Below, in pieces: positions 1 through 64,000 of a stretch of 64,000 bases of DNA (positions are counted from its first letter, which is position 1; each line of letters begins with the position of its first letter). Source of the DNA: Pseudomonas graminis (GTDB lineage Bacteria; Pseudomonadota; Gammaproteobacteria; Pseudomonadales; Pseudomonadaceae); assembly GCF_002093745.1 (NCBI RefSeq), contig NZ_MTSB01000011.1:151243-215242 (forward strand). Direction: 5' to 3'. The notes beneath the pieces were generated by a model, which had not been told where the DNA came from, ran no database searches, and saw only the letters and a program-made list of their open reading frames with translations. A program made the translations under genes and the position numbers.

Positions 1-1
1 C

Positions 2-1405
2 CGCACCTTTTATGACGAGATGTACGATGCTGGCGGTGTAGTCCGTCCGCATTATCGGGAGTTCGCCCGCTGGCTGGGTGATACACCTCCCGAGCTGCTG
101 GCTCAACGCAGGCGCGAAGCCGATCTGCTGTTTCACCGTGCCGGAATCACCTTCACGCTGTATGGCGATGAGCAGGGGACCGAACGGCTCATTCCTTTCG
201 ATACCATCCCGCGCAGCATTCCGGCCAGCGAGTGGCGGGTTGTCGAGCGTGGTTGTATTCAGCGCGTCAAGGCGCTGAACATGTTTCTGGCGGACCTGTA
301 TCACGACCAGCGCATCATCAAAGCGGGGATCATTCCTGCCGAGCAAGTGCTTGCCAACGAACAGTATCAGCTGGCCATGCAGGGCCTGAACCTGCACCGT
401 GATCTGTATTCGCATATTTCTGGCGTCGACCTGGTGCGCGACGGTGACGGCACGTATTACGTGCTGGAAGACAACCTGCGAACCCCGAGCGGCGTGAGCT
501 ACATGCTGGAAGATCGCAAGATGATGATGCGATTGTTTCCGGAGCTGTTTTCGGCGCAGCGCATTGCGCCCATCGATCACTACCCGAATCTGCTGCTCGA
601 CACCCTCAAGAGTTCAAGCCATCTGGACAACCCCAGTGTTGTGGTCCTGACGCCCGGACGCTTCAACAGCGCGTTTTTCGAGCATGCGTTTCTGGCTCGC
701 GAGATGGGTGTCGAGCTGGTGGAAGGTGCCGATCTGTTTGTCCGTGATGACCGGGTGTTCATGCGCACCACTGATGGCCCGAAGGCTGTCGATGTGATCT
801 ACCGTCGCCTGGACGATGCGTTTCTTGATCCGCTGGCGTTCAACCCTGATTCGATGCTGGGCGTTCCCGGCCTGCTGGCGGCTTACCGTTCCGGCAATGT
901 CGTGCTGGCCAACGCCATCGGTACTGGCGTCGCCGACGATAAATCGGTTTATCCGTACGTCACTGACATGATTCGTTTCTACCTGGACGAGGAGCCGATT
1001 CTCAAGAACGTACCGACCTGGCAGTGCCGCAAGCCGGAAGAGCTGTCGCATGTGCTGGCCAATCTGGGCGACCTGGTGGTCAAGGAAACCCAAGGCTCCG
1101 GCGGTTACGGCATGCTGGTCGGCCCCGCAGCGACGGCCGCCGAGATCGAAGCCTTTCGGGCGCGTCTCAAGGCCAAGCCGCACGCCTACATTGCCCAGCC
1201 CACGTTGTGCCTGTCGACCTGTCCGACGTTTGTCGAGAACGGCATCGCCCCGCGACATATCGATTTGCGCCCCTTTGTGCTGTCCGGTCGTGAAACCCGC
1301 GTCGTGCCTGGCGGGCTTACCCGAGTGGCCTTGCGTGAAGGTTCGCTGGTGGTGAATTCGTCTCAGGGTGGCGGTACCAAAGACACCTGGGTGGTCGAGG
1401 ATTAA
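2..1405 (+). CDS. Circularly permuted ATP-grasp protein (5' end outside window)
   Basis: The reading frame is open from the first full codon at position 2 (R-T-F-Y-D-E before the first ATG at 20), so the true start lies upstream of the window and the gene is partial. The 467 visible residues are near full length for the circularly permuted ATP-grasp type 2 family (DUF404/DUF407), including a Gly-rich nucleotide-binding stretch KETQGSGGYGML. Members ligate a carboxylate to an amine using ATP; the substrate is unknown. It is followed after 12 bases by an alpha-E protein and then a transglutaminase-like protein, the usual three-gene partnership in proteobacteria, thought to work together on an unidentified peptide or protein modification. 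Family assignment is confident; function is not known. Confidence 0.93.
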   Translation, partial: RTFYDEMYDAGGVVRPHYREFARWLGDTPPELLAQRRREADLLFHRAGITFTLYGDEQGTERLIPFDTIPRSIPASEWRVVERGCIQRVKALNMFLADLYHDQRIIKAGIIPAEQVLANEQYQLAMQGLNLHRDLYSHISGVDLVRDGDGTYYVLEDNLRTPSGVSYMLEDRKMMMRLFPELFSAQRIAPIDHYPNLLLDTLKSSSHLDNPSVVVLTPGRFNSAFFEHAFLAREMGVELVEGADLFVRDDRVFMRTTDGPKAVDVIYRRLDDAFLDPLAFNPDSMLGVPGLLAAYRSGNVVLANAIGTGVADDKSVYPYVTDMIRFYLDEEPILKNVPTWQCRKPEELSHVLANLGDLVVKETQGSGGYGMLVGPAATAAEIEAFRARLKAKPHAYIAQPTLCLSTCPTFVENGIAPRHIDLRPFVLSGRETRVVPGGLTRVALREGSLVVNSSQGGGTKDTWVVED

Positions 1406-1417
1406 GGATGCCTGCCA

Positions 1418-2377
1418 ATGTTAAGTAGAACTGCCTCGGATCTTTTCTGGATGTCGCGTTACCTGGAGCGAGCGGAGAACCTCGCCCGAATGCTGGACGT
1501 GAGCTATTCGCTGTCGTTGATGCCGCAGGACGGGCGCGGCGACGGGCTGGATGAAATCGCCATGCCCTTGCTGATCACCGGAACGCTGGAAACCTACATC
1601 GAGCGTCATGGTGAATTGCATGCCGAACGCATGCTGCATTTTTTCGCGCTCGACGCGACCAACCCGGCCAGCATCTACAGCTGCCTGGGGGCCGCACGGG
1701 CCAGCGCACACGCGGTGCGCGGCCGTATTACTGCAGACATGTGGGAGAACATCAACTCCACCTGGCTGGAAATCCGTGGCATCGCCCAACAGGGGCTGAC
1801 CCGTTACGGCATGAGCCGCTTCTGCGAGTGGGTCAAAGAGCGTTCGCACCTGTTTCGCGGTGCAACCTACGGCACCATCATGCGCAATGACGCTTTCCGT
1901 TTCATTCGTCTGGGAACATTCATCGAGCGCGCCGACAACACCATGCGCATGCTCGATGCGCGCTATGAAATGCTTGAGTTGCGTGGTCCCCAGGCCAATG
2001 CGGCGGCGGACAACTCGGCAGCGGGTTACTACCAGTGGAGCGCCTTGTTGCGCGCACTGTCGTCGTTCGAGGCCTACACCGAAGTCTATCGCGATGCACC
2101 GGGCGCACGTCAGGTGGCGGAGCTGCTGCTGTTGCGTGCCGACATTCCACGTTCGTTGCGCGCCTGTCTGGAAGAAATGGACGTCATTCTGGCCAGCTTG
2201 CCCGGCGTCAATGGTCGACCTGCGCAGCGCATGGCGGCCGAGATGGACGCAAGATTGCGCTACACCAGCATCGACGAGATCCTGGATGAAGGCCTGCATG
2301 AGTGGTTGAACGAATTCATTCCAATGCTGGCCCAACTGGGTGATGCGATTCATATTTCGTATCTGGAGGCTGCATGA
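1418..2377 (+). CDS. Alpha-E domain protein
   Basis: A 319-residue, mostly alpha-helical protein of the alpha-E (DUF403) family, with the typical N-terminus LSRTASDLFWMSRYLERAEN and a second ERADNTMRM stretch near residue 170. No catalytic residues are known for the family. The ATG has an AAGGATG ribosome-binding site nine bases upstream. It lies 12 bases after the ATP-grasp gene and its stop overlaps the start of the transglutaminase gene by four bases (ATGA at 2374-2377), so the three are translated as one operon. The alpha-E family co-occurs so consistently with the ATP-grasp partner that it is assumed to be a subunit or substrate-binding partner; that is inference from context. Confidence 0.93.
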   Translation: MLSRTASDLFWMSRYLERAENLARMLDVSYSLSLMPQDGRGDGLDEIAMPLLITGTLETYIERHGELHAERMLHFFALDATNPASIYSCLGAARASAHAVRGRITADMWENINSTWLEIRGIAQQGLTRYGMSRFCEWVKERSHLFRGATYGTIMRNDAFRFIRLGTFIERADNTMRMLDARYEMLELRGPQANAAADNSAAGYYQWSALLRALSSFEAYTEVYRDAPGARQVAELLLLRADIPRSLRACLEEMDVILASLPGVNGRPAQRMAAEMDARLRYTSIDEILDEGLHEWLNEFIPMLAQLGDAIHISYLEAA

Positions 2378-3204
2378 GACTCTCTATAAGCCACGAAACC
2401 ACCTACCACTACGATGATCAGGTGCGTTCCAGCATCCAGTATCTGCGCCTGACGCCCCACGACAGCGAACGTCAGCAAGTGCTCAGCTGGCAATTGACGC
2501 TGCCTCGCCCGGTGCGCGCGCAGATCGATCCGTTCGGCAATATTCTGCACGTTCTGAGCCTTGAGGAACCTCACAAGGCGATCATCATCGGAGCGCGCGG
2601 TCAGGTCGAGATCGACGAGACCCGTGAGGCCGAGCGTGAAAGTCAGTCGGCGTTGCCGTTTTTGCGCGTCACTCGCCTGACCGAGCCGGATGAAGCCATT
2701 CGCAGTTTTGCAGCAACGGAATGTCGCAAGCGTGCTGATCGCACGGCGTTGATTGACCTGATGCACGCGCTCAATCAGCACATGACATACACCCAGGGTT
2801 CAACGGAAGTCGACACCAGTGCCGCCCAGGCGTTTGCCGGACGCTCCGGCGTCTGTCAGGACCACACTCATGCGTTTCTGGCCTGCGCCCGCAGCCTTGG
2901 GGTGCCTGCACGTTACGTGTCCGGTTACCTGTGCAGCGAAGACAGCGAACACCTGTCCAGCCATGCCTGGGCCGAGGCGTGGATCGATGACGCCTGGTAC
3001 AGCTTCGACGTGACTAACCAGTTGGCCATTCCCGAGCGTCATCTAAAGCTGGCGGTCGGGCTGGATTATCTGGATGCCTGCCCGGTACGCGGAATGCGCC
3101 GTGGCGGAGGGTCTGAGCAGATGCATGCCAAGGTGGTGGTTTCGCCCATGACCGGCACGCCAAAGGTGAAAACCCGAGTGCAGGTTCAGGCGCAGCATCA
3201 ATAA
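2374..3204 (+). CDS. Transglutaminase-like cysteine protease family protein
   Basis: A 276-residue protein with an N-terminal beta-rich bacterial transglutaminase-like domain (starts MRLSISHETTYHYDD) followed by a transglutaminase-like core. The expected catalytic triad is visible: Cys in GRSGVCQDHTHAFLACAR, His in SSHAWAEAW and Asp in WYSFDVTN. Proteins of this type act as cysteine peptidases or acyl transferases. The start overlaps the alpha-E stop by four bases, pointing to translational coupling, and the gene closes the three-gene ATP-grasp/alpha-E/transglutaminase operon. No signal peptide is seen, so a cytoplasmic site is likely. The substrate is unknown. Confidence 0.93.
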   Translation: MRLSISHETTYHYDDQVRSSIQYLRLTPHDSERQQVLSWQLTLPRPVRAQIDPFGNILHVLSLEEPHKAIIIGARGQVEIDETREAERESQSALPFLRVTRLTEPDEAIRSFAATECRKRADRTALIDLMHALNQHMTYTQGSTEVDTSAAQAFAGRSGVCQDHTHAFLACARSLGVPARYVSGYLCSEDSEHLSSHAWAEAWIDDAWYSFDVTNQLAIPERHLKLAVGLDYLDACPVRGMRRGGGSEQMHAKVVVSPMTGTPKVKTRVQVQAQHQ

Positions 3205-3267
3205 TGTTCAAGCCGTGACTACGAGTTGACCGGGCAGGTGGCCGGGGCGTGATAACCCGGCCGCCCG

Positions 3268-3639
3268 TTATTCCGCGGGGTCATCAGTGATGTCATAAAG
3301 CGCATTGTGCAGTTCTTCGTAATTGCCGCCATTGATGACGCTGAAGTAGCCTGCGGCCCTGAGCTTTTCCTGAGCCTTGTCGGCTTTACTGTCCGTACTG
3401 CTGAAGATGACGAACACCGCATTGCGGTCATTCAGCACCTGCTTCATCTGATTGACCAGCCGTCTCTCGTCAACCCGTACGGCGTTCAGGACCGTGCCTG
3501 CCTCGTAGTCGGTCTGACTGCGAACATCCATCGCCAGTTTGCCTTCCTTCAATGCCGTTACGGCCGCAGCCTGATCCACGACTCCCGCCTGAGCGGCCAC
3601 ACTGCCGACAAGCGCAAAAACCGCAATCCATTGGCGCAT
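3268..3639 (-). CDS. Secreted rhodanese-like domain protein without catalytic Cys
   Basis: A 123-residue protein with a clear signal peptide (MRQWIAVFALVGSVAAQAG) and a single rhodanese fold (LAMDVRSQTDYEAGTV near residue 36, then RNAVFVIFSSTDSKADKAQ). In active single-domain sulfurtransferases such as GlpE and PspE a cysteine sits at the start of the loop after the fourth strand; here that loop reads IFSSTDSKA, with no cysteine anywhere in the mature part. It is therefore probably a non-catalytic periplasmic binding protein. It is a single gene, opposite to the upstream operon. Fold assignment is good; the role is unknown. Confidence 0.85.
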   Translation of the reverse strand: MRQWIAVFALVGSVAAQAGVVDQAAAVTALKEGKLAMDVRSQTDYEAGTVLNAVRVDERRLVNQMKQVLNDRNAVFVIFSSTDSKADKAQEKLRAAGYFSVINGGNYEELHNALYDITDDPAE

Positions 3640-3706
3640 ACACCTACCTCCCTCGATACGAGTGGAAATAGTGGCACAGTTGCCTGTGGTCCGAAAGCGT
3701 GCCGAC

Positions 3707-3808
3707 TCAGCCGAACAGCCTATTCAGATTGGGCACGATCAACAGCAGGGCGGTGGTGAAAAGTATGAGCCCTGCCTGACGTACTTTGGAGTGTTTGAAC
3801 TTGAACAT
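3707..3808 (-). CDS. Small single-pass membrane protein (33 aa)
   Basis: A short frame on the minus strand reads MFKFKHSKVRQAGLILFTTA then LLLIVPNLNRLFG and stop: a basic N-terminus of about ten residues followed by one hydrophobic helix, a layout typical of bacterial small membrane proteins. An AAAGGCGG ribosome-binding site lies about six bases before the ATG. It is divergent from the amidotransferase at 4246. I know of no function. The hydrophobic helix, positive-inside N-terminus and ribosome-binding site argue that it is real; it could still be chance, and conservation of the frame in related genomes would decide. Confidence 0.5.
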   Translation of the reverse strand: MFKFKHSKVRQAGLILFTTALLLIVPNLNRLFG

Positions 3809-4245
3809 GGCTGACCGCCTTTTGTTGTTATTCCTGAGCGACAGAAGCACGTCGAATTCCACAGCGGGTATTCGTCGGCTGGCAAGGTGTACGTTGAACA
3901 GGCAGGCCCGGTCAAATGACCGCTGACCCTGGCGCTGAATGGATTCTGCGCCGGTCCTGTTACAACACTAACCATAGAGCTCAGACATCGGCTGGTTTAG
4001 ATCTGTTAGGCATGTGCGCGCAAAAAATTTGATCTTAGTGTTATTAACTAATCGGGTTCGGCACGCTCAGGCCCTTGCTAGACACTTCAAGCAGAACCGT
4101 AAGACCTCTACCGTTCGTCTGAGTCAGACATTTCGTACAGCGGCCAAACGCCCGGTACAGGCGCGCTCACTGCTTGATTTGATCAAGCCTTCAAGGCAGG
4201 CTCTGCCGTGCGCTCTTGCCTCATCACTGTTTCAGGGTCTCATTT
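3809..4245. other. Intergenic region, no gene seen
   Basis: About 440 bases between the 33-residue membrane protein and the amidotransferase. The middle (about 4015-4060) is AT-rich, including a TTATTAACTAAT stretch that could hold a promoter. The possible frame at 4014-4271 has no codon bias or recognisable product and overlaps the amidotransferase start, so I do not call it. No strong hairpin or repeat was noticed. Confidence 0.4.
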
Positions 4246-4971
4246 ATGTCGTTACGCATCTGTATTCTTGAAACCGATAACCTTCGTCCTGAACTGGTCG
4301 AGCAGTATCACGGGTACGGACGGATGTTCGAACGGCTGTTTGCCCGCCAACCGATTGCTGCCGAGTTATCGGTATACAACGTGGTACAGGGAATCTATCC
4401 ACCCGAGAACGAACGATTCGATGCCTACCTGGTGACCGGCAGCAAAGCCGATTCGTTTGGCACCGATCCGTGGATTCAAGTCTTGAAGGCGTATTTACTG
4501 GCGCTTTATCAGCGTGGCGAAAAGCTGCTGGGGATTTGTTTCGGCCACCAGTTGCTGGCCTTGCTGCTGGGCGGCAAGACCGAGCGTGCCGCACAAGGCT
4601 GGGGCGTCGGTATCCATCACTACCAGTTGGGAACCGCCAGACCGTGGATGACACCGGTCATGGACACGCTCACGCTGCTGATCAGTCATCAGGATCAGGT
4701 CACCGCGCTGCCCGAGCAAGCGACGGTCATTGCCTCCAGCGAGTTCTGTCCTTTTGCGGCCTATCACATCAATGATCAGGTGCTGTGTTTCCAGGGGCAC
4801 CCGGAGTTCATTCACGAATTCTCACGCAGCTTGCTGGACCTTCGTCAGGAGGCGCTGGGCGAGCAGGTTTATCAGCAGGGTGTCGCCAGCCTGGACCATG
4901 ATCACCACGGCGCTACCGTTGCGGAGTGGATGATGCGTTTCGTGGCGCACAAACCGGAAGGCCGGGCCTGA
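4246..4971 (+). CDS. Class I glutamine amidotransferase
   Basis: A 241-residue stand-alone class I glutamine amidotransferase. The nucleophile elbow GICFGHQLLALLLGG carries the catalytic Cys, and the His of the triad is in CFQGHPEF near residue 180. It hydrolyses glutamine to deliver ammonia, or acts as a gamma-glutamyl hydrolase like PuuD/YfeJ-type proteins; the acceptor is not shown by context. The ATG at 4246 (MSLRICILETDNLRPELV) is chosen over an upstream ATG at 4216, because homologues begin at the first beta strand and an AGGG motif lies about eight bases upstream. It is transcribed towards the convergent corA gene. Confidence 0.9.
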   Translation: MSLRICILETDNLRPELVEQYHGYGRMFERLFARQPIAAELSVYNVVQGIYPPENERFDAYLVTGSKADSFGTDPWIQVLKAYLLALYQRGEKLLGICFGHQLLALLLGGKTERAAQGWGVGIHHYQLGTARPWMTPVMDTLTLLISHQDQVTALPEQATVIASSEFCPFAAYHINDQVLCFQGHPEFIHEFSRSLLDLRQEALGEQVYQQGVASLDHDHHGATVAEWMMRFVAHKPEGRA

Positions 4972-5005
4972 TCCGAGCGCCATTTCCGGGCGACCGGCAC
5001 TGGCG

Positions 5006-5977
5006 CTACAGCCATCCCGACCTTTTGAAGCTGGCGAACAGCGCTGCACAGCCACCAAAGATCACGCCCAGCACAATGAAGTAACCGTAGTGCCAGGTGA
5101 GTTCCGGCATGTTCTCGAAGTTCATGCCGTAGATGCCGGCAATCGCCGTCGGGAAGGCCAGGATCGCAGCCCAGCCGGCAAATTTACGCTGCACGATGCT
5201 CTGTCGCGACGACTCCAGCAGCAGGCCGATTTCAATGGTCTGGCTGGCGATATCGCACAGATTGCCCAGGTCTTCCATCTGCCGTTTGACGTGAATTTCG
5301 ACATCGCGGAAGTAGGGCCGCATGTTTTTGTCGATGAACGGGAAGCTGAGACGCTGCAATTCCTCGCCCACTTCCACCATCGGAGCCACGTAGCGACGCA
5401 TTCGCAGCAGGTCGCGGCGCAGGGCGTGAATGTGCTGGATGTCGGATTCGCGCAATGAACCGCCGATCACGCTCTGTTCCAGCAGTTCGAGTTCGGTGTG
5501 GATGGCCTCGGTGACCGGCTGGTAGTTCTCGGTCACGAAATCCAGCAGGGCGTACAGCACGAAGTCTTCGCCGTGCTCCAGCAACAGCGGCCGCGCTTCG
5601 CAACGCTGACGCACCAGCCCGTAAGACTTGGAGTGGCCATTGCGCGACGTGATGATGTAGCCCTTGCCGGCAAAGATATGGGTTTCGATGAACAGTAGCT
5701 TGCCGTTGTCGCGCACGGGGGCGTAGGTCACGATGAACAGTGCGTCGCCGAAGGTTTCGAGCTTCGGACGGCTATGAACCTCCATGGCATCTTCCAGGGC
5801 CAGTTCATGGAGATTGAACTGCGCCTTGAGACTGGTCAGCTCATCAGCGCTGGGTTGTTCCAGCCCGATCCAGACGAAGTGTTCGGGTTTGGCGGCCCAG
5901 GCGGCGCCTTCTTCGAGGGTAATGTCGCGTACTTTCTTGCCTTTGCTGTACACAGCTGCTGCAACAACTCGACCCAT
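5006..5977 (-). CDS. corA: CorA-family divalent metal ion transporter
   Basis: A 323-residue inner-membrane magnesium/cobalt channel of the CorA (2-TM-GxN) family. A long cytoplasmic N-terminal domain ends in the stalk helix and two C-terminal transmembrane segments (about residues 265-283 and 296-315). The signature GMNFENMPEL sits at the end of TM1 and contains the GMN selectivity motif. The C-terminus is basic (FKRSGWL), as usual for CorA. Length matches the family. Pseudomonads carry several CorA paralogues, so the exact ion and the gene symbol are less certain than the family. Single gene, convergent with the amidotransferase. Confidence 0.93.
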   Translation of the reverse strand: MGRVVAAAVYSKGKKVRDITLEEGAAWAAKPEHFVWIGLEQPSADELTSLKAQFNLHELALEDAMEVHSRPKLETFGDALFIVTYAPVRDNGKLLFIETHIFAGKGYIITSRNGHSKSYGLVRQRCEARPLLLEHGEDFVLYALLDFVTENYQPVTEAIHTELELLEQSVIGGSLRESDIQHIHALRRDLLRMRRYVAPMVEVGEELQRLSFPFIDKNMRPYFRDVEIHVKRQMEDLGNLCDIASQTIEIGLLLESSRQSIVQRKFAGWAAILAFPTAIAGIYGMNFENMPELTWHYGYFIVLGVIFGGCAALFASFKRSGWL

Positions 5978-6065
5978 GGTGCTATCACTTCTTCAATATG
6001 TCAGTGGCGCAAAGGTTCATGCGCGGTTGCTGATCAGATTGATCAAATGCGGATGAGTTCGCCGG

Positions 6066-6089
6066 TAAAGAAAAGCCCGCGTATGCGGG
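6066..6089 (-). terminator. Rho-independent terminator of the crotonase gene
   Basis: Read on the minus strand, a GCCCGC/GCGGGC stem with a four-base loop is followed by a TTTTCTTT tract, 14 bases past the crotonase stop. The stem is perfect over six pairs with possible extension. Confidence 0.75.
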
Positions 6090-6102
6090 CCGGAGTTGCG
6101 TA

Positions 6103-6792
6103 TCAAAGCATGTGCTGGCGGTCCTGTTCAATGGCGGCTTCAAGCGTGTCGAGCAGGGCTTTTCTGACCTTGAGCTTGGTCTTCTTGTGGGCGTTCATGT
6201 TGATCTTCTTGAACTGGGCTGCGACCGCCAGCGCGGCGCCTTTCAGCTCTTCGACGCTGACCACCTTGTCCAGAAAGCCTGCAGCCATCGCACCCTCGGG
6301 ATCAAACATCTCGGCGTTGATCACCGAGCGATTGAAGGCGGACTTGCGCAGGCGGTCACGCGCCAGTTCGATACCGGCGTGGTGCATGGTCATGCCGATC
6401 TGTACTTCGTTAAGCCCGATGCTGAACGGCCCCGCGACCCCGATTCGGTAATCGGCGGACAGCAGCAAAAAAGCGCCTTTGGCAACGGCATGGCCGGGGC
6501 AGGCGACGATGATCGGGAAGGGGTGTGACAGCATTCGCCGTGCCAGCGTCGAGCCTTGGGCAACCAGGTTGATAGCGGCTTCGGCGCTCGACGTCATGAC
6601 CTTAAGGTCATAGCCACCCGAGAGAATACCGGGCTGGCCGGTCAGGATGACGATTGCCCGGTCCTTTTCCGCCTGATCCAGTGCGGCATTGAACGCAACG
6701 ATCACGTCCGGGGAAATGGCATTGACCTTGCCGTTGTTCAGGGTCAGCGTGGCGACACCGTCGTCCAGATGGTACGAGACCAGATCACTCAT
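6103..6792 (-). CDS. Crotonase/enoyl-CoA hydratase family protein
   Basis: A 229-residue crotonase-fold protein. The oxyanion-hole segments are visible as ILSGGYDLKVM (about residue 56) and GHAVAKGAFLLLSADYRIG (about residue 99). It is shorter than typical enoyl-CoA hydratases (about 255-260 residues). Neither of the two acidic residues of true hydratases is evident: the segment FSIGLNEVQIGMTMHHAGIE has one Glu only. It may therefore be an isomerase, thioesterase or another CoA-ester enzyme. The N-terminus MSDLVSYHLDDGVATLTLNN is typical of the family. Single gene with its own terminator; substrate not predictable. Confidence 0.88.
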   Translation of the reverse strand: MSDLVSYHLDDGVATLTLNNGKVNAISPDVIVAFNAALDQAEKDRAIVILTGQPGILSGGYDLKVMTSSAEAAINLVAQGSTLARRMLSHPFPIIVACPGHAVAKGAFLLLSADYRIGVAGPFSIGLNEVQIGMTMHHAGIELARDRLRKSAFNRSVINAEMFDPEGAMAAGFLDKVVSVEELKGAALAVAAQFKKINMNAHKKTKLKVRKALLDTLEAAIEQDRQHML

Positions 6793-6908
6793 GGCGTGAT
6801 TCCTTTATTGAAGTGAGCAGACGTTACTCACCCCTAAACAAGAGGTAAAGCGCTGACTGCCGGGTCACGACACAGCTTTTCCAGAAATGAGCTGTTCTGG
6901 CGCAAACA

Positions 6909-7089
6909 CCCCAGGTTCTGTACGAAAAGTCGGCGAGCGAAGGTCAGGCAAGGCAAAAACAGGCGAGGAACGGCCGGGGTCGCGCCCGACTCTACTGTTT
7001 GTAAATGAGCATTCCGATTGGACTCGCATCCGAGCCTGTTTTTAACGCAGCATCACCGAGCGCAGCCACTTTACGTACAGAGCCTAGGG
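6909..7089. repeat. MITE-like element with 22-bp terminal inverted repeats
   Basis: Positions 6909-6930 and 7068-7089 are inverted copies matching at 19 of 22 bases (core TCTGTACG(A/T)AAAGT). The arms continue inward with weaker complementarity, each containing an AAAAACAGGC block, so the 181-bp element is one long imperfect palindrome. It carries no open frame. The layout fits a miniature inverted-repeat transposable element or a bacterial palindromic repeat. No clear target-site duplication was found and I cannot name a parent transposase. Confidence 0.65.
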
Positions 7090-7090
7090 C

Positions 7091-7384
7091 TCACGGCTGG
7101 ATATCATTCAGCCCGCAATACTCTTCCCACTCCATGCCCAGCGCTTCTGCGACCTGAGTGTGAGCCTCCAGGCGCATGCTTTTCAATTGCTCTGGCGATT
7201 CGGCAATCAATTCCAGCGCCAGCTCCCAAGGCTCGATGCCCTGACTCTCGGCTTCGTCCTCAAACGCCCATTGCACCTGCTGTTTTTGTTCCTTAGCGCT
7301 CAACACGCTGATTTCATCCTTCAGGGTCGGATGGGTCGCGAGGTATTTCGCCAGCGCAGCCTCGTTCCACTCAAGTGTGTTCAT
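7091..7384 (-). CDS. Small acidic protein, DUF6388-like
   Basis: A 97-residue acidic helical protein beginning MNTLEWNEAALAKYLATHPT. I choose the ATG at 7384 because the upstream in-frame extension to 7438 is Pro/Arg-rich and does not resemble protein. The sequence resembles small Pseudomonas proteins annotated DUF6388, which have no known function. No membrane segment or signal is present. It is a single gene starting directly beside the MITE-like element, whose right end lies two bases beyond its stop codon, so the element abuts the 3' end. Family name is from memory, with moderate confidence. Confidence 0.7.
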   Translation of the reverse strand: MNTLEWNEAALAKYLATHPTLKDEISVLSAKEQKQQVQWAFEDEAESQGIEPWELALELIAESPEQLKSMRLEAHTQVAEALGMEWEEYCGLNDIQP

Positions 7385-7542
7385 ACCCGTTCCTCGCACT
7401 GATTGATGGCCGGGCCGCCTCCTTGGGCCGCCTGGCAAGACGGCGTGATTGTGCGGGAGGCGTTCATTGATGTCAGCACCTGAACACGATAATCGCTAGA
7501 GTGTCCGAGCATTTATCACTATCCAGTCAAGAGGACATCGAC

Positions 7543-7872
7543 ATGATCAAAGTCAGCGTGCTGTATGCGTACGAAGAGGGTGCCCGTTTTGATCACGACT
7601 ACTACCGCGACAAGCACTTGCCGCTGGTGCAGAAGCTGATGGGCAGCTATTGCAAGGGCTACAGCGTCGACAGAGGCATAGGCGGTGCGACACCCGGTTC
7701 GGATCCGCGGTACATCGCCATGTGCCACATCTACAGCGACTCCATCGAGGACTTCGAAGCCGGGATGGGGCCACACTCTAAGCAGATCAATGGCGACATC
7801 ATTAACTACACCGATCTGATTCCCGAGATGCTGATCAGTGAAGTGCGCGCCGATGTCAAAACCGCGGGGTAG
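7543..7872 (+). CDS. EthD-family protein
   Basis: A 109-residue dimeric ferredoxin-like (EthD/ABM) protein. MIKVSVLYAYEEGARFDHDY followed by YRDKHLPLVQKLMG has the family's conserved HDYYxxKHLPL region. The ATG at 7543 is preceded by a strong AAGAGGA ribosome-binding site, so the longer frame from 7501 is not used. EthD proteins accompany ring-cleavage and ether-degradation enzymes in some bacteria, but this stand-alone form is common in pseudomonads with no assigned substrate. Confidence 0.85.
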   Translation: MIKVSVLYAYEEGARFDHDYYRDKHLPLVQKLMGSYCKGYSVDRGIGGATPGSDPRYIAMCHIYSDSIEDFEAGMGPHSKQINGDIINYTDLIPEMLISEVRADVKTAG

Positions 7873-7895
7873 GTGGCGGCACTTCTCGCCGGATC

Positions 7896-8318
7896 TTATC
7901 GAGCGGCTGCCTGACGAGCCGCATCTTTCTTCGACGACGTGCCGCCCGATGGGTCAAAGCACTGGCTGTTGAAGAGGGGGCTGCGGCATTGCGACGGGAC
8001 GCTGGGCGGCGGTGGACGGTTTCGCTGATACGCCTTGTAGCGTTCCGTCTCGATCACCGTCACATGGGCACGGCTGCTGACTCTCAGATATTCGGTGGCT
8101 TTGAGGTTGGTCTTGTGAACATAGTCCAGAGGCTCTCCCTCACGCAGAATCGGCGGCGGGCCACCCCGTTGCGGGTCGCTTTGGGCATTGCTTTCACAGG
8201 GGAGCGAGGCAAAGCTCACTTTCCCGTCGGGCGATGTGCATTTGAATATTTCACTGTGCGCGGCGCTGGCACCGAACAGGGTGGCCAGCGCCATTATCAG
8301 GGTTGAAAGCCTTTTCAT
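7896..8318 (-). CDS. DUF4124-domain exported protein
   Basis: A 140-residue protein with a signal peptide (MKRLSTLIMALATLFGASAA) followed directly by a DUF4124 domain: EIFKCTSPDGKVSFASLPCE has the family's typical two-cysteine layout. The C-terminal half is polar with a RPPPPSVPSQC proline stretch and two more cysteines, then a basic low-complexity tail. The periplasm is the likely site; function is unknown. The start at 8318 has the only plausible signal peptide; the longer frame to 8645 runs through non-coding sequence and the small gene on the other strand. Confidence 0.82.
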   Translation of the reverse strand: MKRLSTLIMALATLFGASAAHSEIFKCTSPDGKVSFASLPCESNAQSDPQRGGPPPILREGEPLDYVHKTNLKATEYLRVSSRAHVTVIETERYKAYQRNRPPPPSVPSQCRSPLFNSQCFDPSGGTSSKKDAARQAAAR

Positions 8319-8473
8319 GAGTCTCTCCGTGAATGGCGCAAGGCTACCATTTGGCGTTGAGCGCCGCCATATCAGCGCACAACGCCACTGAGCGCCGTTC
8401 GTCAGTCGCATCGCACGGCGTTGCCGATTCGTTCTCTGAATATCAGGTTCTGAATTTAACAGTGGAGGCGCAT

Positions 8474-8638
8474 ATGACTGGCACCAAGCCGAGCAGCAAT
8501 CGCAAAGATAATCCGGGTTTCGACCCCGAGTCGCCGGACCTCGAAGATCCGCAAGTCGACCCGACCAAGCCTGCGAAGACCCCGGCGGGAAAAGATTCGG
8601 AAAGCGATTACCCGCCTTATAAAGAAGATAAGAAGTAG
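8474..8638 (+). CDS. Small hydrophilic protein (54 aa), probably disordered
   Basis: A 54-residue very polar protein (starts MTGTKPSSNRKDNPGFDPES) rich in Asp, Pro, Lys and Ser and ending SDYPPYKEDKK; likely intrinsically disordered. The ATG has a strong GGAGG ribosome-binding site seven bases upstream, which supports expression. It is divergent from the DUF4124 gene. I do not recognise a named family; similar short acidic proteins occur in related pseudomonads. Function unknown. Confidence 0.65.
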   Translation: MTGTKPSSNRKDNPGFDPESPDLEDPQVDPTKPAKTPAGKDSESDYPPYKEDKK

Positions 8639-8699
8639 CTGACAAATTGCCTTTGGCTAATGGTCAGGGGCAATTAACACCGTTTGCTACATCCCCGCG

Positions 8700-9068
8700 C
8701 TATTTGTTCGCATCCAGATACTCCAGCAAATCTTCCATTCGATCATCGCTGCCCATCCACCACAGTTTCATTCGGGTGCCGGGCACAACGTCGCTTGGGT
8801 CCTTGATGTAGGTACGCAATACTTCGCGGGTCCAGATCAGCCCCGAGTTTTTCATTGCGTCGGTATACACGTAGCCTTCCTGTTGCCCTGCCTGCCGGCC
8901 AATGATGCCGTTCAGTGGCGGACCAAATGCGCTGCGTGCTGACGGGCCGATCTTGTGGCAGCCGGAACACAGGCGTGTGAAGACCGCTTTGCCGGCTTCA
9001 GCATCACCCGCACCCTGAGCGGTGGCATGCAGCGCCATTGCCATGACGAATAACGCAGTTTTTCTCAT
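8700..9068 (-). CDS. Class I c-type cytochrome
   Basis: A 122-residue exported cytochrome c. A signal peptide (MRKTALFVMAMALHATAQGA) is followed by one haem-attachment site CSGCH (residues about 35-39) and the IGPSARSAFGPPLNGIIGR segment typical of cytochrome c2/c550-like electron carriers; the distal Met is probably in VPGTRMKLWW. It acts in periplasmic electron transfer. No oxidase or dehydrogenase gene adjoins it, so its partner cannot be read from context. Single gene. Confidence 0.9.
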   Translation of the reverse strand: MRKTALFVMAMALHATAQGAGDAEAGKAVFTRLCSGCHKIGPSARSAFGPPLNGIIGRQAGQQEGYVYTDAMKNSGLIWTREVLRTYIKDPSDVVPGTRMKLWWMGSDDRMEDLLEYLDANK

Positions 9069-9133
9069 CGATATCCCGTTGCGCGTTCGGTCGTCTGGTC
9101 AAAGCGGCAAATGTTAGCGCACATTCCAGGTGT

Positions 9134-9664
9134 TCACTTGCTGACGGGTACCTGACTGGCCAGTTCATCGAAGTCACGCTTGTAGCTCGCCATCTCGGCG
9201 GCGCTGATGAAGCTCTGTTCAAGCACCAGTTTTTTCGAGCCGGCGTCGATGCTGTCCAGTTGATGGAGAAAGCGTTTCTTCTTTCTGGCTTCGACTCTTG
9301 TCCCGGCCGCTTCAATGGCGTTGCGAATCTCCGTTGCTCGCGTGTGGACAAAATCCTGTCCGCGACGATCAACCGTCAATCCGTCATTTTCGAGGTAGCC
9401 TTCCAGGCCGGTTTTCTTCAGCACCTGCCAGAGCGCCTGATCAGGCGTAAACGTGCCTTTGAATTTTTTCACTTTCTTGCTGCTGTCAGCGCCGAGATTG
9501 ACGTTGACCGGACACCCGGAGCGGTGGGCCAGTTGTTGCAGCGCCTCATCCAGGCGTTGCGCGGGCATGTCGTAAGCAATCGGCTCCATCTGGCATGACG
9601 CGTAGGCCGAAGCCCCCGCCATGCATGCAACAGTGAGGACCAGCATTTTCAGGGTGTTTTTCAT
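9134..9664 (-). CDS. Exported protein with secretin/TonB short N-terminal (STN) domain
   Basis: A 176-residue protein with signal peptide MKNTLKMLVLTVACMAGASA. An STN-type domain spans about residues 27-100: AQRLDEALQQLAHRSGCPVN, then GTFTPDQALWQVLKKTGLEG. STN domains occur at the N-terminus of secretins and of FecA-type TonB receptors, where they contact anti-sigma factors or other envelope proteins. Here the domain stands alone, followed by a charged helical region. No sigma/anti-sigma pair is nearby. Function unknown; domain call moderately confident. Confidence 0.78.
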   Translation of the reverse strand: MKNTLKMLVLTVACMAGASAYASCQMEPIAYDMPAQRLDEALQQLAHRSGCPVNVNLGADSSKKVKKFKGTFTPDQALWQVLKKTGLEGYLENDGLTVDRRGQDFVHTRATEIRNAIEAAGTRVEARKKKRFLHQLDSIDAGSKKLVLEQSFISAAEMASYKRDFDELASQVPVSK

Positions 9665-9814
9665 GTTCGGAAGGGTTTCATCTGGATGGACAGGGCTTGG
9701 AAACCGTTTTCTGCAGGATGTTCCCTATCTGCCCGACGCCTGCGAAAGCCGTCGTCTGCGGTGTATCGAAGCATGCCTGGACATCTGCCAAAGCGCGCGT
9801 ACTCAAATCGCAGA

Positions 9815-9848
9815 CAAAGAAAAGCCCGCGATGGGGGGTAGCGGGCTT
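9815..9848 (-). terminator. Terminator downstream of the cupin gene
   Basis: On the minus strand an AAGCCCGC/GCGGGCTT stem with an 11-base loop is followed by TTTTCTTTG. It lies about 90 bases past the stop of the minus-strand cupin gene. Confidence 0.65.
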
Positions 9849-9935
9849 AAGGTCTTGCTGGGAATTGAGTTAACAATAAACCCGTGAACGTGAAAAAAGC
9901 GTGAACGGCTGGATACAATTTTCAAACATTTGCAA

Positions 9936-10439
9936 TCAGGGCTCGCCGTCCCAGTAATCAACGTTTTCAGAGGTCCGTTGGTTGGCCGTGAACACCCGGG
10001 TTCCGTTAGCCGAAACCATCGCCTGATACTTGCCCGAGTCCGGGTATTCGCACACCTCGGGCGTCTCCCGCGTGCTGATCGACAGGTACTTCAGCGGCTC
10101 CTGTGACGTGTTGATGATCTGATGAGGGTATTCAGGCCCGGCCGGGATGAACAAGACATCGCCCGTCCTGATCGGCAACATCTCGCCAGCGACACGCAAA
10201 CTGCCTTCGCCCTCAATGATCACGAACATCTCTTCCTGCGCATGATGAAAATGATAAGGGCACGAACGTTTGCCGGGCGCGACGACATCAATAGAGGCAC
10301 CAAGCTTGTGCGCCACCGTCCCCGTGCCGAGGCGCGCCGCTGCGCTTTCATACAGCGGCTCGCGAGTTTCCTGTGCGAGGGGGGCCTCATTGAAGTTGCG
10401 GATCAGACGAGACGCCAGTTCACGTGCGCGTTCATTCAT
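9936..10439 (-). CDS. Cupin-domain protein
   Basis: A 167-residue protein with one conserved beta-barrel (cupin) domain at about residues 35-125. The first motif CPYHFHHAQEEMFVIIEGEG supplies the metal-binding His/His/Glu and the second, GPEYPHQIIN, the further His. The ATG at 10439 (MNERARELASRLIRNF) is used; upstream in-frame sequence to 10601 does not look like protein. Family members include sugar-binding or isomerase-like enzymes and metal-dependent dioxygenases, so the reaction cannot be assigned. Single gene with its own terminator. Confidence 0.85.
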   Translation of the reverse strand: MNERARELASRLIRNFNEAPLAQETREPLYESAAARLGTGTVAHKLGASIDVVAPGKRSCPYHFHHAQEEMFVIIEGEGSLRVAGEMLPIRTGDVLFIPAGPEYPHQIINTSQEPLKYLSISTRETPEVCEYPDSGKYQAMVSANGTRVFTANQRTSENVDYWDGEP

Positions 10440-10622
10440 GTCGGTCAGGGCTCGAGGGAGTTCAGGAGACGGTACTGTAGACCAGCGAAGGCAGCGACGC
10501 TTGCTGTGCGCCCGTTCGTGCGTGATCTTGACCGTGAGTGCCGTGTATCTTGAACAGATCAGCAACAAATTCGTGTGGAACCTGTCTACACTTGACCACA
10601 TAACTTGGATTGCAGGGGATGC

Positions 10623-10883
10623 ATGATGTATTCAAAGCCCGATATTCAGCGAGTGCTTGAAACCGCTTTTCTGCCCTCCAGATGCGAGTGCGTCGTGGCG
10701 CCGAATGAAACCTTTTCAGTAAAGCTTCTCCACCCCGAGTCAGGTGATATCCAGCTGTATGTAACAGGGTTGTCCTTGTCCGAGGTAGAGAGCAGCAGAT
10801 CCATCGCGCGGCTGGTGCTTTCCTTGAGAGAGCAGCGAGACCTGATGGGGCAGATGGATTTGTCCATGCGGCGACTGGCATAG
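10623..10883 (+). CDS. DUF1652 family protein
   Basis: An 86-residue protein of DUF1652, a family almost confined to Pseudomonas: RVLETAFLPSRCECVVAPNE then TFSVKLLHPESGDIQLYVTG and SRSIARLVLSLREQRDL. Function is unknown. The first of two adjacent ATG codons (10623/10626) is used, with AGGGG seven bases upstream. A perfect inverted-repeat terminator lies 89 bases past its stop, and the left attachment repeat of the tRNA-Ser island follows it. Confidence 0.88.
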   Translation: MMYSKPDIQRVLETAFLPSRCECVVAPNETFSVKLLHPESGDIQLYVTGLSLSEVESSRSIARLVLSLREQRDLMGQMDLSMRRLA

Positions 10884-10971
10884 GGCAGGGCGGGCAGTCC
10901 GGTCCTGCGCACCCAGGGCCGCTGGGGAATAGCAACAGTGCCGATGCCGCTTTTCAAACGCCAGAAACCAC

Positions 10972-11007
10972 AAAGCCCCTGAATTCTTTTCAGAATTCAG
11001 GGGCTTT
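10972..11007. terminator. Bidirectional intrinsic terminator
   Basis: A perfect 15-base stem (AAAGCCCCTGAATTC and its complement) with a six-base loop. It ends DUF1652 transcription on the plus strand. It sits where the tRNA-Ser gene, before island insertion, would have ended on the minus strand. Confidence 0.85.
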
Positions 11008-11017
11008 GCGTTATCTC

Positions 11018-11045
11018 AATATGGCGGTGAAGGAGGGATTCGAAC
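11018..11045. repeat. Left attachment repeat (attL-like), 28-bp copy of tRNA-Ser 3' end
   Basis: These 28 bases are identical to 15359-15386, which covers the 3' end (CCA, acceptor strand and part of the T arm) of the tRNA-Ser gene at 15362-15452. The sequence diverges right after GATTCGAAC. Direct repeats of a tRNA 3' end flanking AT-rich accessory DNA are the mark of integrase-mediated island insertion. Confidence 0.9.
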
Positions 11046-11265
11046 TTTATGACCCTACAGCCCTTTGATCCTTTTTATTTATGAGTGTTCGACCGGGGGG
11101 CATGTGTCGATTCGTCCACCGTGAGGTGGGATAGCTCTAGAGGTGAGGAGCTCCACAGCCCATGCTATTGAGCCATTATGAGCGTAGTGCAGTAAGTTCG
11201 ATTACAGTGTGCTTTGCTCACGGCGAAAGTAACAGCCATAGGCAGCCATTTAACTGATAAATTGT

Positions 11266-12117
11266 TCAGTCCGCATATTTATCAATTGCAAAATTTACAA
11301 AGGCCGAACAAACGATCAGCATAAACCGAGCGTCCGTTTTAGTGAGCTTTTCAGTATTATTCATCACTGCATGACGGATGCCATCTGAGTTATTTGTATA
11401 GCCATAAAGTGCTGAAAGTGATTTCTTTAGCACAGGATCTAGGCTGCGCTTTTTCTCCAGTTCCGTAAGGGCATCGCCTAGAGTCGCCTTAGGTAATCCT
11501 GTAAGGTGTTTAGCAAGAGATTCTATAGCGCTAATACTTTCCTTCATAGAGTTTCTAGGGTCAGGATTTTTCTTATCAGTCAGCAACTGAAGTGCTGTCT
11601 CCAAATGCAATTTAACGCCGTGATACCCAGCACCTTTTGAAAGTGCAGTCTCCAATTCGTCTATTTCTGCGGGAGATGTAATCGGTGCTATTAACCCATT
11701 AATAAACCTATAGCCCGCATTTTCGTCACAAAGAATTTTGTTGCATGCCTTCATAAATCCCTCAGCTCGATCTTGAGGGCCGTTGTGAGCCACAAACTCT
11801 ATAAAATCATATACTTTGTACCATTCAAAACTGAAATAAATTTTACGAACCGTCTCAAGATAGCTAAGCCATTGCGGTTGCATATCATCTAGAGGCGCTT
11901 TGAAAAAGCTTGACCATATACGCATTGCAAGGCTATCAAGATTGGAGCCCTCAACATGTTTAAAGCTGCTATGCCTTTCGTGCTCTGCCGATCTATACGT
12001 ATTCCAATAGAAGATCAGAAGGATATTCCAGATCGAATTTCTGAGTTCGATGTCGATGGCCTCCAGCTGAATTGCCTTGACGCTCGGTGTGATCCCTGCT
12101 CTCTGCGAAAAGCTCAT
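11266..12117 (-). CDS. AbiJ-family (AbiJ_NTD4) abortive-infection-type protein
   Basis: A 283-residue protein. The N-terminal about 100 residues match the AbiJ N-terminal domain 4 pattern: FSQRAGITPSVKAIQLEAID, then RNSIWNILLIFYWN. The C-terminal half (about residues 180-283) is an all-helical HEPN-like module with PRNSMKESISAIESLAKHLT, LYGYTNNSDGIRHAV and DARFMLIVCSAFVNFAI. HEPN modules in this setting are usually ribonucleases or their relatives, acting in phage abortive infection; activity here is inferred. I use the second ATG (12117) because GGAG lies five bases upstream of it and too close to the first. AT-rich, single gene inside the tRNA-Ser island, consistent with horizontally acquired defence cargo. 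Confidence 0.8.
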   Translation of the reverse strand: MSFSQRAGITPSVKAIQLEAIDIELRNSIWNILLIFYWNTYRSAEHERHSSFKHVEGSNLDSLAMRIWSSFFKAPLDDMQPQWLSYLETVRKIYFSFEWYKVYDFIEFVAHNGPQDRAEGFMKACNKILCDENAGYRFINGLIAPITSPAEIDELETALSKGAGYHGVKLHLETALQLLTDKKNPDPRNSMKESISAIESLAKHLTGLPKATLGDALTELEKKRSLDPVLKKSLSALYGYTNNSDGIRHAVMNNTEKLTKTDARFMLIVCSAFVNFAIDKYAD

Positions 12118-12349
12118 CATGACTCCGGAGGTAAATTTTTTTTAATCCTACTAAACGGTGCGCCGTGTGGATAGGTTTTTATGCATCCCCTACGCTCAAG
12201 ACCCAGAATGCTAGGCGAGGTAATCCTGAAGGAGTTCACCGCCACAATCTGCATCCTTTTGGACCGCAGGGTGCATAAGGCTTTTCTAATCGGGTAGGTG
12301 ACTGTGGCACGATGCAATCCCAGTAGATAACGTTCATACCCACTAATAC

Positions 12350-12664
12350 TTGCCCACGACACTATTTCCCTATATGCATTCGTATTTTTCTATTTCTCTA
12401 GACCACAACAGGATTGAAGCCCTTGCAAGAGGTCGTACAGAGGTAAACCGGGCGAAGGCTACAGTCGCCATCCAAGAGCGTGTAGCGTCATGGTCTGAGA
12501 AAGTGCGTGACCCTATAGACTTGTGTATTCATAAGGGCGCTACATCCCTGCAACAGGTTGCTGATTGCTTGAATAACAAGAATATCTCAACGGCCCGTGG
12601 CGGTGTATGGTCTGCAATGCAGGTCAGTCGTGTGATGAAGACTCTCGAACTCGCATTTTGCTGA
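12350..12664 (+). pseudogene. C-terminal remnant of a serine recombinase (resolvase/invertase family)
   Basis: A 104-residue frame. Residues from about 20 onward (IEALARGRTEVNRAKATVAI) and the end (KGATSLQQVADCLNNKNIST then ARGGVWSAMQVSRVMK) match the C-terminal DNA-binding region of long resolvase-like recombinases, in which LNxxGIxTARGGxWSAxxVxRVL is typical. The catalytic N-terminal domain with the active serine is absent, so it is a fragment. The first about 17 codons have no homologous look. It is probably part of the lost mobility machinery of the island. Confidence 0.7.
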
Positions 12665-13072
12665 TACGTAATTTATCACTGTTGTGCGTATTGGGCCTCG
12701 CCACGATATCCACAGCTTCTATGCCCAACATCTTTCATATCACGATATGCATGTGATCCGGCCTCATGTTAATAGCATGAGTCTATGTCCAACTTTATCT
12801 CAAAAAATAGTTGACTTATTTTGTAAAATATCCAGCTTGCAATAGGTCTGCGTGCGTTTCGCTTAATGGCTCTAGCATAAAATTACTGAGTCAAATTTAT
12901 ATTATTTTTCAGCTTTCATAAGTTATACATGTATTATGTTTTAAGGTTCTGGTTTTGGGAAGGGGGTATTTCAGGGAAAACCTTATATCAATATAAAGCT
13001 TTGATCGCAACTCACTTTTGTTGGCCCCCTGAATCTGTTCTTGTCGATGGCGAATCTATAACTTTAGACCAA
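12665..13072. other. AT-rich intergenic region, no gene supported
   Basis: About 400 bases of AT-rich island DNA between the recombinase remnant and the membrane protein. An open frame at 12929-13213 (94 codons) runs into the 3' end of the minus-strand gene, has no recognisable product and is not called. No strong hairpin or repeat seen. Confidence 0.4.
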
Positions 13073-13723
13073 TCAATTCGGATTTTTACCTGGAGAAGAA
13101 ATCATCTCAGAGCTGGCTTTGGCTGCCAAGAGCTTAAAGTAATGGATTTTAGAGACATAAATAATAAGCATCTTCTGAACCAAAATATACACAAGTACTA
13201 TCCATGCAACTAAGCTGATGCCTATTATTTCAACGCTGTACATGGCGCTAAAAAATATGGAACCATAGATTAAAATCAACGTAATATAAAACTCGTTAAT
13301 TGCCTTTCGACGCTCTATCTGCTTTTCCGCTAGCACTGCCTCATCTCGGGCTTTGGCCAATTGCGTAGCAAGAATTTCTATGCGAATGCTAGCTATGGCG
13401 CTATCTACCGCCTCAAAAAGCTTATCTGCATGACGCATTCGCCACTTAAGCAACAGATAAGCTGCTTTGTTAGCTAGTAATGGCCCAATATAGAATGCAG
13501 TGATAGCTAGTAATACTAGCTTATAAAAAGCTATGCTTGTGAGCGAGCTTAAAAGTGCGGCTCCTCCATCAGCTAAACTTCCTGTCCAAAAATCAAATTT
13601 TAATATAACTTCAATCGTCTTTGAAACAAAAGCCCAAGAAGCAAAGAAAACTGAAATGCGCCACTTAGTGATAAAGCGAGATGCTTCTTCGTAAAAGGCG
13701 TCAAATACTTTCTCAATAATCAT
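13073..13723 (-). CDS. Four-helix membrane protein of unknown function, second gene of an island operon
   Basis: A 216-residue integral membrane protein. Hydrophobic segments lie at about residues 21-41, 63-85, 145-162 and 166-188, in two hairpins separated by a charged helical stretch of about 50 residues (KLFEAVDSAIASIRIEILAT, then AKARDEAVLAEKQIERRK) that would sit in the cytoplasm. Its start overlaps the stop of the upstream gene by four bases (13720-13723), so the two are translationally coupled. I do not recognise the family. In a defence-type island, a soluble sensor with a membrane-embedded effector is a common arrangement; that reading is inference. Confidence 0.72.
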   Translation of the reverse strand: MIIEKVFDAFYEEASRFITKWRISVFFASWAFVSKTIEVILKFDFWTGSLADGGAALLSSLTSIAFYKLVLLAITAFYIGPLLANKAAYLLLKWRMRHADKLFEAVDSAIASIRIEILATQLAKARDEAVLAEKQIERRKAINEFYITLILIYGSIFFSAMYSVEIIGISLVAWIVLVYILVQKMLIIYVSKIHYFKLLAAKASSEMISSPGKNPN

Positions 13724-14607
13724 AGCGGTGATGCAAAGTCAACAAATACAATATCCCCTCGTACAGGGTCAAACGAATCATGGATCGAGATGGGAGCAGC
13801 CCATATTGCAATGTCTTGGCTAAGTAAATTGTACGGGTGAAGTTTTAATGCGTCATCGTAGCCGTCTACTAATAGTTTGCTCTCTTGGCCCGTCACTCGA
13901 CTTAAAAATTTAGCGGAGTATTGGAATTGCCCTGTCTTACGAAGTCGCTCTAACCCCGTAATGCGGCCAACATATATTGCCGGGTTAGCAAGCCTGCGAG
14001 TAGTAGCTATTTGAGCAAACCTAACAGCCCTGCTCTGATCAAACATAAAATCGTTGTGGCCTTTCTCCGCACTGACACCGACATTAAGTATTGCTCCTGG
14101 TGTTGAGCGCACCACAGAGAGCGCTTGACTCATATCTTTCAATACAGCTGCTTGAGCATAGGCAAGCTTCCTGTCGCCCTCCGTTGCAATCAGCTGCTCT
14201 TGTGTGACATGATCAAGATTGTCTAGTTCTGCACCAATCTTATTGCTTTCTAGGTCCGCCGCGAGAAGATTACTTTGCACTACTACCTGCGAAGCGGATT
14301 CCCGAAAAGGCCTTGACATAAAATCCGAGTATAGCTGCGGCACTCCCTGCAAAAGATCGCTGATGAAAGGGATCTTTAGTGATCCAGCTTCAAGCTGATC
14401 TATATAAAGATCTGCGTACCCGTGTAGCTCAACCGGAAGTGATGAGAATTTTCGAATCTCACCGATGTGTTTAAAGTAGACAGTTTTATCGATTGCCCGC
14501 TGAAAGTGTGGGATCGTATACGACAGCGTTCGTAGAGAAACACTATGACGTGGTGCAAGTGTTCCGTCAAAAGTTAAAACAATCTGCCTAGCACCGGTCG
14601 CTGACAT
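13720..14607 (-). CDS. Soluble protein of unknown function, first gene of an island operon
   Basis: A 295-residue soluble protein, beginning MSATGARQIVLTFDGTLAPR then HSVSLRTLSYTIPHFQRAID. No signal peptide or membrane helix. The layout (an N-terminal beta strand, a conserved-looking arginine-rich helix pair, a long central helical region with FRESASQVVVQSNLLAADLE, then a beta-rich C-terminal third from about residue 205 with YVGRITGLERLRKTGQFQYS) suggests a two- or three-domain protein. I cannot name its family; it faintly recalls uncharacterised proteins seen near defence genes. It is co-translated with the membrane protein downstream. No catalytic motif is evident. Confidence 0.72.
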   Translation of the reverse strand: MSATGARQIVLTFDGTLAPRHSVSLRTLSYTIPHFQRAIDKTVYFKHIGEIRKFSSLPVELHGYADLYIDQLEAGSLKIPFISDLLQGVPQLYSDFMSRPFRESASQVVVQSNLLAADLESNKIGAELDNLDHVTQEQLIATEGDRKLAYAQAAVLKDMSQALSVVRSTPGAILNVGVSAEKGHNDFMFDQSRAVRFAQIATTRRLANPAIYVGRITGLERLRKTGQFQYSAKFLSRVTGQESKLLVDGYDDALKLHPYNLLSQDIAIWAAPISIHDSFDPVRGDIVFVDFASPL

Positions 14608-14767
14608 TTTTCTATTCCGTTAGGTTTGCATTTTATGTGACATGCGAGAAAAGCATATTAGGTCAATGCATGGCAATAGTGAAGAGGGTAATTTGAGGTC
14701 GAATATCAGAAAATGCTAGGGCGGATGACCTGATGGAAATCAGCCAATCAAGCACGATCTTATTCCA

Positions 14768-14983
14768 GATAAACGCAACGCAACCATTTGCGGAGTGATC
14801 GGAGTGCTGGAACTGGCGCTCAAACGTGCCGATCATGGCGTTCAGTCATCGAAGTCGCCTACGGCCAACGGCCTGCGGGACCTGATTGGCGAAATTCTCG
14901 ATATCGCACGCATCGGATCCGGGCGGCTTTCACTGAATCCGGAGCGGGCGAACCTGCGTCGACTGGTAGAGTCGGTACTGTGA
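14768..14983 (+). pseudogene. Fragment of a BvgS-type sensor histidine kinase (dimerisation domain)
   Basis: A short plus-strand frame encodes GVIGVLELALKRADHGVQSS and then ANGLRDLIGEILDIARIGSG and RLSLNPERANLRRLVESVL. This matches the helix after the phospho-His box and the second dimerisation helix of hybrid sensor kinases, in which NAVIGMLEL...LLDLIGDILDIARIESG is typical. The His box and everything else are missing. It is a relic of about 70 codons with no flanking kinase sequence, and it lies inside the island. Confidence 0.7.
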
Positions 14984-14994
14984 GTATTCGACGG

Positions 14995-15186
14995 TCAGTA
15001 ACCATGCTGACGAAGCTTCGGAATGAAGGTTTTCGCCGCTGTGAGGCTACAGCCACACGCGCTGGCGATGACGGTCTGATTGTCGAACCACAGCTTGCCT
15101 TCGCCGGTGAAGTAGTCGTGTCGATCCTTAGTGAACATCCACAGAAGTTTGTCCTGTGCAGAAAGGGCAACGGGCTGACGAAGTGG
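14995..15186 (-). pseudogene. Remnant of a helix-turn-helix-type protein
   Basis: Between a stop at 15187-15189 and one at 14995-14997 the minus strand reads LRQPVALSAQDKLLWMFTK, then DRHDYFTGEGKLWFDNQT and VIASACGCSLTAAKTFIPKL. The last part has the look of a recognition-helix region, as in plasmid or phage HTH proteins. There is no start codon in a sensible place and both ends are cut by stops, so it is a fragment. The assignment rests on resemblance only. Confidence 0.45.
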
Positions 15187-15314
15187 TCAGACTGAGAAAC
15201 TGGTGGGGTTGGAGAAGGGTGTGCGGGCGTCGAGAATGTATGCACATCCCAGCCATCGGAGGAGGGGAAGCGCTGACCGGCGAGAATTTGCAGCACTGTG
15301 AGTAGTACAAACAA

Positions 15315-15355
15315 AAAACCCCGTGAACTCTAAGTAACAGAGTCCACAGGGTTTT
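15315..15355 (-). terminator. Terminator downstream of tRNA-Ser, supplied by the island
   Basis: Read on the minus strand, a 17-base stem with two mismatches (arms starting AAAACCCTGTGGACTCT), seven-base loop and a T-rich tail lies seven bases past the tRNA 3' end. Because it is inside the attachment repeats, it came with the island and replaces the original terminator now stranded at 10972-11007. Confidence 0.75.
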
Positions 15356-15358
15356 CTT

Positions 15359-15386
15359 AATATGGCGGTGAAGGAGGGATTCGAAC
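15359..15386. repeat. Right attachment repeat (attR-like) within tRNA-Ser
   Basis: This is the second copy of the 28-bp repeat at 11018-11045. It covers the CCA end, the acceptor 3' strand and part of the T arm of the intact tRNA gene, so tRNA function is kept after insertion. Confidence 0.9.
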
Positions 15387-15452
15387 CCTCGATACAATTT
15401 CTTGTATACACACTTTCCAGGCGTGCTCCTTAAGCCACTCGGACACCTCACC
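15362..15452 (-). tRNA. tRNA-Ser (anticodon GGA)
   Basis: A 91-base class II tRNA on the minus strand. The acceptor stem is GGTGAGG/CTTCACC with discriminator G and encoded CCA. The T arm is GAGGGTTCGAATCCCTC. The anticodon loop reads CTGGAAA with anticodon GGA, and there is a long variable arm (GTATACAAGAAATTGTAT), all typical of tRNA-Ser. It reads the UCC/UCU codons. Its 3' end is the integration site of the adjoining island. Confidence 0.95.
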
Positions 15453-15630
15453 GTATCTCGACGACAACGTTGTGTCTGCCGAGGCGCGCTAATGTAGTCG
15501 AAAGCTTTTCCTAACGCAAAACTTTTTTTCAGATTTTTCATGTGGTTAAGCAAATAAACGCTTATCGGCCACCAAAAGGCCCGGGCGGGCGATGCGGCCC
15601 CGATTCAGCGGGCCGCCTGCCGCGTGTGGA

Positions 15631-16380
15631 TCAGGCGCTGAAGCCGCCGTCGATGGTCAGGCTGGCGCCGGTGATGAAGCCTGCTTCAGGACCGGCAAGG
15701 TAGGCGACGAAGCTGGCAATTTCTTCGCTTGTACCATACCGGGGAAGGGCCATGAGTGCCTTCAGGCTGTCAGCGAATTCGCCGTGTGCCGGGTTCATGT
15801 CAGTGTCGACCGGGCCGGGCTGTACGTTGTTGACGGTGATGCCTTGCGGGCCGAGGTCGCGGGCCATGCCTTTGGTGAGGCCGATCAGGGCCGATTTGCT
15901 CATGGCGTAGGTCGCGCCGCCTGCAAAGGGCATGCGGTCAGCGTTGGTGCTGCCGATGTTGATGATGCGACCGCCTTCTTCCATATGCCGGGCGGCTTCC
16001 TGGCTGGCGATGAACACGCTGCGCACGTTGATGGCCAGGGTTCTGTCGAAGTCCTGCATGCTGAACTGATCGAGCGGTGCGATGGCCAGTACGCCAGCGT
16101 TATTGATCAGGATATCCAGCCGTCCAAGGGTTTCTGCGGTGGTCTGTACGGCCTGGCGGATGGCTTTCTCGTCGGCGCTGTCTGCACGAATGGCCAGCGC
16201 CCGTCCGCCATTGGCGACGATGCTATCCTGGATCTCGAGGGCGTTGACTTCAGAGCTGACGTAGGTGAACGCCACTGCCGCGCCTTCCTTGGCCAGACGG
16301 TTGACGATGGCTGCACCAATGCCGCGTGAGCCGCCTTGCACCAACGCCACTTTGCCAGCGAGTTTAGGGTGTTCGATCAT
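15631..16380 (-). CDS. SDR-family oxidoreductase, BdcA-like
   Basis: A 249-residue classical short-chain dehydrogenase/reductase. The Rossmann motif is GGSRGIG (residues about 16-22), the NNAG motif is ILINNAGVLAI and the active site is Ser (INIGSTNADRMPF) with YAMSK carrying Tyr and Lys. The stretch NADRMPFAGGATYAMSKSAL and the C-terminus GPEAGFITGASLTIDGGF resemble E. coli BdcA, which has been linked to cyclic-di-GMP binding and biofilm dispersal, more than FabG. The physiological substrate is unknown. It is divergent from the isochorismatase-fold gene; no TetR-type bdcR is adjacent. Confidence 0.9.
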   Translation of the reverse strand: MIEHPKLAGKVALVQGGSRGIGAAIVNRLAKEGAAVAFTYVSSEVNALEIQDSIVANGGRALAIRADSADEKAIRQAVQTTAETLGRLDILINNAGVLAIAPLDQFSMQDFDRTLAINVRSVFIASQEAARHMEEGGRIINIGSTNADRMPFAGGATYAMSKSALIGLTKGMARDLGPQGITVNNVQPGPVDTDMNPAHGEFADSLKALMALPRYGTSEEIASFVAYLAGPEAGFITGASLTIDGGFSA

Positions 16381-16493
16381 GATGTTCTCCTTTTGGGCAG
16401 GTCTCGGACAGGCCAGAGCCCGTCGACGATTGCGTCCAGAATAGACCCTGATTGCGATACCCTTGCTGAACCAAACGTTCAGATTGAGTGGTT

Positions 16494-17060
16494 ATGAATA
16501 TTCAAGGCAACAGCGCGTTGATCCTGATCGACCTGCAACAGGGCATCAATCACCCCAGGCTCGGACGACGCAACAACCCGCAAGCCGAGACGAATCTCGG
16601 CGCGTTACTCGACGCCTGGCGGCAGTCGGGGCGTCCGGTGGTACACGTGCGGCATTTTTCGACCTCGCCTGAATCGGTGTTCTGGCCCGATCAGTCGGGC
16701 GTCGAGTACCAGCCGGCGTTCGTGCCGCACGCCGATGAGCGGGAGATGAGCAAGCAGGTCCCTGACGCGTTTTGCGGATCGTTTCTGGAGATGTGGTTGC
16801 GTGCCGACGGGATCAGCCAGGTGGTGATTGCCGGGGTGATTACCAATAATTCGGTCGAGTCCACCGCGCGCAGCGGCGGCAACCTGGGGTTCGATGTCAT
16901 GGTGGCGCATGACGCCTGCTTCACGTTTGATCAGCAGGATTTCTTCGGCACGCCGCGCAGCGCCGAAGAGGTGCATGCGATGTCGCTGGCCAACCTGCAT
17001 GGCGAATACGCCACGGTCCTGTCCACGGCGCAGATTCTCCAGCGCGCCACTGTCGAATAA
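16494..17060 (+). CDS. Isochorismatase-fold hydrolase lacking the catalytic Cys
   Basis: A 188-residue cysteine-hydrolase (isochorismatase) family protein. The catalytic Asp (D13 in LILIDLQQG) and Lys (about K87 in EMSKQVPDAF) are present. The position of the nucleophilic cysteine in the usual GxxTxxCVExTAR motif is Ser: VIAGVITNNSVESTARSGGN (about S120). This TNNSVE variant is recurrent in a branch of the family, so it may not be damaged. Expected chemistry (amide or C-N hydrolysis) is therefore doubtful. The ATG at 16494 is preferred to a GTG two codons earlier. Divergent from the SDR gene. Confidence 0.87.
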   Translation: MNIQGNSALILIDLQQGINHPRLGRRNNPQAETNLGALLDAWRQSGRPVVHVRHFSTSPESVFWPDQSGVEYQPAFVPHADEREMSKQVPDAFCGSFLEMWLRADGISQVVIAGVITNNSVESTARSGGNLGFDVMVAHDACFTFDQQDFFGTPRSAEEVHAMSLANLHGEYATVLSTAQILQRATVE

Positions 17061-17075
17061 GCGCCTGGGGTCAGG

Positions 17076-19832
17076 TCACTTACGGGTCTTTTTCGGCGCG
17101 GCAGGCAGCGGCGCAAAGAGTGCCTGCAGGTCTTCGTCACGCAGCTTCCAGTCGCCGGTGGTGCGCCCGTCCAGTACACCGGCGGCCAGCGCCGACTTTT
17201 CACGTTGCAGGCGCTGGATCTTCTCTTCCACCGTGCCGCGCGCGATCATCTTGTAGACGAACACCGGTTTGTCCTGGCCGATGCGATAAGCGCGGTCGGT
17301 TGCCTGATTCTCCGCGGCAGGGTTCCACCACGGGTCGTAGTGAATCACAGTGTCGGCAGCGGTCAGGTTGAGGCCGGTGCCGCCGGCTTTCAGGCTGATC
17401 AGGAAGATCGGCAGCTTGCCGCTCTGGAAGTCATGAATCGGCGTGCGGCGATCTCGGGTCGAGCCGGTCAGCAGGGCGTAGGCAATGCCGCGCTGTTTCA
17501 GTTCTTCTTCGATCAGGCTGAGCATCGAGGTGAATTGCGAAAACAGCAGAATCTTGCGACCTTCAGCCAGCAGTTCTTCGAACATCTCCATCAGGCTGTT
17601 GAGCTTGCCTGACGTACCTTGTTTGCTGTTGACCGGCATGTCGTGATTGACCAGCCGCAGGTCGCAGCACACCTGACGCAGCTTGAGCAGCGCCTCCAGA
17701 ATGATGATCTGGCTGCGCGCCACGCCCTTGCGGGTGATTTCGTCCCTGACCTTCTTGTCCATCGCCAGGCGCACGGTTTCGTAAACATCGCGCTGTGCGT
17801 CGTTGAGGTCGACCCAGTGAATGATCTCGGTCTTCGGTGGCAGTTCGGTCGCGACCTGTTCTTTGGTGCGGCGCAGCAGGAACGGCTTGATACGCGCATT
17901 CAGGTGATGCAGGCGGTCCTGATTACCGTGCTTTTCGATGGCTGTGCGGTAGTTGCTGTTGAATTCCTTGCTGTTGCCCAGCCAGCCAGGCATCAGAAAG
18001 TGGAACAGCGACCACAGTTCACCCAAGTGGTTTTCCAGCGGCGTGCCGCTCAGGCACAGGCGCTGACGGGCGTTGAGGTTGCGTGCAGCCTGAGCGGCTT
18101 TGCTGTTGGGGTTCTTGATGTATTGCGCTTCATCGAGAATCAACACATGCAGCGGCTGCTTTTCGAGCATGTCCATGTCCCGGGGCAGCAGCGCATAGGT
18201 GGTCAGAATCAGGTCGTAGTCCTGAAGATTGCCTGCGTCCTGGTGACGGTTGGCGCCATACAGCGCAAGCACTTTCAGGTCCGGGGTAAAGTGCTCGGCT
18301 TCGTCCAGCCAGTTGGGAATCAGGCTGGTCGGCATGACCGCCAGCGCGGGGCGGTCGAGGCGTCCGGCCTGTTTTTCCATCAGCAGGTGAGCCAGGGTTT
18401 GCAGGGTCTTGCCCAGGCCCATGTCATCGGCCAGCACGCCGCCGACTTCCAGCTCGCGCAGTGACTGCATCCAGCTCAGGCCTTCCAGCTGATACGGGCG
18501 CAGCGTCGCGTTCAGGCCGTCGGGCAGGCTGACCGGCGCGTCCTTGATGTTGATCAGGCGCTCGGCGAAGTGGCGCAGACGGTCGCCGCCCTGCCAGGTC
18601 AGCGGCAGGTCTTCGAGCTGGGTCAGGCGTGCTGCATCGGCCTTGCTCATGCGCAGCGCGTTGTTGCCGTCCTGGCGCCAGTAGAAATCACCCAGCGTCG
18701 CCAGCACCGGCTTGAGCCGCCCGTAGGGCAGGGCGATCTGCACCGGGCTGCCGCCGCTCTGGGTGAAGTGGTTGAGCTGCACCAGCAATTGTTCTTCATC
18801 GCCGCGCTTGGCCACGGCGGTGGGGCTCATCAGTTCGGGATGGCTGCGGATCAGGTTGATCAGAATCGGCAGCAGGCTCAGGCGTTCGCCATTGACGATG
18901 ATGCCCAGTTCCAGATCGAACCAGTCGCGCTCGGTCTCTTCGTCGATGACCGCATACCAGTCGTCTACCGGCGTGACGTCGAAGCCGAATTCTTCCTGAA
19001 TCTCGATTTCCCAACCTTGTTCGCGCAACCGAGGCAGGTCATCGAGCACAAAATGCAACCAGGCCTTGTCGTTGGGCAGCTCGTACATGTCGCCGGCGCT
19101 GTCAGGCAACGCCTTGCTCTGCCGGGTGGCGACCTTGAAGCCCAGATCGGCCAGTTCCTGACGCAGTTGCCGCTCCCGTTCGCCCTGACGGCGGATGCGC
19201 AGGGTTTCGGTTTCGGTGTGCTCGATGATGTCGCTTTTCTGGTTCACCAGGTCACTGCCCAGCGAACTGACCAGAATGCTGACGTTGGTCGTGCCGACCG
19301 CGTAATGCTTGCCGTAGGCAAATGCCAGTGCGGCGCGGTGCTGGATATGCCGTTGCATGCGGCCGTTGCGCGGCTCGTAGGCGCTGAACTCGATACTGGC
19401 CAATATCAGCCTGGGGCGAGGCTGCAGGTCATCGATCAAACGCTCCGGCAGCCGGAGCTTTTGCTCGGTCTGCTGCTCGACCTGGTGCTCTATTTCCCGC
19501 TGGTGCGAACTCAGCGCAGCTTGCAGCAGTGGCCGGTTTTCCGGGTCCTGGAGAAACAGCAGCGCGGCCACGCAATGCTTGCAGTCGTTGCGGACCGGGC
19601 ACGTGCATTTGCAGGTCAGGTAGTTCTTGTAGCGATCCGGGTCCTTGAACAGCAGGGTCTGTGTGTAGATTTCCAGACCTGAGCCTCGGCACGCGGTGCG
19701 GATGATCTGCGGGCTGGAGTCTTCGAGCACGATGCGTTTTTGCCGGGCGTAGTCGCGCCCGCGCTCAAGCGTTCGATCATGGAATAAGTCTGTCCAGGCC
19801 GAGGCCAGGACTTTTTCGAGAATGGACGACAA
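17076..19832 (-). CDS. SNF2-family helicase with SWIM zinc finger
   Basis: A 918-residue Swi2/Snf2 ATPase. An N-terminal SWIM zinc finger is visible at about residues 73-90 (CKCTCPVRNDCKHCVAALLF). The helicase core follows: Walker A DDMGLGKTLQTLAHLL (about residue 470), DEAQ box LILDEAQYIKNPNSKAAQ, a Snf2 C-terminal helicase domain with LLTGSTRDRR and SLKAGGTGLNLTAADTVIHY, and the arginine-finger segment ATDRAYRIGQ. It is expected to translocate on double-stranded DNA and remodel protein-DNA complexes; the target is unknown. Related to RapA and to bacterial SNF2/SWIM proteins. Single gene, convergent with the isochorismatase-fold gene 15 bases away. Confidence 0.95.
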   Translation of the reverse strand: MSSILEKVLASAWTDLFHDRTLERGRDYARQKRIVLEDSSPQIIRTACRGSGLEIYTQTLLFKDPDRYKNYLTCKCTCPVRNDCKHCVAALLFLQDPENRPLLQAALSSHQREIEHQVEQQTEQKLRLPERLIDDLQPRPRLILASIEFSAYEPRNGRMQRHIQHRAALAFAYGKHYAVGTTNVSILVSSLGSDLVNQKSDIIEHTETETLRIRRQGERERQLRQELADLGFKVATRQSKALPDSAGDMYELPNDKAWLHFVLDDLPRLREQGWEIEIQEEFGFDVTPVDDWYAVIDEETERDWFDLELGIIVNGERLSLLPILINLIRSHPELMSPTAVAKRGDEEQLLVQLNHFTQSGGSPVQIALPYGRLKPVLATLGDFYWRQDGNNALRMSKADAARLTQLEDLPLTWQGGDRLRHFAERLINIKDAPVSLPDGLNATLRPYQLEGLSWMQSLRELEVGGVLADDMGLGKTLQTLAHLLMEKQAGRLDRPALAVMPTSLIPNWLDEAEHFTPDLKVLALYGANRHQDAGNLQDYDLILTTYALLPRDMDMLEKQPLHVLILDEAQYIKNPNSKAAQAARNLNARQRLCLSGTPLENHLGELWSLFHFLMPGWLGNSKEFNSNYRTAIEKHGNQDRLHHLNARIKPFLLRRTKEQVATELPPKTEIIHWVDLNDAQRDVYETVRLAMDKKVRDEITRKGVARSQIIILEALLKLRQVCCDLRLVNHDMPVNSKQGTSGKLNSLMEMFEELLAEGRKILLFSQFTSMLSLIEEELKQRGIAYALLTGSTRDRRTPIHDFQSGKLPIFLISLKAGGTGLNLTAADTVIHYDPWWNPAAENQATDRAYRIGQDKPVFVYKMIARGTVEEKIQRLQREKSALAAGVLDGRTTGDWKLRDEDLQALFAPLPAAPKKTRK

Positions 19833-19906
19833 GTTTTAAAAGGCCCTACGCCGCAGCGATGCTCAAAAGAAAGGGAGCGCCGCAGCGTCCCTTGCGTACG
19901 TAAAGA

Positions 19907-20431
19907 TCAAAGGGGAGAAACTTTGATCAGCAACGCGAGGTTGCCATTATCCAGATAAGTCAGTTCGCCATTTTTCACCCTGGCGGTCTGCTTCAGTCGC
20001 TCACTGCTGATGACCACGCCGTGCGGGTCCAGCTGGTTGACCCAGAATTGCGCATCAATATCGGTGAAGCGTCCCATGGCGAGGCTCACGGTGCCCTCGA
20101 TGGGGAAATGCCCGAGCTTTTCCTCGCCGTGGGTCACTGCCATTTTGCCGGGTTCGGCACCCACGGTCTGCTGCCAGGCGCGCTGCATCAGCACCTGATA
20201 GCTGCCGCTGTCTTGCAGTTTACTCGCCAGGTCCATCAACGCGGGGCTTCGTTCATTGCTCGAGTCGATCTTGCTGGCGCCGTTGTCCCAGTTTTCAGGC
20301 ACAAGCTGGCGGGTCGACGCGGGCTCGCCGTTCTGGCGAAACAGCAGGATCTCGACCTGATACAGGCCGTCTGCGAACGCGGTCGGAGCGACCAGCGTCA
20401 GCAGCAGGATCAATGAACGAAACAAACGCAT
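19907..20431 (-). CDS. csiV: CsiV family exported protein
   Basis: A 174-residue exported protein. Signal peptide MRLFRSLILLLTLVAPTAFA is followed by DGLYQVEILLFRQNGEPAST, characteristic of CsiV, described in Shewanella/Vibrio as a periplasmic peptidoglycan-binding protein affecting cell morphology. It lies directly downstream of mfd, as in other pseudomonads. The ATG at 20431 has AAGGA seven bases upstream; a TTG at 20446 that overlaps the mfd stop is less likely. It is probably transcribed with mfd. Function in Pseudomonas is inferred from the family. Confidence 0.87.
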   Translation of the reverse strand: MRLFRSLILLLTLVAPTAFADGLYQVEILLFRQNGEPASTRQLVPENWDNGASKIDSSNERSPALMDLASKLQDSGSYQVLMQRAWQQTVGAEPGKMAVTHGEEKLGHFPIEGTVSLAMGRFTDIDAQFWVNQLDPHGVVISSERLKQTARVKNGELTYLDNGNLALLIKVSPL

Positions 20432-20442
20432 GCGTGAATCCT

Positions 20443-23400
20443 TCAAGCAGTTTTCGGGGTCAGGCGCTCAAACAGCGCTTCGATCGTGTTGAAGCGCTCT
20501 TCCGGACGCTCCATAGGCACCATGAATTTGAACAGGGTAGCGCCTTCGAATTTGTAACGGTTGGGCTGGCTCTGGATCAGTTTGATCAGCGTCAGCGGAT
20601 CGACCGGGGTATCGGCCGCGAACTCGATACGTCCACCCTGCGGCCCGGCATCGACTTTCTTGATGCCCAACTGTTCGGCCTGCAGCTTCAGCAACGTGAT
20701 GCGCACCAGATGCTTGGTCGGCTCCGGCAGCAGACCGAAGCGGTCGATCATTTCGACTTGCAGGTCTTTCAGGGCGTCTTCATCCGCCGCGTTGGCAATG
20801 CGCTTATAAAGAATCAGGCGGGTATGCACGTCCGGCAGATAAGCTTCCGGAATCAGGGCCGGCACACGCAGGTTGATTTCCGGTCCGCCGCCCAGTGGCT
20901 GATCGAGGTTGGGCTGCTCACCCTTGCGGATCGCCTTGACCGCACGCTCGAGCATTTCCATGTACAGCGTGAAGCCCACGGCCTGAATCTGGCCGCTCTG
21001 GCCGTCACCGAGCAATTCGCCTGCGCCACGGATTTCCAGGTCGTTGGTGGCGAGCACGAAGCCCGCGCCCAGGTCCTGAGTGTTGGCAATCGCTTCCAGG
21101 CGCTTTTCAGCGTCGGGCGTGATCTGCTTGCGTGGCGGGGTCAGCAGGTAGGCGTAGGCCTGGTGATGACTGCGTCCGACGCGCCCGCGCAACTGGTGTA
21201 GCTGTGCCAGACCGAACTTGTCGGCACGCTCGATGATGATGGTGTTGGCGCTCGGCACGTCGATGCCGGTCTCGATGATGGTCGAGGCGATCAGCACGTT
21301 GAAGCGCTTGTGGTAGAAGTCGCTCATCACCTGTTCGAGATCGCGTTCGCGCATCTGGCCGTGGCCGATGCCGATACGCGCTTCCGGCACCAGTTCGGCC
21401 AGGTCTGCTGCGCATTTCTCGATGGTCTTGACGTCGTTGTGCAGGTAATACACCTGCCCGCCGCGCAGCAACTCGCGCAACAGGGCTTCCTTGATCGTCG
21501 GCTTGTTCTGTTCCATGACGAAGGTGCGCACCGACAGCCTGCGCGCCGGTGGCGTGGCGATGATCGACAGGTCGCGCATGCCCGACACGGCCATGTTCAG
21601 GGTGCGCGGAATCGGCGTGGCAGTCAGGGTCAGAATGTCGACCTCGCTGCGCAACGCCTTGAGCTGTTCTTTCTGGCGTACGCCGAAACGGTGTTCCTCG
21701 TCGATGATCACCAGGCCGAGGTTTTTGATCTTCACGTCATCTTGCAACAGCTTGTGCGTGCCGATGACGATGTCGATCTTGCCCTCGGCCAGGTCGGCAA
21801 CGGCGGCGCTGACTTCTTTGGCGGACTTGAAGCGGCTCATGACTTCCACGGTCACCGGCCAATCGGCGAAGCGGTCGCGGAAGCTGTTGTAATGCTGCTG
21901 GGCGAGCAAGGTGGTCGGCACCAGAATCGCGACCTGACGCCCGCCGTGTACGGCAATAAAGGCTGCGCGCATGGCCACTTCGGTCTTGCCGAAGCCCACG
22001 TCGCCGCAGACCAGGCGGTCCATCGGCTTGGGGGCCAGCATGTCGGCGCGCACGGCTTCGATGGTGGTCTGCTGATCCGGGGTTTCTTCGAACGGGAAGC
22101 CAGCGCTGAAGGTCGCGTAATCGGCTTTCGGGTCAGCGAACGCGTAGCCTTCGCGGGCGGCCCGGCGAGCGTAGATGTCGAGCAATTCGGCCGCCACGTC
22201 GCGGACCTGTTCGGCCGCCTTGCGCTTGGCCTTCTGCCAGGTTTCCGAACCCAGACGATGCAGCGGTGCCATTTCGTCGTCGCTGCCGGTGTAGCGGGCG
22301 ATCAGGTGCAGGTTGGCGACCGGAACGTACAGCTTGGCGTCCTCGGCGTAGGCCAGCATCAGGAATTCTGCGACCTGATTTTCGACTTCCAGCGTCGCCA
22401 GCCCCAGGTAACGCCCGACACCGTGGTCGATATGCACCACCGGTGCGCCTTCGCGCAGCTCGGTCAGGTTCTTGATGACCGCATCATTGTTGCCGCCATC
22501 GGTGCGTTTTTCGCGGCGTCGACGTTGCATGACCCGCTGACCGAACAGCGGGCTTTCGGCAATCAGCGCCAGGGCCGGTTGTTCAAGCAGCAGGCCGTCG
22601 TCCAGTGGCGCGATGGTGATAGCCAGTCGATCTTTGCCGTCGACGAAGTCGAGCCAGCTGTCCACCGTCTTCGGGCGCAGCTTCAGGCGTTCGAGCAGCT
22701 CCAGCAATACTTCGCGGCGCCCGGCAGACTCAGCGGTGAACAGCACGCGACCGGGAAATTCATCGAGAAACGTCGACAAGGCTGCCAGCGGCTGGCTGGC
22801 CTTGGCTTCGATGGACAGGTCTGGCAGAACCTGCGCCGGAAAGCGTTCGCGTCCGGCCCCGGCATCGACGTCCTGCTGGCTGGCCACGACGCGCGGCCAG
22901 TTTTTCAGGCGCGCAAAACAGTCTTCCACCGGCAAAAACAGCTCGGCCGGGGGCAGCAATGGCCGGGCCGGATCCACGCGGCGTTCCTCATAGCGATTGC
23001 GCACGTCGTTCCAGAAGTTCTCTGCCGCCTGTTCGATGCCCGGCAGGGAGAACACCTGAGTGTCCTGCGGCAGGTAATCGAACAGCGTCGAGGTCTCTTC
23101 GAAAAACAGCGGAATGTAGTACTCGATACCGGCTGGCGTGATGCCGCTGCTCAAGTCCTGAAAGATCGGGCTGCGCCGGAAATCGACGTCGAAACGCTCG
23201 CGGAAGCGGGCCTTGAACCGGGTGACTTCTTCTTTCTGTAACGGGAATTCGCGAGCCGGCAACAGGCGCACCGATTCGACCTTGTCGATGGAGCGCTGGG
23301 TGTCGGGATCGAAGGTGCGCAGTGTTTCGATTTCATCATCGAACAGATCGATGCGGAACGGCAGCTTGCTGCCCATTGGAAACAGATCGATCAGCGCACC

Positions 23401-23895
23401 GCGAACGGTGAACTCGCCGTGCTCATACACCGTGTCGACATAGCGATAGCCGCTGGCTTCCAGACGGGTGCGCATGGCATCTACATCCAGCTTCTGACCG
23501 ACGTCCAGCACCAGGCTGCTGCCGAGCAGAAATTTGGTCGGCGCGAGTCTGTGTAGGGCTGTGGTGATCGGTACTACCAAAACGCCATGTTCCAGTTCCG
23601 GCAGGCGATAGAGGCTGGCGATACGCTGGGAAATGATGTCCTGATGCGGCGAAAACAGGTCGTAGGGCAGGGTTTCCCAGTCCGGGAAGTGCAGAACCGG
23701 CAGCGTAGGGGCGAAAAACTTCAGCTCTTGCTCGAGCCGCTCGGCGCTTTGGCTGTCGGCGGTCAAAAGCAGGGTGAAGCGCTTGGCTGCGCTGGCGGCC
23801 TCGGCAATGGCCAGGCTCAGTGCTGCACCGGGCAGATTGCCCCAGTGTTGTTTGCCTGCAGCGGCAGAAAGATGCGGTAGACGCAGAACTGGCAC
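20443..23895 (-). CDS. mfd: Transcription-repair coupling factor Mfd
   Basis: A 1150-residue full-length Mfd. The N-terminal UvrB-homology region spans about residues 1-350 (HQDIISQRIASLYRLPELEH). The CarD-like RNA-polymerase interaction domain follows (about residues 485-580, with GAPVVHIDHGVGRYLGLATL). Then the SF2 translocase core has Walker A VCGDVGFGKTEVAMRAAF, DEEH box IIDEEHRFGVRQKEQLK, TATPIPRTLNMA and the RGRVGRSHHQAYAYLLTPP motif. The TRCF C-terminal domain closes the protein. It releases RNA polymerase stalled at lesions and recruits UvrA. Divergent from the GAPDH gene. Confidence 0.98.
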   Translation of the reverse strand: MPVLRLPHLSAAAGKQHWGNLPGAALSLAIAEAASAAKRFTLLLTADSQSAERLEQELKFFAPTLPVLHFPDWETLPYDLFSPHQDIISQRIASLYRLPELEHGVLVVPITTALHRLAPTKFLLGSSLVLDVGQKLDVDAMRTRLEASGYRYVDTVYEHGEFTVRGALIDLFPMGSKLPFRIDLFDDEIETLRTFDPDTQRSIDKVESVRLLPAREFPLQKEEVTRFKARFRERFDVDFRRSPIFQDLSSGITPAGIEYYIPLFFEETSTLFDYLPQDTQVFSLPGIEQAAENFWNDVRNRYEERRVDPARPLLPPAELFLPVEDCFARLKNWPRVVASQQDVDAGAGRERFPAQVLPDLSIEAKASQPLAALSTFLDEFPGRVLFTAESAGRREVLLELLERLKLRPKTVDSWLDFVDGKDRLAITIAPLDDGLLLEQPALALIAESPLFGQRVMQRRRREKRTDGGNNDAVIKNLTELREGAPVVHIDHGVGRYLGLATLEVENQVAEFLMLAYAEDAKLYVPVANLHLIARYTGSDDEMAPLHRLGSETWQKAKRKAAEQVRDVAAELLDIYARRAAREGYAFADPKADYATFSAGFPFEETPDQQTTIEAVRADMLAPKPMDRLVCGDVGFGKTEVAMRAAFIAVHGGRQVAILVPTTLLAQQHYNSFRDRFADWPVTVEVMSRFKSAKEVSAAVADLAEGKIDIVIGTHKLLQDDVKIKNLGLVIIDEEHRFGVRQKEQLKALRSEVDILTLTATPIPRTLNMAVSGMRDLSIIATPPARRLSVRTFVMEQNKPTIKEALLRELLRGGQVYYLHNDVKTIEKCAADLAELVPEARIGIGHGQMRERDLEQVMSDFYHKRFNVLIASTIIETGIDVPSANTIIIERADKFGLAQLHQLRGRVGRSHHQAYAYLLTPPRKQITPDAEKRLEAIANTQDLGAGFVLATNDLEIRGAGELLGDGQSGQIQAVGFTLYMEMLERAVKAIRKGEQPNLDQPLGGGPEINLRVPALIPEAYLPDVHTRLILYKRIANAADEDALKDLQVEMIDRFGLLPEPTKHLVRITLLKLQAEQLGIKKVDAGPQGGRIEFAADTPVDPLTLIKLIQSQPNRYKFEGATLFKFMVPMERPEERFNTIEALFERLTPKTA

Positions 23896-24099
23896 GGAAG
23901 GTCGGGCTCCAGGCGTTGCAACAGGGGCGGCGATTGTAACGGGGGAAGGCGGTGGCTGTCAGGTTTCCAGCGTTACGGCCTGTATTTACGGGCAAAAATT
24001 ATGTAGTGCCGGATGATCTGACAGCCGCGCATTGCTCATAAACACTGGCGCGGTCATAATGTAGCCCCTTTTTTCAGCCCCTACATGTGGAAGGTTCCC

Positions 24100-25548
24100 G
24101 TGACTCAGAAGCCCGACCAGTGTCTTGGTGAATGGATCGATCGTGAAGCGCTCGCCGAAGCGATGATCCCGCTCATCGGTCAGCTCTACCGCAATAATAA
24201 TGTGGTGAGCTCGATCTATGGCCGTAGCCTGATCAACCGTTCCGTCATCGCGATTCTCAAAGCTCACCGCTTTGCGCGTCATCGTCAGTCCGATGCGGTT
24301 GAGTTGTCCGTACATGAGACGTTCCCGCTCGTCAAAGCGATGAGCGAGCTCAAACTGGGTGCCGCTTCGGTGGACCTCGGCAAGCTGGCCGTGAAGTTCA
24401 AGACCGAAGGCAATGGCCGCACGCCCGAGCAGTTCGTGCGTGAGGAACTGGCCAGTGTAGTGGGTCAGCAGGGCACCAGCCCGCGTAAAGGCACCGACGT
24501 CGTGCTGTACGGTTTTGGTCGTATCGGTCGCCTGCTGGCGCGGATTCTGATCGAGAAGACCGGTGGTGGCGACGGTCTGCGCCTGCGTGCCATTGTGGTC
24601 CGCAAAGGTGCGGAAAACGACCTGGTCAAGCGTGCCAGCCTGCTGCGTCGCGACTCGGTACACGGCCCGTTCGATGGCACCATCACCATTGATGAAGCCA
24701 ACAGCACCCTCACTGCCAACGGTAACCTGATTCAGGTGATCTACGCCAAGAACCCGTCCGAGGTGGATTACACCCAGTACGGCATCAAGGACGCCCTGCT
24801 GGTGGACAACACCGGTGTATGGCGCGATGCCGACGGTCTGGGCCAGCATCTGGCTTGCCCGGGTATCGACCGTGTCGTGTTGACGGCGCCGGGCAAAGGC
24901 AAGCTGAAAAACATCGTACACGGCATCAACCACGGTGAAATCACCGCAGATGACAAGATCGTGTCCGCAGCGTCCTGCACCACCAACGCCATCGTGCCGG
25001 TGCTCAAGGCGGTGAACGACAAGTTCGGCATCACCAACGGTCACGTCGAGACGGTTCACTCGTACACCAACGACCAGAACCTGATCGACAACTTCCACAA
25101 AGGCGATCGCCGTGGCCGCAGCGCCGCGCTGAACATGGTCATCACCGAGACCGGTGCGGCCACGGCTGCTGCCAAGGCACTGCCTGAGCTGGCCGGCAAG
25201 CTGACCGGCAACGCGATCCGCGTTCCAACGCCAAACGTGTCCATGGCCATTCTCAACCTCAACCTTGAGAAGCCGACTTCCCGCGAAGAAATGAACGAGT
25301 ACCTGCGCTACATGGCGCTGCACTCGGACCTGCACAAGCAGATCGACTTCGTGAACTCGCAGGAAGTGGTGTCCACCGACTTCGTCGGCTCGCGTCACGC
25401 CGGTGTTGTGGATGCCGAAGCCACCATCGTCAACGACAACCGCGTTGTGCTGTACGTCTGGTACGACAACGAATTCGGTTACAGCCATCAGGTGGTTCGC
25501 GTGATGGAAGACATGGCAGACGTCAATCCGCCTGCGTTTCCACAGTAA
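24100..25548 (+). CDS. Long-form glyceraldehyde-3-phosphate dehydrogenase
   Basis: A 482-residue GAPDH with an extra N-terminal helical region of about 125 residues, characteristic of a second GAPDH type in pseudomonads. The NAD(P)-binding Rossmann motif is VLYGFGRIGRLLARILIEK (about residue 130). The active-site SAASCTTNAIVPVLK carries the catalytic Cys, followed by HSYTNDQNLIDNFHKGDRRG. I choose GTG 24100 (VTQKPDQCLGEWI), with GGAAGG six bases upstream; an ATG at 24085 would add five residues and overlap the ribosome-binding site. Likely role: glycolytic/gluconeogenic triose-phosphate oxidoreduction; cofactor preference not read from sequence. Strong terminator downstream. Confidence 0.95.
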   Translation: MTQKPDQCLGEWIDREALAEAMIPLIGQLYRNNNVVSSIYGRSLINRSVIAILKAHRFARHRQSDAVELSVHETFPLVKAMSELKLGAASVDLGKLAVKFKTEGNGRTPEQFVREELASVVGQQGTSPRKGTDVVLYGFGRIGRLLARILIEKTGGGDGLRLRAIVVRKGAENDLVKRASLLRRDSVHGPFDGTITIDEANSTLTANGNLIQVIYAKNPSEVDYTQYGIKDALLVDNTGVWRDADGLGQHLACPGIDRVVLTAPGKGKLKNIVHGINHGEITADDKIVSAASCTTNAIVPVLKAVNDKFGITNGHVETVHSYTNDQNLIDNFHKGDRRGRSAALNMVITETGAATAAAKALPELAGKLTGNAIRVPTPNVSMAILNLNLEKPTSREEMNEYLRYMALHSDLHKQIDFVNSQEVVSTDFVGSRHAGVVDAEATIVNDNRVVLYVWYDNEFGYSHQVVRVMEDMADVNPPAFPQ

Positions 25549-25591
25549 GCGTTGCACCTCCTGAGTTGTCCGGTCTGACCGGACAGCGCTG

Positions 25592-25633
25592 AAAACGGGC
25601 CGAATCCTGTGTAAGCAGGGTTTGGCCCGTTTT
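25592..25633 (+). terminator. Terminator of the GAPDH gene
   Basis: An 18-base near-perfect stem (AAAACGGGCCGAATCCTG and its partner, two G-T pairs) with a six-base loop is followed by GTTTTG, 43 bases past the stop. A smaller TGTCCGGTCTGACCGGACA hairpin lies just upstream. Confidence 0.85.
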
Positions 25634-25696
25634 GTTTTGCAGCGTGTCATGAGAATCTGTCAGGCATAGCCCTTTCGGATTCTGGAGCGATCAAGG

Positions 25697-26959
25697 ATGA
25701 GCAGTTCGGCCGTGGACGGTTCGCAGCAGCAACTCAAAAGCAGTTTCTTTCTTCTCTTCCTGACAATCTTCATTCCGTTCGGTCTGGGGCATTTCGTTTC
25801 CTACCTGTTTCGTACCGTCAATGCGGTGATCTACGTTGATCTGCAAACCGACCTGAGCTTGCCCGCGAGCAGTCTCGGGCTGCTCACCGGCGTTTATTTC
25901 CTGACCTTCGCCGCTGCACAGATCCCGCTCGGCGTCATGCTGGACCGTTACGGTCCTCGCAGCGTGCAGGCGCCGATGCTGCTGTTCGCGGTCGCCGGTT
26001 CGGTCATCTTCAGTCTTTCCAGCAGCGAGGCAGGTTTACTGCTGGGGCGCGGGCTGATTGGTCTGGGCGTGGCGGGTTCACTGATGAGCGCAATCAAGGC
26101 GTGCGCCATCTGGTTGCCGCTCGAACGCTTGCCGCTGAGTACGGCCTGCCTGTTGTCGATTGGCGGCCTGGGGGCGATGGCGTCCACCACGCCCTTGCAC
26201 ATGCTGCTGAGCGCGTTCACCTGGCGAGAAGCGTTCCTGATTCTGGCGCTGCTGACATTCTGTGTGGCAGGTGTCATTCATTTCAGTGTGCCCAAGGCCT
26301 ACGAAAGTAAAAACACCCGTTATGCCGATATGTTTGCCGCAGTGGGTAAGCTGTATGCGTCCTGGACCTTTTGGCGACTGGCGCTTTATTCCGTGTGTGC
26401 GCACGCCATCTACATGGCGGTGCTGTCGCTGTGGATGGGGCCGTGGCTGCGTGACGTGGCGGGGCTGAGCGATTCCGGCATGGCCAGTGTGCTGTTATTC
26501 GGGGCTGTTGCGATGGTGGCCGGATCGCTGGCGTTCGGCACGATCACGGACTGTCTGCGTCGCTACGGCGTGCAGCCGATCATGATCTGCGGCACCGGCA
26601 TGGTGATCTTCATCGGGTTCCAGGTGCTGATGGCTAGCGGTCTGCCGGTATCGCCCTATCTGGTTGCGATGGGCTTCAGCTTTTTCGGCACCTCGACCAC
26701 CATGAACTACGCCATCGTGGCGCAATCAGTGTCACCGGCGCTGGCGGGGCGGGTGAGTTCATCCTTCAATCTGGTGGTGTTCGTGCTGGCTTTTTTTCTG
26801 CAATGGCTGATGGGTGCGGTGCTGAACCTCTGGCCGGCGGTGGAGGGCGCGGGGCATCCGCTTGAAGCCTATCAATGGTCGCTGGGGCTGATGATTGCCC
26901 TGCAACTGCCGGGTGTGCTGCTCTGGCTCAGCTTCCGGCCCTGGAAGCGCAAGGCCTGA
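25697..26959 (+). CDS. MFS transporter
   Basis: A 420-residue, 12-helix major facilitator superfamily carrier of the inner membrane. The signature loop between helices 2 and 3 reads GVMLDRYGPRSVQAPM and the YLFRTVNAVIYVDLQTDLSL segment after helix 1 matches carriers of the nitrate/hexuronate-like branch. The substrate cannot be told from sequence. Start at ATG 25697 (AAGGATG overlaps it; GGAGCG is nine bases upstream). It is convergent with another MFS gene and they share a bidirectional terminator. Confidence 0.9.
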   Translation: MSSSAVDGSQQQLKSSFFLLFLTIFIPFGLGHFVSYLFRTVNAVIYVDLQTDLSLPASSLGLLTGVYFLTFAAAQIPLGVMLDRYGPRSVQAPMLLFAVAGSVIFSLSSSEAGLLLGRGLIGLGVAGSLMSAIKACAIWLPLERLPLSTACLLSIGGLGAMASTTPLHMLLSAFTWREAFLILALLTFCVAGVIHFSVPKAYESKNTRYADMFAAVGKLYASWTFWRLALYSVCAHAIYMAVLSLWMGPWLRDVAGLSDSGMASVLLFGAVAMVAGSLAFGTITDCLRRYGVQPIMICGTGMVIFIGFQVLMASGLPVSPYLVAMGFSFFGTSTTMNYAIVAQSVSPALAGRVSSSFNLVVFVLAFFLQWLMGAVLNLWPAVEGAGHPLEAYQWSLGLMIALQLPGVLLWLSFRPWKRKA

Positions 26960-26966
26960 AAACGCA

Positions 26967-26999
26967 AAACCCCGGCCCGAGATGATCGGGCCGGGGTTT
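26967..26999. terminator. Bidirectional terminator between two MFS genes
   Basis: A perfect 14-base stem (AAACCCCGGCCCGA and complement) with a five-base loop, flanked by A- and T-rich sequence on the two sides, between the convergent carriers at 25697 and 27023. Confidence 0.88.
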
Positions 27000-27022
27000 C
27001 TTTATGCGGGTGTGGCGATCAA

Positions 27023-28315
27023 TCAGCTGGCGGAAGCCGCGACAGGCGCTTCAAGTTTTTGCCCGCCCTTGCGGAACAGCACCAGCGTGGCAACCAGGCC
27101 CAACACTGCGGCGCCGGTCAGCCAGATGCCTGGCGCGGCCTTGTTGCCCAGCTCATGGATCAGGTAGGTGCAGGCCGCTGGAGTGAAGCCACCGAAGGTC
27201 GCTGTCGCCAGGCTGTAGGCCAGAGAGAAGCCAGTGGTGCGCACGTCGACCGGCATGATCTCGGTCAGCGCCACGACCATCGCCCCGTTATAGGAGCCAT
27301 ACAGGAACGACAGCCACAGTTCGACCATCAGCAGGTTACCGAAGCTCGGGTGCGCCACCAGCCATGACAGGGCAGGGTAGGCCGTAGCAATGGCCAGCAC
27401 GGTTGCCGCAATCAGCAGCGGCTTGCGGCCGATGCGGTCCGAGAGTGAGCCCATGATCGGCAGCCAGATGAAGTTCGACACGCCGACGCAGACCGTGACC
27501 AGCAGGCTTTCCAGGTCGGTCAGGTTCAACTCGTTCTTGCCGAAGGTCGGGGTGTAGGCGGTGATCAGGTAGAACGTCACAGTGGTCATGACCACCAGCG
27601 CCATACCGCCGATCACCAGGCCGAAGTTCTGGCCGATGGAGCGCACGACTTCACGCAGAGTAGGACGGTGGGTGCGGGCTTCGAACTCGGGTGACTCTTC
27701 CAGCGAGCGGCGAATGATGAAGATCGCCGGCACGATCAGGCAGCCGATCAGGAACGGCACGCGCCAGCCCCATTCACCCATTTGCTCGGGGCTCAGCCAG
27801 TGATTCAGGCCGACGCCCAGCAAGCCGGCGAAAACCACTGCCGCTTGTTGGCTGGCGGACTGCCAGCTGACAAAGAAGCCTTTGCGACCTGGCGTCGAGA
27901 TTTCGGCCAGATACACCGAAACACCGCCCAGTTCCACGCCAGCTGAAAAGCCTTGCAGCAGGCGGCCAAGCAGGACCAGCAGCGGCGCAATCACGCCCAG
28001 TGTGGCGTAACCCGGTACACAGGCAATCAACAGAGTGCCCATCGCCATCATCGCAAGCGTGATAATCAGCCCTTTGCGTCGACCGTGACGGTCAATGTAG
28101 GCGCCAAGAAAGATCGCACCCAGTGGGCGCATCAGGAAACCGGCCCCGAAGGTCGCCAGCGAGAGCATCAACGACGCGAAAGCGCTGTCGGAAGGGAAGA
28201 ATGTCTTGGCAATGGCCGTGGCGTAAAAGCCATAGACCATAAAGTCGAACATTTCGAGGAAGTTACCGCTGACAACGCGAAAGATCGCTTTGCCCTTACT
28301 GGTGGTGGAGGCCAT
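27023..28315 (-). CDS. MFS citrate/tricarballylate-type proton symporter
   Basis: A 430-residue, 12-helix MFS carrier of the metabolite:H+ symporter branch. The N-terminus [20 protein letters not shown], the loop [17 protein letters not shown] and the helix-4 stretch [20 protein letters not shown] are close to CitA/TcuC-type citrate and tricarballylate transporters. It most likely imports a tricarboxylate or related organic acid with protons. No regulator or catabolic gene adjoins it. Single gene; substrate is inferred from family resemblance. Confidence 0.88.
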
Positions 28316-28560
28316 TTAGTTACTCGCTCAGGCTCGTCGGCTTGGAGTCCGTTGTCGTTGTTATCCGTTTACATCGCCGCTACGTGTGTGCGAATGGCGA
28401 TGCACACTTGTAACAGTATGTGTAACAGGGCTCAAAAACAACCGTTTCGGCGATTTGCTATCAGTCGGTGATCGCTTGACAGAAGGGAGAAAATAGGCAG
28501 TGTCGTCAGGCGTGATGGTGAATTATTTGATGAAAAAAGAAGGGGCTGACAGGTCGTTTG

Positions 28561-28589
28561 GGAACCTTCTGGCCGTCAGAGACCACTTA
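28561..28589 (+). promoter_or_regulatory. hrp box (HrpL-dependent promoter) upstream of apbE
   Basis: GGAACC at 28561-28566, a spacer of exactly 16 bases, then CCACTTA at 28583-28589: a full match to the hrp-box consensus GGAACC-N15/16-CCACNNA recognised by the ECF sigma factor HrpL of plant-pathogenic pseudomonads. It lies about 100 bases upstream of the apbE start on the same strand, a normal distance. From memory, an ApbE-family gene is a known HrpL-regulon member in P. syringae DC3000. Confidence 0.9.
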
Positions 28590-28690
28590 GTAGCCTGCTC
28601 ATTTTCTGTCGGGCGTTATTTCTGGCTCTTCCTGACAGGCTGCGATGGGCACTTCGCTGACTTGCCCGTGATCGAACGCAAGTTGCTTGA

Positions 28691-29734
28691 ATGATTTTCA
28701 TGCTGTGGGGCACGGATTTGCGCGGGTTTGGCAGAATTGCAGGGTGCCTGTTATTAGCCGTGTGCGGCGCCTGCGGTCAGGGGCGCACGCTGGAGAGCTT
28801 TGGCGGGCCGACGATGGGCAGTCATTATTCGGTGGTGTACGTGCGCGCCGCCGGGCAGCCTGATTCAGCAGCGCTGCGTCCGGACGTCGAGGCCATCCTG
28901 ACGGAAGTCGATCACCAGATGTCGCTGTGGCGCAGCGACTCTGACATCGAGCGTTTCAACGCGTTGCCTGCTAACAGCTGTCAGACCATGCCTGAGTCGG
29001 TTCTGAAGTTGATCGGCGTCGGCGAACAGCTCTCGCGTGACAGCAACGGAGCTTTTGATCTGACCATCAAGCCGCTGGCGGACGTGTGGGGGCTGGGCGC
29101 TCATGGCCTTGTTGAGCAGATGCCGTCAGCACGGCAGCTGAGTTTGACCCGTGGCCGGGTCGGTTACCGCAACTTGCGTATCGTCGGGCAGCAACTGTGC
29201 AAAAGCGCTGCGGTGCAGGTCGATCTAAACAGTATCGCTGCCGGTTACGCAGTCGACCGAATCAGCCAGAGAATGGAAGCGCTGGGGCTGCATGATTACC
29301 TGGTGCAGGCCACGGGCGAAATGAAAGTCAGCGGGTTCAAACCGGACGGCTCGCCCTGGCGGGTGTCACTTGATGTTCCAGGCAATGAAGGGTACGCCTC
29401 GCAAAAAGTGTTTCCTCTGGACGGTTACGCCATTTCCACCTCGGGCGATTATCATCGTTACGCAGAGAATCACAGGCCGCGAATGTCTGACACGCTTGAT
29501 GCACGGACCGGCAAACCTATCGACCACGCTCTGGCGTCGGTGACGGTCATCAATCCGTCGGCGTTGATGGCTGACGGCCTGTCCTCTCTGCTGTTGACGC
29601 TGGGCCCGGAGCGGGGCTGGAATTATGCGCAAGAACACAAAATCCCTGCTTTTTTTGTGATTCATGCCGATAAGCGCTTTATCATCCGCAGCAACGCGTC
29701 GTTTGATCGTCTGGCTGTGGAGCAGCCGCGGTAA
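28691..29734 (+). CDS. apbE: FAD:protein FMN transferase (ApbE), hrp-box associated
   Basis: A 347-residue ApbE-family flavin transferase: GGPTMGSHYSVVYVRA near the N-terminus, LTIKPLADVWGLGAHG, and the C-terminal SGDYHRYAENHRPRMSDTLD, DARTGKPIDHALASVTVI and MADGLSSLLLTLGPERGW. Such enzymes attach FMN from FAD to Thr in target flavoproteins (NqrB/RnfG/D type) in the periplasm. The N-terminus is a lipoprotein-type signal (LLLAVCGACG, with a fair lipobox), so it is probably membrane-anchored. An hrp box about 100 bases upstream predicts expression with the type III secretion regulon. No flavoprotein target is adjacent. ATG 28691 or 28700 could be the start. Confidence 0.93.
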   Translation: MIFMLWGTDLRGFGRIAGCLLLAVCGACGQGRTLESFGGPTMGSHYSVVYVRAAGQPDSAALRPDVEAILTEVDHQMSLWRSDSDIERFNALPANSCQTMPESVLKLIGVGEQLSRDSNGAFDLTIKPLADVWGLGAHGLVEQMPSARQLSLTRGRVGYRNLRIVGQQLCKSAAVQVDLNSIAAGYAVDRISQRMEALGLHDYLVQATGEMKVSGFKPDGSPWRVSLDVPGNEGYASQKVFPLDGYAISTSGDYHRYAENHRPRMSDTLDARTGKPIDHALASVTVINPSALMADGLSSLLLTLGPERGWNYAQEHKIPAFFVIHADKRFIIRSNASFDRLAVEQPR

Positions 29735-29898
29735 CGCAAAGGGTCAGAACCATCGGCCCGTTGCACCCTTCTCAGACAAAAATTGGCCTTCGACGCGACC
29801 AAGGGTTAATGTTCGCCGCCTCGGCGCCGCGCTAGACTGCGCCGCGTGATTTAGCCAGAGATGCCAAAGTGGCGCCTCGGTCTGTTTAAGGAGTACGC

Positions 29899-31293
29899 AT
29901 GGCTGTCTACAACTACGACGTAGTGGTACTGGGTTCCGGCCCTGCCGGAGAAGGCGCGGCAATGAACGCCGCGAAGGCGGGGCGCAAGGTCGCCATGGTC
30001 GACAGCCGTCGGCAGGTGGGCGGCAATTGCACCCATTTGGGCACCATACCGTCCAAAGCCCTGCGTCACTCGGTCAAACAGATCATCCAGTTCAACACCA
30101 ACCCGATGTTCCGGGCCATTGGCGAACCGCGCTGGTTTTCGTTTCCGGATGTGTTGAAAAATGCGGAAATGGTCATCTCCAAGCAAGTGGCGTCGCGCAC
30201 CGCTTATTACGCCCGCAACCGTGTCGACGTGTTCTTCGGCACCGGCAGTTTTGCTGACGAGACCAGCATCAATGTGGTCTGCTCCAACGGTGTGGTTGAA
30301 AAACTGGTCGCCAATCAGATCATCATCGCCACCGGTTCGCGCCCTTATCGTCCGGCGGACATCGATTTCAGTCACAAGCGTATCTACGACAGCGACACCA
30401 TCCTCAGCCTGGGCCACACACCGCGCAAGCTGATCATCTACGGTGCCGGCGTAATCGGCTGCGAGTACGCGTCGATCTTCAGCGGCCTGGGTGTTCTGGT
30501 CGAGCTGGTGGATAACCGTGACCAGTTGCTGAGCTTTCTGGATTCGGAAATCTCACAAGCGCTGAGCTATCACTTCAGCAACAACAACGTGATGGTGCGT
30601 CACAACGAAGAATACGAAAAGGTCGAAGGCCTGGATAACGGCGTCGTCCTGCACCTGAAATCCGGCAAGAAAATCAAGGCCGATGCCTTGCTGTGGTGCA
30701 ACGGCCGTACCGGCAACACCGACAAGCTGGGGCTGGAGAACATTGGTCTGAAGGCCAACGGGCGCGGTCAGATTGAGGTTGACGAGACTTACCGCACCAG
30801 CGTTTCCAACGTTTACGGCGCGGGTGATGTGATCGGCTGGCCAAGTCTGGCAAGTGCCGCGTATGACCAGGGTCGTTCGGCGGCGGGCAGCCTGGTCGAC
30901 AACGGCAGCTGGCGTTACGTCAACGATGTACCGACCGGTATCTACACCATTCCCGAGATCAGTTCGATCGGCAAGAACGAGCACGAACTGACCCAGGCCA
31001 AGGTGCCGTATGAAGTGGGCAAGGCGTTCTTCAAAGGCATGGCGCGTGCGCAGATTTCCGGTGAGCGGGTCGGGATGCTGAAGATCCTGTTCCACCGCGA
31101 GACGCTCGAAGTGTTGGGCGTGCATTGCTTCGGCGACCAGGCGTCCGAGATCGTCCACATCGGTCAGGCCATCATGAGCCAGCCGGGCGAGGCAAACACG
31201 ATCAAGTATTTCGTCAACACCACGTTCAACTACCCGACCATGGCCGAAGCTTATCGGGTAGCGGCTTACGACGGCCTCAACCGGCTTTTTTAA
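29899..31293 (+). CDS. sthA: Soluble pyridine nucleotide transhydrogenase
   Basis: A 464-residue SthA. The N-terminal FAD-binding [20 protein letters not shown] and NAD(P)-binding [17 protein letters not shown] motifs are present. The redox-site segment reads [17 protein letters not shown]: the second cysteine of the lipoamide-dehydrogenase pair is Thr, as known for SthA, which has no disulfide. The C-terminal dimerisation domain ends [20 protein letters not shown]. It converts NADPH and NAD+ to NADP+ and NADH, balancing the two pools. The ATG follows AAGGAG by seven bases. It is separated from apbE by 164 bases and probably has its own promoter. Confidence 0.97.
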
Positions 31294-31335
31294 GCGACTC
31301 CGGCCGGTGGCCTGAGCCGGCCGGGGAGACCGATT

Positions 31336-32058
31336 TCAGCGATTCCCGAGCGTGGCGCTGGTCAAACCGGGAAAGTCTGTAATCAGGCTGTCGACGCCAA
31401 AATCAGCGAGCCTGCGCATCAGTGCAGGTTCGTTGACGGTCCACACCGACACATGCAGGCCCTGACGCTGTGCTTTCTGCAGGCGCTCCGGGGTACAGAG
31501 TGTCCAGTTCAACGCCAGAATTTCACAGCCGTAGTTTTGCGCGACCTTCAACGGGTCGAGCCAGGCGTATTCCGCCACCAGCCCGCGCGAGATGTCGGGT
31601 GTCAGCTCAAGGGCGGCACGTAACACTTCGCGGGAGCTGGACGTGATGGTGACCTTGTCCAGCAACCCGTGACGCTGAACCATTTCGCGAATCGCCAGCA
31701 CCGTGTTGGCGGCGCGGGTGCGCGAGGCACTTTTGACCTCCAGTTGCCAGTGCTCGAAATCGCACTGCTCGAACAGTTCTTCCAGGCGTGGAATCGGGCA
31801 GGGCGATACCCAGCCCGGGCCACCTTTGCGTGCGTCGTAGGTCACCAGGTCGGCAGCCAGATGCTCATTGACCTTGCCCCGGCGATCGGTGGTGCGTTTG
31901 AGCGTCGGGTCGTGAATGACCATCAACTCTCCATCCAGCGACAGATGCAGGTCCAGTTCACAACGGCGTACGCCGTGCTTGAGGCATTCCTGGAAACTCG
32001 CCAGGGTGTTTTCCGGTGCTTCGCCCTTGGCGCCGCGATGGCCGTAGATAAGGGTCAC
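31336..32058 (-). CDS. Glycerophosphodiester phosphodiesterase
   Basis: A 240-residue GDPD-family TIM-barrel enzyme. It opens YGHRGAKGEAPENTLASFQE with the catalytic HRG and the Glu-Asn-Thr motif, then RCELDLHLSLDGELMVIHDP with the metal-binding Glu/Asp and catalytic His. It splits glycerophosphodiesters to an alcohol and glycerol-3-phosphate; no signal peptide, so cytoplasmic (UgpQ-like). The start is GTG at 32058, with AGGAG five bases upstream; the longer frame to 32118 is not used. Single gene, convergent with sthA. Confidence 0.92.
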   Translation of the reverse strand: MTLIYGHRGAKGEAPENTLASFQECLKHGVRRCELDLHLSLDGELMVIHDPTLKRTTDRRGKVNEHLAADLVTYDARKGGPGWVSPCPIPRLEELFEQCDFEHWQLEVKSASRTRAANTVLAIREMVQRHGLLDKVTITSSSREVLRAALELTPDISRGLVAEYAWLDPLKVAQNYGCEILALNWTLCTPERLQKAQRQGLHVSVWTVNEPALMRRLADFGVDSLITDFPGLTSATLGNR

Positions 32059-32114
32059 GTTTACTCCTGGCCTGTAAGGCACCTGATGCTGATGAGAGAT
32101 AAGAGGGCGGCCGC

Positions 32115-32702
32115 TCAATTGCCGGACGGCTGACCCTGTTCCAGAGCCTGACGCCGATGCTGGGCCTGGCGCTGCAGCACATGGCGGGCGAGCAATTGGC
32201 GTTGCGCGTCAGGCAGGTTGACGAAATCGGTGCTGATGTCGAAGGTGCCGTCTGCCAGTGTTTCAGACTGGCTGACCCTGGCACGCAGCATCAAGCCTGC
32301 TGCCTGAGGCATCAGCACCATCTTGATCGACAGCTGCTTGCCAACGGCAAAATCCTGTTGCGAATTGAATTGAATCCCGCCTTCGGACAGTTTGACCGGC
32401 TGAGGCGCCCCCAGCTTGCCCAGCGCGGTGTGTGCAACCACTTCGCCAAGCAGGTCGATACGCTTGCTCAGCGACTTGAGAAAACTGTTCAGCACCCGGT
32501 CGCGCTCGTCGAGTTGCCGCATCAGGTGCTGCGACTCGAACTCGCTGACGTGCAGTTCGCTGAGCAGGTCGAACAGGGTCGAGGTGTCCTGCATGGCGTC
32601 CTGGCTTGCCTGATCGGCGGAAGACAAGGGGTTAATTTCCAGTGCGACGCTGTCGTCGATACGGTAGTATTCGCGGCGTCCTGCTTCATCTAATGTCGAC
32701 AT
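32115..32702 (-). CDS. PilZ-domain protein (195 aa)
   Basis: A 195-residue protein. RREYYRIDDSVALEI near the N-terminus gives a PilZ-like RxxxR pattern, a central helical stretch of about 80 residues follows, and a C-terminal beta-barrel contains VKLSEGGIQFNSQQDF, corresponding to the second PilZ motif in degenerate form. This layout occurs in pseudomonad proteins annotated PilZ-domain or YcgR-like. Cyclic-di-GMP binding is possible but not certain because the DxSxxG motif is changed to LSEGG. Single gene, divergent from lolC. Confidence 0.82.
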   Translation of the reverse strand: MSTLDEAGRREYYRIDDSVALEINPLSSADQASQDAMQDTSTLFDLLSELHVSEFESQHLMRQLDERDRVLNSFLKSLSKRIDLLGEVVAHTALGKLGAPQPVKLSEGGIQFNSQQDFAVGKQLSIKMVLMPQAAGLMLRARVSQSETLADGTFDISTDFVNLPDAQRQLLARHVLQRQAQHRRQALEQGQPSGN

Positions 32703-32804
32703 GGCGAACCCAAGCTAACGGCGGTGGTCAGAGATTTTCGAGTGTAAAGCTGCACGGCAAGGCCCGCCACATGGACGTCCTCATTCCTGCGAACAAATTC
32801 CTAC

Positions 32805-34055
32805 ATGTTCAGACCTCTTTTTGTATTCATCGGCACGCGCTACACACGTGCGAAGCGACGTAACCATTTCGTTTCCTTCATTTCCCTGACGTCCATGATC
32901 GGCCTCGCCCTCGGCGTTGTGGTGATGATAGTCGTGTTATCGGTCATGAATGGCTTCGATCACGAAATGCGTACCCGCGTGCTGGGCATGGTCCCTCACG
33001 CGACCATCGAATCCGCCGACCCGATTACCGACTGGCGCGGCCTGGCCGCCAAAGTCCAGGAAAACCCTCAGGTACTCGCGGTCGCGCCCTTTACCCAGAT
33101 GCAGGGTTTGCTGACCCATGACGGCAAGGTGCAGAAGGTGCTGCTCAACGGCATCGACCCGGCTGAAGAGCGCAAGGTGTCGATCATTGATCACTTCATC
33201 AAGCAGGGGCAGCTCGACAGCCTGTCGCCCGGCAGCTTCGGCATCATGATCGGCGACAAGGCCGCGACCAAGCTGGGTGTTGTGGTCGGCGACAAGCTGA
33301 CCTTCGTTGCGCCTGAAGTCACGGTCACGCCAGCCGGCATGTTCCCGCGCATGAAACGTTTTGAGGTGACCGGTATCTTTCACGTCGGCGCGGGCGAGAT
33401 CGACGGCTTTCTGGGCCTGACCAACCTCGATGACCTGGCCCGTCTGCATCGCTGGAAGCCCAATCAGGTGCAGGGCCTGCGCCTGAAGTTCGATGACCTG
33501 TTCGCGGCGCCACGCACTTCGTGGGAAATCGCCCAGAAGCTGGGCGAAAACAACTTCTATTCTCGTGACTGGACCCGCACCCACGGCAACCTCTATCAGG
33601 CCATCCGCATGGAAAAAGCCATGATCGGGTTGCTGCTGTTACTGATTGTCGCCGTGGCGGCGTTCAACATCATTTCCACGCTGGTGATGGTGGTCAACGA
33701 CAAGAAGGGCGACATCGCCATTCTGCGTACGCTGGGTGCTACGCCGCGTCAGATCATGGCGATCTTCATGGTGCAGGGCACGGTGATCGGCGTGGTCGGC
33801 ACGCTGATCGGCGCGGCGCTGGGCATTCTGGCGGCGCTCAATGTCAGCGCGGCCATTTCGATGCTCGAAGGGCTGATCGGACACAAGTTTCTCAACGCCG
33901 ACGTGTATTTCATTGATTACCTGCCTTCGCAACTGATGGCCCAGGACGTGTTCCAGGTCTGCGGTGCGGCGTTGGTCCTGAGTTTCCTCGCCACCCTGTA
34001 TCCCGCCTGGCGTGCTGCGCGCACCCAGCCGGCGGAGGCGTTACGTTATGAGTGA
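32805..34055 (+). CDS. lolC: Lipoprotein-releasing ABC permease LolC/E (first copy)
   Basis: A 416-residue inner-membrane permease of the Lol system. One N-terminal transmembrane helix (about residues 23-45, with [20 protein letters not shown]) is followed by a periplasmic domain of about 200 residues and three C-terminal helices (about 270-290, 315-345, 380-400). Conserved [20 protein letters not shown] and the [17 protein letters not shown] end identify the family. With LolD and the second permease it extracts outer-membrane lipoproteins and passes them to LolA. The stop overlaps the lolD start region, so the genes are co-translated. Highly similar to the second permease, an old duplication. 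Confidence 0.96.
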
Positions 34056-34746
34056 GTCGGGCATGTCTGATAAAGCAGTATTGAGTTGCCGGAACCTGGG
34101 TAAATCCTACGAGGAAGGCCCTGAATCGGTTGTGGTGTTGTCCGGCCTGCAACTGGAATTGCACCCTGGCGAGCGCGTTGCGATTGTCGGTACATCGGGT
34201 TCGGGTAAAAGCACGTTGCTGAACCTGCTGGGCGGGCTGGACACGCCGTCCGAAGGCAGTGTGTGGCTGGCTGGCGAAGAATTGTCGGCGCTTGGCGAGA
34301 AGGCCCGCGGTCTGCTGCGTAACCGCGCACTGGGCTTCGTCTACCAGTTCCATCATTTGCTGCCCGAGTTCACCGCGCTTGAGAACGTCTGCATGCCGCT
34401 GCTGATTGGCCGTACGGCCATTCCCGAAGCACGCCAGCGCGCGACGGCCTTGCTGGAGCGCGTCGGCCTCGGCCATCGCCTGGCCCACAAGCCTTCGGAA
34501 CTGTCCGGTGGCGAGCGTCAGCGGGTGGCCATTGCCCGTGCGCTGATCAATCAGCCCGGTCTGGTCATGCTTGACGAGCCTACCGGCAACCTTGACCACC
34601 ACACGGCCCAAGGCATTCAGGACCTGATGCGTGAGCTGAGCACGTCGTCGCGTACTGCGTTTCTGATCGTGACCCACGACATGAGCCTCGCCAGACAGAT
34701 GGACCGAGTCCTGCGCCTGGAAGGCGGGCGTCTGGTCGAAGCCTGA
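34048..34746 (+). CDS. lolD: Lipoprotein-releasing ABC ATPase LolD
   Basis: A 232-residue ABC ATPase. Walker A is [20 protein letters not shown], the signature [15 protein letters not shown] and Walker [28 protein letters not shown] is the LolD-type Q-loop segment. It powers lipoprotein release with the two permeases. ATG 34048 overlaps the lolC stop by eight bases and has GGAGG nine bases upstream; an ATG at 34063 (MSDKAVL) would give 227 residues, the length I recall for several Pseudomonas LolD, so the start is uncertain by five codons. Confidence 0.95.
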
Positions 34747-34838
34747 TTCATCCGGTCCGGCGCAAGTCATCGCGCCGTGTCCTGCACCTGCTTTAAGGTG
34801 CTCTTTTTTACGATGCGTTTTTTCACGGTGCTTCGCGA

Positions 34839-36083
34839 ATGTTCAGACCGTTACCCATCTTCATCGGCATGCGCTATACCCGCGCCAAACGCCGCAAAAG
34901 CTTCATTTCGTTCATTTCGATGACGTCGATGATCGGGCTGGCACTGGGCGTGCTGGCGATGATTGTGGTGTTGTCGGTCATGAACGGTTTCCAGCGAGAA
35001 ATGAGCTCACGGATTCTGGGCATGGTGCCGCACGCGGTGATTGCCGGTAACACGCCAGTGGATGACTGGAAGCCATTGGCTGCCGCCGCGCTGAAAAACC
35101 CGGAAGTCACCGCCGCCGTACCGTTCACCGACATGGAAGGCATGCTTTCCTACAAAGGTTCGATGCAGCCGATCCAGATCAGCGGTGTCGATCCGGCGCT
35201 GGAGCATGAAGTTTCCATCGTGACTCAGCACATCACCCGGGGCAGTCTCGCCGACCTGAAACCGGGCGAGTTCGGTGTGGTACTGGGTGATCTCACCGCG
35301 CGTCGTTTTCGCCTGACGATTGGCGACAAGCTGACCCTGATCGTGCCCGAAGTCAGCAGCGCGCCCGGCGGCATCACGCCGCGCATGCAGCGTCTGACCG
35401 TGGTCGGTATCTTCAAGGTGGGCGCTGAACTGGACGGGTCGATGGGCTTGATCAACATCGCCGACGCCGCGCAGATGCAACGCTGGCAGCCCGATCAGGT
35501 GCAAGGTGTGCGTTTGGCGCTGAAGGATCTTTACAAGGCCCCTCAAGTGTCCACCGCCATCGCCGCCGGACTGGGTGACGGCTATCACGCCGATGACTGG
35601 ACCCACACCCAAGGCAGCCTGTTCAGCGCCATGAAAATGGAAAAGACCATGATCGGTCTGCTGTTGCTGATGATCGTCGCGGTGGCGGCGTTCAACATCA
35701 TTGCCACGCTGATCATGGTGGTCAATGACAAGGGCGCGGACATCGCCATCCTTCGCACCATCGGCGCCACGCCGCGACAGATCATGGCGATCTTCATGGT
35801 TCAGGGCACGGTCATCGGCATCGTCGGCACGCTGATCGGCGGGGTTCTCGGCATCATTGCCGCCTTGAACGTCAGCAGTCTGGTGGGCTGGATCGAACGA
35901 GTGAGCGGCCAGCACATTTTCAGTTCCGATGTTTACTTCATCAGCAACTTGCCTTCCGAATTGCAGGGCGGCGATGTGCTGCTGATCTGCAGTGCCGGGT
36001 TCATTCTGAGTTTCCTCGCCACGGTCTACCCGGCCTGGCGTGCTGCGCAAATCCAGCCTGCGCACGCGCTGCGTTATGAGTAA
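34839..36083 (+). CDS. lolE: Lipoprotein-releasing ABC permease LolC/E (second copy)
   Basis: A 414-residue paralogue of the first permease. It opens with the same [20 protein letters not shown], has the N-terminal helix, a periplasmic domain, three C-terminal helices and a near-identical ending PAWRAAQIQPAHALRYE. LolC and LolE form the heterodimeric membrane part of LolCDE; the order lolC-lolD-lolE matches other gammaproteobacteria. Which copy is functionally LolC and which LolE rests on gene order. A 92-base gap separates it from lolD, still compatible with one operon. Confidence 0.95.
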   Translation: MFRPLPIFIGMRYTRAKRRKSFISFISMTSMIGLALGVLAMIVVLSVMNGFQREMSSRILGMVPHAVIAGNTPVDDWKPLAAAALKNPEVTAAVPFTDMEGMLSYKGSMQPIQISGVDPALEHEVSIVTQHITRGSLADLKPGEFGVVLGDLTARRFRLTIGDKLTLIVPEVSSAPGGITPRMQRLTVVGIFKVGAELDGSMGLINIADAAQMQRWQPDQVQGVRLALKDLYKAPQVSTAIAAGLGDGYHADDWTHTQGSLFSAMKMEKTMIGLLLLMIVAVAAFNIIATLIMVVNDKGADIAILRTIGATPRQIMAIFMVQGTVIGIVGTLIGGVLGIIAALNVSSLVGWIERVSGQHIFSSDVYFISNLPSELQGGDVLLICSAGFILSFLATVYPAWRAAQIQPAHALRYE

Positions 36084-36232
36084 CAGGCAGCACGTCACTC
36101 GATAGCCCATCCTCACGCCTCGCGGCACCGCATAGCGGCCCGCGATGGCGCACGGCCTGACGCGTATTTTCGCTGAAAGCCCGCTACAAACCCTATAAAC
36201 TCGCCGCGTTAATTCATGATCCAGGTATCGCC

Positions 36233-37063
36233 ATGCATCCCGCAGCCGAACACTCGCCGCTGGGCAAGTCCAGTGAGTACATTGCCACCTATACGCCGTC
36301 CCTGTTGTTCCCGATCCCGCGCGCTGCAAAATGGGCCGAGCTGGGGCTGACGGCGCAGACGCTGCCGTACCAGGGTGTCGATTTCTGGAACTGCTACGAG
36401 CTGTCCTGGCTGTTGCCGGCCGGCAAGCCGGTGGTTGCGATTGCCGAGTTCAGCATTCCGGCCGACTCGCCAAACATCATCGAGTCGAAGTCGTTCAAGC
36501 TGTATCTCAACTCGCTGAACCAGACGGCGTTCGATAATGCTGCCGAAGTGCAGGCTACTCTGGAACGGGATCTTTCAGCCGCTGCGGGCAAGCCGGTTGG
36601 CGTGCGTATTCGCAGCCTGGCCGAGATTGAAAGGGAAGGTGTTGCGACGTTGCCGGGTGTTTGCATCGATGATCTGGATATCACGGTCAGCAGCTACGAC
36701 CGACCGCAGCCTGAATTACTGCGTTGCGAAGCCTCGCAAGTGATCGAAGAAAGTGTGTACAGCCATCTGCTCAAATCCAATTGCCCGGTCACCAGCCAGC
36801 CCGATTGGGGCAGCGTGGTCGTCGAATACCGCGGTGCAGCGCTGGATCACGCCAGCCTGCTGGCGTACATCGTCAGCTTCCGTCAGCACTCCGATTTCCA
36901 CGAGCAGTGCGTTGAAAGAATCTTTCTCGACCTGCAGCGCCTGCTCAAGCCGGAAAGACTGACGGTCTACGCCCGCTATGTGCGCCGTGGCGGTCTGGAC
37001 ATCAACCCGTACCGCAGCACTGAAACGCTCAACGTGGATAATCGCAGGCTGGCGCGGCAGTAG
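36233..37063 (+). CDS. queF: NADPH-dependent 7-cyano-7-deazaguanine reductase
   Basis: A 276-residue long-form (YqcD/T-fold, tandem) QueF. The NADPH-binding motif is [17 protein letters not shown] (about residue 82) and the catalytic cysteine is in [16 protein letters not shown] (about residue 183), followed by the substrate Glu/His segment [17 protein letters not shown]. It reduces preQ0 to preQ1 in queuosine biosynthesis. I see no preQ1 riboswitch motif in the 150 bases upstream. The next intergenic region holds a multi-hairpin element. Confidence 0.96.
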
Positions 37064-37220
37064 GCTCGTCACTCGATGTGCTGGCATGTGTTGAGTGTCG
37101 CTCTGTGTCACGTCGTTGTTGCTAATACAGCGTCATGCCTTGCTCATGGTCACTGCACATAAGAGTCCTTTTATCGCGATGGCACTGACGACGCAGATTG
37201 CGACGTAAGTGACGGCTGAG

Positions 37221-37402
37221 TCCTGATACGGATCCGGGGGATGCTCGGCAGGACGCCGAGCAAGCTGCACCGGGCCAAGGATGGCCCGTTGCAGCGACCC
37301 CCCGATCCGTGTCAGGACGAAGGAACCCGACGAAGTCGGGCCGGAAACGGAGCTAAGGGCTTTGCTCACTTTGGCCCCTCAAAGTGAGTCGCCGAGGGGC
37401 GA
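37221..37402 (+). ncRNA. Multi-hairpin structured element with GGA-bearing loops (candidate RNA)
   Basis: A 182-base non-coding stretch folds by eye into consecutive stems. An outer 20-base stem (37221-37240 with 37298-37317, 18 pairs and one G-U) encloses two hairpins: CTCGGC/GCCGAG with loop AGGAC (37244-37260), and GCTGCA...TGCAGC plus CGGGCCA/TGGCCCG with loop AGGA (37264-37295). It is followed by CCCGAC/GTCGGG (37326-37340), CTCACTTT/AAAGTGAG (37365-37388) and TCGCC/GGCGA (37389-37402). GGA occurs in two loops and in the single-stranded linkers, the arrangement bound by RsmA/CsrA proteins. It could equally be a repeated palindromic element. No promoter was identified. Confidence 0.5.
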
Positions 37403-37508
37403 AAAGGTGCCTTGAGCCGTGAACAGGCATCACTGACATCGCAGAGTCGCTGTATAAGGCGGACCGCCAAAACGGCGGAACACAACCGAGTGAGCGATAC
37501 ACTCCCGA

Positions 37509-37778
37509 TCAAACCCCGATATTGCCCAGCGTCTGCACGATGTTGCGCAACGTACCGGCAATACCCGGATGCTCCAGCTCAAAACGCTCGACGGCCAGAT
37601 TCACGCCGTCGGCCAGGCTGCTGTCCTGTTCGTGAGTGGCGTGTTCAAGCTGAATTTTAGTTTCAATTTGTTGCATGAGTTCGTGCAGGTTGTTCTGCTC
37701 GGACTCCGAAAGCGGCGGGTTATGCTCAAGTTGCTCGCGCAGCGTGTTGAGTTGTTCTTGAAGTTCGCGGGCCGGCAT
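37509..37778 (-). CDS. DUF4404 family protein
   Basis: An 89-residue helical protein of DUF4404. An N-terminal coiled-coil-like stretch (LQEQLNTLREQLEHNPPLSE) and the conserved end ERFELEHPGIAGTLRNIVQT are visible. Function unknown; no membrane helix. The ATG follows AAGGAG by about seven bases. In other pseudomonads the gene sits between queF and a HAD-like gene, as here. Single gene or first of a short unit. Confidence 0.88.
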   Translation of the reverse strand: MPARELQEQLNTLREQLEHNPPLSESEQNNLHELMQQIETKIQLEHATHEQDSSLADGVNLAVERFELEHPGIAGTLRNIVQTLGNIGV

Positions 37779-37880
37779 GACGTGCTCCTTATTGATAAGT
37801 CTGTTTCATGGACTTCGCCGAAAGGCTAAAGGTCCGTGATGTAGCAAGACTAATCCAGTCGGCACATCTCTTCATGTGTA

Positions 37881-38489
37881 TCAGGGTTTTTCGCCTTTAC
37901 TGCGCCGCAAGGCGATGTCTGCCAGGCAGGACTCCAGTTCGCCCAAGTGGTCAATGACTGAATGCACGCCCAGTGCATAGAGCTTGAGCGTGGCCCTGGC
38001 ACGTCGCTGTTCGCGTTCGGCATCGCTCAGCGCCTGCCACTGCGTGGGGGAAAGCCCGCACAATGGTCCGCAGGAAGCCAGACCGATTGTCCACAACCCG
38101 GCATTCAGGCCGGACTGCAACAGGCGCGGATCGCCGCTGATCAACACGCAACCGTCCAGATGGCTGACTTTCAAGGCCATCAGCGCCATCCAGCAGGCAT
38201 CCGGTGCAGGCCATCCGGCGTTCGGGCGCGGGGCAGGGATGACCCAGTCGCTCACGGGCGCAGCAAGCGTCTTGCTCAGGGCATCGGGCAGTTCTTCGAT
38301 CCAGGCGCACGGCATTCCCTTGTCACGTAATGACTGCAGGACTTGCTTGGCCCCAGGCGTGAGCTGAGCGTGTTCATGATCGGGCGCGTGAGCATCGGCC
38401 GCCTTGGCACCGAAATCCACCAGGCAGCCGCTGAGGCCGAAAAGCAGGGCGGGGAAGGTTGGCAAAGGGCTGAGCACCGGCGCAAGCAT
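37881..38489 (-). CDS. HAD-fold protein lacking the catalytic aspartates
   Basis: A 202-residue protein resembling phosphonatase-type HAD hydrolases. The expected motif I (DxDGTLxD) reads FGLSGCLVDFG at residues 17-27, so the nucleophile Asp and the acid/base Asp are replaced by Gly (about G18) and Ser (about S20). The cap-like helical region and a core strand HLDGCVLISGDPRLLQSGLN with motif IV-like GDP remain. It is therefore probably a non-catalytic pseudo-phosphatase. It stands between DUF4404 and mlaA, divergent from mlaA, a location that I believe is shared with other pseudomonads. Confidence 0.8.
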   Translation of the reverse strand: MLAPVLSPLPTFPALLFGLSGCLVDFGAKAADAHAPDHEHAQLTPGAKQVLQSLRDKGMPCAWIEELPDALSKTLAAPVSDWVIPAPRPNAGWPAPDACWMALMALKVSHLDGCVLISGDPRLLQSGLNAGLWTIGLASCGPLCGLSPTQWQALSDAEREQRRARATLKLYALGVHSVIDHLGELESCLADIALRRSKGEKP

Positions 38490-38687
38490 GAGGATCTCTC
38501 TGAAATATCAAGAAACGCTACCGGTGTTGTGTGACACTTCGATGAACGTGCGATGACGCGGTTTATCCACGCCGCTTTGCTGACAGATCTGCCTTATTCG
38601 CGACAGAAGGCTTTATACTCCTCGTCTTAGCGTGTGGGGCATAGCACCCGCGTCATTATTTCGATATCTCGATCAGGAGTGTCAGTT

Positions 38688-39389
38688 ATGCCCGTGACCG
38701 GTGCAGGCTTTACCAAACGTTTGATGCAAATGTCCCTCTGTGCTGGCATTGCGCTCGTTCCGGTGGCTGTGCAAGCCGCTGAAGACGATCCGTGGGAAGG
38801 CATCAATCGCTCCATTTTCACGTTCAACGATACCCTTGATACCTACACGCTCAAGCCGTTGGCAAAAGGTTATCAGTACATCGCACCGCAATTCGTCGAA
38901 GACGGCATACACAACTTCTTCAACAACATCGGCGATGTCGGCAACCTTGCAAACAATGTGCTCCAGGCCAAGCCTGCGGCTGCCGGTGTCGACACTGCGC
39001 GCATGATCTTCAACACCACATTCGGGCTGTTGGGCTTCATTGACGTGGGTACCCGGATGGGCCTGCAACGCAACGATGAAGACTTTGGCCAGACATTGGG
39101 CTACTGGGGTGTGCCGAGCGGCCCGTTCGTGGTCATCCCGCTGCTGGGGCCGAGTACCGTACGTGACGCCTTCGCCAAGTACCCGGACACCTACACCTCG
39201 CCGTACCGCTACATCGATCACGTACCGACCCGCAACACCGCGCTGGGCGTCAATCTGGTCGATACGCGGGCCAGTCTGTTGTCGGCCGAGCGTATGGTCA
39301 GCGGTGACCGTTACACGTTCATCCGTAACGCTTACTTGCAAAACCGTGAGTTCAAGGTCAAGGACGGGAAAGTCGAAGACGATTTTTAA
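38688..39389 (+). CDS. mlaA: MlaA/VacJ-family outer-membrane lipid-asymmetry protein
   Basis: A 233-residue MlaA (VacJ) protein: DDPWEGINRSIFTFNDTLD, FNTTFGLLGFIDVGTRMGL, GQTLGYWGVPSGPFVVIPLL and GPSTVRDAFAKYPDTYTSPY are family hallmarks. It sits in the outer membrane and removes misplaced phospholipids with the Mla system. The leader (about 36 residues, ending VAVQAAEDD) looks like a signal peptidase I substrate: the only cysteine lies in MSLCAG without a proper lipobox, so lipidation is doubtful. Start ATG 38688 has AGGAG eight bases upstream. A TATACT box at 38614 suggests its promoter. Strong terminator follows. Confidence 0.93.
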   Translation: MPVTGAGFTKRLMQMSLCAGIALVPVAVQAAEDDPWEGINRSIFTFNDTLDTYTLKPLAKGYQYIAPQFVEDGIHNFFNNIGDVGNLANNVLQAKPAAAGVDTARMIFNTTFGLLGFIDVGTRMGLQRNDEDFGQTLGYWGVPSGPFVVIPLLGPSTVRDAFAKYPDTYTSPYRYIDHVPTRNTALGVNLVDTRASLLSAERMVSGDRYTFIRNAYLQNREFKVKDGKVEDDF

Positions 39390-39416
39390 TCGCTCAGCGG
39401 TACATGGTTCATCCAT

Positions 39417-39439
39417 AAAGGCGACCTCGGGTCGCCTTT
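39417..39439 (+). terminator. Terminator of mlaA
   Basis: A perfect ten-base stem AAAGGCGACC/GGTCGCCTTT with a three-base loop, ending in TTTATTATTG, 27 bases past the stop. Confidence 0.85.
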
Positions 39440-39476
39440 ATTATTGTTCAGATGTGTGAACCCGTTCCGCTTGTGG

Positions 39477-39776
39477 TCAGCGCATGGCGATGATCGAAAG
39501 CCCCAGCTTCTGTCCGCCGCCTTCGACATCATTCACCCAGACGACTTCGGTTTCCGCCTCAAGGCCCTTGAGTGCCGGATGGTCGGAATCGATACTCACG
39601 CTGAGCTTGTCTCCTGTCTGAAACGAGCGGGGCGCCTGTACCTGCATGCCCGAGCTGGAAAGATCAATGCAGACGGCAGGAATGACCTGCCCTGCGTGAA
39701 TAAGGTTCACGTCAGCATCAACGCGCATGCGGATGTAATCCCGCTTCTCCTCGTAGTCGCGATCATTTCGACTCAT
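39477..39776 (-). CDS. PilZ-domain cyclic-di-GMP-binding protein (99 aa)
   Basis: A single-domain PilZ protein of 99 residues with both ligand motifs: RDYIR (RxxxR) at about residues 12-16 and DLSSSGMQ (DxSxxG) at about residues 38-45. It should bind cyclic-di-GMP and signal to an unknown partner. It lies between mlaA and rssB, opposite in direction to both, as I recall for other pseudomonads. Confidence 0.9.
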   Translation of the reverse strand: MSRNDRDYEEKRDYIRMRVDADVNLIHAGQVIPAVCIDLSSSGMQVQAPRSFQTGDKLSVSIDSDHPALKGLEAETEVVWVNDVEGGGQKLGLSIIAMR

Positions 39777-40044
39777 GTTCAGTCCTTCGTTTTAGTTGCT
39801 GATTTGTCTGTTCTTATAACTCCCGGTGATTTGTGATGTAAAGAGCGTAAAGTGAAGGTCTGCGCATGCTTGAAACGCCAGTCGGATGGGAGTACCGTCT
39901 GCGCCTTGAAGGGCAGCTCTGAAACACGATGGGCACATTCAGTTGTGTGCGTGTTATTGCGGAGAGGCTAGAAGCGAATCCAGTAAGCGACTTCCGGTTG
40001 AACCGGGCCGCCTACGCCAACCTGATCTGGCGCCGTTTGCCCCC

Positions 40045-41229
40045 ATGCCAAAAACCAGTGCCAAGCTGCTGATTATCGATGACGACGACGTAGTGCGCGC
40101 GAGCCTCGCCGCCTACCTGGAAGACAGTGGATTCAGCGTTCTGCAGGCCAGTAACGGTTTGCAGGGAATTCAGATGTTCGAGCAGGAAACCCCCGATCTG
40201 GTGGTCTGCGACCTGCGCATGCCGCAAATGGGCGGTCTCGAATTGATTCGTCAGGTCACTGCGGTCGCGCCGCAGACCCCGGTCATCGTCGTGTCCGGTG
40301 CCGGCGTGATGAGCGATGCGGTCGAGGCGTTGCGCCTGGGCGCTGCCGATTATCTGATCAAGCCTCTTGAAGACCTTGCAGTCCTTGAGCACTCAGTGCG
40401 CCGTGCGCTGGATCGGGCGCGTCTGCTCACCGAAAACCAGGTCTATCGCGAAAAGCTCGAAAAAGCCAATCGCGAGCTCGAAGCCAGTCTTCATCTGTTG
40501 CAGGAAGACCAGGACGCAGGCCGGCAAGTCCAGATGAACATGCTGCCCATCACGCCGTGGTCGATTGATGCGTTCAAGTTTGCGCATCAGATCATTCCTT
40601 CGCTTTATCTGTCCGGCGACTTTGTCGATTACTTCCGGGTTGATGAGCGTCGTGTTGCCTTCTACCTGGCCGATGTCTCGGGTCATGGCGCGTCGTCAGC
40701 GTTCATTACAGTGTTGCTGAAGTTCATGACCACGCGACTGTTGTTCGAGTCCAAGCGTGGCGGAACACTGCCGGAATTCAAGCCGTCGGATGTGCTGGGG
40801 CATATCAATCGCGGGCTGATCAGTTGCAAGCTGGGCAAGCATGTCACTATGGTCGGGGGTGTCATTGACGAGGAGTCGGGTAAACTGACTTACGCCGTGG
40901 GTGGTCATTTGCCACTTCCGGTGCTGTATTCCGAGGGGCAGGCGCACTATCTGGAAGGCCGTGGTCTTCCGGTCGGGCTGTTCAACGAGGCGACCTATCA
41001 GGATCACGAGATCGACCTGCCAGCGTCCTTCAGTCTGACCATGTTGTCTGATGGCATACTGGATTTGTTGCCCGGTGATACACTCAAGGAAAAAGAGGCT
41101 GTGCTTCCCGAGTTGGTGAAGACGGCTGGCGGCAGCCTGGATGGCTTGCAGCGGGTTTTTGAATTGGCAACGCTAGGGGAGATGCCGGATGATATCGCCT
41201 TGTTAGTGTTAAGCAGGAATCTTGAATGA
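40045..41229 (+). CDS. rssB: RssB-type response regulator with PP2C-like phosphatase domain
   Basis: A 394-residue protein. An N-terminal receiver domain (about residues 8-125) has acidic pair DDDD, phospho-acceptor Asp in LVVCDLRMPQMGG and Lys in YLIKPLED. A linker coiled coil follows, then a C-terminal PP2C/SpoIIE-type domain with GDFVDYF, LADVSGHGASSAF and LSDGILDLLPGDTL. In Pseudomonas RssB is a sigma-S adaptor/regulator whose phosphatase domain acts on the anti-sigma-antagonist-like RssC encoded next. ATG 40045 is chosen by homology; the ribosome-binding site is weak and the frame extends upstream to 39943. Its stop overlaps rssC by four bases. Confidence 0.92.
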   Translation: MPKTSAKLLIIDDDDVVRASLAAYLEDSGFSVLQASNGLQGIQMFEQETPDLVVCDLRMPQMGGLELIRQVTAVAPQTPVIVVSGAGVMSDAVEALRLGAADYLIKPLEDLAVLEHSVRRALDRARLLTENQVYREKLEKANRELEASLHLLQEDQDAGRQVQMNMLPITPWSIDAFKFAHQIIPSLYLSGDFVDYFRVDERRVAFYLADVSGHGASSAFITVLLKFMTTRLLFESKRGGTLPEFKPSDVLGHINRGLISCKLGKHVTMVGGVIDEESGKLTYAVGGHLPLPVLYSEGQAHYLEGRGLPVGLFNEATYQDHEIDLPASFSLTMLSDGILDLLPGDTLKEKEAVLPELVKTAGGSLDGLQRVFELATLGEMPDDIALLVLSRNLE

Positions 41230-41711
41230 GTACCGGTAGAATCCAGTTCGCCGAGCAGGAAGGCACCTTCGTTCTCAAGTTCGTGGGTGAAGTGCGGTTG
41301 ACGCTGTGTTCGGCCCTGGATGCGACTATAGAGCGCATTTTTACCGCGTTGAATTTTTCCGCAGTGGTCATTGATCTGACCGAGACGCGCAGCATTGACA
41401 GCACCACACTTGGCTTGCTGGCCAAGCTGTCGATCCTGTCGCGTCAGAAGGTGGGCCTGTTGCCGACACTGGTGACCACTCACGAAGACATCACGCGTCT
41501 GTTGCAGTCGATGGGCTTCGATCAGGTGTTCAACATCGTTGATCGCCCTCTGCCACGGCCTGAGAGCCTGACAGACCTGCCATCGCAGGACCAGTGTGAA
41601 GAAGTGGTCAAAGCCAAGGTGCTTGAAGCGCACAAGATACTGATGGGCCTGAACGACTCGAACCGTGAGGCGTTCCATGATCTGGTCAACGCACTGGAAG
41701 GGCAACGCTAG
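41226..41711 (+). CDS. rssC: STAS-domain anti-anti-sigma-like protein
   Basis: A 161-residue protein with an N-terminal STAS domain (about residues 10-105). The phosphorylatable serine is in LTETRSIDSTTLGLLAKLSI, the classical anti-anti-sigma site. A helical C-terminal extension of about 50 residues follows. It is co-translated with rssB (ATGA overlap at 41226-41229) and is the expected partner of its phosphatase domain, in control of general-stress sigma factor turnover or of a partner switch. A bidirectional terminator lies downstream. Confidence 0.92.
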   Translation: MSTGRIQFAEQEGTFVLKFVGEVRLTLCSALDATIERIFTALNFSAVVIDLTETRSIDSTTLGLLAKLSILSRQKVGLLPTLVTTHEDITRLLQSMGFDQVFNIVDRPLPRPESLTDLPSQDQCEEVVKAKVLEAHKILMGLNDSNREAFHDLVNALEGQR

Positions 41712-41750
41712 GCGGGCCTTCTGCAGGGCAGTCTGAATTGCAGACAGCAA

Positions 41751-41782
41751 AAAGGGCGACACCCGCGAGGGTGTCGCCCTTT
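41751..41782. terminator. Bidirectional terminator between rssC and tal
   Basis: A perfect 14-base stem AAAGGGCGACACCC and its complement with a GCGA loop, A-rich on the left and T-rich on the right, between two convergent genes. Confidence 0.9.
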
Positions 41783-41789
41783 TGTGTTT

Positions 41790-42728
41790 TCAGAGTTTGG
41801 CGGAGAGCAGGGCTTCCAGCTTTTCCTGATCGCGAGCGAACTGACGGATACCTTCGGCCAGTTTTTCGGTGGCCATAGCGTCTTCGTTGGAGTCCCAGCG
41901 GAACTGGCTTTCGGTCAAATTCTTGACCGTGGCTGGACGTCGCTCACCTGCATTATCCGGGGTAAGTTTACGTTCCAGTCTGCCAGTGTCTTCGGCGAGC
42001 TGCTTGAGCAGGTCGGTGCTGATCGTCAGGCGGTCACAGCCTGCCAGTTGTTCGATCTGGTTCAGGTTGCGGAAACTGGCACCCATCACGACGGTTTTGA
42101 AGTCGTTGGCCTTGTAGTAATTGTAAATGCGCGTTACCGACTGCACGCCTGGGTCTTCAGCACCCGTGTAATCGGTGCCCGACGACTTTTTGTACCAGTC
42201 GTAGATGCGGCCCACGAACGGCGAGATCAGAAATACACCGGCTTCTGCACACGCGACAGCCTGAGCAAAGGAAAACAGCAACGTCAGGTTGGTCTGAATA
42301 CCTTGCTTCTCGAGGTACTCGGCGGCACGGATGCCTTCCCAAGTGGCGGCAAGCTTGATAAGCACCCGGTCACGGCTAACGCCTGCCTTGTCGTAAAGCC
42401 CCATCAAGTGCTCGCTGCGTTTAATCAGCGCGTCGGTATCAAAAGACAGGCGGGCGTCCACTTCAGTGGAGACGCGGCCTGGGACGACCTTGAGAATTTC
42501 CTGGCCGATGGCAACCGCGAAGCGGTCACAGGCCAGTCCGATGTCGCCGTTGCTGCCGCTGAAGGCGTCTCTGAGCATCGGCTTGTTACTTTCGCTCGAT
42601 GCCGCTTTAAGCAGCAAGGAAGGGTTGGTAGTAGCGTCCTGCGGCTTGAGGCTTTCGATAGCGCCGAAATCGCCGGTGTCGGCTACGACTGTGGTGAATT
42701 GCTTGAGTTGATCCAGCTTGGAAGTCAT
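41790..42728 (-). CDS. tal: Transaldolase
   Basis: A 312-residue TalB-type transaldolase of the non-oxidative pentose phosphate pathway, transferring dihydroxyacetone from sedoheptulose-7-phosphate to glyceraldehyde-3-phosphate. The N-terminal [12 protein letters not shown] motif and the Schiff-base Lys in [20 protein letters not shown] (about residue 135) are visible. The ATG at 42728 ([20 protein letters not shown]) is used; the frame extends to 42782 through non-homologous sequence. The dusA gene that I recall beside tal in other pseudomonads is not here: the next 314 bases hold no gene. Confidence 0.97.
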
Positions 42729-43042
42729 GAGCGTGCTCTGTCCTGTGCGGTTGGATGACATTACCCGAGCGCTGCCGCCCACTCAAGGCCGCAGCGCATA
42801 ACGCATGCAGATGAAGGGCTTCAAGGTCGGCATTGTCGTGAAAACCTTGTAGAGAGTGTTTTTGAGCCCATTGCGGAGCGCTTGTTCCCTTGGTGTGAAT
42901 TTAACCGCTTCAAGCCCACCACTTGGCGCGTGAAGATCGAATCCATGTCCGGCAGCCGGTTGGTGCCGGCCCGTCGCGATGCGCCCCTATCAAGGACTGC
43001 GGGTTGAATCAGGCGCAGTGAGCGACAGTCCGGCGGGTGGAT
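42729..43042. other. Intergenic region, no gene seen
   Basis: About 310 bases between tal and the alpha/beta hydrolase. No frame of note. A GGCCGGCACCAACCGG-type inverted repeat lies near 42952-42976. The region marks the junction between the conserved rssB-tal block and strain-variable genes. Confidence 0.4.
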
Positions 43043-44113
43043 TTAGCGCGCCTTTTCAGTCTCGTGCATGAACTGCCCCAGCTCCTTGCTGTAAAACTTC
43101 GCCATGCTCGTGGTGCCGTGGCCACGGGTGTCGGCACTGGCGGGGATCAGTAAGAGCCGCGCCTGCCTGAGTGCTTTCATCGACGCTTCCAGCCGTCCGG
43201 TTTCCGGTGGGTTGCGCTCATCGTCCGCCGAGTTGATGACCAGCACCGGAGCCTGAATTTTATTCAGGCCGGGGGCAGCGTTGTAGTCTGCAGAGGCTTG
43301 CCATTGGTAGATGAAGTCATTGGCGTCGGCAGTTTGCACAGCGCTGAGGCGTTCATCCACCAGCTTGTCGGCCAGGGCGCGAGTCGGTGCGGCGGCCTGA
43401 TACGCCAGGTTCCCGCCACTGGTCGCGACGCTGAACATTGTGTTGGCCAGGCGCAGGGACGGCGGTTGCGCACTGTAGTTGCCCTCGTTCCAGGCTGGGT
43501 CTTGCTTGATTGACTCCACCAGCAAGCGACGCATCATCCAGTTGCGGGATGACATTTCGGTGGGTTGGGACGCCATGGGCACCAATGCGTCCATCATCTG
43601 TGGCCATGTCTGGCCCCACATCCAGGTTTGCATGCCGCCCATGGAGTTGCCGATGATCAGCCTCAGGTGCCGGACCCCCAGGCCTTCGGTGACCAACCGA
43701 TACTGGGCTTGAACCAGATCCGTGTAGTTGTACGCCGGAAACCGGGTGCGCAAGCCGTCCGAGGGTTTGCTGGATTGGCCAACGCCAATGCCGTCGGTGG
43801 AAATGATGTAGTACTTGCTCGCGTCCAGCGGCTGGCCTGGACCGAACAGCTCGCCGCCAAAATCCTTGCTCAGCATATCGCTGCCTGGCCGGTAGGTGCC
43901 GTGCAGGTAGAGGATGGCGGGGTTCTTGGGATCGCCAAGGGTGATGTAGTGCAGTTTGAGGTTGGCGAGTTTTTCACCGGTATGGAAGGTGAATTGCGGA
44001 GCGATCCAGTCGCCTTCGCTCGCGGCTGGTAACGACGCGGCGCTCGCGGCGCAAATCATAAACGACAAAGACCACAACAGCCCGAGCGCAGGCAGGGATG
44101 TGAAACGTTGCAT
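43043..44113 (-). CDS. Secreted alpha/beta hydrolase, homoserine-acetyltransferase-like fold
   Basis: A 356-residue protein with a signal peptide (about residues 1-25, ending ICAASAASLPA). The alpha/beta-hydrolase domain resembles the MetX-like branch: AILYLHGTYRPGSD, YYIISTDGIGVGQSS, and nucleophile elbow LRLIIGNSMGGMQTWMWGQ with Ser; Asp in VLVINSADDERNPPETG and His in DTRGHGTTSM complete the triad. It is periplasmic or secreted, so true homoserine acetylation is unlikely; esterase or amidase activity is more plausible. Start ATG 44113; AGGAT lies upstream. Single gene. Confidence 0.88.
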   Translation of the reverse strand: MQRFTSLPALGLLWSLSFMICAASAASLPAASEGDWIAPQFTFHTGEKLANLKLHYITLGDPKNPAILYLHGTYRPGSDMLSKDFGGELFGPGQPLDASKYYIISTDGIGVGQSSKPSDGLRTRFPAYNYTDLVQAQYRLVTEGLGVRHLRLIIGNSMGGMQTWMWGQTWPQMMDALVPMASQPTEMSSRNWMMRRLLVESIKQDPAWNEGNYSAQPPSLRLANTMFSVATSGGNLAYQAAAPTRALADKLVDERLSAVQTADANDFIYQWQASADYNAAPGLNKIQAPVLVINSADDERNPPETGRLEASMKALRQARLLLIPASADTRGHGTTSMAKFYSKELGQFMHETEKAR

Positions 44114-44565
44114 GGGAAGTATCCTGTTATTTTTGTTTTGGAGCCCATGCCCAATGGTCAACAGAGGGCAGGGGTAACCTGGCGCGCCTTTCAATGCCCT
44201 ACTCGTCCGCAAGCTCGAACAGGCAGGAGCGGTTCAACTCCCCGAGATTGTGCTTGTGTCGGTCGCAGACTCCTGCAGCGCTATTTTTTCAGCACGTCAT
44301 GCGTGCCAGAGAGATAATCCACGAGCGATCTGATTCTGTGAAGTTAAATTCTTTTTAACATTATTTAACAGTTGGCGAATACCGGCTTTGCCCAGGCGCA
44401 ACGAAAGATGGTCCGCATTCGGCTCTATGCCGAAGAAGGCACGCGTTGGCAGCACTGTGCCGCTTTTACGGTGAAGTGGTGAGCGGCCTTTCGGTAGCGC
44501 GCTGGTGTTGAAGGTGGCATTGGATAAAGATGTGGCTTCATCTGCACTGATCCGAGGGAACCCGC
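44114..44565. other. Intergenic region, no gene seen
   Basis: About 450 bases between divergent secreted-enzyme genes. The middle (44335-44375) is AT-rich with TTAAATTCTTTTTAACATTA, a likely promoter area. No coding frame with recognisable product and no strong terminator noticed. Confidence 0.4.
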
Positions 44566-45819
44566 ATGCATCCAGGACGCTTACCCATCATCGCCGCCGC
44601 CATCGGCCTCTGCCTGTTGTCCATGAGCGCATTTGCCGACAGTTTGTCGCCTGATGAACTCCTGAAAAAGGCCCAGACTGAACAGAAACCTTACCTTGCG
44701 ACGGTCAAGGCGTTGGTGGATATCGACACCGGCACGGGTCAGGCACCCGGCCTGAAAACCGTCAGCACAATGCTGGTCGACCGCCTCAAGGCATTGGGGG
44801 CCGAAGTCAGGACGACACCTGCGGAGCCTTCTGCAGGTGACAACATTGTCGGTACGTTCAAGGGCACCGGCACCCGGTCCTTTTTGCTCATGGTCCACTA
44901 CGACACCGTTTTCGGGCCGGGCACCGCCGCGAAGCGTCCTTTCAGAGTCGACAACGAGCGCGCTTACGGCCCGGGCGTGGCCGACGCGAAAGGCGGCGTG
45001 GCGATGATCCTGCACTCGCTGCAACTGTTGCAGGATCAGAAAATCAACGGTTTCGGTACGCTCACCGTGCTGTTCAATCCCGATGAGGAAACCGGTTCCG
45101 GCGGTTCTAAGAAAATCATCGCCGAACTGGCCCGTCAGCACGATTACGTGTTCTCGTATGAGCCACCTGACAAAGACGCCGTCACGGTCGCGACCAACGG
45201 GATCAACGGCCTGATTCTCGACGTCAAAGGCAAGTCTTCACACGCAGGCTCCGCGCCCGAGGCAGGACGCAATGCGGCCATTGAACTGGCGCACCAGATG
45301 CTGCAACTCAAGGACCTCGGCGATCCGGCCAAGGGCACCACGGTCAACTGGACGCTCAGCAAGGCAGGGGAAAAGCGCAACATCATTCCGGCCAGCGCCT
45401 CGGCCGAGGCCGACATGCGTTATTCGGACCTGAGCGAAAGCGACCGAGTGCTTGCGGACGGCCAGCGAATCGTGAAGAACACACTGATCGACGGTACTGA
45501 AGTGACATTGCGCATGGAAAAGGGCCGTCCGCCATTGGCGAAAAATCCGGGCACTGAACAGCTGGCCAAAACGGCCCAGGCTCTCTACGGAAAAATCGAC
45601 CGCACGCTTGAACCCATCGCCATGCGTTTCGGCACCGACGCAGGCTATGCCTATGTGCCGGGCAGTGCCAGGCCAGCAGTGCTGGAAACAATGGGCGTCG
45701 TGGGCGCGGGGCTGCATGCGGACGACGAATACATCGAGCTGTCGAGCATTGCGCCCAGGCTTTATCTGACCGTGGCATTGATCGAGCAATTGTCACAACC
45801 CGGTACAGCGCCGCAGTGA
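44566..45819 (+). CDS. Secreted M20-family metallopeptidase (carboxypeptidase G2-like)
   Basis: A 417-residue exported zinc peptidase with signal peptide ending LLSMSAFADS. Metal ligands are visible: MVHYDTVFGPG (His and Asp), GVADAKGGVAMIL (bridging Asp), NPDEETGSGGSKKI (Glu pair) and RFGTDAGYAYVPG; a lid domain lies between about residues 215 and 330. It matches carboxypeptidase G2/glutamate carboxypeptidase-type enzymes, which release C-terminal Glu from folate-like or peptide substrates in the periplasm. Substrate not certain. Single gene. Confidence 0.93.
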   Translation: MHPGRLPIIAAAIGLCLLSMSAFADSLSPDELLKKAQTEQKPYLATVKALVDIDTGTGQAPGLKTVSTMLVDRLKALGAEVRTTPAEPSAGDNIVGTFKGTGTRSFLLMVHYDTVFGPGTAAKRPFRVDNERAYGPGVADAKGGVAMILHSLQLLQDQKINGFGTLTVLFNPDEETGSGGSKKIIAELARQHDYVFSYEPPDKDAVTVATNGINGLILDVKGKSSHAGSAPEAGRNAAIELAHQMLQLKDLGDPAKGTTVNWTLSKAGEKRNIIPASASAEADMRYSDLSESDRVLADGQRIVKNTLIDGTEVTLRMEKGRPPLAKNPGTEQLAKTAQALYGKIDRTLEPIAMRFGTDAGYAYVPGSARPAVLETMGVVGAGLHADDEYIELSSIAPRLYLTVALIEQLSQPGTAPQ

Positions 45820-45919
45820 ATATTCCCGGGGCGATGCCAGCCTTGCGCATCGCTCCGACTGACGCCATTGGTCGAAGCAGGGGCCTTCAAGATTGACCTG
45901 AAGCCGAATAAACGATTAA

Positions 45920-45935
45920 CTGTATATGCATACAG
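45920..45935. promoter_or_regulatory. LexA (SOS) box
   Basis: CTGTATATGCATACAG is a perfect CTGT-N8-ACAG palindromic LexA operator with the AT-rich centre typical of strong sites. It ends 23 bases before the start of the UmuD-like gene, so this gene should be SOS-induced. Confidence 0.92.
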
Positions 45936-45958
45936 TTAATCACAAAAGGCTCACGTTC

Positions 45959-46405
45959 ATGAGTGTCACCTTCCTCGGCCCGCTCTCTGCACAGGGTATC
46001 CAGCTCCCGTCAGCTTCCCTGTCAGCCGTCGGTTCGCCTTCGCGAGCACCGCGTCACTCCATCGCAGCGCTGTGCGACGTCCGCGAGCCCCACGTTTATC
46101 TGGCCAGGGTCGAAGATGAGGGCATGCGAGGCGGCGGCATGTGCAGCGGTGACATGCTGGTGGTCGACCGCAGCCAGTATGCCGAACACGGTGATATCGT
46201 CGTCGCCTCACTCAATGCCAGGCAGATATGCCGCCGGTTGTACATGCGTGGCGAGGTGGTGATTCTGGAATCCGAGAACGCAGACTATCCGCCGCTTCGC
46301 GTCACTGACAACGACGACCTGATCATCCTTGGGGTCGTGACCTACAGCACCTACAGCCTGAAAAGCCTTCTTGAGGGTCGCGCTGCGCCTCCCACGGCTG
46401 GATGA
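45959..46405 (+). CDS. UmuD-like S24 protein lacking the Ser-Lys catalytic dyad
   Basis: A 148-residue protein aligning by eye with UmuD over its whole length (HVYLARVEDEGMRGGGMCSG, then DMLVVDRSQYAEHGDIVVAS). The nucleophile serine of the G-D-S-M motif is Gly here (DEGM, about G55) and the general-base Lys is Arg (ICRRL, about R92), so self-cleavage should be impossible. The N-terminal arm of about 30 residues is present. No umuC follows, so it is an orphan. A perfect LexA box lies just upstream. The ATG at 45959 (AAAGG upstream) is used because the earlier ATG at 45926 lies inside the LexA box. It may act as a non-cleavable UmuD-like modulator; that is inference. Confidence 0.9.
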   Translation: MSVTFLGPLSAQGIQLPSASLSAVGSPSRAPRHSIAALCDVREPHVYLARVEDEGMRGGGMCSGDMLVVDRSQYAEHGDIVVASLNARQICRRLYMRGEVVILESENADYPPLRVTDNDDLIILGVVTYSTYSLKSLLEGRAAPPTAG

Positions 46406-46483
46406 CCTCTCTCATTGTCTTGCAATGCCTGACGCCCCGTGATCTGCTGCCGCCCCTAAGGTTTTGACAGAGAAATTGAACGC

Positions 46484-46723
46484 ATGCAGGAACAACTTGA
46501 TCAACTCAGGCTACCCAAACCTGTACAAGGGGAAATCAGCGATCTGGTGAGGGCGCTTGAAGCCGTTAGCACCCAAGCCGATCTGAAAATCGAGGCCGCG
46601 TTGCAGATCGAATATATCTATGGGCTGGAGGCCTCCAGAAAACTGCGTCCTGCCGATGCCGAGAAGCTTTACATCATTTTTGACGATGCGGTTCAGGCTC
46701 GTTTGCAGGCACTTTCCGACTAG
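46484..46723 (+). CDS. Small conserved helical protein
   Basis: A 79-residue helical protein (MQEQLDQLRLPKPVQGEISD, ending RPADAEKLYIIFDDAVQARL). No membrane segment, no cysteine and no family that I can name. The ribosome-binding site is weak (GAGA). It could form an operon with the UmuD-like gene 78 bases upstream or stand alone. Amino-acid composition and codon use look genuine. Confidence 0.6.
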   Translation: MQEQLDQLRLPKPVQGEISDLVRALEAVSTQADLKIEAALQIEYIYGLEASRKLRPADAEKLYIIFDDAVQARLQALSD

Positions 46724-46861
46724 ACTCGGAGAAATACTTTGCCGCCCTGGCTGCGGAAAAGCGCACTCAACAACATGCACCCTCCCTCAAGACCGGGACC
46801 GGTGCTTGACCTAGGCCACGAACCTTCAGCTCGCTTGGTTCATTTTCAGGTTTGATTTGCT

Positions 46862-47989
46862 ATGCGGTTATCGGGCTTCATTCTTGAGAACATCGAACCC
46901 ATTGTGCGTGACTGGACTGATTTCGCCCGCACCATGGCAACAATCGGAGAGCCTCTGGACACCAGAGAACTCAGGGACCACGCCGAGCAGATGCTTCGGG
47001 CCATTGCTGCGGATCTGCAAACAGATCAGTCGTCGCAGGAGCAAATCGATAAATCACAAGGCCAGGTGCTGTCGGAAGACCAGACAGCAGCAAAAACGCA
47101 TGCCATCACCCGACTGATGTCAGGTTTCACCATTGATCAGGTGGTTTCGGAATTTCGTGCGCTACGGGCAAGCGTCATCAAGCAGTGGATGATGCGGGAG
47201 GCCGCAGACCCGCAATTGCAGATGGAAGACATGATCCGTTTCAATGAAGCGATTGATCAGGCGCTTGCGGAGTCCATATCCAGTTACACGGGTGCCGTTC
47301 AGGCCTCGCGCAACATTTTTCTCGGTATTCTCGGGCATGATTTGCGCACTCCGTTGAGCGCAATATTGTTGGGTGCCGACGTGTTATTGCGCACCAGCGA
47401 CCTGGGCGCGCGACCGACCAAGGTTGCGTCGAGGATCTACTCGAGCGTAAAGCGGGCCAGTCAGATCGTTGGCGACCTGCTTGACTTCACCCGGTCGCAA
47501 ATCGGTCCTGGCCTGCCGTTGAAAAAAACGGAAATCGATATTCAGCCGATCTGCGCGCGCATTGTCGACGAGTCCCGCACGGTCAATCCCGAAGCAGACA
47601 TTCGCCTGATCTCCGACGATCCGATCATCGGCAACTTCGACGGAGACCGGCTTGAACAGGTCTTTTCGAACCTTATTGGTAACGCCGTACAGCATGGCAA
47701 TAGCCGTGACCCTGTCGAAGTAACGCTGGAAGCCGTTGATGGGACCCTGCAGTTCACAGTTCACAACATGGGCAGCCCGATACCGGAGGACGTGCTTCCG
47801 TTCATTTTCAACCCGATGGGACGCTACTCCCAGGAACAGGTGACGGACAACGGCCCCTACTCGAGCCTCGGGCTTGGCTTGTTCATTGTTGCCAAGATAG
47901 TCGACGCTCATGGCGGACGCATCGAAGTGACATCGAAAGTGGAGAGAGGGACGACATTTGCGGTGCTCATCCCTTTGAATGCAGACTGA
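46862..47989 (+). CDS. Soluble sensor histidine kinase with RsbRD-type N-terminal domain
   Basis: A 375-residue cytoplasmic histidine kinase without transmembrane segments. The N-terminal about 150 residues are an all-helical RsbRD/RsbR-N-like sensor (ENIEPIVRDWTDFARTM, FTIDQVVSEFRALRASVIKQ). A HisKA domain has the phospho-acceptor His in LGILGHDLRTPLSAILLGAD. The ATPase domain has an N box EQVFSNLIGNAVQHGN and a G box SLGLGLFIVAKIVDAHGG. No response regulator is adjacent, so it is an orphan kinase. Signal unknown. Single gene. Confidence 0.92.
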   Translation: MRLSGFILENIEPIVRDWTDFARTMATIGEPLDTRELRDHAEQMLRAIAADLQTDQSSQEQIDKSQGQVLSEDQTAAKTHAITRLMSGFTIDQVVSEFRALRASVIKQWMMREAADPQLQMEDMIRFNEAIDQALAESISSYTGAVQASRNIFLGILGHDLRTPLSAILLGADVLLRTSDLGARPTKVASRIYSSVKRASQIVGDLLDFTRSQIGPGLPLKKTEIDIQPICARIVDESRTVNPEADIRLISDDPIIGNFDGDRLEQVFSNLIGNAVQHGNSRDPVEVTLEAVDGTLQFTVHNMGSPIPEDVLPFIFNPMGRYSQEQVTDNGPYSSLGLGLFIVAKIVDAHGGRIEVTSKVERGTTFAVLIPLNAD

Positions 47990-48095
47990 GCCTCGGCCCA
48001 CAGGCTGTGGGTTGTGACGGAAACTTGCGCGCTGAATGGGAGAGGTGTCCTCCCTGAAGGCGAGTGTGTGGGAACTCTCTTCGTGACACCCCGGG

Positions 48096-48437
48096 TCAGC
48101 TCAAGATGATCACACCCTGGCGGGCGACCCGGATCAGGTGCCTGTAGGTCTCCGATGTGCTGCCGTCGAGAGGCAGATGAATAATCAGCATATCGAAAGT
48201 GTCGTCACGCCACTGGCCCATGTCCGCCCGCTCGTCAAACAACTGCAAAGCCGGGTTCTGCCCGGTGGTTAGCCAGGTTTGTGAAACAGGCGAGGTCTCA
48301 GTGCCTACCGTGTCAGTTGCCAACTGTGCAGGGCTGCACAGCCCCAGCGTTCGCCAGGCCAGACGGCAGGATGCACAGTTGATCGTCACCCCATTCCCGA
48401 GGCCAATGACAGGGCTTCGGTTTCTATTGAATCTCAC
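48096..48437 (-). CDS. Hypothetical protein (113 aa)
   Basis: A 113-residue frame starting with GTG behind an AGGGAG ribosome-binding site. The N-terminal part holds CASCRLAWRTLGLC with three cysteines. The C-terminal half (DDTFDMLIIHLPLDGSTSET, then YRHLIRVARQGVIIL) has an alternating pattern as in a Rossmann-like or receiver-like fold, and ends abruptly, so it may be a truncated protein. No family recognised. It lies between the histidine kinase (convergent) and the PEP-mutase-like gene. Confidence 0.5.
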   Translation of the reverse strand: MRFNRNRSPVIGLGNGVTINCASCRLAWRTLGLCSPAQLATDTVGTETSPVSQTWLTTGQNPALQLFDERADMGQWRDDTFDMLIIHLPLDGSTSETYRHLIRVARQGVIILS

Positions 48438-48468
48438 CTGTGTGCTCCCTGCAGATAATCGATCCTGA

Positions 48469-49284
48469 CTAACGCATCACGTCATTAAGCTGATTCAGGC
48501 TTAGCCCTGACTGTAGAAAATCCAGGCCGTTCGAGTGTTCCAGCCCCAGTAGAACAGTTGAAATCTGCTGGTAGGCCGATCTAAACAGTGCGCTGCCAAG
48601 GCTGATTCGGCGAATGCCGGTTGCTCTGAGTCGGTCAATCGTCATGCCGGAAACAGGAAGGACATTGAGCGGTTTGGTAAGCGAGCGCTGAATGATTTCA
48701 AGGTCCTCAATCGATCTCACGCCCGGTGCGAACAGACAATCGGCGCCTGCTTCTTCAAACGCGACCAGCCGCGCAATAACCTCACTCAACGAATACGCGT
48801 GCGCACCAAGCAGATAGTCTGTTCTGGCCGTGAGCACGAAGTCGGCGTCCAGCATGCGGACTGCCTCGCTGGCAGCACGTACGCGGTCACACGCTTCTCC
48901 AATGGAGAAATACACCGGGGTATCAGGGTCACTGTAGTCAGAAATATCTTCAATGGACGCGCCTGCGCAGCCGATGGCCAGTGCTCGCCTGAAATGCTCT
49001 TCGACCTTTTCCAGGGTCTTCGCCAGACCATTCTCCAGGTCTGCGGTGACGGGTATGTCCACCGCGCGGACGATACGATCAATCGCCGCAAAGCGATCAT
49101 CATTGTTCATTGAGGGTGATGAGTCCCGGTAGCCCTGCGCGTAGGCAATTCCCGCGCTGGTGGTGCCGAGGCTGGCATAACCCATCTGTTGAATAAGCCG
49201 CGCGCTTCCCTCACACCACGCATTGGGCATGATAAATAACGCATCGCGTTCATGTAAGGTTCTGAAGGCCTGACTGGTGTTCAT
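48469..49284 (-). CDS. Isocitrate lyase/PEP mutase superfamily protein
   Basis: A 271-residue TIM-barrel enzyme of the PEP-mutase/isocitrate-lyase superfamily. FIMPNAWCEGSARLIQQMGY, metal-binding VTADLENGLAKTLEKVEEHF, ASIEDISDYSD and FVLTARTDYLL match the 2-methylisocitrate-lyase/oxaloacetase-like group. The usual lyase cysteine loop (KKCGH) is not present, so a C-C lyase or hydrolase acting on another 2-oxo acid is likelier. ATG 49284 is used (MNTSQAFRTLHERDALFIMP). It is divergent from the biosynthetic cluster and may share its promoter region, though a link is unproven. Confidence 0.87.
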   Translation of the reverse strand: MNTSQAFRTLHERDALFIMPNAWCEGSARLIQQMGYASLGTTSAGIAYAQGYRDSSPSMNNDDRFAAIDRIVRAVDIPVTADLENGLAKTLEKVEEHFRRALAIGCAGASIEDISDYSDPDTPVYFSIGEACDRVRAASEAVRMLDADFVLTARTDYLLGAHAYSLSEVIARLVAFEEAGADCLFAPGVRSIEDLEIIQRSLTKPLNVLPVSGMTIDRLRATGIRRISLGSALFRSAYQQISTVLLGLEHSNGLDFLQSGLSLNQLNDVMR

Positions 49285-49427
49285 GGCAACTCCCTGAAAG
49301 AGCAATATTAGTCCTCTTCACAAGAAACAGGATTAAAAAAAAGTGAAGGCTATTAAAAAAGTCTGAACAGACAATAAGCAGGGCCTGTGGAATGCTGGCA
49401 GTCACTTAATTGCAAGGACGTTGACTG

Positions 49428-50537
49428 ATGAAGGGGATTGCTTCCGCCGCCTTGTTTTTTGTTTCCTGTGCCACGGCCCTGATGGGGGTTGCCTCTCCCG
49501 TACCCACAAGTTCAGTGGCGACTGTCGGGGGGATGGAAGTTCATACCGTTAAACTAAAAACAGACGCGATGAAGATGGCCCTCTGGCGCGACCCGCCTAA
49601 GGGAACTCATGCCCAGACCCTGAAAGAGTCAAACGTTGTTCTGTTTATTCATGGCGCAACGATTTCGGGCAATCTTTCGGCAGGCTACGCCATCGATGGT
49701 TATTCCTGGGCGCAGGATGTCGCCAATTCGGGGCGCGAGGCCTGGGTGGTGGACTTGCCGGGTTATGGCCGCTCTGATGATTACCCGGAAATGCGTGAGG
49801 CCAGTCCGCAGGCCAGTCATGAGCCCGTGGGCAATGCCAAAAGCCTGGTGCCCGTGATTGATGCCGCGGTTGACTACGTATTGAACTTCACCGGCGCTAA
49901 AAAACTCACGATTATCGCTACGTCCAGAGGCGCCATACCGGTGGGGTATTACCTGAGTGCGCACGGCGAAAAAGTAGACAAGGTCGTGTTCAACTCGCCC
50001 ATCGTCCGGCGCGACAACACGGATCCTGCCATCGTACGAGGTTTGTTCGGAAGTGCCGACAGGCCCGACAAGAACTTTTATGAGATTCCTGTGGACAAGC
50101 GATTGTCCATGATCGAAGAAGATCGTCCGCCGGGCACCGAGACGCAACTGGAGCGCGCCTTCATAAAAAACTGGCCCGGTGACGCCGTGCTGGAAAGAGC
50201 GCATCAAAAAAACATGATCAAAGTGCCTGGAGGTTTCGCCCAGGACATCTATGACGCCTGGCACGGCGTGTACTGGGACCCCGCCAACATCAACGTGCCG
50301 GTTTTAATCACCCGTGGTGATTATGACCATGTGTTGACCACCGCGGCGGATGCCGACTGGTTGTACACAAGCCTGAGCAGTGCCCCCAGTAAACGGTACG
50401 TGCTGATTGATAAAGGCACCCATGCCATGTTGTTTGAAAAAAAGCGTTTTGAACTCTACCGCGAAGTTCAGGTTTTTCTGGACGGCTCGTGCAACCGATT
50501 GTCACTGACGTGCAGTTTCTGTGGCGGCCGCAACTAA
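49428..50537 (+). CDS. Secreted alpha/beta hydrolase, first gene of biosynthetic cluster
   Basis: A 369-residue exported alpha/beta hydrolase: signal peptide (MKGIASAALFFVSCATALMG), oxyanion segment VVLFIHGATISGNLSAGYAI, strand-loop VVDLPGYGRSDDYPEMREAS, nucleophile elbow LTIIATSRGAIPVGYYLSAH (Ser in A-T-S-R-G instead of G-x-S-x-G), Asp in LITRGDYDHVLT and His in DKGTHAMLFEKK. The C-terminal tail is short and cysteine-rich (CNRLSLTCSFCGGRN). The ThiF gene starts 14 bases after its stop. As a periplasmic enzyme it could hydrolyse or mature the cluster's product; that is inference. Confidence 0.85.
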   Translation: MKGIASAALFFVSCATALMGVASPVPTSSVATVGGMEVHTVKLKTDAMKMALWRDPPKGTHAQTLKESNVVLFIHGATISGNLSAGYAIDGYSWAQDVANSGREAWVVDLPGYGRSDDYPEMREASPQASHEPVGNAKSLVPVIDAAVDYVLNFTGAKKLTIIATSRGAIPVGYYLSAHGEKVDKVVFNSPIVRRDNTDPAIVRGLFGSADRPDKNFYEIPVDKRLSMIEEDRPPGTETQLERAFIKNWPGDAVLERAHQKNMIKVPGGFAQDIYDAWHGVYWDPANINVPVLITRGDYDHVLTTAADADWLYTSLSSAPSKRYVLIDKGTHAMLFEKKRFELYREVQVFLDGSCNRLSLTCSFCGGRN

Positions 50538-50551
50538 GCAAGGAGCAGACC

Positions 50552-51481
50552 ATGTTGAAGAAAGCACGCATTGTTAAATTCCCCGGCGTTTTTACCGAGC
50601 AGGTGTACAACGAGCGGGTTTCACGCAGCGGTTGTTTTCTCGGTAACACGAAGCTGGAACAACTGGCCAATCAGGGCAAACTCTCCAACGCTGTCGTCGG
50701 CGTGGCAGGCGCGGGGGGGATTGGCGGAGCGGTGGCATTGGGGTTGGCACGGTTAGGTGTCCGGCACATCAAAATCGCTGATCCCGACTCTTTTGACATC
50801 AGCAACATCAACCGACAGTTTGGTGCGTCACTGGAAACCATCGGCCGCAATAAGGCATTGGTGGTCGCCGAATTGGTCCACCGGCTGGCCGGCGACGTGA
50901 GCGTCGATGTGTTCCCTGAGGGCATCCAGAAACACACCGCTGAAGCGTTTGTGGAAGATTGTGATCTGGTGCTGGATCAGATGGACTTCTACAGCATTGC
51001 CGAGCGCTATGCGTTGCACCGGGCGTATCGCAAATCAGACAGGTGCAAGGGTTTATTGGCATCGTCGGTGGTCGGTTGGGGCGCTAATATTTACAAGTTC
51101 GACAAGACCGGCCTGACGCTGGAGGGTTTTTATAATATTCCAGAAGACGCAGAAATGACGACTGAGTTGGTCAAAGAGCTGGTCATGCTTCAGGCCTCCT
51201 ACCAACCTCGTTTTCCGAGCGTTCCTGATATTTTCAGCTGGATGAAAGAAACCGGAAATGTCCCGATTCTGTCAGTGGCCCCGACGGCTTCTCATTACCT
51301 GATCCTCTGTCGTTCAGCGTTGATGCTGTGCGATCTGGAGGGCGCGCCTTACAGCACCGAACTTCCTCCGATGCCTAAGTATTACTGGTTTGATGGCTCT
51401 ACGTTCGATAACGGCATTTATGAGTTCGACGGTAACTGGGCCAATCCCGAAGAGCACCGCAAGCATTTCAATGTCAATTGA
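50552..51481 (+). CDS. ThiF/MoeB-type E1-like adenylyltransferase
   Basis: A 309-residue E1-like protein. The Rossmann nucleotide motif is VVGVAGAGGIGGAVALGLAR (about residues 51-70), the Mg-binding Asp region KIADPDSFDISNINRQFGAS includes the conserved NxxRQ, and a long variable C-terminal region follows. No zinc CxxC pairs are seen, unlike MoeB/ThiF proper. Such stand-alone E1-like enzymes adenylate a carboxyl group (protein C-terminus or small molecule) for amide, thiocarboxylate or other bond formation. AGGAG lies eight bases before the ATG. In this cluster it is the likely carboxylate-activating enzyme. Confidence 0.88.
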   Translation: MLKKARIVKFPGVFTEQVYNERVSRSGCFLGNTKLEQLANQGKLSNAVVGVAGAGGIGGAVALGLARLGVRHIKIADPDSFDISNINRQFGASLETIGRNKALVVAELVHRLAGDVSVDVFPEGIQKHTAEAFVEDCDLVLDQMDFYSIAERYALHRAYRKSDRCKGLLASSVVGWGANIYKFDKTGLTLEGFYNIPEDAEMTTELVKELVMLQASYQPRFPSVPDIFSWMKETGNVPILSVAPTASHYLILCRSALMLCDLEGAPYSTELPPMPKYYWFDGSTFDNGIYEFDGNWANPEEHRKHFNVN

Positions 51482-51522
51482 CCCACCTGGCCCGACGGGG
51501 CCAGGCCTTTGAGGGGTGTTCG

Positions 51523-52746
51523 GTGAATGAAGTGCTCGATACTCAGGAACGGCACAATGTGTCCAGATTCCTCGTGGCGTCCAGTTTGTGGTTCATTTGT
51601 GTGGGTGTACACAGTGTATTCCTGCCTTGGGTACTGATCAGCGTCGTTCAGGCATCGGCCTTTCAATTTGGCGTTGCGCAGATGTGCCTGATGTTGCCGG
51701 TGCTGATGCTCGTGATCTATGGAGGTTATGTTGCTGACCGCAAGCCGTTACGCAAGTTATTGGTCGGCGTGTACCTCGCCGGCGCACTGACGGCACTTGT
51801 GTTCGCGGTGTGGAGTTACCAGTCAGCAATCACTTACACCAAGGTCCTGCTGTATGCATTGTCGTTTGGGGTGCTGTCGGCATTCTGCGCCCCTGCCAGA
51901 GAGTTGTACCTCAACGTACTGGGCAAAAAGCAACTGCAAAAAATAGTCACGATCAATATCGGAATTGAGTTCGGGATTCAGACCGTGGGATTTGCCATCG
52001 GTGGTGTTGCGCAGCAGGTGGGCATCAGCCTGATGTTCTTGTTGTTGTCCCTGCTGTTCATGATGTCGTCTCTGGTCGCTTCTCGTATTTCGGTGACCAC
52101 GCCGAGCAAGCGCCATTCGGGTCTGATCGCTGAAACCCGTGCGGCACTGCGGTTCTCCGTTCAGCACCCGATCATCTTTCCGGTGTTGTTGCTGAACGGC
52201 CTGATCGGTGTTTTCTTCCTGGGCTCGTTTTTCGTCATGATGCCCCTCCATGTTTCCGGTTTGCCGGGGTATGACGCTTCGTTACTGGCCCTGTTCAATA
52301 TCGTGTTTATGGTCGGGTTGATCGCCTCCGTCGTGACACTGGTCGCCAGCGGAGGGATCACTCACAAGCTGCGGGCATTGATCGGTTCCTGCCTGCTGGC
52401 TTCAGTGCTGCTGGCTGCCATCCCGTCCGTCGTGACGGAGTGGGTTTTGTTTCTACTGGTTTTTGGCTGGGGTTTTCTAGGCGGCATAGCGCTCAGCATG
52501 GGGCAGACGCTGATTCAGGAGAATGCCCCGTCACGTAATAAAGCGCAGGTATTAGCGTTGCTGATGTTGTTCTTCATGGGCGGCAGTCCAATAGGGTCAT
52601 TCCTGCTGGGCGCACTGCTTGAATTTGTCGATACACCGGTGGTGGGGTTCATCAGCGCAGGCGCGATGGTTGTTTCAATAATGGCAGTATCCTATATATA
52701 CACACTGTGGAATACACAACATGAACGGATCGACACTGCCATTTAA
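51523..52746 (+). CDS. MFS exporter of the biosynthetic cluster
   Basis: A 407-residue, about 12-helix MFS protein (YGGYVADRKPLRKLLVGVYL loop between helices 2 and 3; GALLEFVDTPVVGFISAGAM near the end), resembling the MFS_3/enterobactin-exporter-like group. GTG 51523 is chosen, with GAGGGG seven bases upstream; the frame runs further upstream to the ThiF stop. Its 3' end overlaps the N-acyltransferase gene by 26 bases, so translation is coupled. It probably exports the cluster product. Confidence 0.87.
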   Translation: MNEVLDTQERHNVSRFLVASSLWFICVGVHSVFLPWVLISVVQASAFQFGVAQMCLMLPVLMLVIYGGYVADRKPLRKLLVGVYLAGALTALVFAVWSYQSAITYTKVLLYALSFGVLSAFCAPARELYLNVLGKKQLQKIVTINIGIEFGIQTVGFAIGGVAQQVGISLMFLLLSLLFMMSSLVASRISVTTPSKRHSGLIAETRAALRFSVQHPIIFPVLLLNGLIGVFFLGSFFVMMPLHVSGLPGYDASLLALFNIVFMVGLIASVVTLVASGGITHKLRALIGSCLLASVLLAAIPSVVTEWVLFLLVFGWGFLGGIALSMGQTLIQENAPSRNKAQVLALLMLFFMGGSPIGSFLLGALLEFVDTPVVGFISAGAMVVSIMAVSYIYTLWNTQHERIDTAI

Positions 52747-53380
52747 CAACGCCACGTCGACAGTATTGAAAGGCCGGGTGCAACTTGCGCACTCTGATCT
52801 CGAACTCGCCAGCGTCAAGGCTATTTGGCAAGAAGTGTACAGCGAAGAACTGGGCTGGCTGGACCGCGATGACACGGATCCTCGCAATGATCGCTACCAT
52901 GCCCATTCGGTTTACTTGCTGGCCACTGACGACAGCGGCGCACCCGTCGGGGTGATGCGCATGATTATCGACGGGGACCAAGGATTGCCAATCGATAAGT
53001 TTGCCGATATTTCCGCGACACGAGAAAACGCCCAAGGCGCGTTGGTGGAATGCGCGCGGCTCATGATCCCGGCCAGATACCGTGATCAGACGTTTGCGGC
53101 TTACCCTTACGGCATCTTCGCCGCGCTGGTCAAAGCGGCACTGCAGCACTGCCTGAAAGAAAAGAACTACAACGTCCTGGCCAATTGTTTTCTCGACACG
53201 CCGCACACACCGATAAAAGCATTGGCGCACATGGGCTTCAATGACTTGAACATTCGCTTTCAAGACGAGTTGCATGAGGCGTCGGAGTGTACGGTGCTGC
53301 ACCTGGACATCAAGGACATGCTGTCGATCTTTTACGGGCCTGAGAAAAGCCTGGGCCATTACATCATGGCGCGCGCGTAG
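52721..53380 (+). CDS. GNAT-fold N-acyltransferase, FeeM/AHL-synthase-like
   Basis: A 219-residue protein of the N-acyl amino acid synthase (FeeM-like)/autoinducer-synthase branch of the GNAT fold. VYSEELGWLDRDDTDPRNDR carries a conserved-looking Asp cluster, GAPVGVMRMIIDGDQGLPID is the GxxxGxxR strand, and ALVECARLMIPARYRDQTFA resembles the ExxRxxVxPxxR motif of AHL synthases. Members transfer acyl groups from ACP or CoA to an amino group. The start lies inside the MFS gene in another frame (26-base overlap). Substrate unknown; in context the acceptor may be the diamine or amino acid made by the next enzyme. Confidence 0.85.
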   Translation: MNGSTLPFNNATSTVLKGRVQLAHSDLELASVKAIWQEVYSEELGWLDRDDTDPRNDRYHAHSVYLLATDDSGAPVGVMRMIIDGDQGLPIDKFADISATRENAQGALVECARLMIPARYRDQTFAAYPYGIFAALVKAALQHCLKEKNYNVLANCFLDTPHTPIKALAHMGFNDLNIRFQDELHEASECTVLHLDIKDMLSIFYGPEKSLGHYIMARA

Positions 53381-53410
53381 TTTATCTTTTCAAGGCAAAG
53401 GACGGCAGGC

Positions 53411-54691
53411 ATGAACCCATTACTCTCTCTCTACGCGCGTGAGTCCAACGTACGGTCTTATTGTCGTGATTGCAGCGTGGTGTTTGACACCGCAGAAGGC
53501 GCCATTCTCAAAGACGTCGAGGGGCGTCAGTTTATTGATTTTTTTGCAGGGGCGGGGTCGCTGAACTATGGCCACAATAACCCTCGTCTGAAAAAAGAGC
53601 TGTTGGATTACATTCAACAGGACGGCATTACCACCACCCTCGACTTTCACAGCGCTGCCAAATCCCGGTTTATCGAGCAGTTCGACCGGGTCATTCTCAA
53701 ACCGCGAGGCATGGACTACAAACTACAGTTTACGGGGCCGACCGGGACCAATGCGGTCGAGGCTGCCTTGAAACTGGCTCGAAAAATCACCGGGCGTGCG
53801 TCCGTAGCCGCCTTCACCCATGCGTTTCACGGGGTCACGCTGGGCTCGCTGGCGGTGACCGCCAACACGGATAAACGAGCCGTCGCTGGTGTGGAACTGT
53901 CAAACGTCATTCGGCTTCCCTATGACGGGTTTCTGGGGCCTGATGTCGACAGCGCAGAGATCATTGAAACGATTTTTGCGGCAACCGGAGCGGGGTTCGA
54001 GCCACCGGCAGCCATTATTCTGGAGGTCGTGCAAGGCGAGGGCGGCCTGAATTGCGCGCGGCCGCAATGGTTACAGCGCATTCAGCGGTTGTGCAAAACC
54101 TCAGGTGCGCTGCTGATCATTGACGATATTCAAGCGGGTTGCGGTCGGACGGGTACATTTTTCAGCTTTGAATCCGCCGATATTTCTCCTGACATTATTT
54201 GCCTGTCAAAGTCCATCAGCGGCTATGGCTTGCCGATGTCTCTGGTCCTGATCAAACCGGAACACGATCAGTGGGCGCCCGGTGAACACAATGGCACTTT
54301 TCGTGGAAACAACACGGCGTTCGTGACGGCGACCGCTGCGCTGAGTTATTGGCAAGAAGGTACGTTCGAGGGCTCGATCGCTGAGCGGTCCGGCGTGGTT
54401 CACGCTGCACTGGAAAGACTGATTGCCTCTGCACCGCGAGAAGCCGTCAGCGTTGTAGGGCGGGGTCTGTTCATGGGATTGAAGTTCGGCGACTCACGGC
54501 GTGCAAGTGCGCTGGCTGCCGAGTGCCTGTCTCACGGTTTGCTTGTGGAAACCTGCGGTCCGTTAAACGAAGTCCTCAAGCTGATGCCGCCACTGACCAT
54601 TGACCTACCGACGCTTGAGCGTGGGCTGGACATATTGAAGTACGCGTATCTTTCTACTTTACACACTGAATCATTGCGAGGGATTGCCTGA
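53411..54691 (+). CDS. Class III aminotransferase, EctB (diaminobutyrate aminotransferase)-like
   Basis: A 426-residue PLP enzyme of class III. It opens SNVRSYCRDCSVVFDTAEGA, then FIDFFAGAGSLNYGHNNPRL and LQFTGPTGTNAVEAALKLAR as in diaminobutyrate-2-oxoglutarate aminotransferases (EctB/DoeD group). The cofactor-binding LLIIDDIQAGCGRTGTFFSF and Schiff-base Lys in IICLSKSISGYGLPMSLVLI are intact, and NGTFRGNNTAF is the dimer/phosphate motif. The expected reaction makes 2,4-diaminobutyrate from aspartate semialdehyde and Glu. The stop shares one base with the start of the next gene. It is probably the building-block enzyme of the cluster. Confidence 0.92.
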   Translation: MNPLLSLYARESNVRSYCRDCSVVFDTAEGAILKDVEGRQFIDFFAGAGSLNYGHNNPRLKKELLDYIQQDGITTTLDFHSAAKSRFIEQFDRVILKPRGMDYKLQFTGPTGTNAVEAALKLARKITGRASVAAFTHAFHGVTLGSLAVTANTDKRAVAGVELSNVIRLPYDGFLGPDVDSAEIIETIFAATGAGFEPPAAIILEVVQGEGGLNCARPQWLQRIQRLCKTSGALLIIDDIQAGCGRTGTFFSFESADISPDIICLSKSISGYGLPMSLVLIKPEHDQWAPGEHNGTFRGNNTAFVTATAALSYWQEGTFEGSIAERSGVVHAALERLIASAPREAVSVVGRGLFMGLKFGDSRRASALAAECLSHGLLVETCGPLNEVLKLMPPLTIDLPTLERGLDILKYAYLSTLHTESLRGIA

Positions 54692-55401
54692 TGTATCAAG
54701 TTGCTGAAAACACCCATACCCCGGCTGCCGGTTCATTGAGCAATGACTTCATACTGCAGGAACTGGCCCAGTTAAGAGATGAAATGATCCAGCAGGTTTC
54801 TGATCATCCCTTTCTGGTTCAGTGCCGTGCGGCGACTATGCCGATAGACCGGTTGAAAAGCTTTCTCGTGCAACAGGGAAAATACAGCCGTTATTTCACC
54901 CGGTACATCTGCCAATTGATGACGCACCTTGAGGGTGACGAAGATATCCTGGCAGTGTTCGAGAACCTTTTCGAGGAACTCGGTTTTGGTGAGGTCGCCG
55001 AGCCGACGCATTCGGCCATCTATCGAGACATGTTGCGCTCTTTCGACCTGAGCCTGGAGGCGCACGCCACGCTTCCTTCCACGCAACACCTCATCGATAC
55101 CATGATGAATTTTTGCAAGCAACCCAACGGTGTTTACGGGTTGTCGGCACTGTGCCTGGGGGCTGAGGCCATTGTTCCTCATCTGTACAGTGACATTGTC
55201 AGCGGTTTCGCAGGTCAGGGCGTTGCGGCGGAGAAACTCAGGTTCTTCACAGTACACATTGAATGCGACGACGGTCACGCAGACACCCTGTTGGCCATTC
55301 TTTCGCGTCTGGTGGTAGAAAAATCGGCTCGCTTTGAAATCGTCCGTCACGCCGCCTTCATGATGATCAAGGCGCGACTTGAGTTCCTGGATAAACTGTG
55401 A
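54691..55401 (+). CDS. Heme-oxygenase-like (TenA/PqqC-fold) diiron oxidase/oxygenase
   Basis: A 236-residue all-helical protein of the iron-containing redox enzyme/TenA-PqqC superfamily. Candidate metal ligands follow the HDO layout: Glu in FENLFEELGFGEV, His in EPTHSAIYRDML, Glu in LCLGAEAIVPHLYSDI and the late cluster FFTVHIECDDGHADTLLAIL (His, Asp, His). Enzymes of this group (UndA, BesC, SznF, CADD) use two irons and oxygen for decarboxylation, C-C cleavage, N-oxygenation or other unusual steps. The start overlaps the aminotransferase stop by one base, so the two are coupled. It is the probable key tailoring enzyme. Confidence 0.87.
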   Translation: MYQVAENTHTPAAGSLSNDFILQELAQLRDEMIQQVSDHPFLVQCRAATMPIDRLKSFLVQQGKYSRYFTRYICQLMTHLEGDEDILAVFENLFEELGFGEVAEPTHSAIYRDMLRSFDLSLEAHATLPSTQHLIDTMMNFCKQPNGVYGLSALCLGAEAIVPHLYSDIVSGFAGQGVAAEKLRFFTVHIECDDGHADTLLAILSRLVVEKSARFEIVRHAAFMMIKARLEFLDKL

Positions 55402-55408
55402 GGCGAAC

Positions 55409-55855
55409 ATGAATAACTCTACTTTTTCTTCGCGTGATTTTGTTCATGTTCCTGCCTGCCTTGCTGCTGACGATGTCATGGGCTCGCTGCTGCATGCGGG
55501 GGTCAGAAAACCCACGCTGGATACGTTCAGCGAAACAAGAAAGCACGAAGTTCATGTGGTCGACTTGCCGTCCAGATCGATAAGCATGACCTTCGGAGCG
55601 CTACAACCGTTGCAGGGGTCGGGGCTGCATCGGCACAACTATGAAACCGTCATCTACATCCTTTCAGGTAAAGGTTTTTCGATGGTGGGAGAGACGCAAA
55701 TTGCCTGGGCCGCCGGGGATGCGATTTATATTCCTGTCTGGCGTTGGCACAAGCACGTCAATACCTCAGAGGAGGCAGAGGCCACGTATATCGCGTGTGA
55801 AAATACTCCACTGCTCCAGGCACTGGGTGTGGCGCTGAGGGAAGAGGCGCCCTGA
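55409..55855 (+). CDS. Small cupin protein, last biosynthetic gene
   Basis: A 148-residue single-domain cupin. The first motif GLHRHNYETVIYILSGKGFS supplies His, His and Glu metal ligands and the second, AIYIPVWRWHKHVNTS, the final His. It could be a metal-dependent cyclase, epimerase or dioxygenase. It follows the diiron enzyme by seven bases and is the last gene of the apparent operon. The EctB-like aminotransferase plus GNAT plus cupin recalls ectoine biosynthesis (EctA, EctB, EctC), but this cupin does not look like EctC itself. ATG 55409; GAGGCGAAC upstream. Confidence 0.85.
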   Translation: MNNSTFSSRDFVHVPACLAADDVMGSLLHAGVRKPTLDTFSETRKHEVHVVDLPSRSISMTFGALQPLQGSGLHRHNYETVIYILSGKGFSMVGETQIAWAAGDAIYIPVWRWHKHVNTSEEAEATYIACENTPLLQALGVALREEAP

Positions 55856-56118
55856 CCGGGGGGGGCTGAACGTCACTAGACTTCCCTCCGTCAATGGCCT
55901 GTCCCAGAGCGACCCGAGAGCGGGAAAATCGATTCAGCCTGCTTTTTTTGCCGATACGGCCTCTGCTTGTCAGGAATGATTTGCGAATAGCCACTGAATG
56001 GCCTAACTATAAGGGGTGACATGGAAAGCCGGGGTGCAGTTGGAAAATCCCGGAGCAGGAAACCACTCGGTTGCCAACGTCGATCACTGGCGTTGCACCG
56101 GGTAATCAGGGAAAACGG

Positions 56119-57042
56119 ATGTCTCGAATTTTTGATATTGATACAAACCTTTGGCGCACGTTCAAATCGGTGAGTGAAACGCGAAGTATCACGCGCTCTG
56201 CTGTCATTCTGTGCAAGACGCCACCTGCCATCAGCATGCAGATCAAAAAGCTGGAAGCGCTCCTGGAGCTGAAATTGTTCGTCAGAGGCGACGACGGTTT
56301 TCGCCTGACGCTGATAGGTGAAGAAGTACTGGCCGCCGCTGAAAAGATTCTCGCGATGCACGACAACCTGTTCCGTTTGAAGAACAAAAACCCTGACAGC
56401 GAATTACGCTTGGGCATGCCTGATGATTACGCGCTGTTTTTTTTGCACAGCATTGTAAAGTCTCTGACCCGCTCGGACCCCGCGCTTAAAATAAAGCTGG
56501 TCTGCAAGACGTCATTGTTATTGATAGAAGACATGAAACTCGGTCGACTGGACCTGGCCGTTGTCGCCGTGCCTGAGTCTCAGGTCATCGAACACTCTGA
56601 ACACATCAGGCATGAAACGCTTCACTGGATCGGCGATGCCGAACTGGTCATGGCGGGGTATCCGATACCTCTGGTGCATTTCCCGGAAGGGTGCATATGC
56701 CGGGAAGTCTGCGTCAAGTCGTTGGAGCTTGCGCAAATGGCGTCTGAGATACGGTTCACCTCCGAGTCCAATTTTGCTGTGTTCAATGCCATCGGGGCCG
56801 GTGTCGGCATAGGGGTCGGCGAGTTGTCACTCATCCCGGCCGATACGCCTATCATCAGAAGTTCGTTACTCCCTCCGCTACCCGCGATAAAGATGTGCGT
56901 GCTCTCCAGCAACGACCGCATTTCAAGGTCTGTCCTTGCCCGAATAAGCACAAGCGTAGCGCTGAGTGTCAACAGCGTCTGCGAAACAAACATCATTGGA
57001 AACATTCACCCCAAAAATGCCTTCGCTGTCGGCGCTTTCTGA
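56119..57042 (+). CDS. LysR-family transcriptional regulator
   Basis: A 307-residue LysR-type regulator. The N-terminal winged HTH lies at about residues 4-63 (LWRTFKSVSETRSITRSAVI, then PPAISMQIKKLEALLELKLF) and the effector domain at about 90-290. It stands 263 bases past the cupin in the same direction and likely controls the cluster; the effector is unknown. ATG 56119 (MSRIFDIDTNLWRTFKSV) with AGGGAAAACGG upstream. No T-N11-A site was pinned down in the promoter region at 49285-49427. Confidence 0.9.
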   Translation: MSRIFDIDTNLWRTFKSVSETRSITRSAVILCKTPPAISMQIKKLEALLELKLFVRGDDGFRLTLIGEEVLAAAEKILAMHDNLFRLKNKNPDSELRLGMPDDYALFFLHSIVKSLTRSDPALKIKLVCKTSLLLIEDMKLGRLDLAVVAVPESQVIEHSEHIRHETLHWIGDAELVMAGYPIPLVHFPEGCICREVCVKSLELAQMASEIRFTSESNFAVFNAIGAGVGIGVGELSLIPADTPIIRSSLLPPLPAIKMCVLSSNDRISRSVLARISTSVALSVNSVCETNIIGNIHPKNAFAVGAF

Positions 57043-57307
57043 CACATACATTTCCCGCGCCCAAGCCACTGCGCTGAATCAGCACGCCATCGAGGCTGTC
57101 GATTTTCTGATAATTTATCGGTCTTTTCCGATTGCCCACATCTCTGCGTGCAGGCCACTGTGTGGCCCCACGCATCATGTTATCTACCTAATCGTGTGTG
57201 GCAGCCAAATAGGCTCGCTGCCACTGGAACCCGCCTGTGAATGTAGTCATCTTCGATAGCTGCGAACGCAGAAAGACGATCAGGCAACGGGCCAAACTGA
57301 CCGTTTT

Positions 57308-57682
57308 TTATGTCTGCGCATCGAAGCGATGAGTTTCCTCCCGCTCGCGAATGGCACGTGAGATGAGTGGGATTGCTATCGCACATCCCAGGTACGCAAA
57401 CATGTTCCAACTGTTGATGAGTAGCATCAGCACGTCTTTACGGGTCATCGGGTCGGTGATCAGGCCGAACTTGAGCACTTGCCACCCGCTCGCCAGGCCT
57501 ATCGCAACGCCGCCTGTTAAAATCACCATCATGACCGCCGTGGACAGCCACATCCTGACGCTGTCCAGGATTTTTCGTCGGTTCTCCGGGGCAATCAAAA
57601 TCAGCGCGGCTATGCCCCGAATGATGGTGACCAGAGCCGCCACTGCGGCGAGAAATGGGAGGGCGTCCTTGATCAGATCCAC
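57308..57682 (-). CDS. Small membrane protein (124 aa, three helices)
   Basis: A 124-residue protein starting with GTG behind AGGAAC. Hydrophobic segments lie at about residues 8-31, 46-66 and 90-110, with charged ends (REREETHRFDAQT). No family recognised. It is downstream of, and in the same direction as, the 243-residue membrane protein, so both may form a unit left over from a larger locus. An immunity-type or accessory role is a guess from context. Confidence 0.65.
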   Translation of the reverse strand: MDLIKDALPFLAAVAALVTIIRGIAALILIAPENRRKILDSVRMWLSTAVMMVILTGGVAIGLASGWQVLKFGLITDPMTRKDVLMLLINSWNMFAYLGCAIAIPLISRAIREREETHRFDAQT

Positions 57683-57821
57683 GTTATTGTTCCTGTTGCG
57701 ATGAATTCAAATTAATCAACCGGCACCTATTGAGCACGGCGGTGCTGTTGTTATGAGGGGGCGACGCGTTGATCGTTGAGGCTGGCCCGAGTCAGAGATT
57801 CAGGCCAGCCGCTTGCGGGCT

Positions 57822-58553
57822 TTATACACCCAGTCGTTTGGCCTCGGCCTCTAGGCGCGCTTTGCGCTCTTCCTCATTTTCGGGCAGGTAAATTCTGTCC
57901 CCGTCTACGTGGGGTGACAGGGCCTGGACCAAGAGCAGAATGCAGAACAACACGATGCCTCCAAGGCTGGTCTTGACCAATGCGGTTACCCAAAAGCCCT
58001 TCAACGCAGTGTGAAGTGTCGCGGCTGTCTGGCTTAGCGTGGCGGTATGGTCGTCACCCAGAACAAAGAAGTTAAGTGCAAGCAACATGGCCATGGCGAA
58101 GCCTATGTTCGTATTGATCATGTCCTCATCGTGTGCGGCCTGATTTTTATCGAGAATGTCGAGCATGACCTTGTCCCGGTCTATCAAGGCTTTTTCTCGC
58201 ACTGTGGAGACCCAGCGGATGTTTGGATGGGTGTGCTGGTTATTTTTATTTGGCCATCTTATTGAGACGTAGGTCGTAATGGTCAAAAGCAAATGGCGCA
58301 GAGCGGGGAAGAGCAGCGTCATCAGGAACGCGAACAAACCCAAAAATACGAGCGCGTTACCACCACTCACCTCCGGCGCATCCAGCTTGGAAAAAGCACC
58401 GAGTAAATTCTTGTGATAGAAAACCACCAGACACGAGTCCAGCGCCAAAATGAACGAGATGAGCAGCATGAAGTGCCGCATCTCTATCGCTTTCTCAATG
58501 AATGACGTGGTGGTGGCAAGCGCTTTTGACATGCCTGAAGTTGAGTCGGCCAT
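57822..58553 (-). CDS. Membrane protein (243 aa), coupled to a truncated upstream frame
   Basis: A 243-residue protein with about four hydrophobic segments (about residues 26-46, 67-92, 145-166, 187-211), a cytoplasmic charged loop of about 50 residues (NIRWVSTVREKALIDRDKVM) and a charged C-terminus (EEERKARLEAEAKRLGV). The ATG overlaps the stop of the upstream frame in TAATG, a classic reinitiation signal. No family recognised. Such coupling is common between a toxin or effector and its immunity protein; here that is inference. Confidence 0.75.
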   Translation of the reverse strand: MADSTSGMSKALATTTSFIEKAIEMRHFMLLISFILALDSCLVVFYHKNLLGAFSKLDAPEVSGGNALVFLGLFAFLMTLLFPALRHLLLTITTYVSIRWPNKNNQHTHPNIRWVSTVREKALIDRDKVMLDILDKNQAAHDEDMINTNIGFAMAMLLALNFFVLGDDHTATLSQTAATLHTALKGFWVTALVKTSLGGIVLFCILLLVQALSPHVDGDRIYLPENEEERKARLEAEAKRLGV

Positions 58554-58866
58554 TAACGTCCCTTTACAGTTGATTGATCCAGCGCCGCATGATGCCTGTG
58601 CCAGTAACGGCTTTCAAACAACTTGGCCTTATAGTTATCGCTCAGCAAGCCCGCGCCAGGCTTGGCCAGCTCGCGTTGCCGACGTTTGAGCCTGACTTGT
58701 TCGGTGTACTTGATTCCACTCTTTTGTTCGTGCGTTGGGTGATCGTTCCCATCTCGTTTCTTCGGTGTTAAAAGTTTTTCTTCGGTGCCGAAGGTTCGCA
58801 CCACGCCAAAATAATCCCGAAAGTGCTGAGCATCGCCTGATGAAAATGCAACATCGGGGCAGGGGG
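58553..58866 (-). pseudogene. 3' remnant of a larger gene, coupled to the membrane protein
   Basis: The minus-strand frame is open from a stop at about 58867-58869 down to 58553 and reads PDVAFSSGDAQHFRDYFGVV, then RTFGTEEKLLTPKKRDGNDH and a basic end (RLKRRQRELAKPGAGLLSDN, SRYWHRHHAALDQSTVKGR). There is no plausible start codon; the internal GTG at 58804 falls in the middle of sequence with protein-like character. It looks like the C-terminal about 100 residues of a bigger protein cut off at the junction with the GH19 fragment. The parent is not identified; a secreted effector is possible. Confidence 0.55.
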
Positions 58867-59125
58867 CTTATTCAGTTCACCGGGCAAGACAACTATGCCG
58901 CTTGTGCATAGGCATTAGGGCTGGATCTGCTCAAACACCCCGAACTCTTGGAGCGTCCAGAGCATGCGGCTATTTCGGCAGGCTGGTTTTGGCACCGTGC
59001 CGGACTCAATACTTTGGCAGATAAAGGGGACTTTCTGACGATCACCAAACGCATCAATGGCGGCACCAATGGCCAAGGCAGATCGGCAAATGCTCTACGA
59101 GCGTACCTTGAAGGTTTTGGCCTGA
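58852..59125 (+). pseudogene. Broken GH19 chitinase/endolysin fragment
   Basis: The plus strand encodes the C-terminal half of a glycoside hydrolase family 19 lysozyme/chitinase: HRGRGLIQFTGQDNYAACA, an in-frame TAG at 58909, then ALGLDLLKHPELLERPEHAA, SAGWFWHRAGLNTLADKGDF and LTITKRINGGTNGQ. One extra base near 59075 shifts the frame; the expected ending ADRQMLYERTLKVLA and stop is read in the next frame to 59125. The N-terminal half is missing. Typical of phage endolysins, so the region is probably a prophage or bacteriocin remnant. Confidence 0.82.
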
Positions 59126-59326
59126 TCAAGTCATGGGCCGTTCAGCCTTGAGCCGAAGGAGTCCCAGCAGCAAATTGAAAAAGAGCGACCAGCCGAGATG
59201 CGCGAACATCGCGGCTGGTCACCGTTCCCGCAGATTACCCCTGCAAGTCCAGCCAAGGCTCTCGCTTCTTGCACAAAGCGGAGCGAGCCTAGCACCTATC
59301 TATATACAGTAAAGGTCTTGCTTTCT

Positions 59327-59999
59327 ATGCCCACACCCATCATCCCTTGGATGGGCGGCAAACGCCGCCTTGCCGACCGTCTCATCCCGCTGTTCCCACC
59401 TCACGAATGCTACGTCGAAGTGTTCGCAGGCGGTGCGGCCCTCTACTTCATGCGTCCCCAGGCCGCCCCCGTTGAGGTCTTGAACGACATCAACGGAGAC
59501 CTGGTGACGCTGTATCGCGTCGTCCAAAACCACCTTGAAGAATTCGTCCGCCAATTCAAATGGGCACTCAGCTCGCGCCAGGTATTTGAGTGGCAGAAGA
59601 TGACCCGCTCCGAAACCCTCACCGACATCCAGCGCGCCGCCCGGTTCTTCTACCTGCAGCACCATGCCTTCGCAGGCATGGCTGGAATGCGCAGAGCGTT
59701 ATGACCGGCCTCACACCTTTCATTATATGGACCCGCCTTACTGGCAAACAGCTGGGTACGGCGTGGATTTTCCGTTTGAGAATTACGAGCGGATGGCTGA
59801 TTTCATGCGGACGTGCAAGGGGAAAGTGATGGTCAGCATCAACGATCACCCTGACATACGCAGAGTATTCGAAGAATTTCATTTTGAAACGGTTGACATT
59901 AGGTACACCACCTCAAACCAGCGGAGGGGACGGACCGATGTGGTAGGCGAACTAGTTATCATGAATTGGGAGCCGAAAGCTTTAGGTGGTTTGTTCTGA
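59327..59999 (+). pseudogene. Phage-type Dam (N6-adenine) methyltransferase with internal deletion
   Basis: It opens MPTPIIPWMGGKRRLADRLI with the AdoMet-binding motif, then CYVEVFAGGAALYFMRPQ, and runs in frame to YLQHHAFAG near 59680. The remainder is in the next frame: WLECAERYDRPHTFHYMDPP with the catalytic DPPYW at 59730-59744, and RGRTDVVGELVIMNWEPKAL to the stop at 59999. The segment that normally separates these parts (several tens of residues) is missing, so a deletion both removed sequence and shifted the frame. The first frame stops at 59704. No active enzyme is expected. Confidence 0.85.
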
Positions 60000-60159
60000 T
60001 CAACGGTGTAGAAGTGGGTATCAGGTACTACTTGGCCATTACAGTTTAAGGCGTAGTTGTGATCGGCAGAAAGCCGTAGGCTGAGTTCTAGGCTCGTACC
60101 AAGCTGTACCACTGTGCGAGTTTTTGGGATTTGAGTGTGTTCGCGAAACTGTTAAGCCA

Positions 60160-60516
60160 ATGTTTTTATTGATTTTTATACTCTATGCAATACTGGTAAC
60201 CCCTCAAGCAGTGGTGGAGTTGTTGTCGCTTCACATTCGTCAGCTAGGCGAATTCATGGGTGATCTGTTCATGGCTTCGCAGCCGGTCGCGGCGGAGAGG
60301 CTAACGTGGGGCACTGGATCAGTTCAATACGCTTTAGGGAAAGAGGACGCTAAAGACGGGAAGCGTGTCACTCATCCAGATTTTGCTATGCGTCGGCAAA
60401 TGATGAGCCAGAGCTACCAAAAGGCTCGTTCAGCTCCGGACGCTCAAATGCTACTAAAAAGAAAATATGACCAAAATCTATCGGTAGTGCCATTTACTTT
60501 TTGTCTCTGTAAGTAA
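60160..60516 (+). CDS. Hypothetical protein with one N-terminal membrane helix (118 aa)
   Basis: A 118-residue protein: MFLLIFILYAILVTPQAVVE is a hydrophobic helix or signal anchor, followed by a polar domain (AALERL-type region QPVAAERLTWGTGSVQYALG, KRVTHPDFAMRRQMMSQSYQ). The frame could begin at a TTG at 60124, but ATG 60160 places the helix at the N-terminus. The ribosome-binding site is poor. No family recognised. It precedes the two-helix protein and the RTX gene in the same direction and may belong with them. Confidence 0.5.
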   Translation: MFLLIFILYAILVTPQAVVELLSLHIRQLGEFMGDLFMASQPVAAERLTWGTGSVQYALGKEDAKDGKRVTHPDFAMRRQMMSQSYQKARSAPDAQMLLKRKYDQNLSVVPFTFCLCK

Positions 60517-60687
60517 TATGCTCTCCGAAATATTGAATGTCAAAAAAACCTTTGATGTTCTCGGGCTGCTGCGCCTTAGGTGCGAGCCCTGTAGCTTCTT
60601 GTTTTATGGTTTGGTGTTTGGAAATGTTTTAGACTGATTGCAGTTTGATGGTTGCTTTTAAGAAAACTAATGTGAGGCGGTAATGTG

Positions 60688-60861
60688 ATGGCGATATTTC
60701 TCGCGCTTCTTGTGGGGGTGGCGTTGTTGATGCAGTTGCATGAAAATGAAAAAGAGTCAAAGGGGGAACCTCTTGGCGTAGGTTTTTATGTGCTGAAGTT
60801 TTTTCTTGTGGTTGTTGGTGTTGGGCTGCTTGTGATGATATATGTTGCGCGAAAAAGTTAA
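60688..60861 (+). CDS. Small two-helix membrane protein (57 aa) upstream of RTX gene
   Basis: A short frame gives MAIFLALLVGVALLMQLHEN, a charged linker EKESKGEPLG, a second helix (VGFYVLKFFLVVVGVGLLVM, then IYVARKS) and stop. The hairpin topology resembles small holin-like or immunity-like proteins. GAGGCGG lies eight to nine bases upstream of the ATG. It ends 24 bases before the RTX start and is AT-rich like it, suggesting one transcription unit. Confidence 0.6.
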   Translation: MAIFLALLVGVALLMQLHENEKESKGEPLGVGFYVLKFFLVVVGVGLLVMIYVARKS

Positions 60862-60885
60862 AAATTTATTATAGGGAGTATTGAT

Positions 60886-63800
60886 ATGGCATCAGAACAA
60901 AACGTTAATATCACTGTTGATCCTTTCATGTTCGGCAAGGGTGTTGATGACGCTCAGGCGGTATATGATGCCCTTGAGGCAACATATAAAAGTACTTCCG
61001 AAAACATCGCGTCTATGACTGATGTGCAAACGTTAGCTTTAGCCGCGACAGGGACTAAAGCTGTAGTCTCACTTCTTACAAAGCATCCAATTTTGGGTGT
61101 GCCCGCAACTCTTGGGCAAGCGTCCACCGCTGTGGCGGTGCTTGGCGAGGCTGCTGAGTCAGGAAATATTCAGCCAAGTCAAATTTTAGGGTTGGCATCT
61201 GGCATAATAGGAATTGCATCAAGTTTTGCTGTTATGGCAACTCTAGGTACTGGAGTTGTTCTTGCAGGTATAGGCGGGGTTACGTTTGGCCCGTTGGCGC
61301 TAGGTCTGGGGTTGTCCCTAGCGGCAATTGGTAAAGCCTTGGACTACTTTCAGGATGATATTTCTAAGGCCTTGGGCGATGCGTATGATCAAGTAGTAAA
61401 GCAAGTATCAGATGCTGGAGAGTTTTTAAGTAAAATTGCTGAGGATCTTGGAAGTAAGTTTCAAAGCTTTTACCAAGGGCTGCAAGAAAAGTTTGATAGT
61501 GCATCAGATACATCTTCGCCTTTAATCTTGGATCTGAACGGAGATGGAGTGAGCACTACTTCAGTATCTTCAGGTACTCATTTCGACCATAACGCAGATA
61601 ATCGTGCCGAAGCGACAGGATGGATTGCCGGAGCTGACGGTCTATTGGTTTGGGATAGGAATGAAAATGGAGTAATCGATAATGGTAAAGAGCTTTTCGG
61701 TGACCAAATGGTTTTGGTCGGCGGGGCCAGAGCTTCAAATGGATTTGAGGCCTTAAAAGAATTAGACTCAAATGGCGATGGGGTTTTCAGTTCAAGTGAC
61801 AGTTTGTTTAGTAAGGTTGGTGTCTGGATAGACTCAAATTCAAACGGTGTTTCTGAGACTTCTGAAATCCACAAGTTGTATGATGTAGGTGTTGCGAGTA
61901 TAAATGTTGATTATAAAGTTTCTTCTAGTTTAGATGCTGGTGGTAATGATCATAGGCAGCTGGGTAGTTATACTAAGGTTGACGGTTCGGTTTTGGCTAT
62001 AGATGATGTTTGGTTTGCTACTAATTTTGTGGATTCGGTAGAGAAAGACCCCGTTATTATTAATGAGTACATAGCAGGGCTCCCGAACGTTAAAGGCCTT
62101 GGTTTTGCGCATGACTTGCATCAAGCTATGGCGCTGGATTCTAGTGGTGGTCTTGCGCTATTAGTCGATAAGTTTTACAGTGATTCTACTACCTCTGGCA
62201 GTATGTCGGTCGTTGATGATATTGTTTTTTCATGGGCAGGAAGTGCAAACATAGATCCTGGCAGTCGTGGAGGTTTTTTTGATGCTAGAAAATTAAGCTC
62301 TATAGAGTTTTTTCTAGGTGAAAAATTCTTTCAAAAGTATGGAGATAACGCTTCAACAAATAATCCTGCTTTGAACTCAGCTGTTGTGCTAGAGGAAATG
62401 TACTCTTCGTTAAAGAGTTATGTTGCGGATGCGCTAATACTTCAGAAAAAAGATTACTTGAAAATAATTTCTGATGTTTCGGTGGGTTTTGGCGTTGATG
62501 GTGCCGCGTTTAATGTAGACTCAGCAGTATCGGAGGTACAAAAAATATATGAGAAAAATTCAGATGAAGCGTATGACTTTTTAACTGTACTCTATCATGC
62601 GCTTGGAGCGTCTGGCAGATCAGGGGAGTTACTTGTGGATGGTTTCAGGTCTGCAGGAAGTCGTGATGGTAATGGCTTTGACTTTCTCGTTGCAACAGCT
62701 GATCAATGGGTTTTTGGTAGCGCAGAGAGCGAGCTTATTTCAAGTGGCAATAAAGATGTAGTTTTTGATGGTGGTGGTGGTGATACAGTTAAAGGCGATG
62801 GTGGAAATGATGTATTTATTTATAATGGTGGTTATGGTTATTTAGAGATTGACAACTCTTATTTGGTTGGTGATGTTCCGATACTTAAGTTCGGCCCCGG
62901 TATCACGGGTGCGTCATTGACGGTTACAACCACTCCATCCGGCAATAGTCTAATAATCACCAACGGCATCGAAGGGGACCAGATCGTATTGGACTATAGC
63001 CTTCTTAACTCTAACTATGGTGTAAAAAAGGTCCAGTTCTCTGACGGCAGCTCTTTGGCATTTGAGGATCTGGTCGCGATGAAGGATCAGTTACTGGAGC
63101 TCAAGAATTCGACCGGGACCCTTGGGAATGACACGCTGAACGGATCGGCTCGCGCCCAGACCTTTGATGGCAAGGGCGGCCAGGATGTGATCCACGGTGG
63201 CGGTGGCAATGACACCTTTATCTACAATGCTGGTTATGGCTACCTGGAGATAGATAACGCATATGCCGCCGGGGAGGTACCTATTCTGAAGTTCAGCGTC
63301 GGTATAACGGCGGCGTTATTGACGGTTACAACCACTCCATCCGGCAATAGTCTGATAATCACCGACGGCATCGAAGGGGATCAGATCGTGTTGGACTATA
63401 GCCTTCTTAACTCTAACTATGGAGTAAAAAAGGTCCAGTTCTCTGACGGCAGCTCCTTGGCGTTTGAGGATCTTGTCACGATGAAGGATCAGTTGCTGGA
63501 GATTAAGAATTCGACCGGGACCCTTGGGAATGACACGCTGAACGGATCGGCTCGCGCCCAGACCTTTGATGGCAAGGGCGGCCAGGATGTGATCCACGGT
63601 GGCGGTGGCAATGACACCTTTATCTACAATGCTGGTTATGGCTACCTGGAGATAGATAACGCATATGCCGCCGGGGAGGTACCTATTCTGAAGTTCGGCG
63701 CTGGTATCACGGCGGCGTCATTGACGGTTACAACCACCCCATCCGGCAATAGTCTGATAATCACCGACGGCATAGAAGGGGATCAGGTCGTGCTGGACTA

Positions 63801-64000
63801 CAGTCTTCTTTACCCTAACTATGGTGTTAAGAAAGCTGAGTTCTCTGACGGCAGCTCCTTGGCGTTTGAGGATCTTGTCACGATGAAGGATCAGCTGCTG
63901 GAAATCAAGAATTCGACCGGAACCCTTGGGAATGACACGCTGAACGGATCGGCTCGCGCCCAGACCTTTGATGGCAAGGGTGGCCAGGATGTGATCCACG
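60886..64000 (+). CDS. FrpC-like RTX calcium-binding protein (3' end outside window)
   Basis: Open from ATG 60886 (AGGGAG eight bases upstream) to the window end: over 1,038 codons, partial. Domains: an N-terminal region with a long hydrophobic, glycine-rich stretch at about residues 100-155 (GLASGIIGIASSFAVMATLG, then LAGIGGVTFGPLALGLGLSL) that could insert in membranes; an FrpA/FrpC-type calcium-binding module at about 212-390 (SPLILDLNGDGVSTTS, GLLVWDRNENGVIDNGKELF, LDSNGDGVFSSSDSLF); a unique region; then tandem RTX units with GGGGNDTFIYN nonapeptides and HCBP-like segments VQFSDGSSLAFEDL. Expected to be secreted by a type I system (not in window). Role as adhesin, bacteriocin or toxin is open. 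The N-terminal two thirds are AT-rich, the repeats host-like. Confidence 0.88.
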   Translation, partial: MASEQNVNITVDPFMFGKGVDDAQAVYDALEATYKSTSENIASMTDVQTLALAATGTKAVVSLLTKHPILGVPATLGQASTAVAVLGEAAESGNIQPSQILGLASGIIGIASSFAVMATLGTGVVLAGIGGVTFGPLALGLGLSLAAIGKALDYFQDDISKALGDAYDQVVKQVSDAGEFLSKIAEDLGSKFQSFYQGLQEKFDSASDTSSPLILDLNGDGVSTTSVSSGTHFDHNADNRAEATGWIAGADGLLVWDRNENGVIDNGKELFGDQMVLVGGARASNGFEALKELDSNGDGVFSSSDSLFSKVGVWIDSNSNGVSETSEIHKLYDVGVASINVDYKVSSSLDAGGNDHRQLGSYTKVDGSVLAIDDVWFATNFVDSVEKDPVIINEYIAGLPNVKGLGFAHDLHQAMALDSSGGLALLVDKFYSDSTTSGSMSVVDDIVFSWAGSANIDPGSRGGFFDARKLSSIEFFLGEKFFQKYGDNASTNNPALNSAVVLEEMYSSLKSYVADALILQKKDYLKIISDVSVGFGVDGAAFNVDSAVSEVQKIYEKNSDEAYDFLTVLYHALGASGRSGELLVDGFRSAGSRDGNGFDFLVATADQWVFGSAESELISSGNKDVVFDGGGGDTVKGDGGNDVFIYNGGYGYLEIDNSYLVGDVPILKFGPGITGASLTVTTTPSGNSLIITNGIEGDQIVLDYSLLNSNYGVKKVQFSDGSSLAFEDLVAMKDQLLELKNSTGTLGNDTLNGSARAQTFDGKGGQDVIHGGGGNDTFIYNAGYGYLEIDNAYAAGEVPILKFSVGITAALLTVTTTPSGNSLIITDGIEGDQIVLDYSLLNSNYGVKKVQFSDGSSLAFEDLVTMKDQLLEIKNSTGTLGNDTLNGSARAQTFDGKGGQDVIHGGGGNDTFIYNAGYGYLEIDNAYAAGEVPILKFGAGITAASLTVTTTPSGNSLIITDGIEGDQVVLDYSLLYPNYGVKKAEFSDGSSLAFEDLVTMKDQLLEIKNSTGTLGNDTLNGSARAQTFDGKGGQDVIH
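62722..64000 (+). repeat. Tandem 402-bp in-frame repeats in the RTX gene
   Basis: Units begin in register at 62722, 63124, 63526 and 63928 (cut by the window end); spacing is exactly 402 bases or 134 codons. The unit at 62722 is divergent in its first part and similar afterwards; the next units are nearly identical at DNA level. Each encodes GNDTLNGSARAQTFDGKGGQ, a GGGGNDTFIYN calcium-binding turn and a C-terminal VLDYSLL...FSDGSSLAFEDL segment. More copies may follow to the right. Confidence 0.92.

Follow-up and report, generated by a model that had tools for sequence, protein, structure and literature searches.

A rare Pseudomonas graminis gene cluster with a FeeM/LuxI-like N-acyltransferase and a ThiF protein, probably for a route related to, yet distinct from, acyl-oxazolone biosynthesis

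Results

Gene content and organization

Combined ORF and family analysis of the window, a 64,000-nucleotide stretch of Pseudomonas graminis DNA, places eight genes at 49428-57042, all on the forward strand, and a ninth gene of the set, of the PEP-mutase/isocitrate lyase (ICL) family, diverges from them (Table 1). A sequence-only reading had counted seven genes here. All seven families that it named are present, but the alpha/beta hydrolase within the same span was left unnamed and the divergent gene was overlooked; the overlaps it gave, 26 bases between the MFS and GNAT genes and one base between the aminotransferase and diiron enzyme genes, are correct from the ORF coordinates. The spacing suggests that the eight genes form an operon, and the same order recurs in related Pseudomonas loci, in agreement with a single, co-inherited operon-like unit. 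The PEP-mutase-family ORF begins with TTG and a later ATG is possible, the MFS protein starts at either TTG 51478 or GTG 51523, and the LysR gene most likely starts at 56119 rather than at TTG 56071, since conservation among relatives begins at 56119. The divergent intergenic region is probably a shared promoter and LysR site. By eye, the N-terminus of the hydrolase is signal-like, and similar hydrophobic N-termini occur in six relatives. The MFS protein matches TIGR00900 at 9.7e-22, below the cut-off.

Table 1. Features of the cluster, with their positions in the window
Feature	Position	Strand	Evidence
PEP-mutase/isocitrate lyase family gene	48469..49305	-	PF13714 1.9e-63; 278-aa ORF
Divergent intergenic region	49306..49427	.	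conserved blocks in alignment of 7 loci
Alpha/beta hydrolase	49428..50537	+	PF00561 1.5e-14
ThiF/E1-like adenylyltransferase, 309 aa	50552..51481	+	ATG at 50552
MFS exporter	51478..52746	+	PF07690 3e-20
FeeM/LuxI-like GNAT N-acyltransferase	52721..53380	+	PF13444 29.7 bits, cut-off 22.4
EctB-type diaminobutyrate-2-oxoglutarate aminotransferase	53411..54691	+	TIGR02407 602.9 bits, cut-off 552.2
Heme-oxygenase-like diiron oxidase/oxygenase (HDO)	54691..55401	+	PF14518 1.1e-22
Small cupin	55409..55855	+	PF07883 1.8e-14
LysR-type regulator	56119..57042	+	PF00126 and PF03466

Distribution in Pseudomonas

The grouping exceeds chance, as the families occur together in six other Pseudomonas loci (L021, L022, L023, L024, L057 and L025), and the observation of the sequence-only reading holds. 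The first five keep all eight genes and the PEP-mutase-family gene in order; L025 has the same set and order, but its cupin gene was not found. The hydrolase match in L022 ends at residue 314 of 369, and the PEP-mutase-family gene is adjacent in all six loci, at 62-86% identity. Among 398 Pseudomonas genomes, ThiF was matched at E<=1e-40 in five, the cluster's own genome counted, and the diiron protein was matched at >=65% identity in the same five. At a looser E<=0.001 the diiron query matched 43 of the 398, with at most 37% identity outside those five genomes among the matches listed. In an empty-site comparison with G020, a genome labelled as the same species, the longer pieces of the left flank were scattered (62-78% identity), so that no clean empty site could be demonstrated. 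A nucleotide-level search of plasmids gave no match to the window cluster. Since ThiF at E<=1e-45 was found in only one of 398 Pseudomonadota genomes, namely its own, contexts outside Pseudomonas were drawn from plasmid records.

Aminotransferase, acyltransferase and diiron enzyme

EctB converts aspartate semialdehyde to L-2,4-diaminobutyrate. The cluster EctB is the only gene product in the genome above the TIGR02407 equivalog cut-off, which bears out its earlier assignment as an EctB-like building-block aminotransferase. No EctA over cut-off is encoded in the genome, and a protein of the ectoine synthase (EctC) family, over cut-off, is encoded on another contig.

The acyltransferase is predicted to belong to the FeeM/LuxI-like family, as had been proposed, by its PF13444 score and by PF21926 (FeeM), precomputed in 11 of 24 GNAT homologues; it has no match to the EctA model. 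Residues W46, D57, H60, R80, E110 and R113 are invariant across 19 sequences. A structural model had a pLDDT of 38.7, too low for any fold claim, and the best hit of a profile search of the PDB had an E value of 0.021. A 210-aa protein adjoining ThiF in Legionella norrlandica was considered as a diverged GNAT and rejected (profile comparison probability 4.9%, no Pfam match).

The claim of a diiron enzyme stood: the HDO exceeds the PF14518 cut-off and retains a predicted metal site, with positions E96, H107, E159, H189, D193 and H196, assigned through an alignment to BesC, invariant in 25 of 25 sequences. Its profile matches 4-aminobenzoate synthase, BesC, CADD and HrmI, and that of the cupin matches gentisate dioxygenases. 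All three putative cupin ligand histidines are retained in the window copy, but the first is replaced by Gln in L024 and L057, so that, with L025 included, three of the seven loci have a changed cupin or none that was found.

The ThiF protein

The ThiF protein retains the E1-like adenylation motif by sequence comparison. It is without the extra N-terminal domain of MccB and PaaA, which are among its best matches in profile and structure comparison; its model aligns, from residues about 14-21, to MccB from residue 90 and to PaaA from residue 97. The best solved relative by profile is TcdA, the tRNA ct6A dehydratase, which cyclises N-carbamoylated threonine and has a tRNA substrate, unlike the small-molecule role proposed here. 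AclA of Tenacibaculum discolor (PDB 9egb) is another close system, and nothing on its function was found in the literature searched.

A FeeM-type acyltransferase adjoins ThiF in 12 of the 14 loci that are next nearest in the order, and a nitroreductase-family protein adjoins or is fused to ThiF in eight of the 14. Neither was found within roughly 1.5 kb on each side of ThiF in the five subsequent loci (L104-L108), whose best NCBIfam models are MoeB throughout; L107 and L108 pass a MoeB cut-off, two others fall about one bit short of it and L106 falls further short. These counts used queries from L090, L091, L096 and L099, their own matches included, and Pfam backs all four as acyltransferases. 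The window ThiF and the FeeM-linked ThiFs share PRK08223 as best-matching model; the window protein scores far below its cut-off (135 vs 266 bits), and all five FeeM-linked ThiFs tested exceed it. Window and FeeM-linked ThiFs form separate clades (93/91 and 98/94) in a three-group tree, which is unrooted and does not show them to be sisters; eleven rows were excluded from it (nine near-copies, the L084 ThiF and P0133), and one short row, P0133, from another ThiF tree. The L119 ThiF belongs to the window family, as its G195 copy.

Related loci on plasmids and in another Pseudomonas

Plasmid pRetIE4771a of Rhizobium etli IE4771 carries an uncharacterised locus with a LysR regulator, hydrolase, ThiF, GNAT, transporter and EctB as in the window (LysR 34%, hydrolase 40%, ThiF 56%, GNAT 31% and EctB 53% identity). 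It differs in that LysR is upstream and divergent, the transporter is of the DMT rather than the MFS type and has swapped order with the GNAT, and an acyl-CoA-ligase-type gene comes after EctB; no match to the HDO or the cupin was found in the fetched 18.9-kb stretch. EctB, HDO, ThiF and GNAT are also clustered in two uncharacterised settings, Pantoea agglomerans pNBBC01-5 (L135/L136), which like the window has an MFS gene, and another Pseudomonas (G055, L084). Unlike the window, these have ThiF proteins of 366-369 aa together with TauD-type oxygenase, ATP-grasp and PurD-like proteins. On two Pantoea plasmids the HDO and an EctB-type domain are one ORF, and in G055 an HDO-cupin fusion adjoins EctB fused to a weak ATP-grasp-like half. 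Pantocin B was considered for the Pantoea plasmid cluster; its genes are not described in the accessible part of PMC11350110.

An acyl-, formyl- or carbamoyltransferase-like gene adjoins ThiF in all six plasmid loci inspected, from 19 matching records. The window's ThiF clade is paired with formyl- or carbamoyltransferase-like proteins in the four Gram-positive plasmids inspected. A Salmonella plasmid ThiF operon contains a gene 33% identical to the PEP-mutase-family gene, and the Salmonella GNAT-ThiF-methyltransferase-ICL stretch had no near match in E. coli genomes. No assigned product was found for the small plasmid ThiF operons.

Discussion

Our verdict is that this is a real, rare and uncharacterised small-molecule cluster of sporadic distribution, akin to systems of the N-acyl-amino-acid/ThiF-cyclase kind. 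No description of it was found in the literature searched, nor any characterised match to the full cluster, and in this respect the earlier statement that it matched no named product holds. That it matches no known logic, however, does not: the pairing of a FeeM-type N-acyltransferase with a ThiF cyclase is the core of the characterised acyl-oxazolone pathways OxzAB, TyzACB and TrzAS, according to the accessible parts of PMC10404671 and PMC12856293. As described there, TyzA acylates, the ThiF protein TyzB cyclises and TyzC desaturates (PMC10404671), and TrzS acts likewise (PMC12856293).

In OxzAB (Pseudoalteromonas rubra), TyzACB and TrzAS (mycobacteria), a LuxI/FeeM-type N-acyltransferase lies beside a ThiF protein or domain, as in the window, where a predicted FeeM/LuxI-like N-acyltransferase and a ThiF protein with the adenylation motif are seen (TyzB has 318 aa, the window ThiF 309). 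A redox enzyme is present in both kinds of cluster, but where the known pathways have a flavin nitroreductase-family desaturase the window has the HDO and cupin, and where they use Tyr, Phe or Trp a non-protein amino acid is expected from EctB. The window also has its own transporter, hydrolase, LysR regulator and PEP-mutase-family gene. No nitroreductase-family desaturase was found among the ten proteins scanned at 46862-57042, and the cluster therefore falls outside the known group of oxazolone pathways. Since those pathways are built around an acyltransferase and a ThiF protein, closing the ring of an N-acyl amino acid suits ThiF better as a role than the generic carboxylate activation proposed before; the E1-like character, also proposed before, is borne out by the retained adenylation motif.

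The route that we favour, at about even odds, is that of a sporadic small-molecule cluster in which EctB, the GNAT, ThiF, the HDO with cupin and the MFS protein act in turn. The equivalog match strongly suggests that EctB would supply L-2,4-diaminobutyrate from aspartate semialdehyde, and the GNAT, judged by its family, would place an acyl group on a nitrogen of it. ThiF may then adenylate the N-acyl amino acid at its carboxylate and close the ring, as the conserved pairing with acyl-oxazolone cyclases suggests, giving an oxazolone or, since diaminobutyrate carries a second amine, a gamma-lactam. The HDO with the cupin would take over the oxidation done elsewhere by flavin nitroreductases, by desaturation or N-oxygenation; this is the least certain step, and the product type (oxazolone, lactam or other) is likewise put forward by inference. 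The MFS protein would export the product, the hydrolase, probably exported, may trim it, and LysR would control the operon. In favour of this route are the conserved gene order, the R. etli locus, the EctB fusions and the transferase genes beside ThiF in related loci; the missing nitroreductase, the low PRK08223 score and separate clade of the window ThiF, the poor GNAT model and the variable cupin weigh against it. The small, acylated and oxidised diaminobutyrate-type metabolite proposed earlier is still the most likely reading, and the product is probably a small fatty, ring-closed, oxidised amino acid made by a route related to, yet distinct from, the known oxazolone pathways.

The adjacent HDO and cupin genes could instead be a split SznF-like system. 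The HDO would then hydroxylate a nitrogen, from which the cupin would form an N-nitroso or other N-N compound by rearrangement, while ThiF and GNAT carry out tailoring. The pair is shared with SznF, where both are fused in one protein and which is set apart from other characterised HDOs by its C-terminal cupin (a 2026 review, PMC13108848, in the part available); in 22 of 63 scanned loci a cupin relative also comes directly after the HDO or is joined to it (a single protein in L073), and the window cupin has all its putative ligand histidines. We nevertheless consider this unlikely, and membership in the SznF type was not supported: among solved structures SznF is absent from the HDO matches at E<=0.01 and from the cupin matches at E<=0.001, which instead are BesC/CADD-type HDOs and gentisate dioxygenases, the cupin is altered or not found in three of seven loci, and no gene for a guanidine substrate was recognised. 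Quite unlikely, too, is a detoxification or resistance operon that inactivates an outside amino-acid-like toxin by N-acylation, ThiF and export, with the HDO and cupin finishing; this would suit the small plasmid operons, where the ThiF clade of the window has no more than a formyl- or carbamoyltransferase-like gene, an MFS gene and a regulator in its vicinity, but the Pseudomonas and the Rhizobium version each include the building-block aminotransferase EctB, which points to synthesis.

ThiF, MFS, GNAT and hydrolase together resemble the mccB/C/E/F set, and MccB and PaaA rank among the best ThiF matches, as expected if ThiF modified a short ribosomal peptide in a microcin C/pantocin-like RiPP system with MFS export and GNAT and hydrolase as immunity. 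Such membership is very unlikely and was not supported, as the window ThiF is without the N-terminal recognition domain found on MccB and PaaA (PMC12250964, in the part available), no small ORF in the two long gaps of the cluster, very short peptides apart, reaches half its self-score beyond the three nearest of six relatives, and EctB and the HDO are left unexplained. That EctB serves ectoine or another use of diaminobutyrate through the orphan EctC elsewhere, the remaining genes having a separate function, is likewise very unlikely. The EctC-family protein and the absence of a second EctB over cut-off in the genome would fit, but an ectoine operon has EctA and EctC beside EctB, the window cluster has neither there, and the genome is without an EctA over cut-off; moreover, EctB overlaps the HDO gene by one base within the operon and accompanies ThiF and GNAT in R. 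etli too. Two named clusters were set apart by description. The P. fluorescens WH6 cluster for FVG (gvg) came into consideration since formyl- and carbamoyltransferases occur together in it, but the part of the PMC8064604 main text available has no word beginning ThiF; for mangotoxin, that of PMC13185094 has no ThiF, cupin or aminotransferase.

Beyond the favoured route from EctB to MFS export, a broader proposal is tentative and on balance doubtful: that the window's ThiF clade marks a cross-phylum pairing of an enzyme for N-acylation (a formyl-, carbamoyl- or long-chain acyltransferase) with a small-molecule ThiF cyclase making reactive rings (oxazolones, lactams or hydantoins) from amino acids, the Pseudomonas product being a lactam of N-acyl-diaminobutyrate, an aza-analogue of acyl-homoserine lactones, oxidised by the diiron oxidase. 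Should the favoured reading be right, oxazolone-type logic in plant-associated Pseudomonas would extend past aromatic amino acids and flavin desaturases, with a dedicated non-protein amino acid as substrate and a diiron enzyme as oxidase, and there would be a handle on the small plasmid operons of skin, food and gut bacteria in which the same ThiF clade occurs with formyl- or carbamoyltransferase-like genes.

Gene content and conservation of the cluster

A 5.7-Mb Pseudomonas genome carries the cluster on its contig C2, as an operon-like run of eight genes and a ninth, divergent gene. The sequence-only reading had given a 26-base overlap between the MFS and GNAT genes and a one-base overlap between the genes for the aminotransferase and the heme-oxygenase-like diiron protein (HDO), and both are exact. 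Its proposal that the genes belong together is borne out by other genomes. When the HDO alignment was scanned against 84,980 species, one genome each, 63 loci were obtained, six of which carry the cluster in the same order, one of them without the cupin. The PEP-mutase-family gene adjoins the cluster in all six, and a histidine-kinase gene beyond it on the left is conserved in place only in L021-L023, which puts the cluster border between these two genes. ThiF is present in five of 398 Pseudomonas genomes and a close HDO in the same five, so that the distribution of these two genes is all-or-none; at E<=1e-45, ThiF was detected in one of 398 Pseudomonadota genomes, our own. The cluster is real, rare and co-inherited. 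No description of it was found in the open-licence papers searched, where absence is not proof. In Pseudomonas sp. KUIN-1 the hydrolase may be shortened, given a match that stops at residue 314 of 369.

To the right of the cluster, a D12-class adenine methyltransferase gene looks interrupted, judged by the first of two overlapping ORFs, and the last 4 kb of the window are possibly a mobile or prophage-like segment.

Features of the cluster, its surroundings and related loci (bare coordinates are window positions)
Feature	Position	Strand	Content or remark
Eight-gene run	49428-57042	+	alpha/beta hydrolase, ThiF, MFS transporter, GNAT, EctB-type aminotransferase, HDO, cupin, LysR, in this order
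ThiF	preferred start 50552	+	
Cupin	preferred start 55409	+	
LysR	preferred start 56119	+	
PEP-mutase/ICL-family gene (ninth)	48469-49305	-	faces the operon across the divergent gap
S24-peptidase gene	45926-46405		UmuD/LexA type (PF00717), left of cluster
Two overlapping ORFs	59198-59999	+	first matches only first half of D12-class model
Low-GC segment	60001-64000		GC 0.44-0.47, strong GC skew; below most of window except 12-14 kb (0.43)
EctC-family (ectoine-synthase) gene	G000:C12:88887-89249		own genome, other contig
P. syringae pv. cilantro	L021		cluster, same order
Pseudomonas sp. KUIN-1	L022		cluster, same order; hydrolase ORF L022:4716-5663
P. tremae	L023		cluster, same order
P. abietaniphila	L024		cluster, same order
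Pseudomonas sp. NFACC02	L057		cluster, same order
Pseudomonas sp. RIT409	L025		cluster, same order, without cupin
Second cluster type	L135:8220-17924 (Pantoea agglomerans plasmid pNBBC01-5, mobilizable); L084:107-9340 (Pseudomonas G055)		EctB, HDO, longer ThiF, TauD-type oxygenase, GNAT, ATP-grasp, PurD-like proteins
P. trivialis	L073:7525-14936		HDO-cupin fusion, AMP-forming ligase, anthranilate synthase, glutamine amidotransferase, ferredoxin-type reductase, MFS
Lonsdalea	L078:7524-15425		comparable to P. trivialis; ligase fused to class II DAHP synthase
Legionella norrlandica	L054:6105-11070		HDO and cupin divergent from ThiF (30% identity); 210-aa protein without annotation, alpha/beta hydrolase, MFS
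R. etli plasmid	L110		LysR, hydrolase, ThiF, GNAT, DMT transporter, EctB, acyl-CoA-ligase-type gene
Salmonella plasmid	L111		GNAT, ThiF, methyltransferase, ICL/PEP-mutase family; Ada-like and methylated-DNA methyltransferase annotations at L111:5468-7287
Lactiplantibacillus, Limosilactobacillus, Corynebacterium plasmids			ThiF, formyltransferase family, MFS; 3-methyladenine glycosylase I annotation at L115:6900-7460 (Limosilactobacillus)
S. epidermidis plasmid			ThiF, aspartate-carbamoyltransferase-like gene (just below family cut-off), MFS nearby

The acyltransferase and ThiF

The GNAT exceeds the PF13444 cut-off, and the Autoind_synth and exosortase-acyltransferase models match it below theirs. 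Its best PDB profile match, coumaroyl-homoserine-lactone synthase, is weak (E 0.021), and its structure model is of too low confidence for a fold claim (pLDDT 38.7). Residues W46, D57, H60, R80, E110 and R113 are invariant and are spaced as in the LuxI catalytic pattern, except that His replaces one Asp.

From 293 genomes of the order, the 14 next-nearest fetched ThiF loci (L090-L103) were compared with the next five (L104-L108). A FeeM-type acyltransferase adjoins ThiF in 12 of the 14 (calls in L090, L091, L096 and L099 were checked by Pfam) and a nitroreductase-family protein adjoins it or is fused to it in eight; neither was found within about 1.5 kb on each side in any of the five, whose ThiF proteins are MoeB-like (NCBIfam). 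PRK08223, whose cut-off all five FeeM-linked ThiFs tested exceed, is also the best-matching model for the window and R. etli ThiFs, both far below cut-off. Branch supports are 93/91 for the window clade, 98/94 for the FeeM-linked ThiFs and 100/100 for the MoeB-like group; drawn without an outside root, the tree shows that the three groups are separate, not that any are sisters.

An acyltransferase, a ThiF protein and a nitroreductase together form the gene set of acyl-oxazolone synthesis. Excerpts of the sources describe tyrosine as N-acylated by TyzA, cyclised with ATP by the ThiF protein TyzB and desaturated by TyzC (PMC10404671), both later steps as carried out on N-acyl-tryptophan by the fused TrzS (PMC12856293), and N-acyl-tyrosine synthases with neighbouring ThiF and nitroreductase genes for which the oxazolone was not observed (PMC12479983).

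Relatives of the window ThiF (E<=1e-20) occur in 19 of 72,556 plasmid records. In all six whose surroundings were examined, ThiF adjoins an enzyme of a kind expected to acylate, formylate or carbamoylate an amine, from which we infer a common theme: an amino acid is acylated before ThiF acts. Four of these loci (L112, L113, L114 and L115) are small operons in bacteria from skin, food and gut, in which ThiF is accompanied by an MFS gene, a regulator and either a formyltransferase or an aspartate-carbamoyltransferase-like protein. The ThiF operons of Salmonella and Limosilactobacillus are directly adjoined by genes annotated for DNA-alkylation repair; this could be explained, among other ways, by a product that reacts with DNA.

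The aminotransferase, diiron protein and cupin

The cluster EctB alone in its genome exceeds the ectB equivalog cut-off, and no EctA above cut-off was found there. Physical links between EctB and HDO recur. On two Pantoea plasmids they form one 666-aa ORF, of which one record annotates the EctB part only, followed by ThiF, a TauD-type oxygenase, GNAT, ATP-grasp proteins and MFS. The cluster of Pseudomonas G055 corresponds to this one; there HDO is fused to a cupin, and EctB is part of a fusion protein, the second half of which ATP-grasp-type models match below cut-off only. The Pantoea and G055 ThiF is longer than that of the window and only a distant relative, and these loci therefore represent a second cluster type.

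Six metal-ligand positions of HDO are invariant in 25 of 25, as is E95. Solved relatives found by profile include 4-aminobenzoate synthase, BesC, CADD and HrmI; SznF was not among them. Desaturation, N-oxygenation and C-C cleavage are among the HDO reactions described in PMC13108848 and PMC13185094. An HDO desaturase could plausibly take the place that a flavin desaturase has in oxazolone synthesis.

A cupin relative is fused to HDO or directly follows it at 22 of the 63 loci; AMP-forming ligases and an anthranilate-synthase cluster are among the surroundings. The first matches of the cupin profile are gentisate dioxygenases. Because Gln replaces the first metal histidine in L024 and L057, which represent the P. 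abietaniphila lineage, and the gene was not found in L025, the cupin is probably accessory. The Legionella locus, within which EctB has no match, looks like a distant version of the cluster.

Proposed pathway

Judged by eye, the hydrolase N-terminus is hydrophobic and signal-like in the window and six relatives, and the R. etli hydrolase has no such N-terminus. The MFS transporter would export the product, which the hydrolase might trim in the periplasm. Before this, EctB would supply diaminobutyrate, the GNAT would N-acylate it, ThiF would close the ring, and HDO and the cupin would oxidise it. We infer that the cluster most likely encodes an N-acyl-diaminobutyrate pathway, in which ring closure would be the work of ThiF and oxidation that of the diiron protein.
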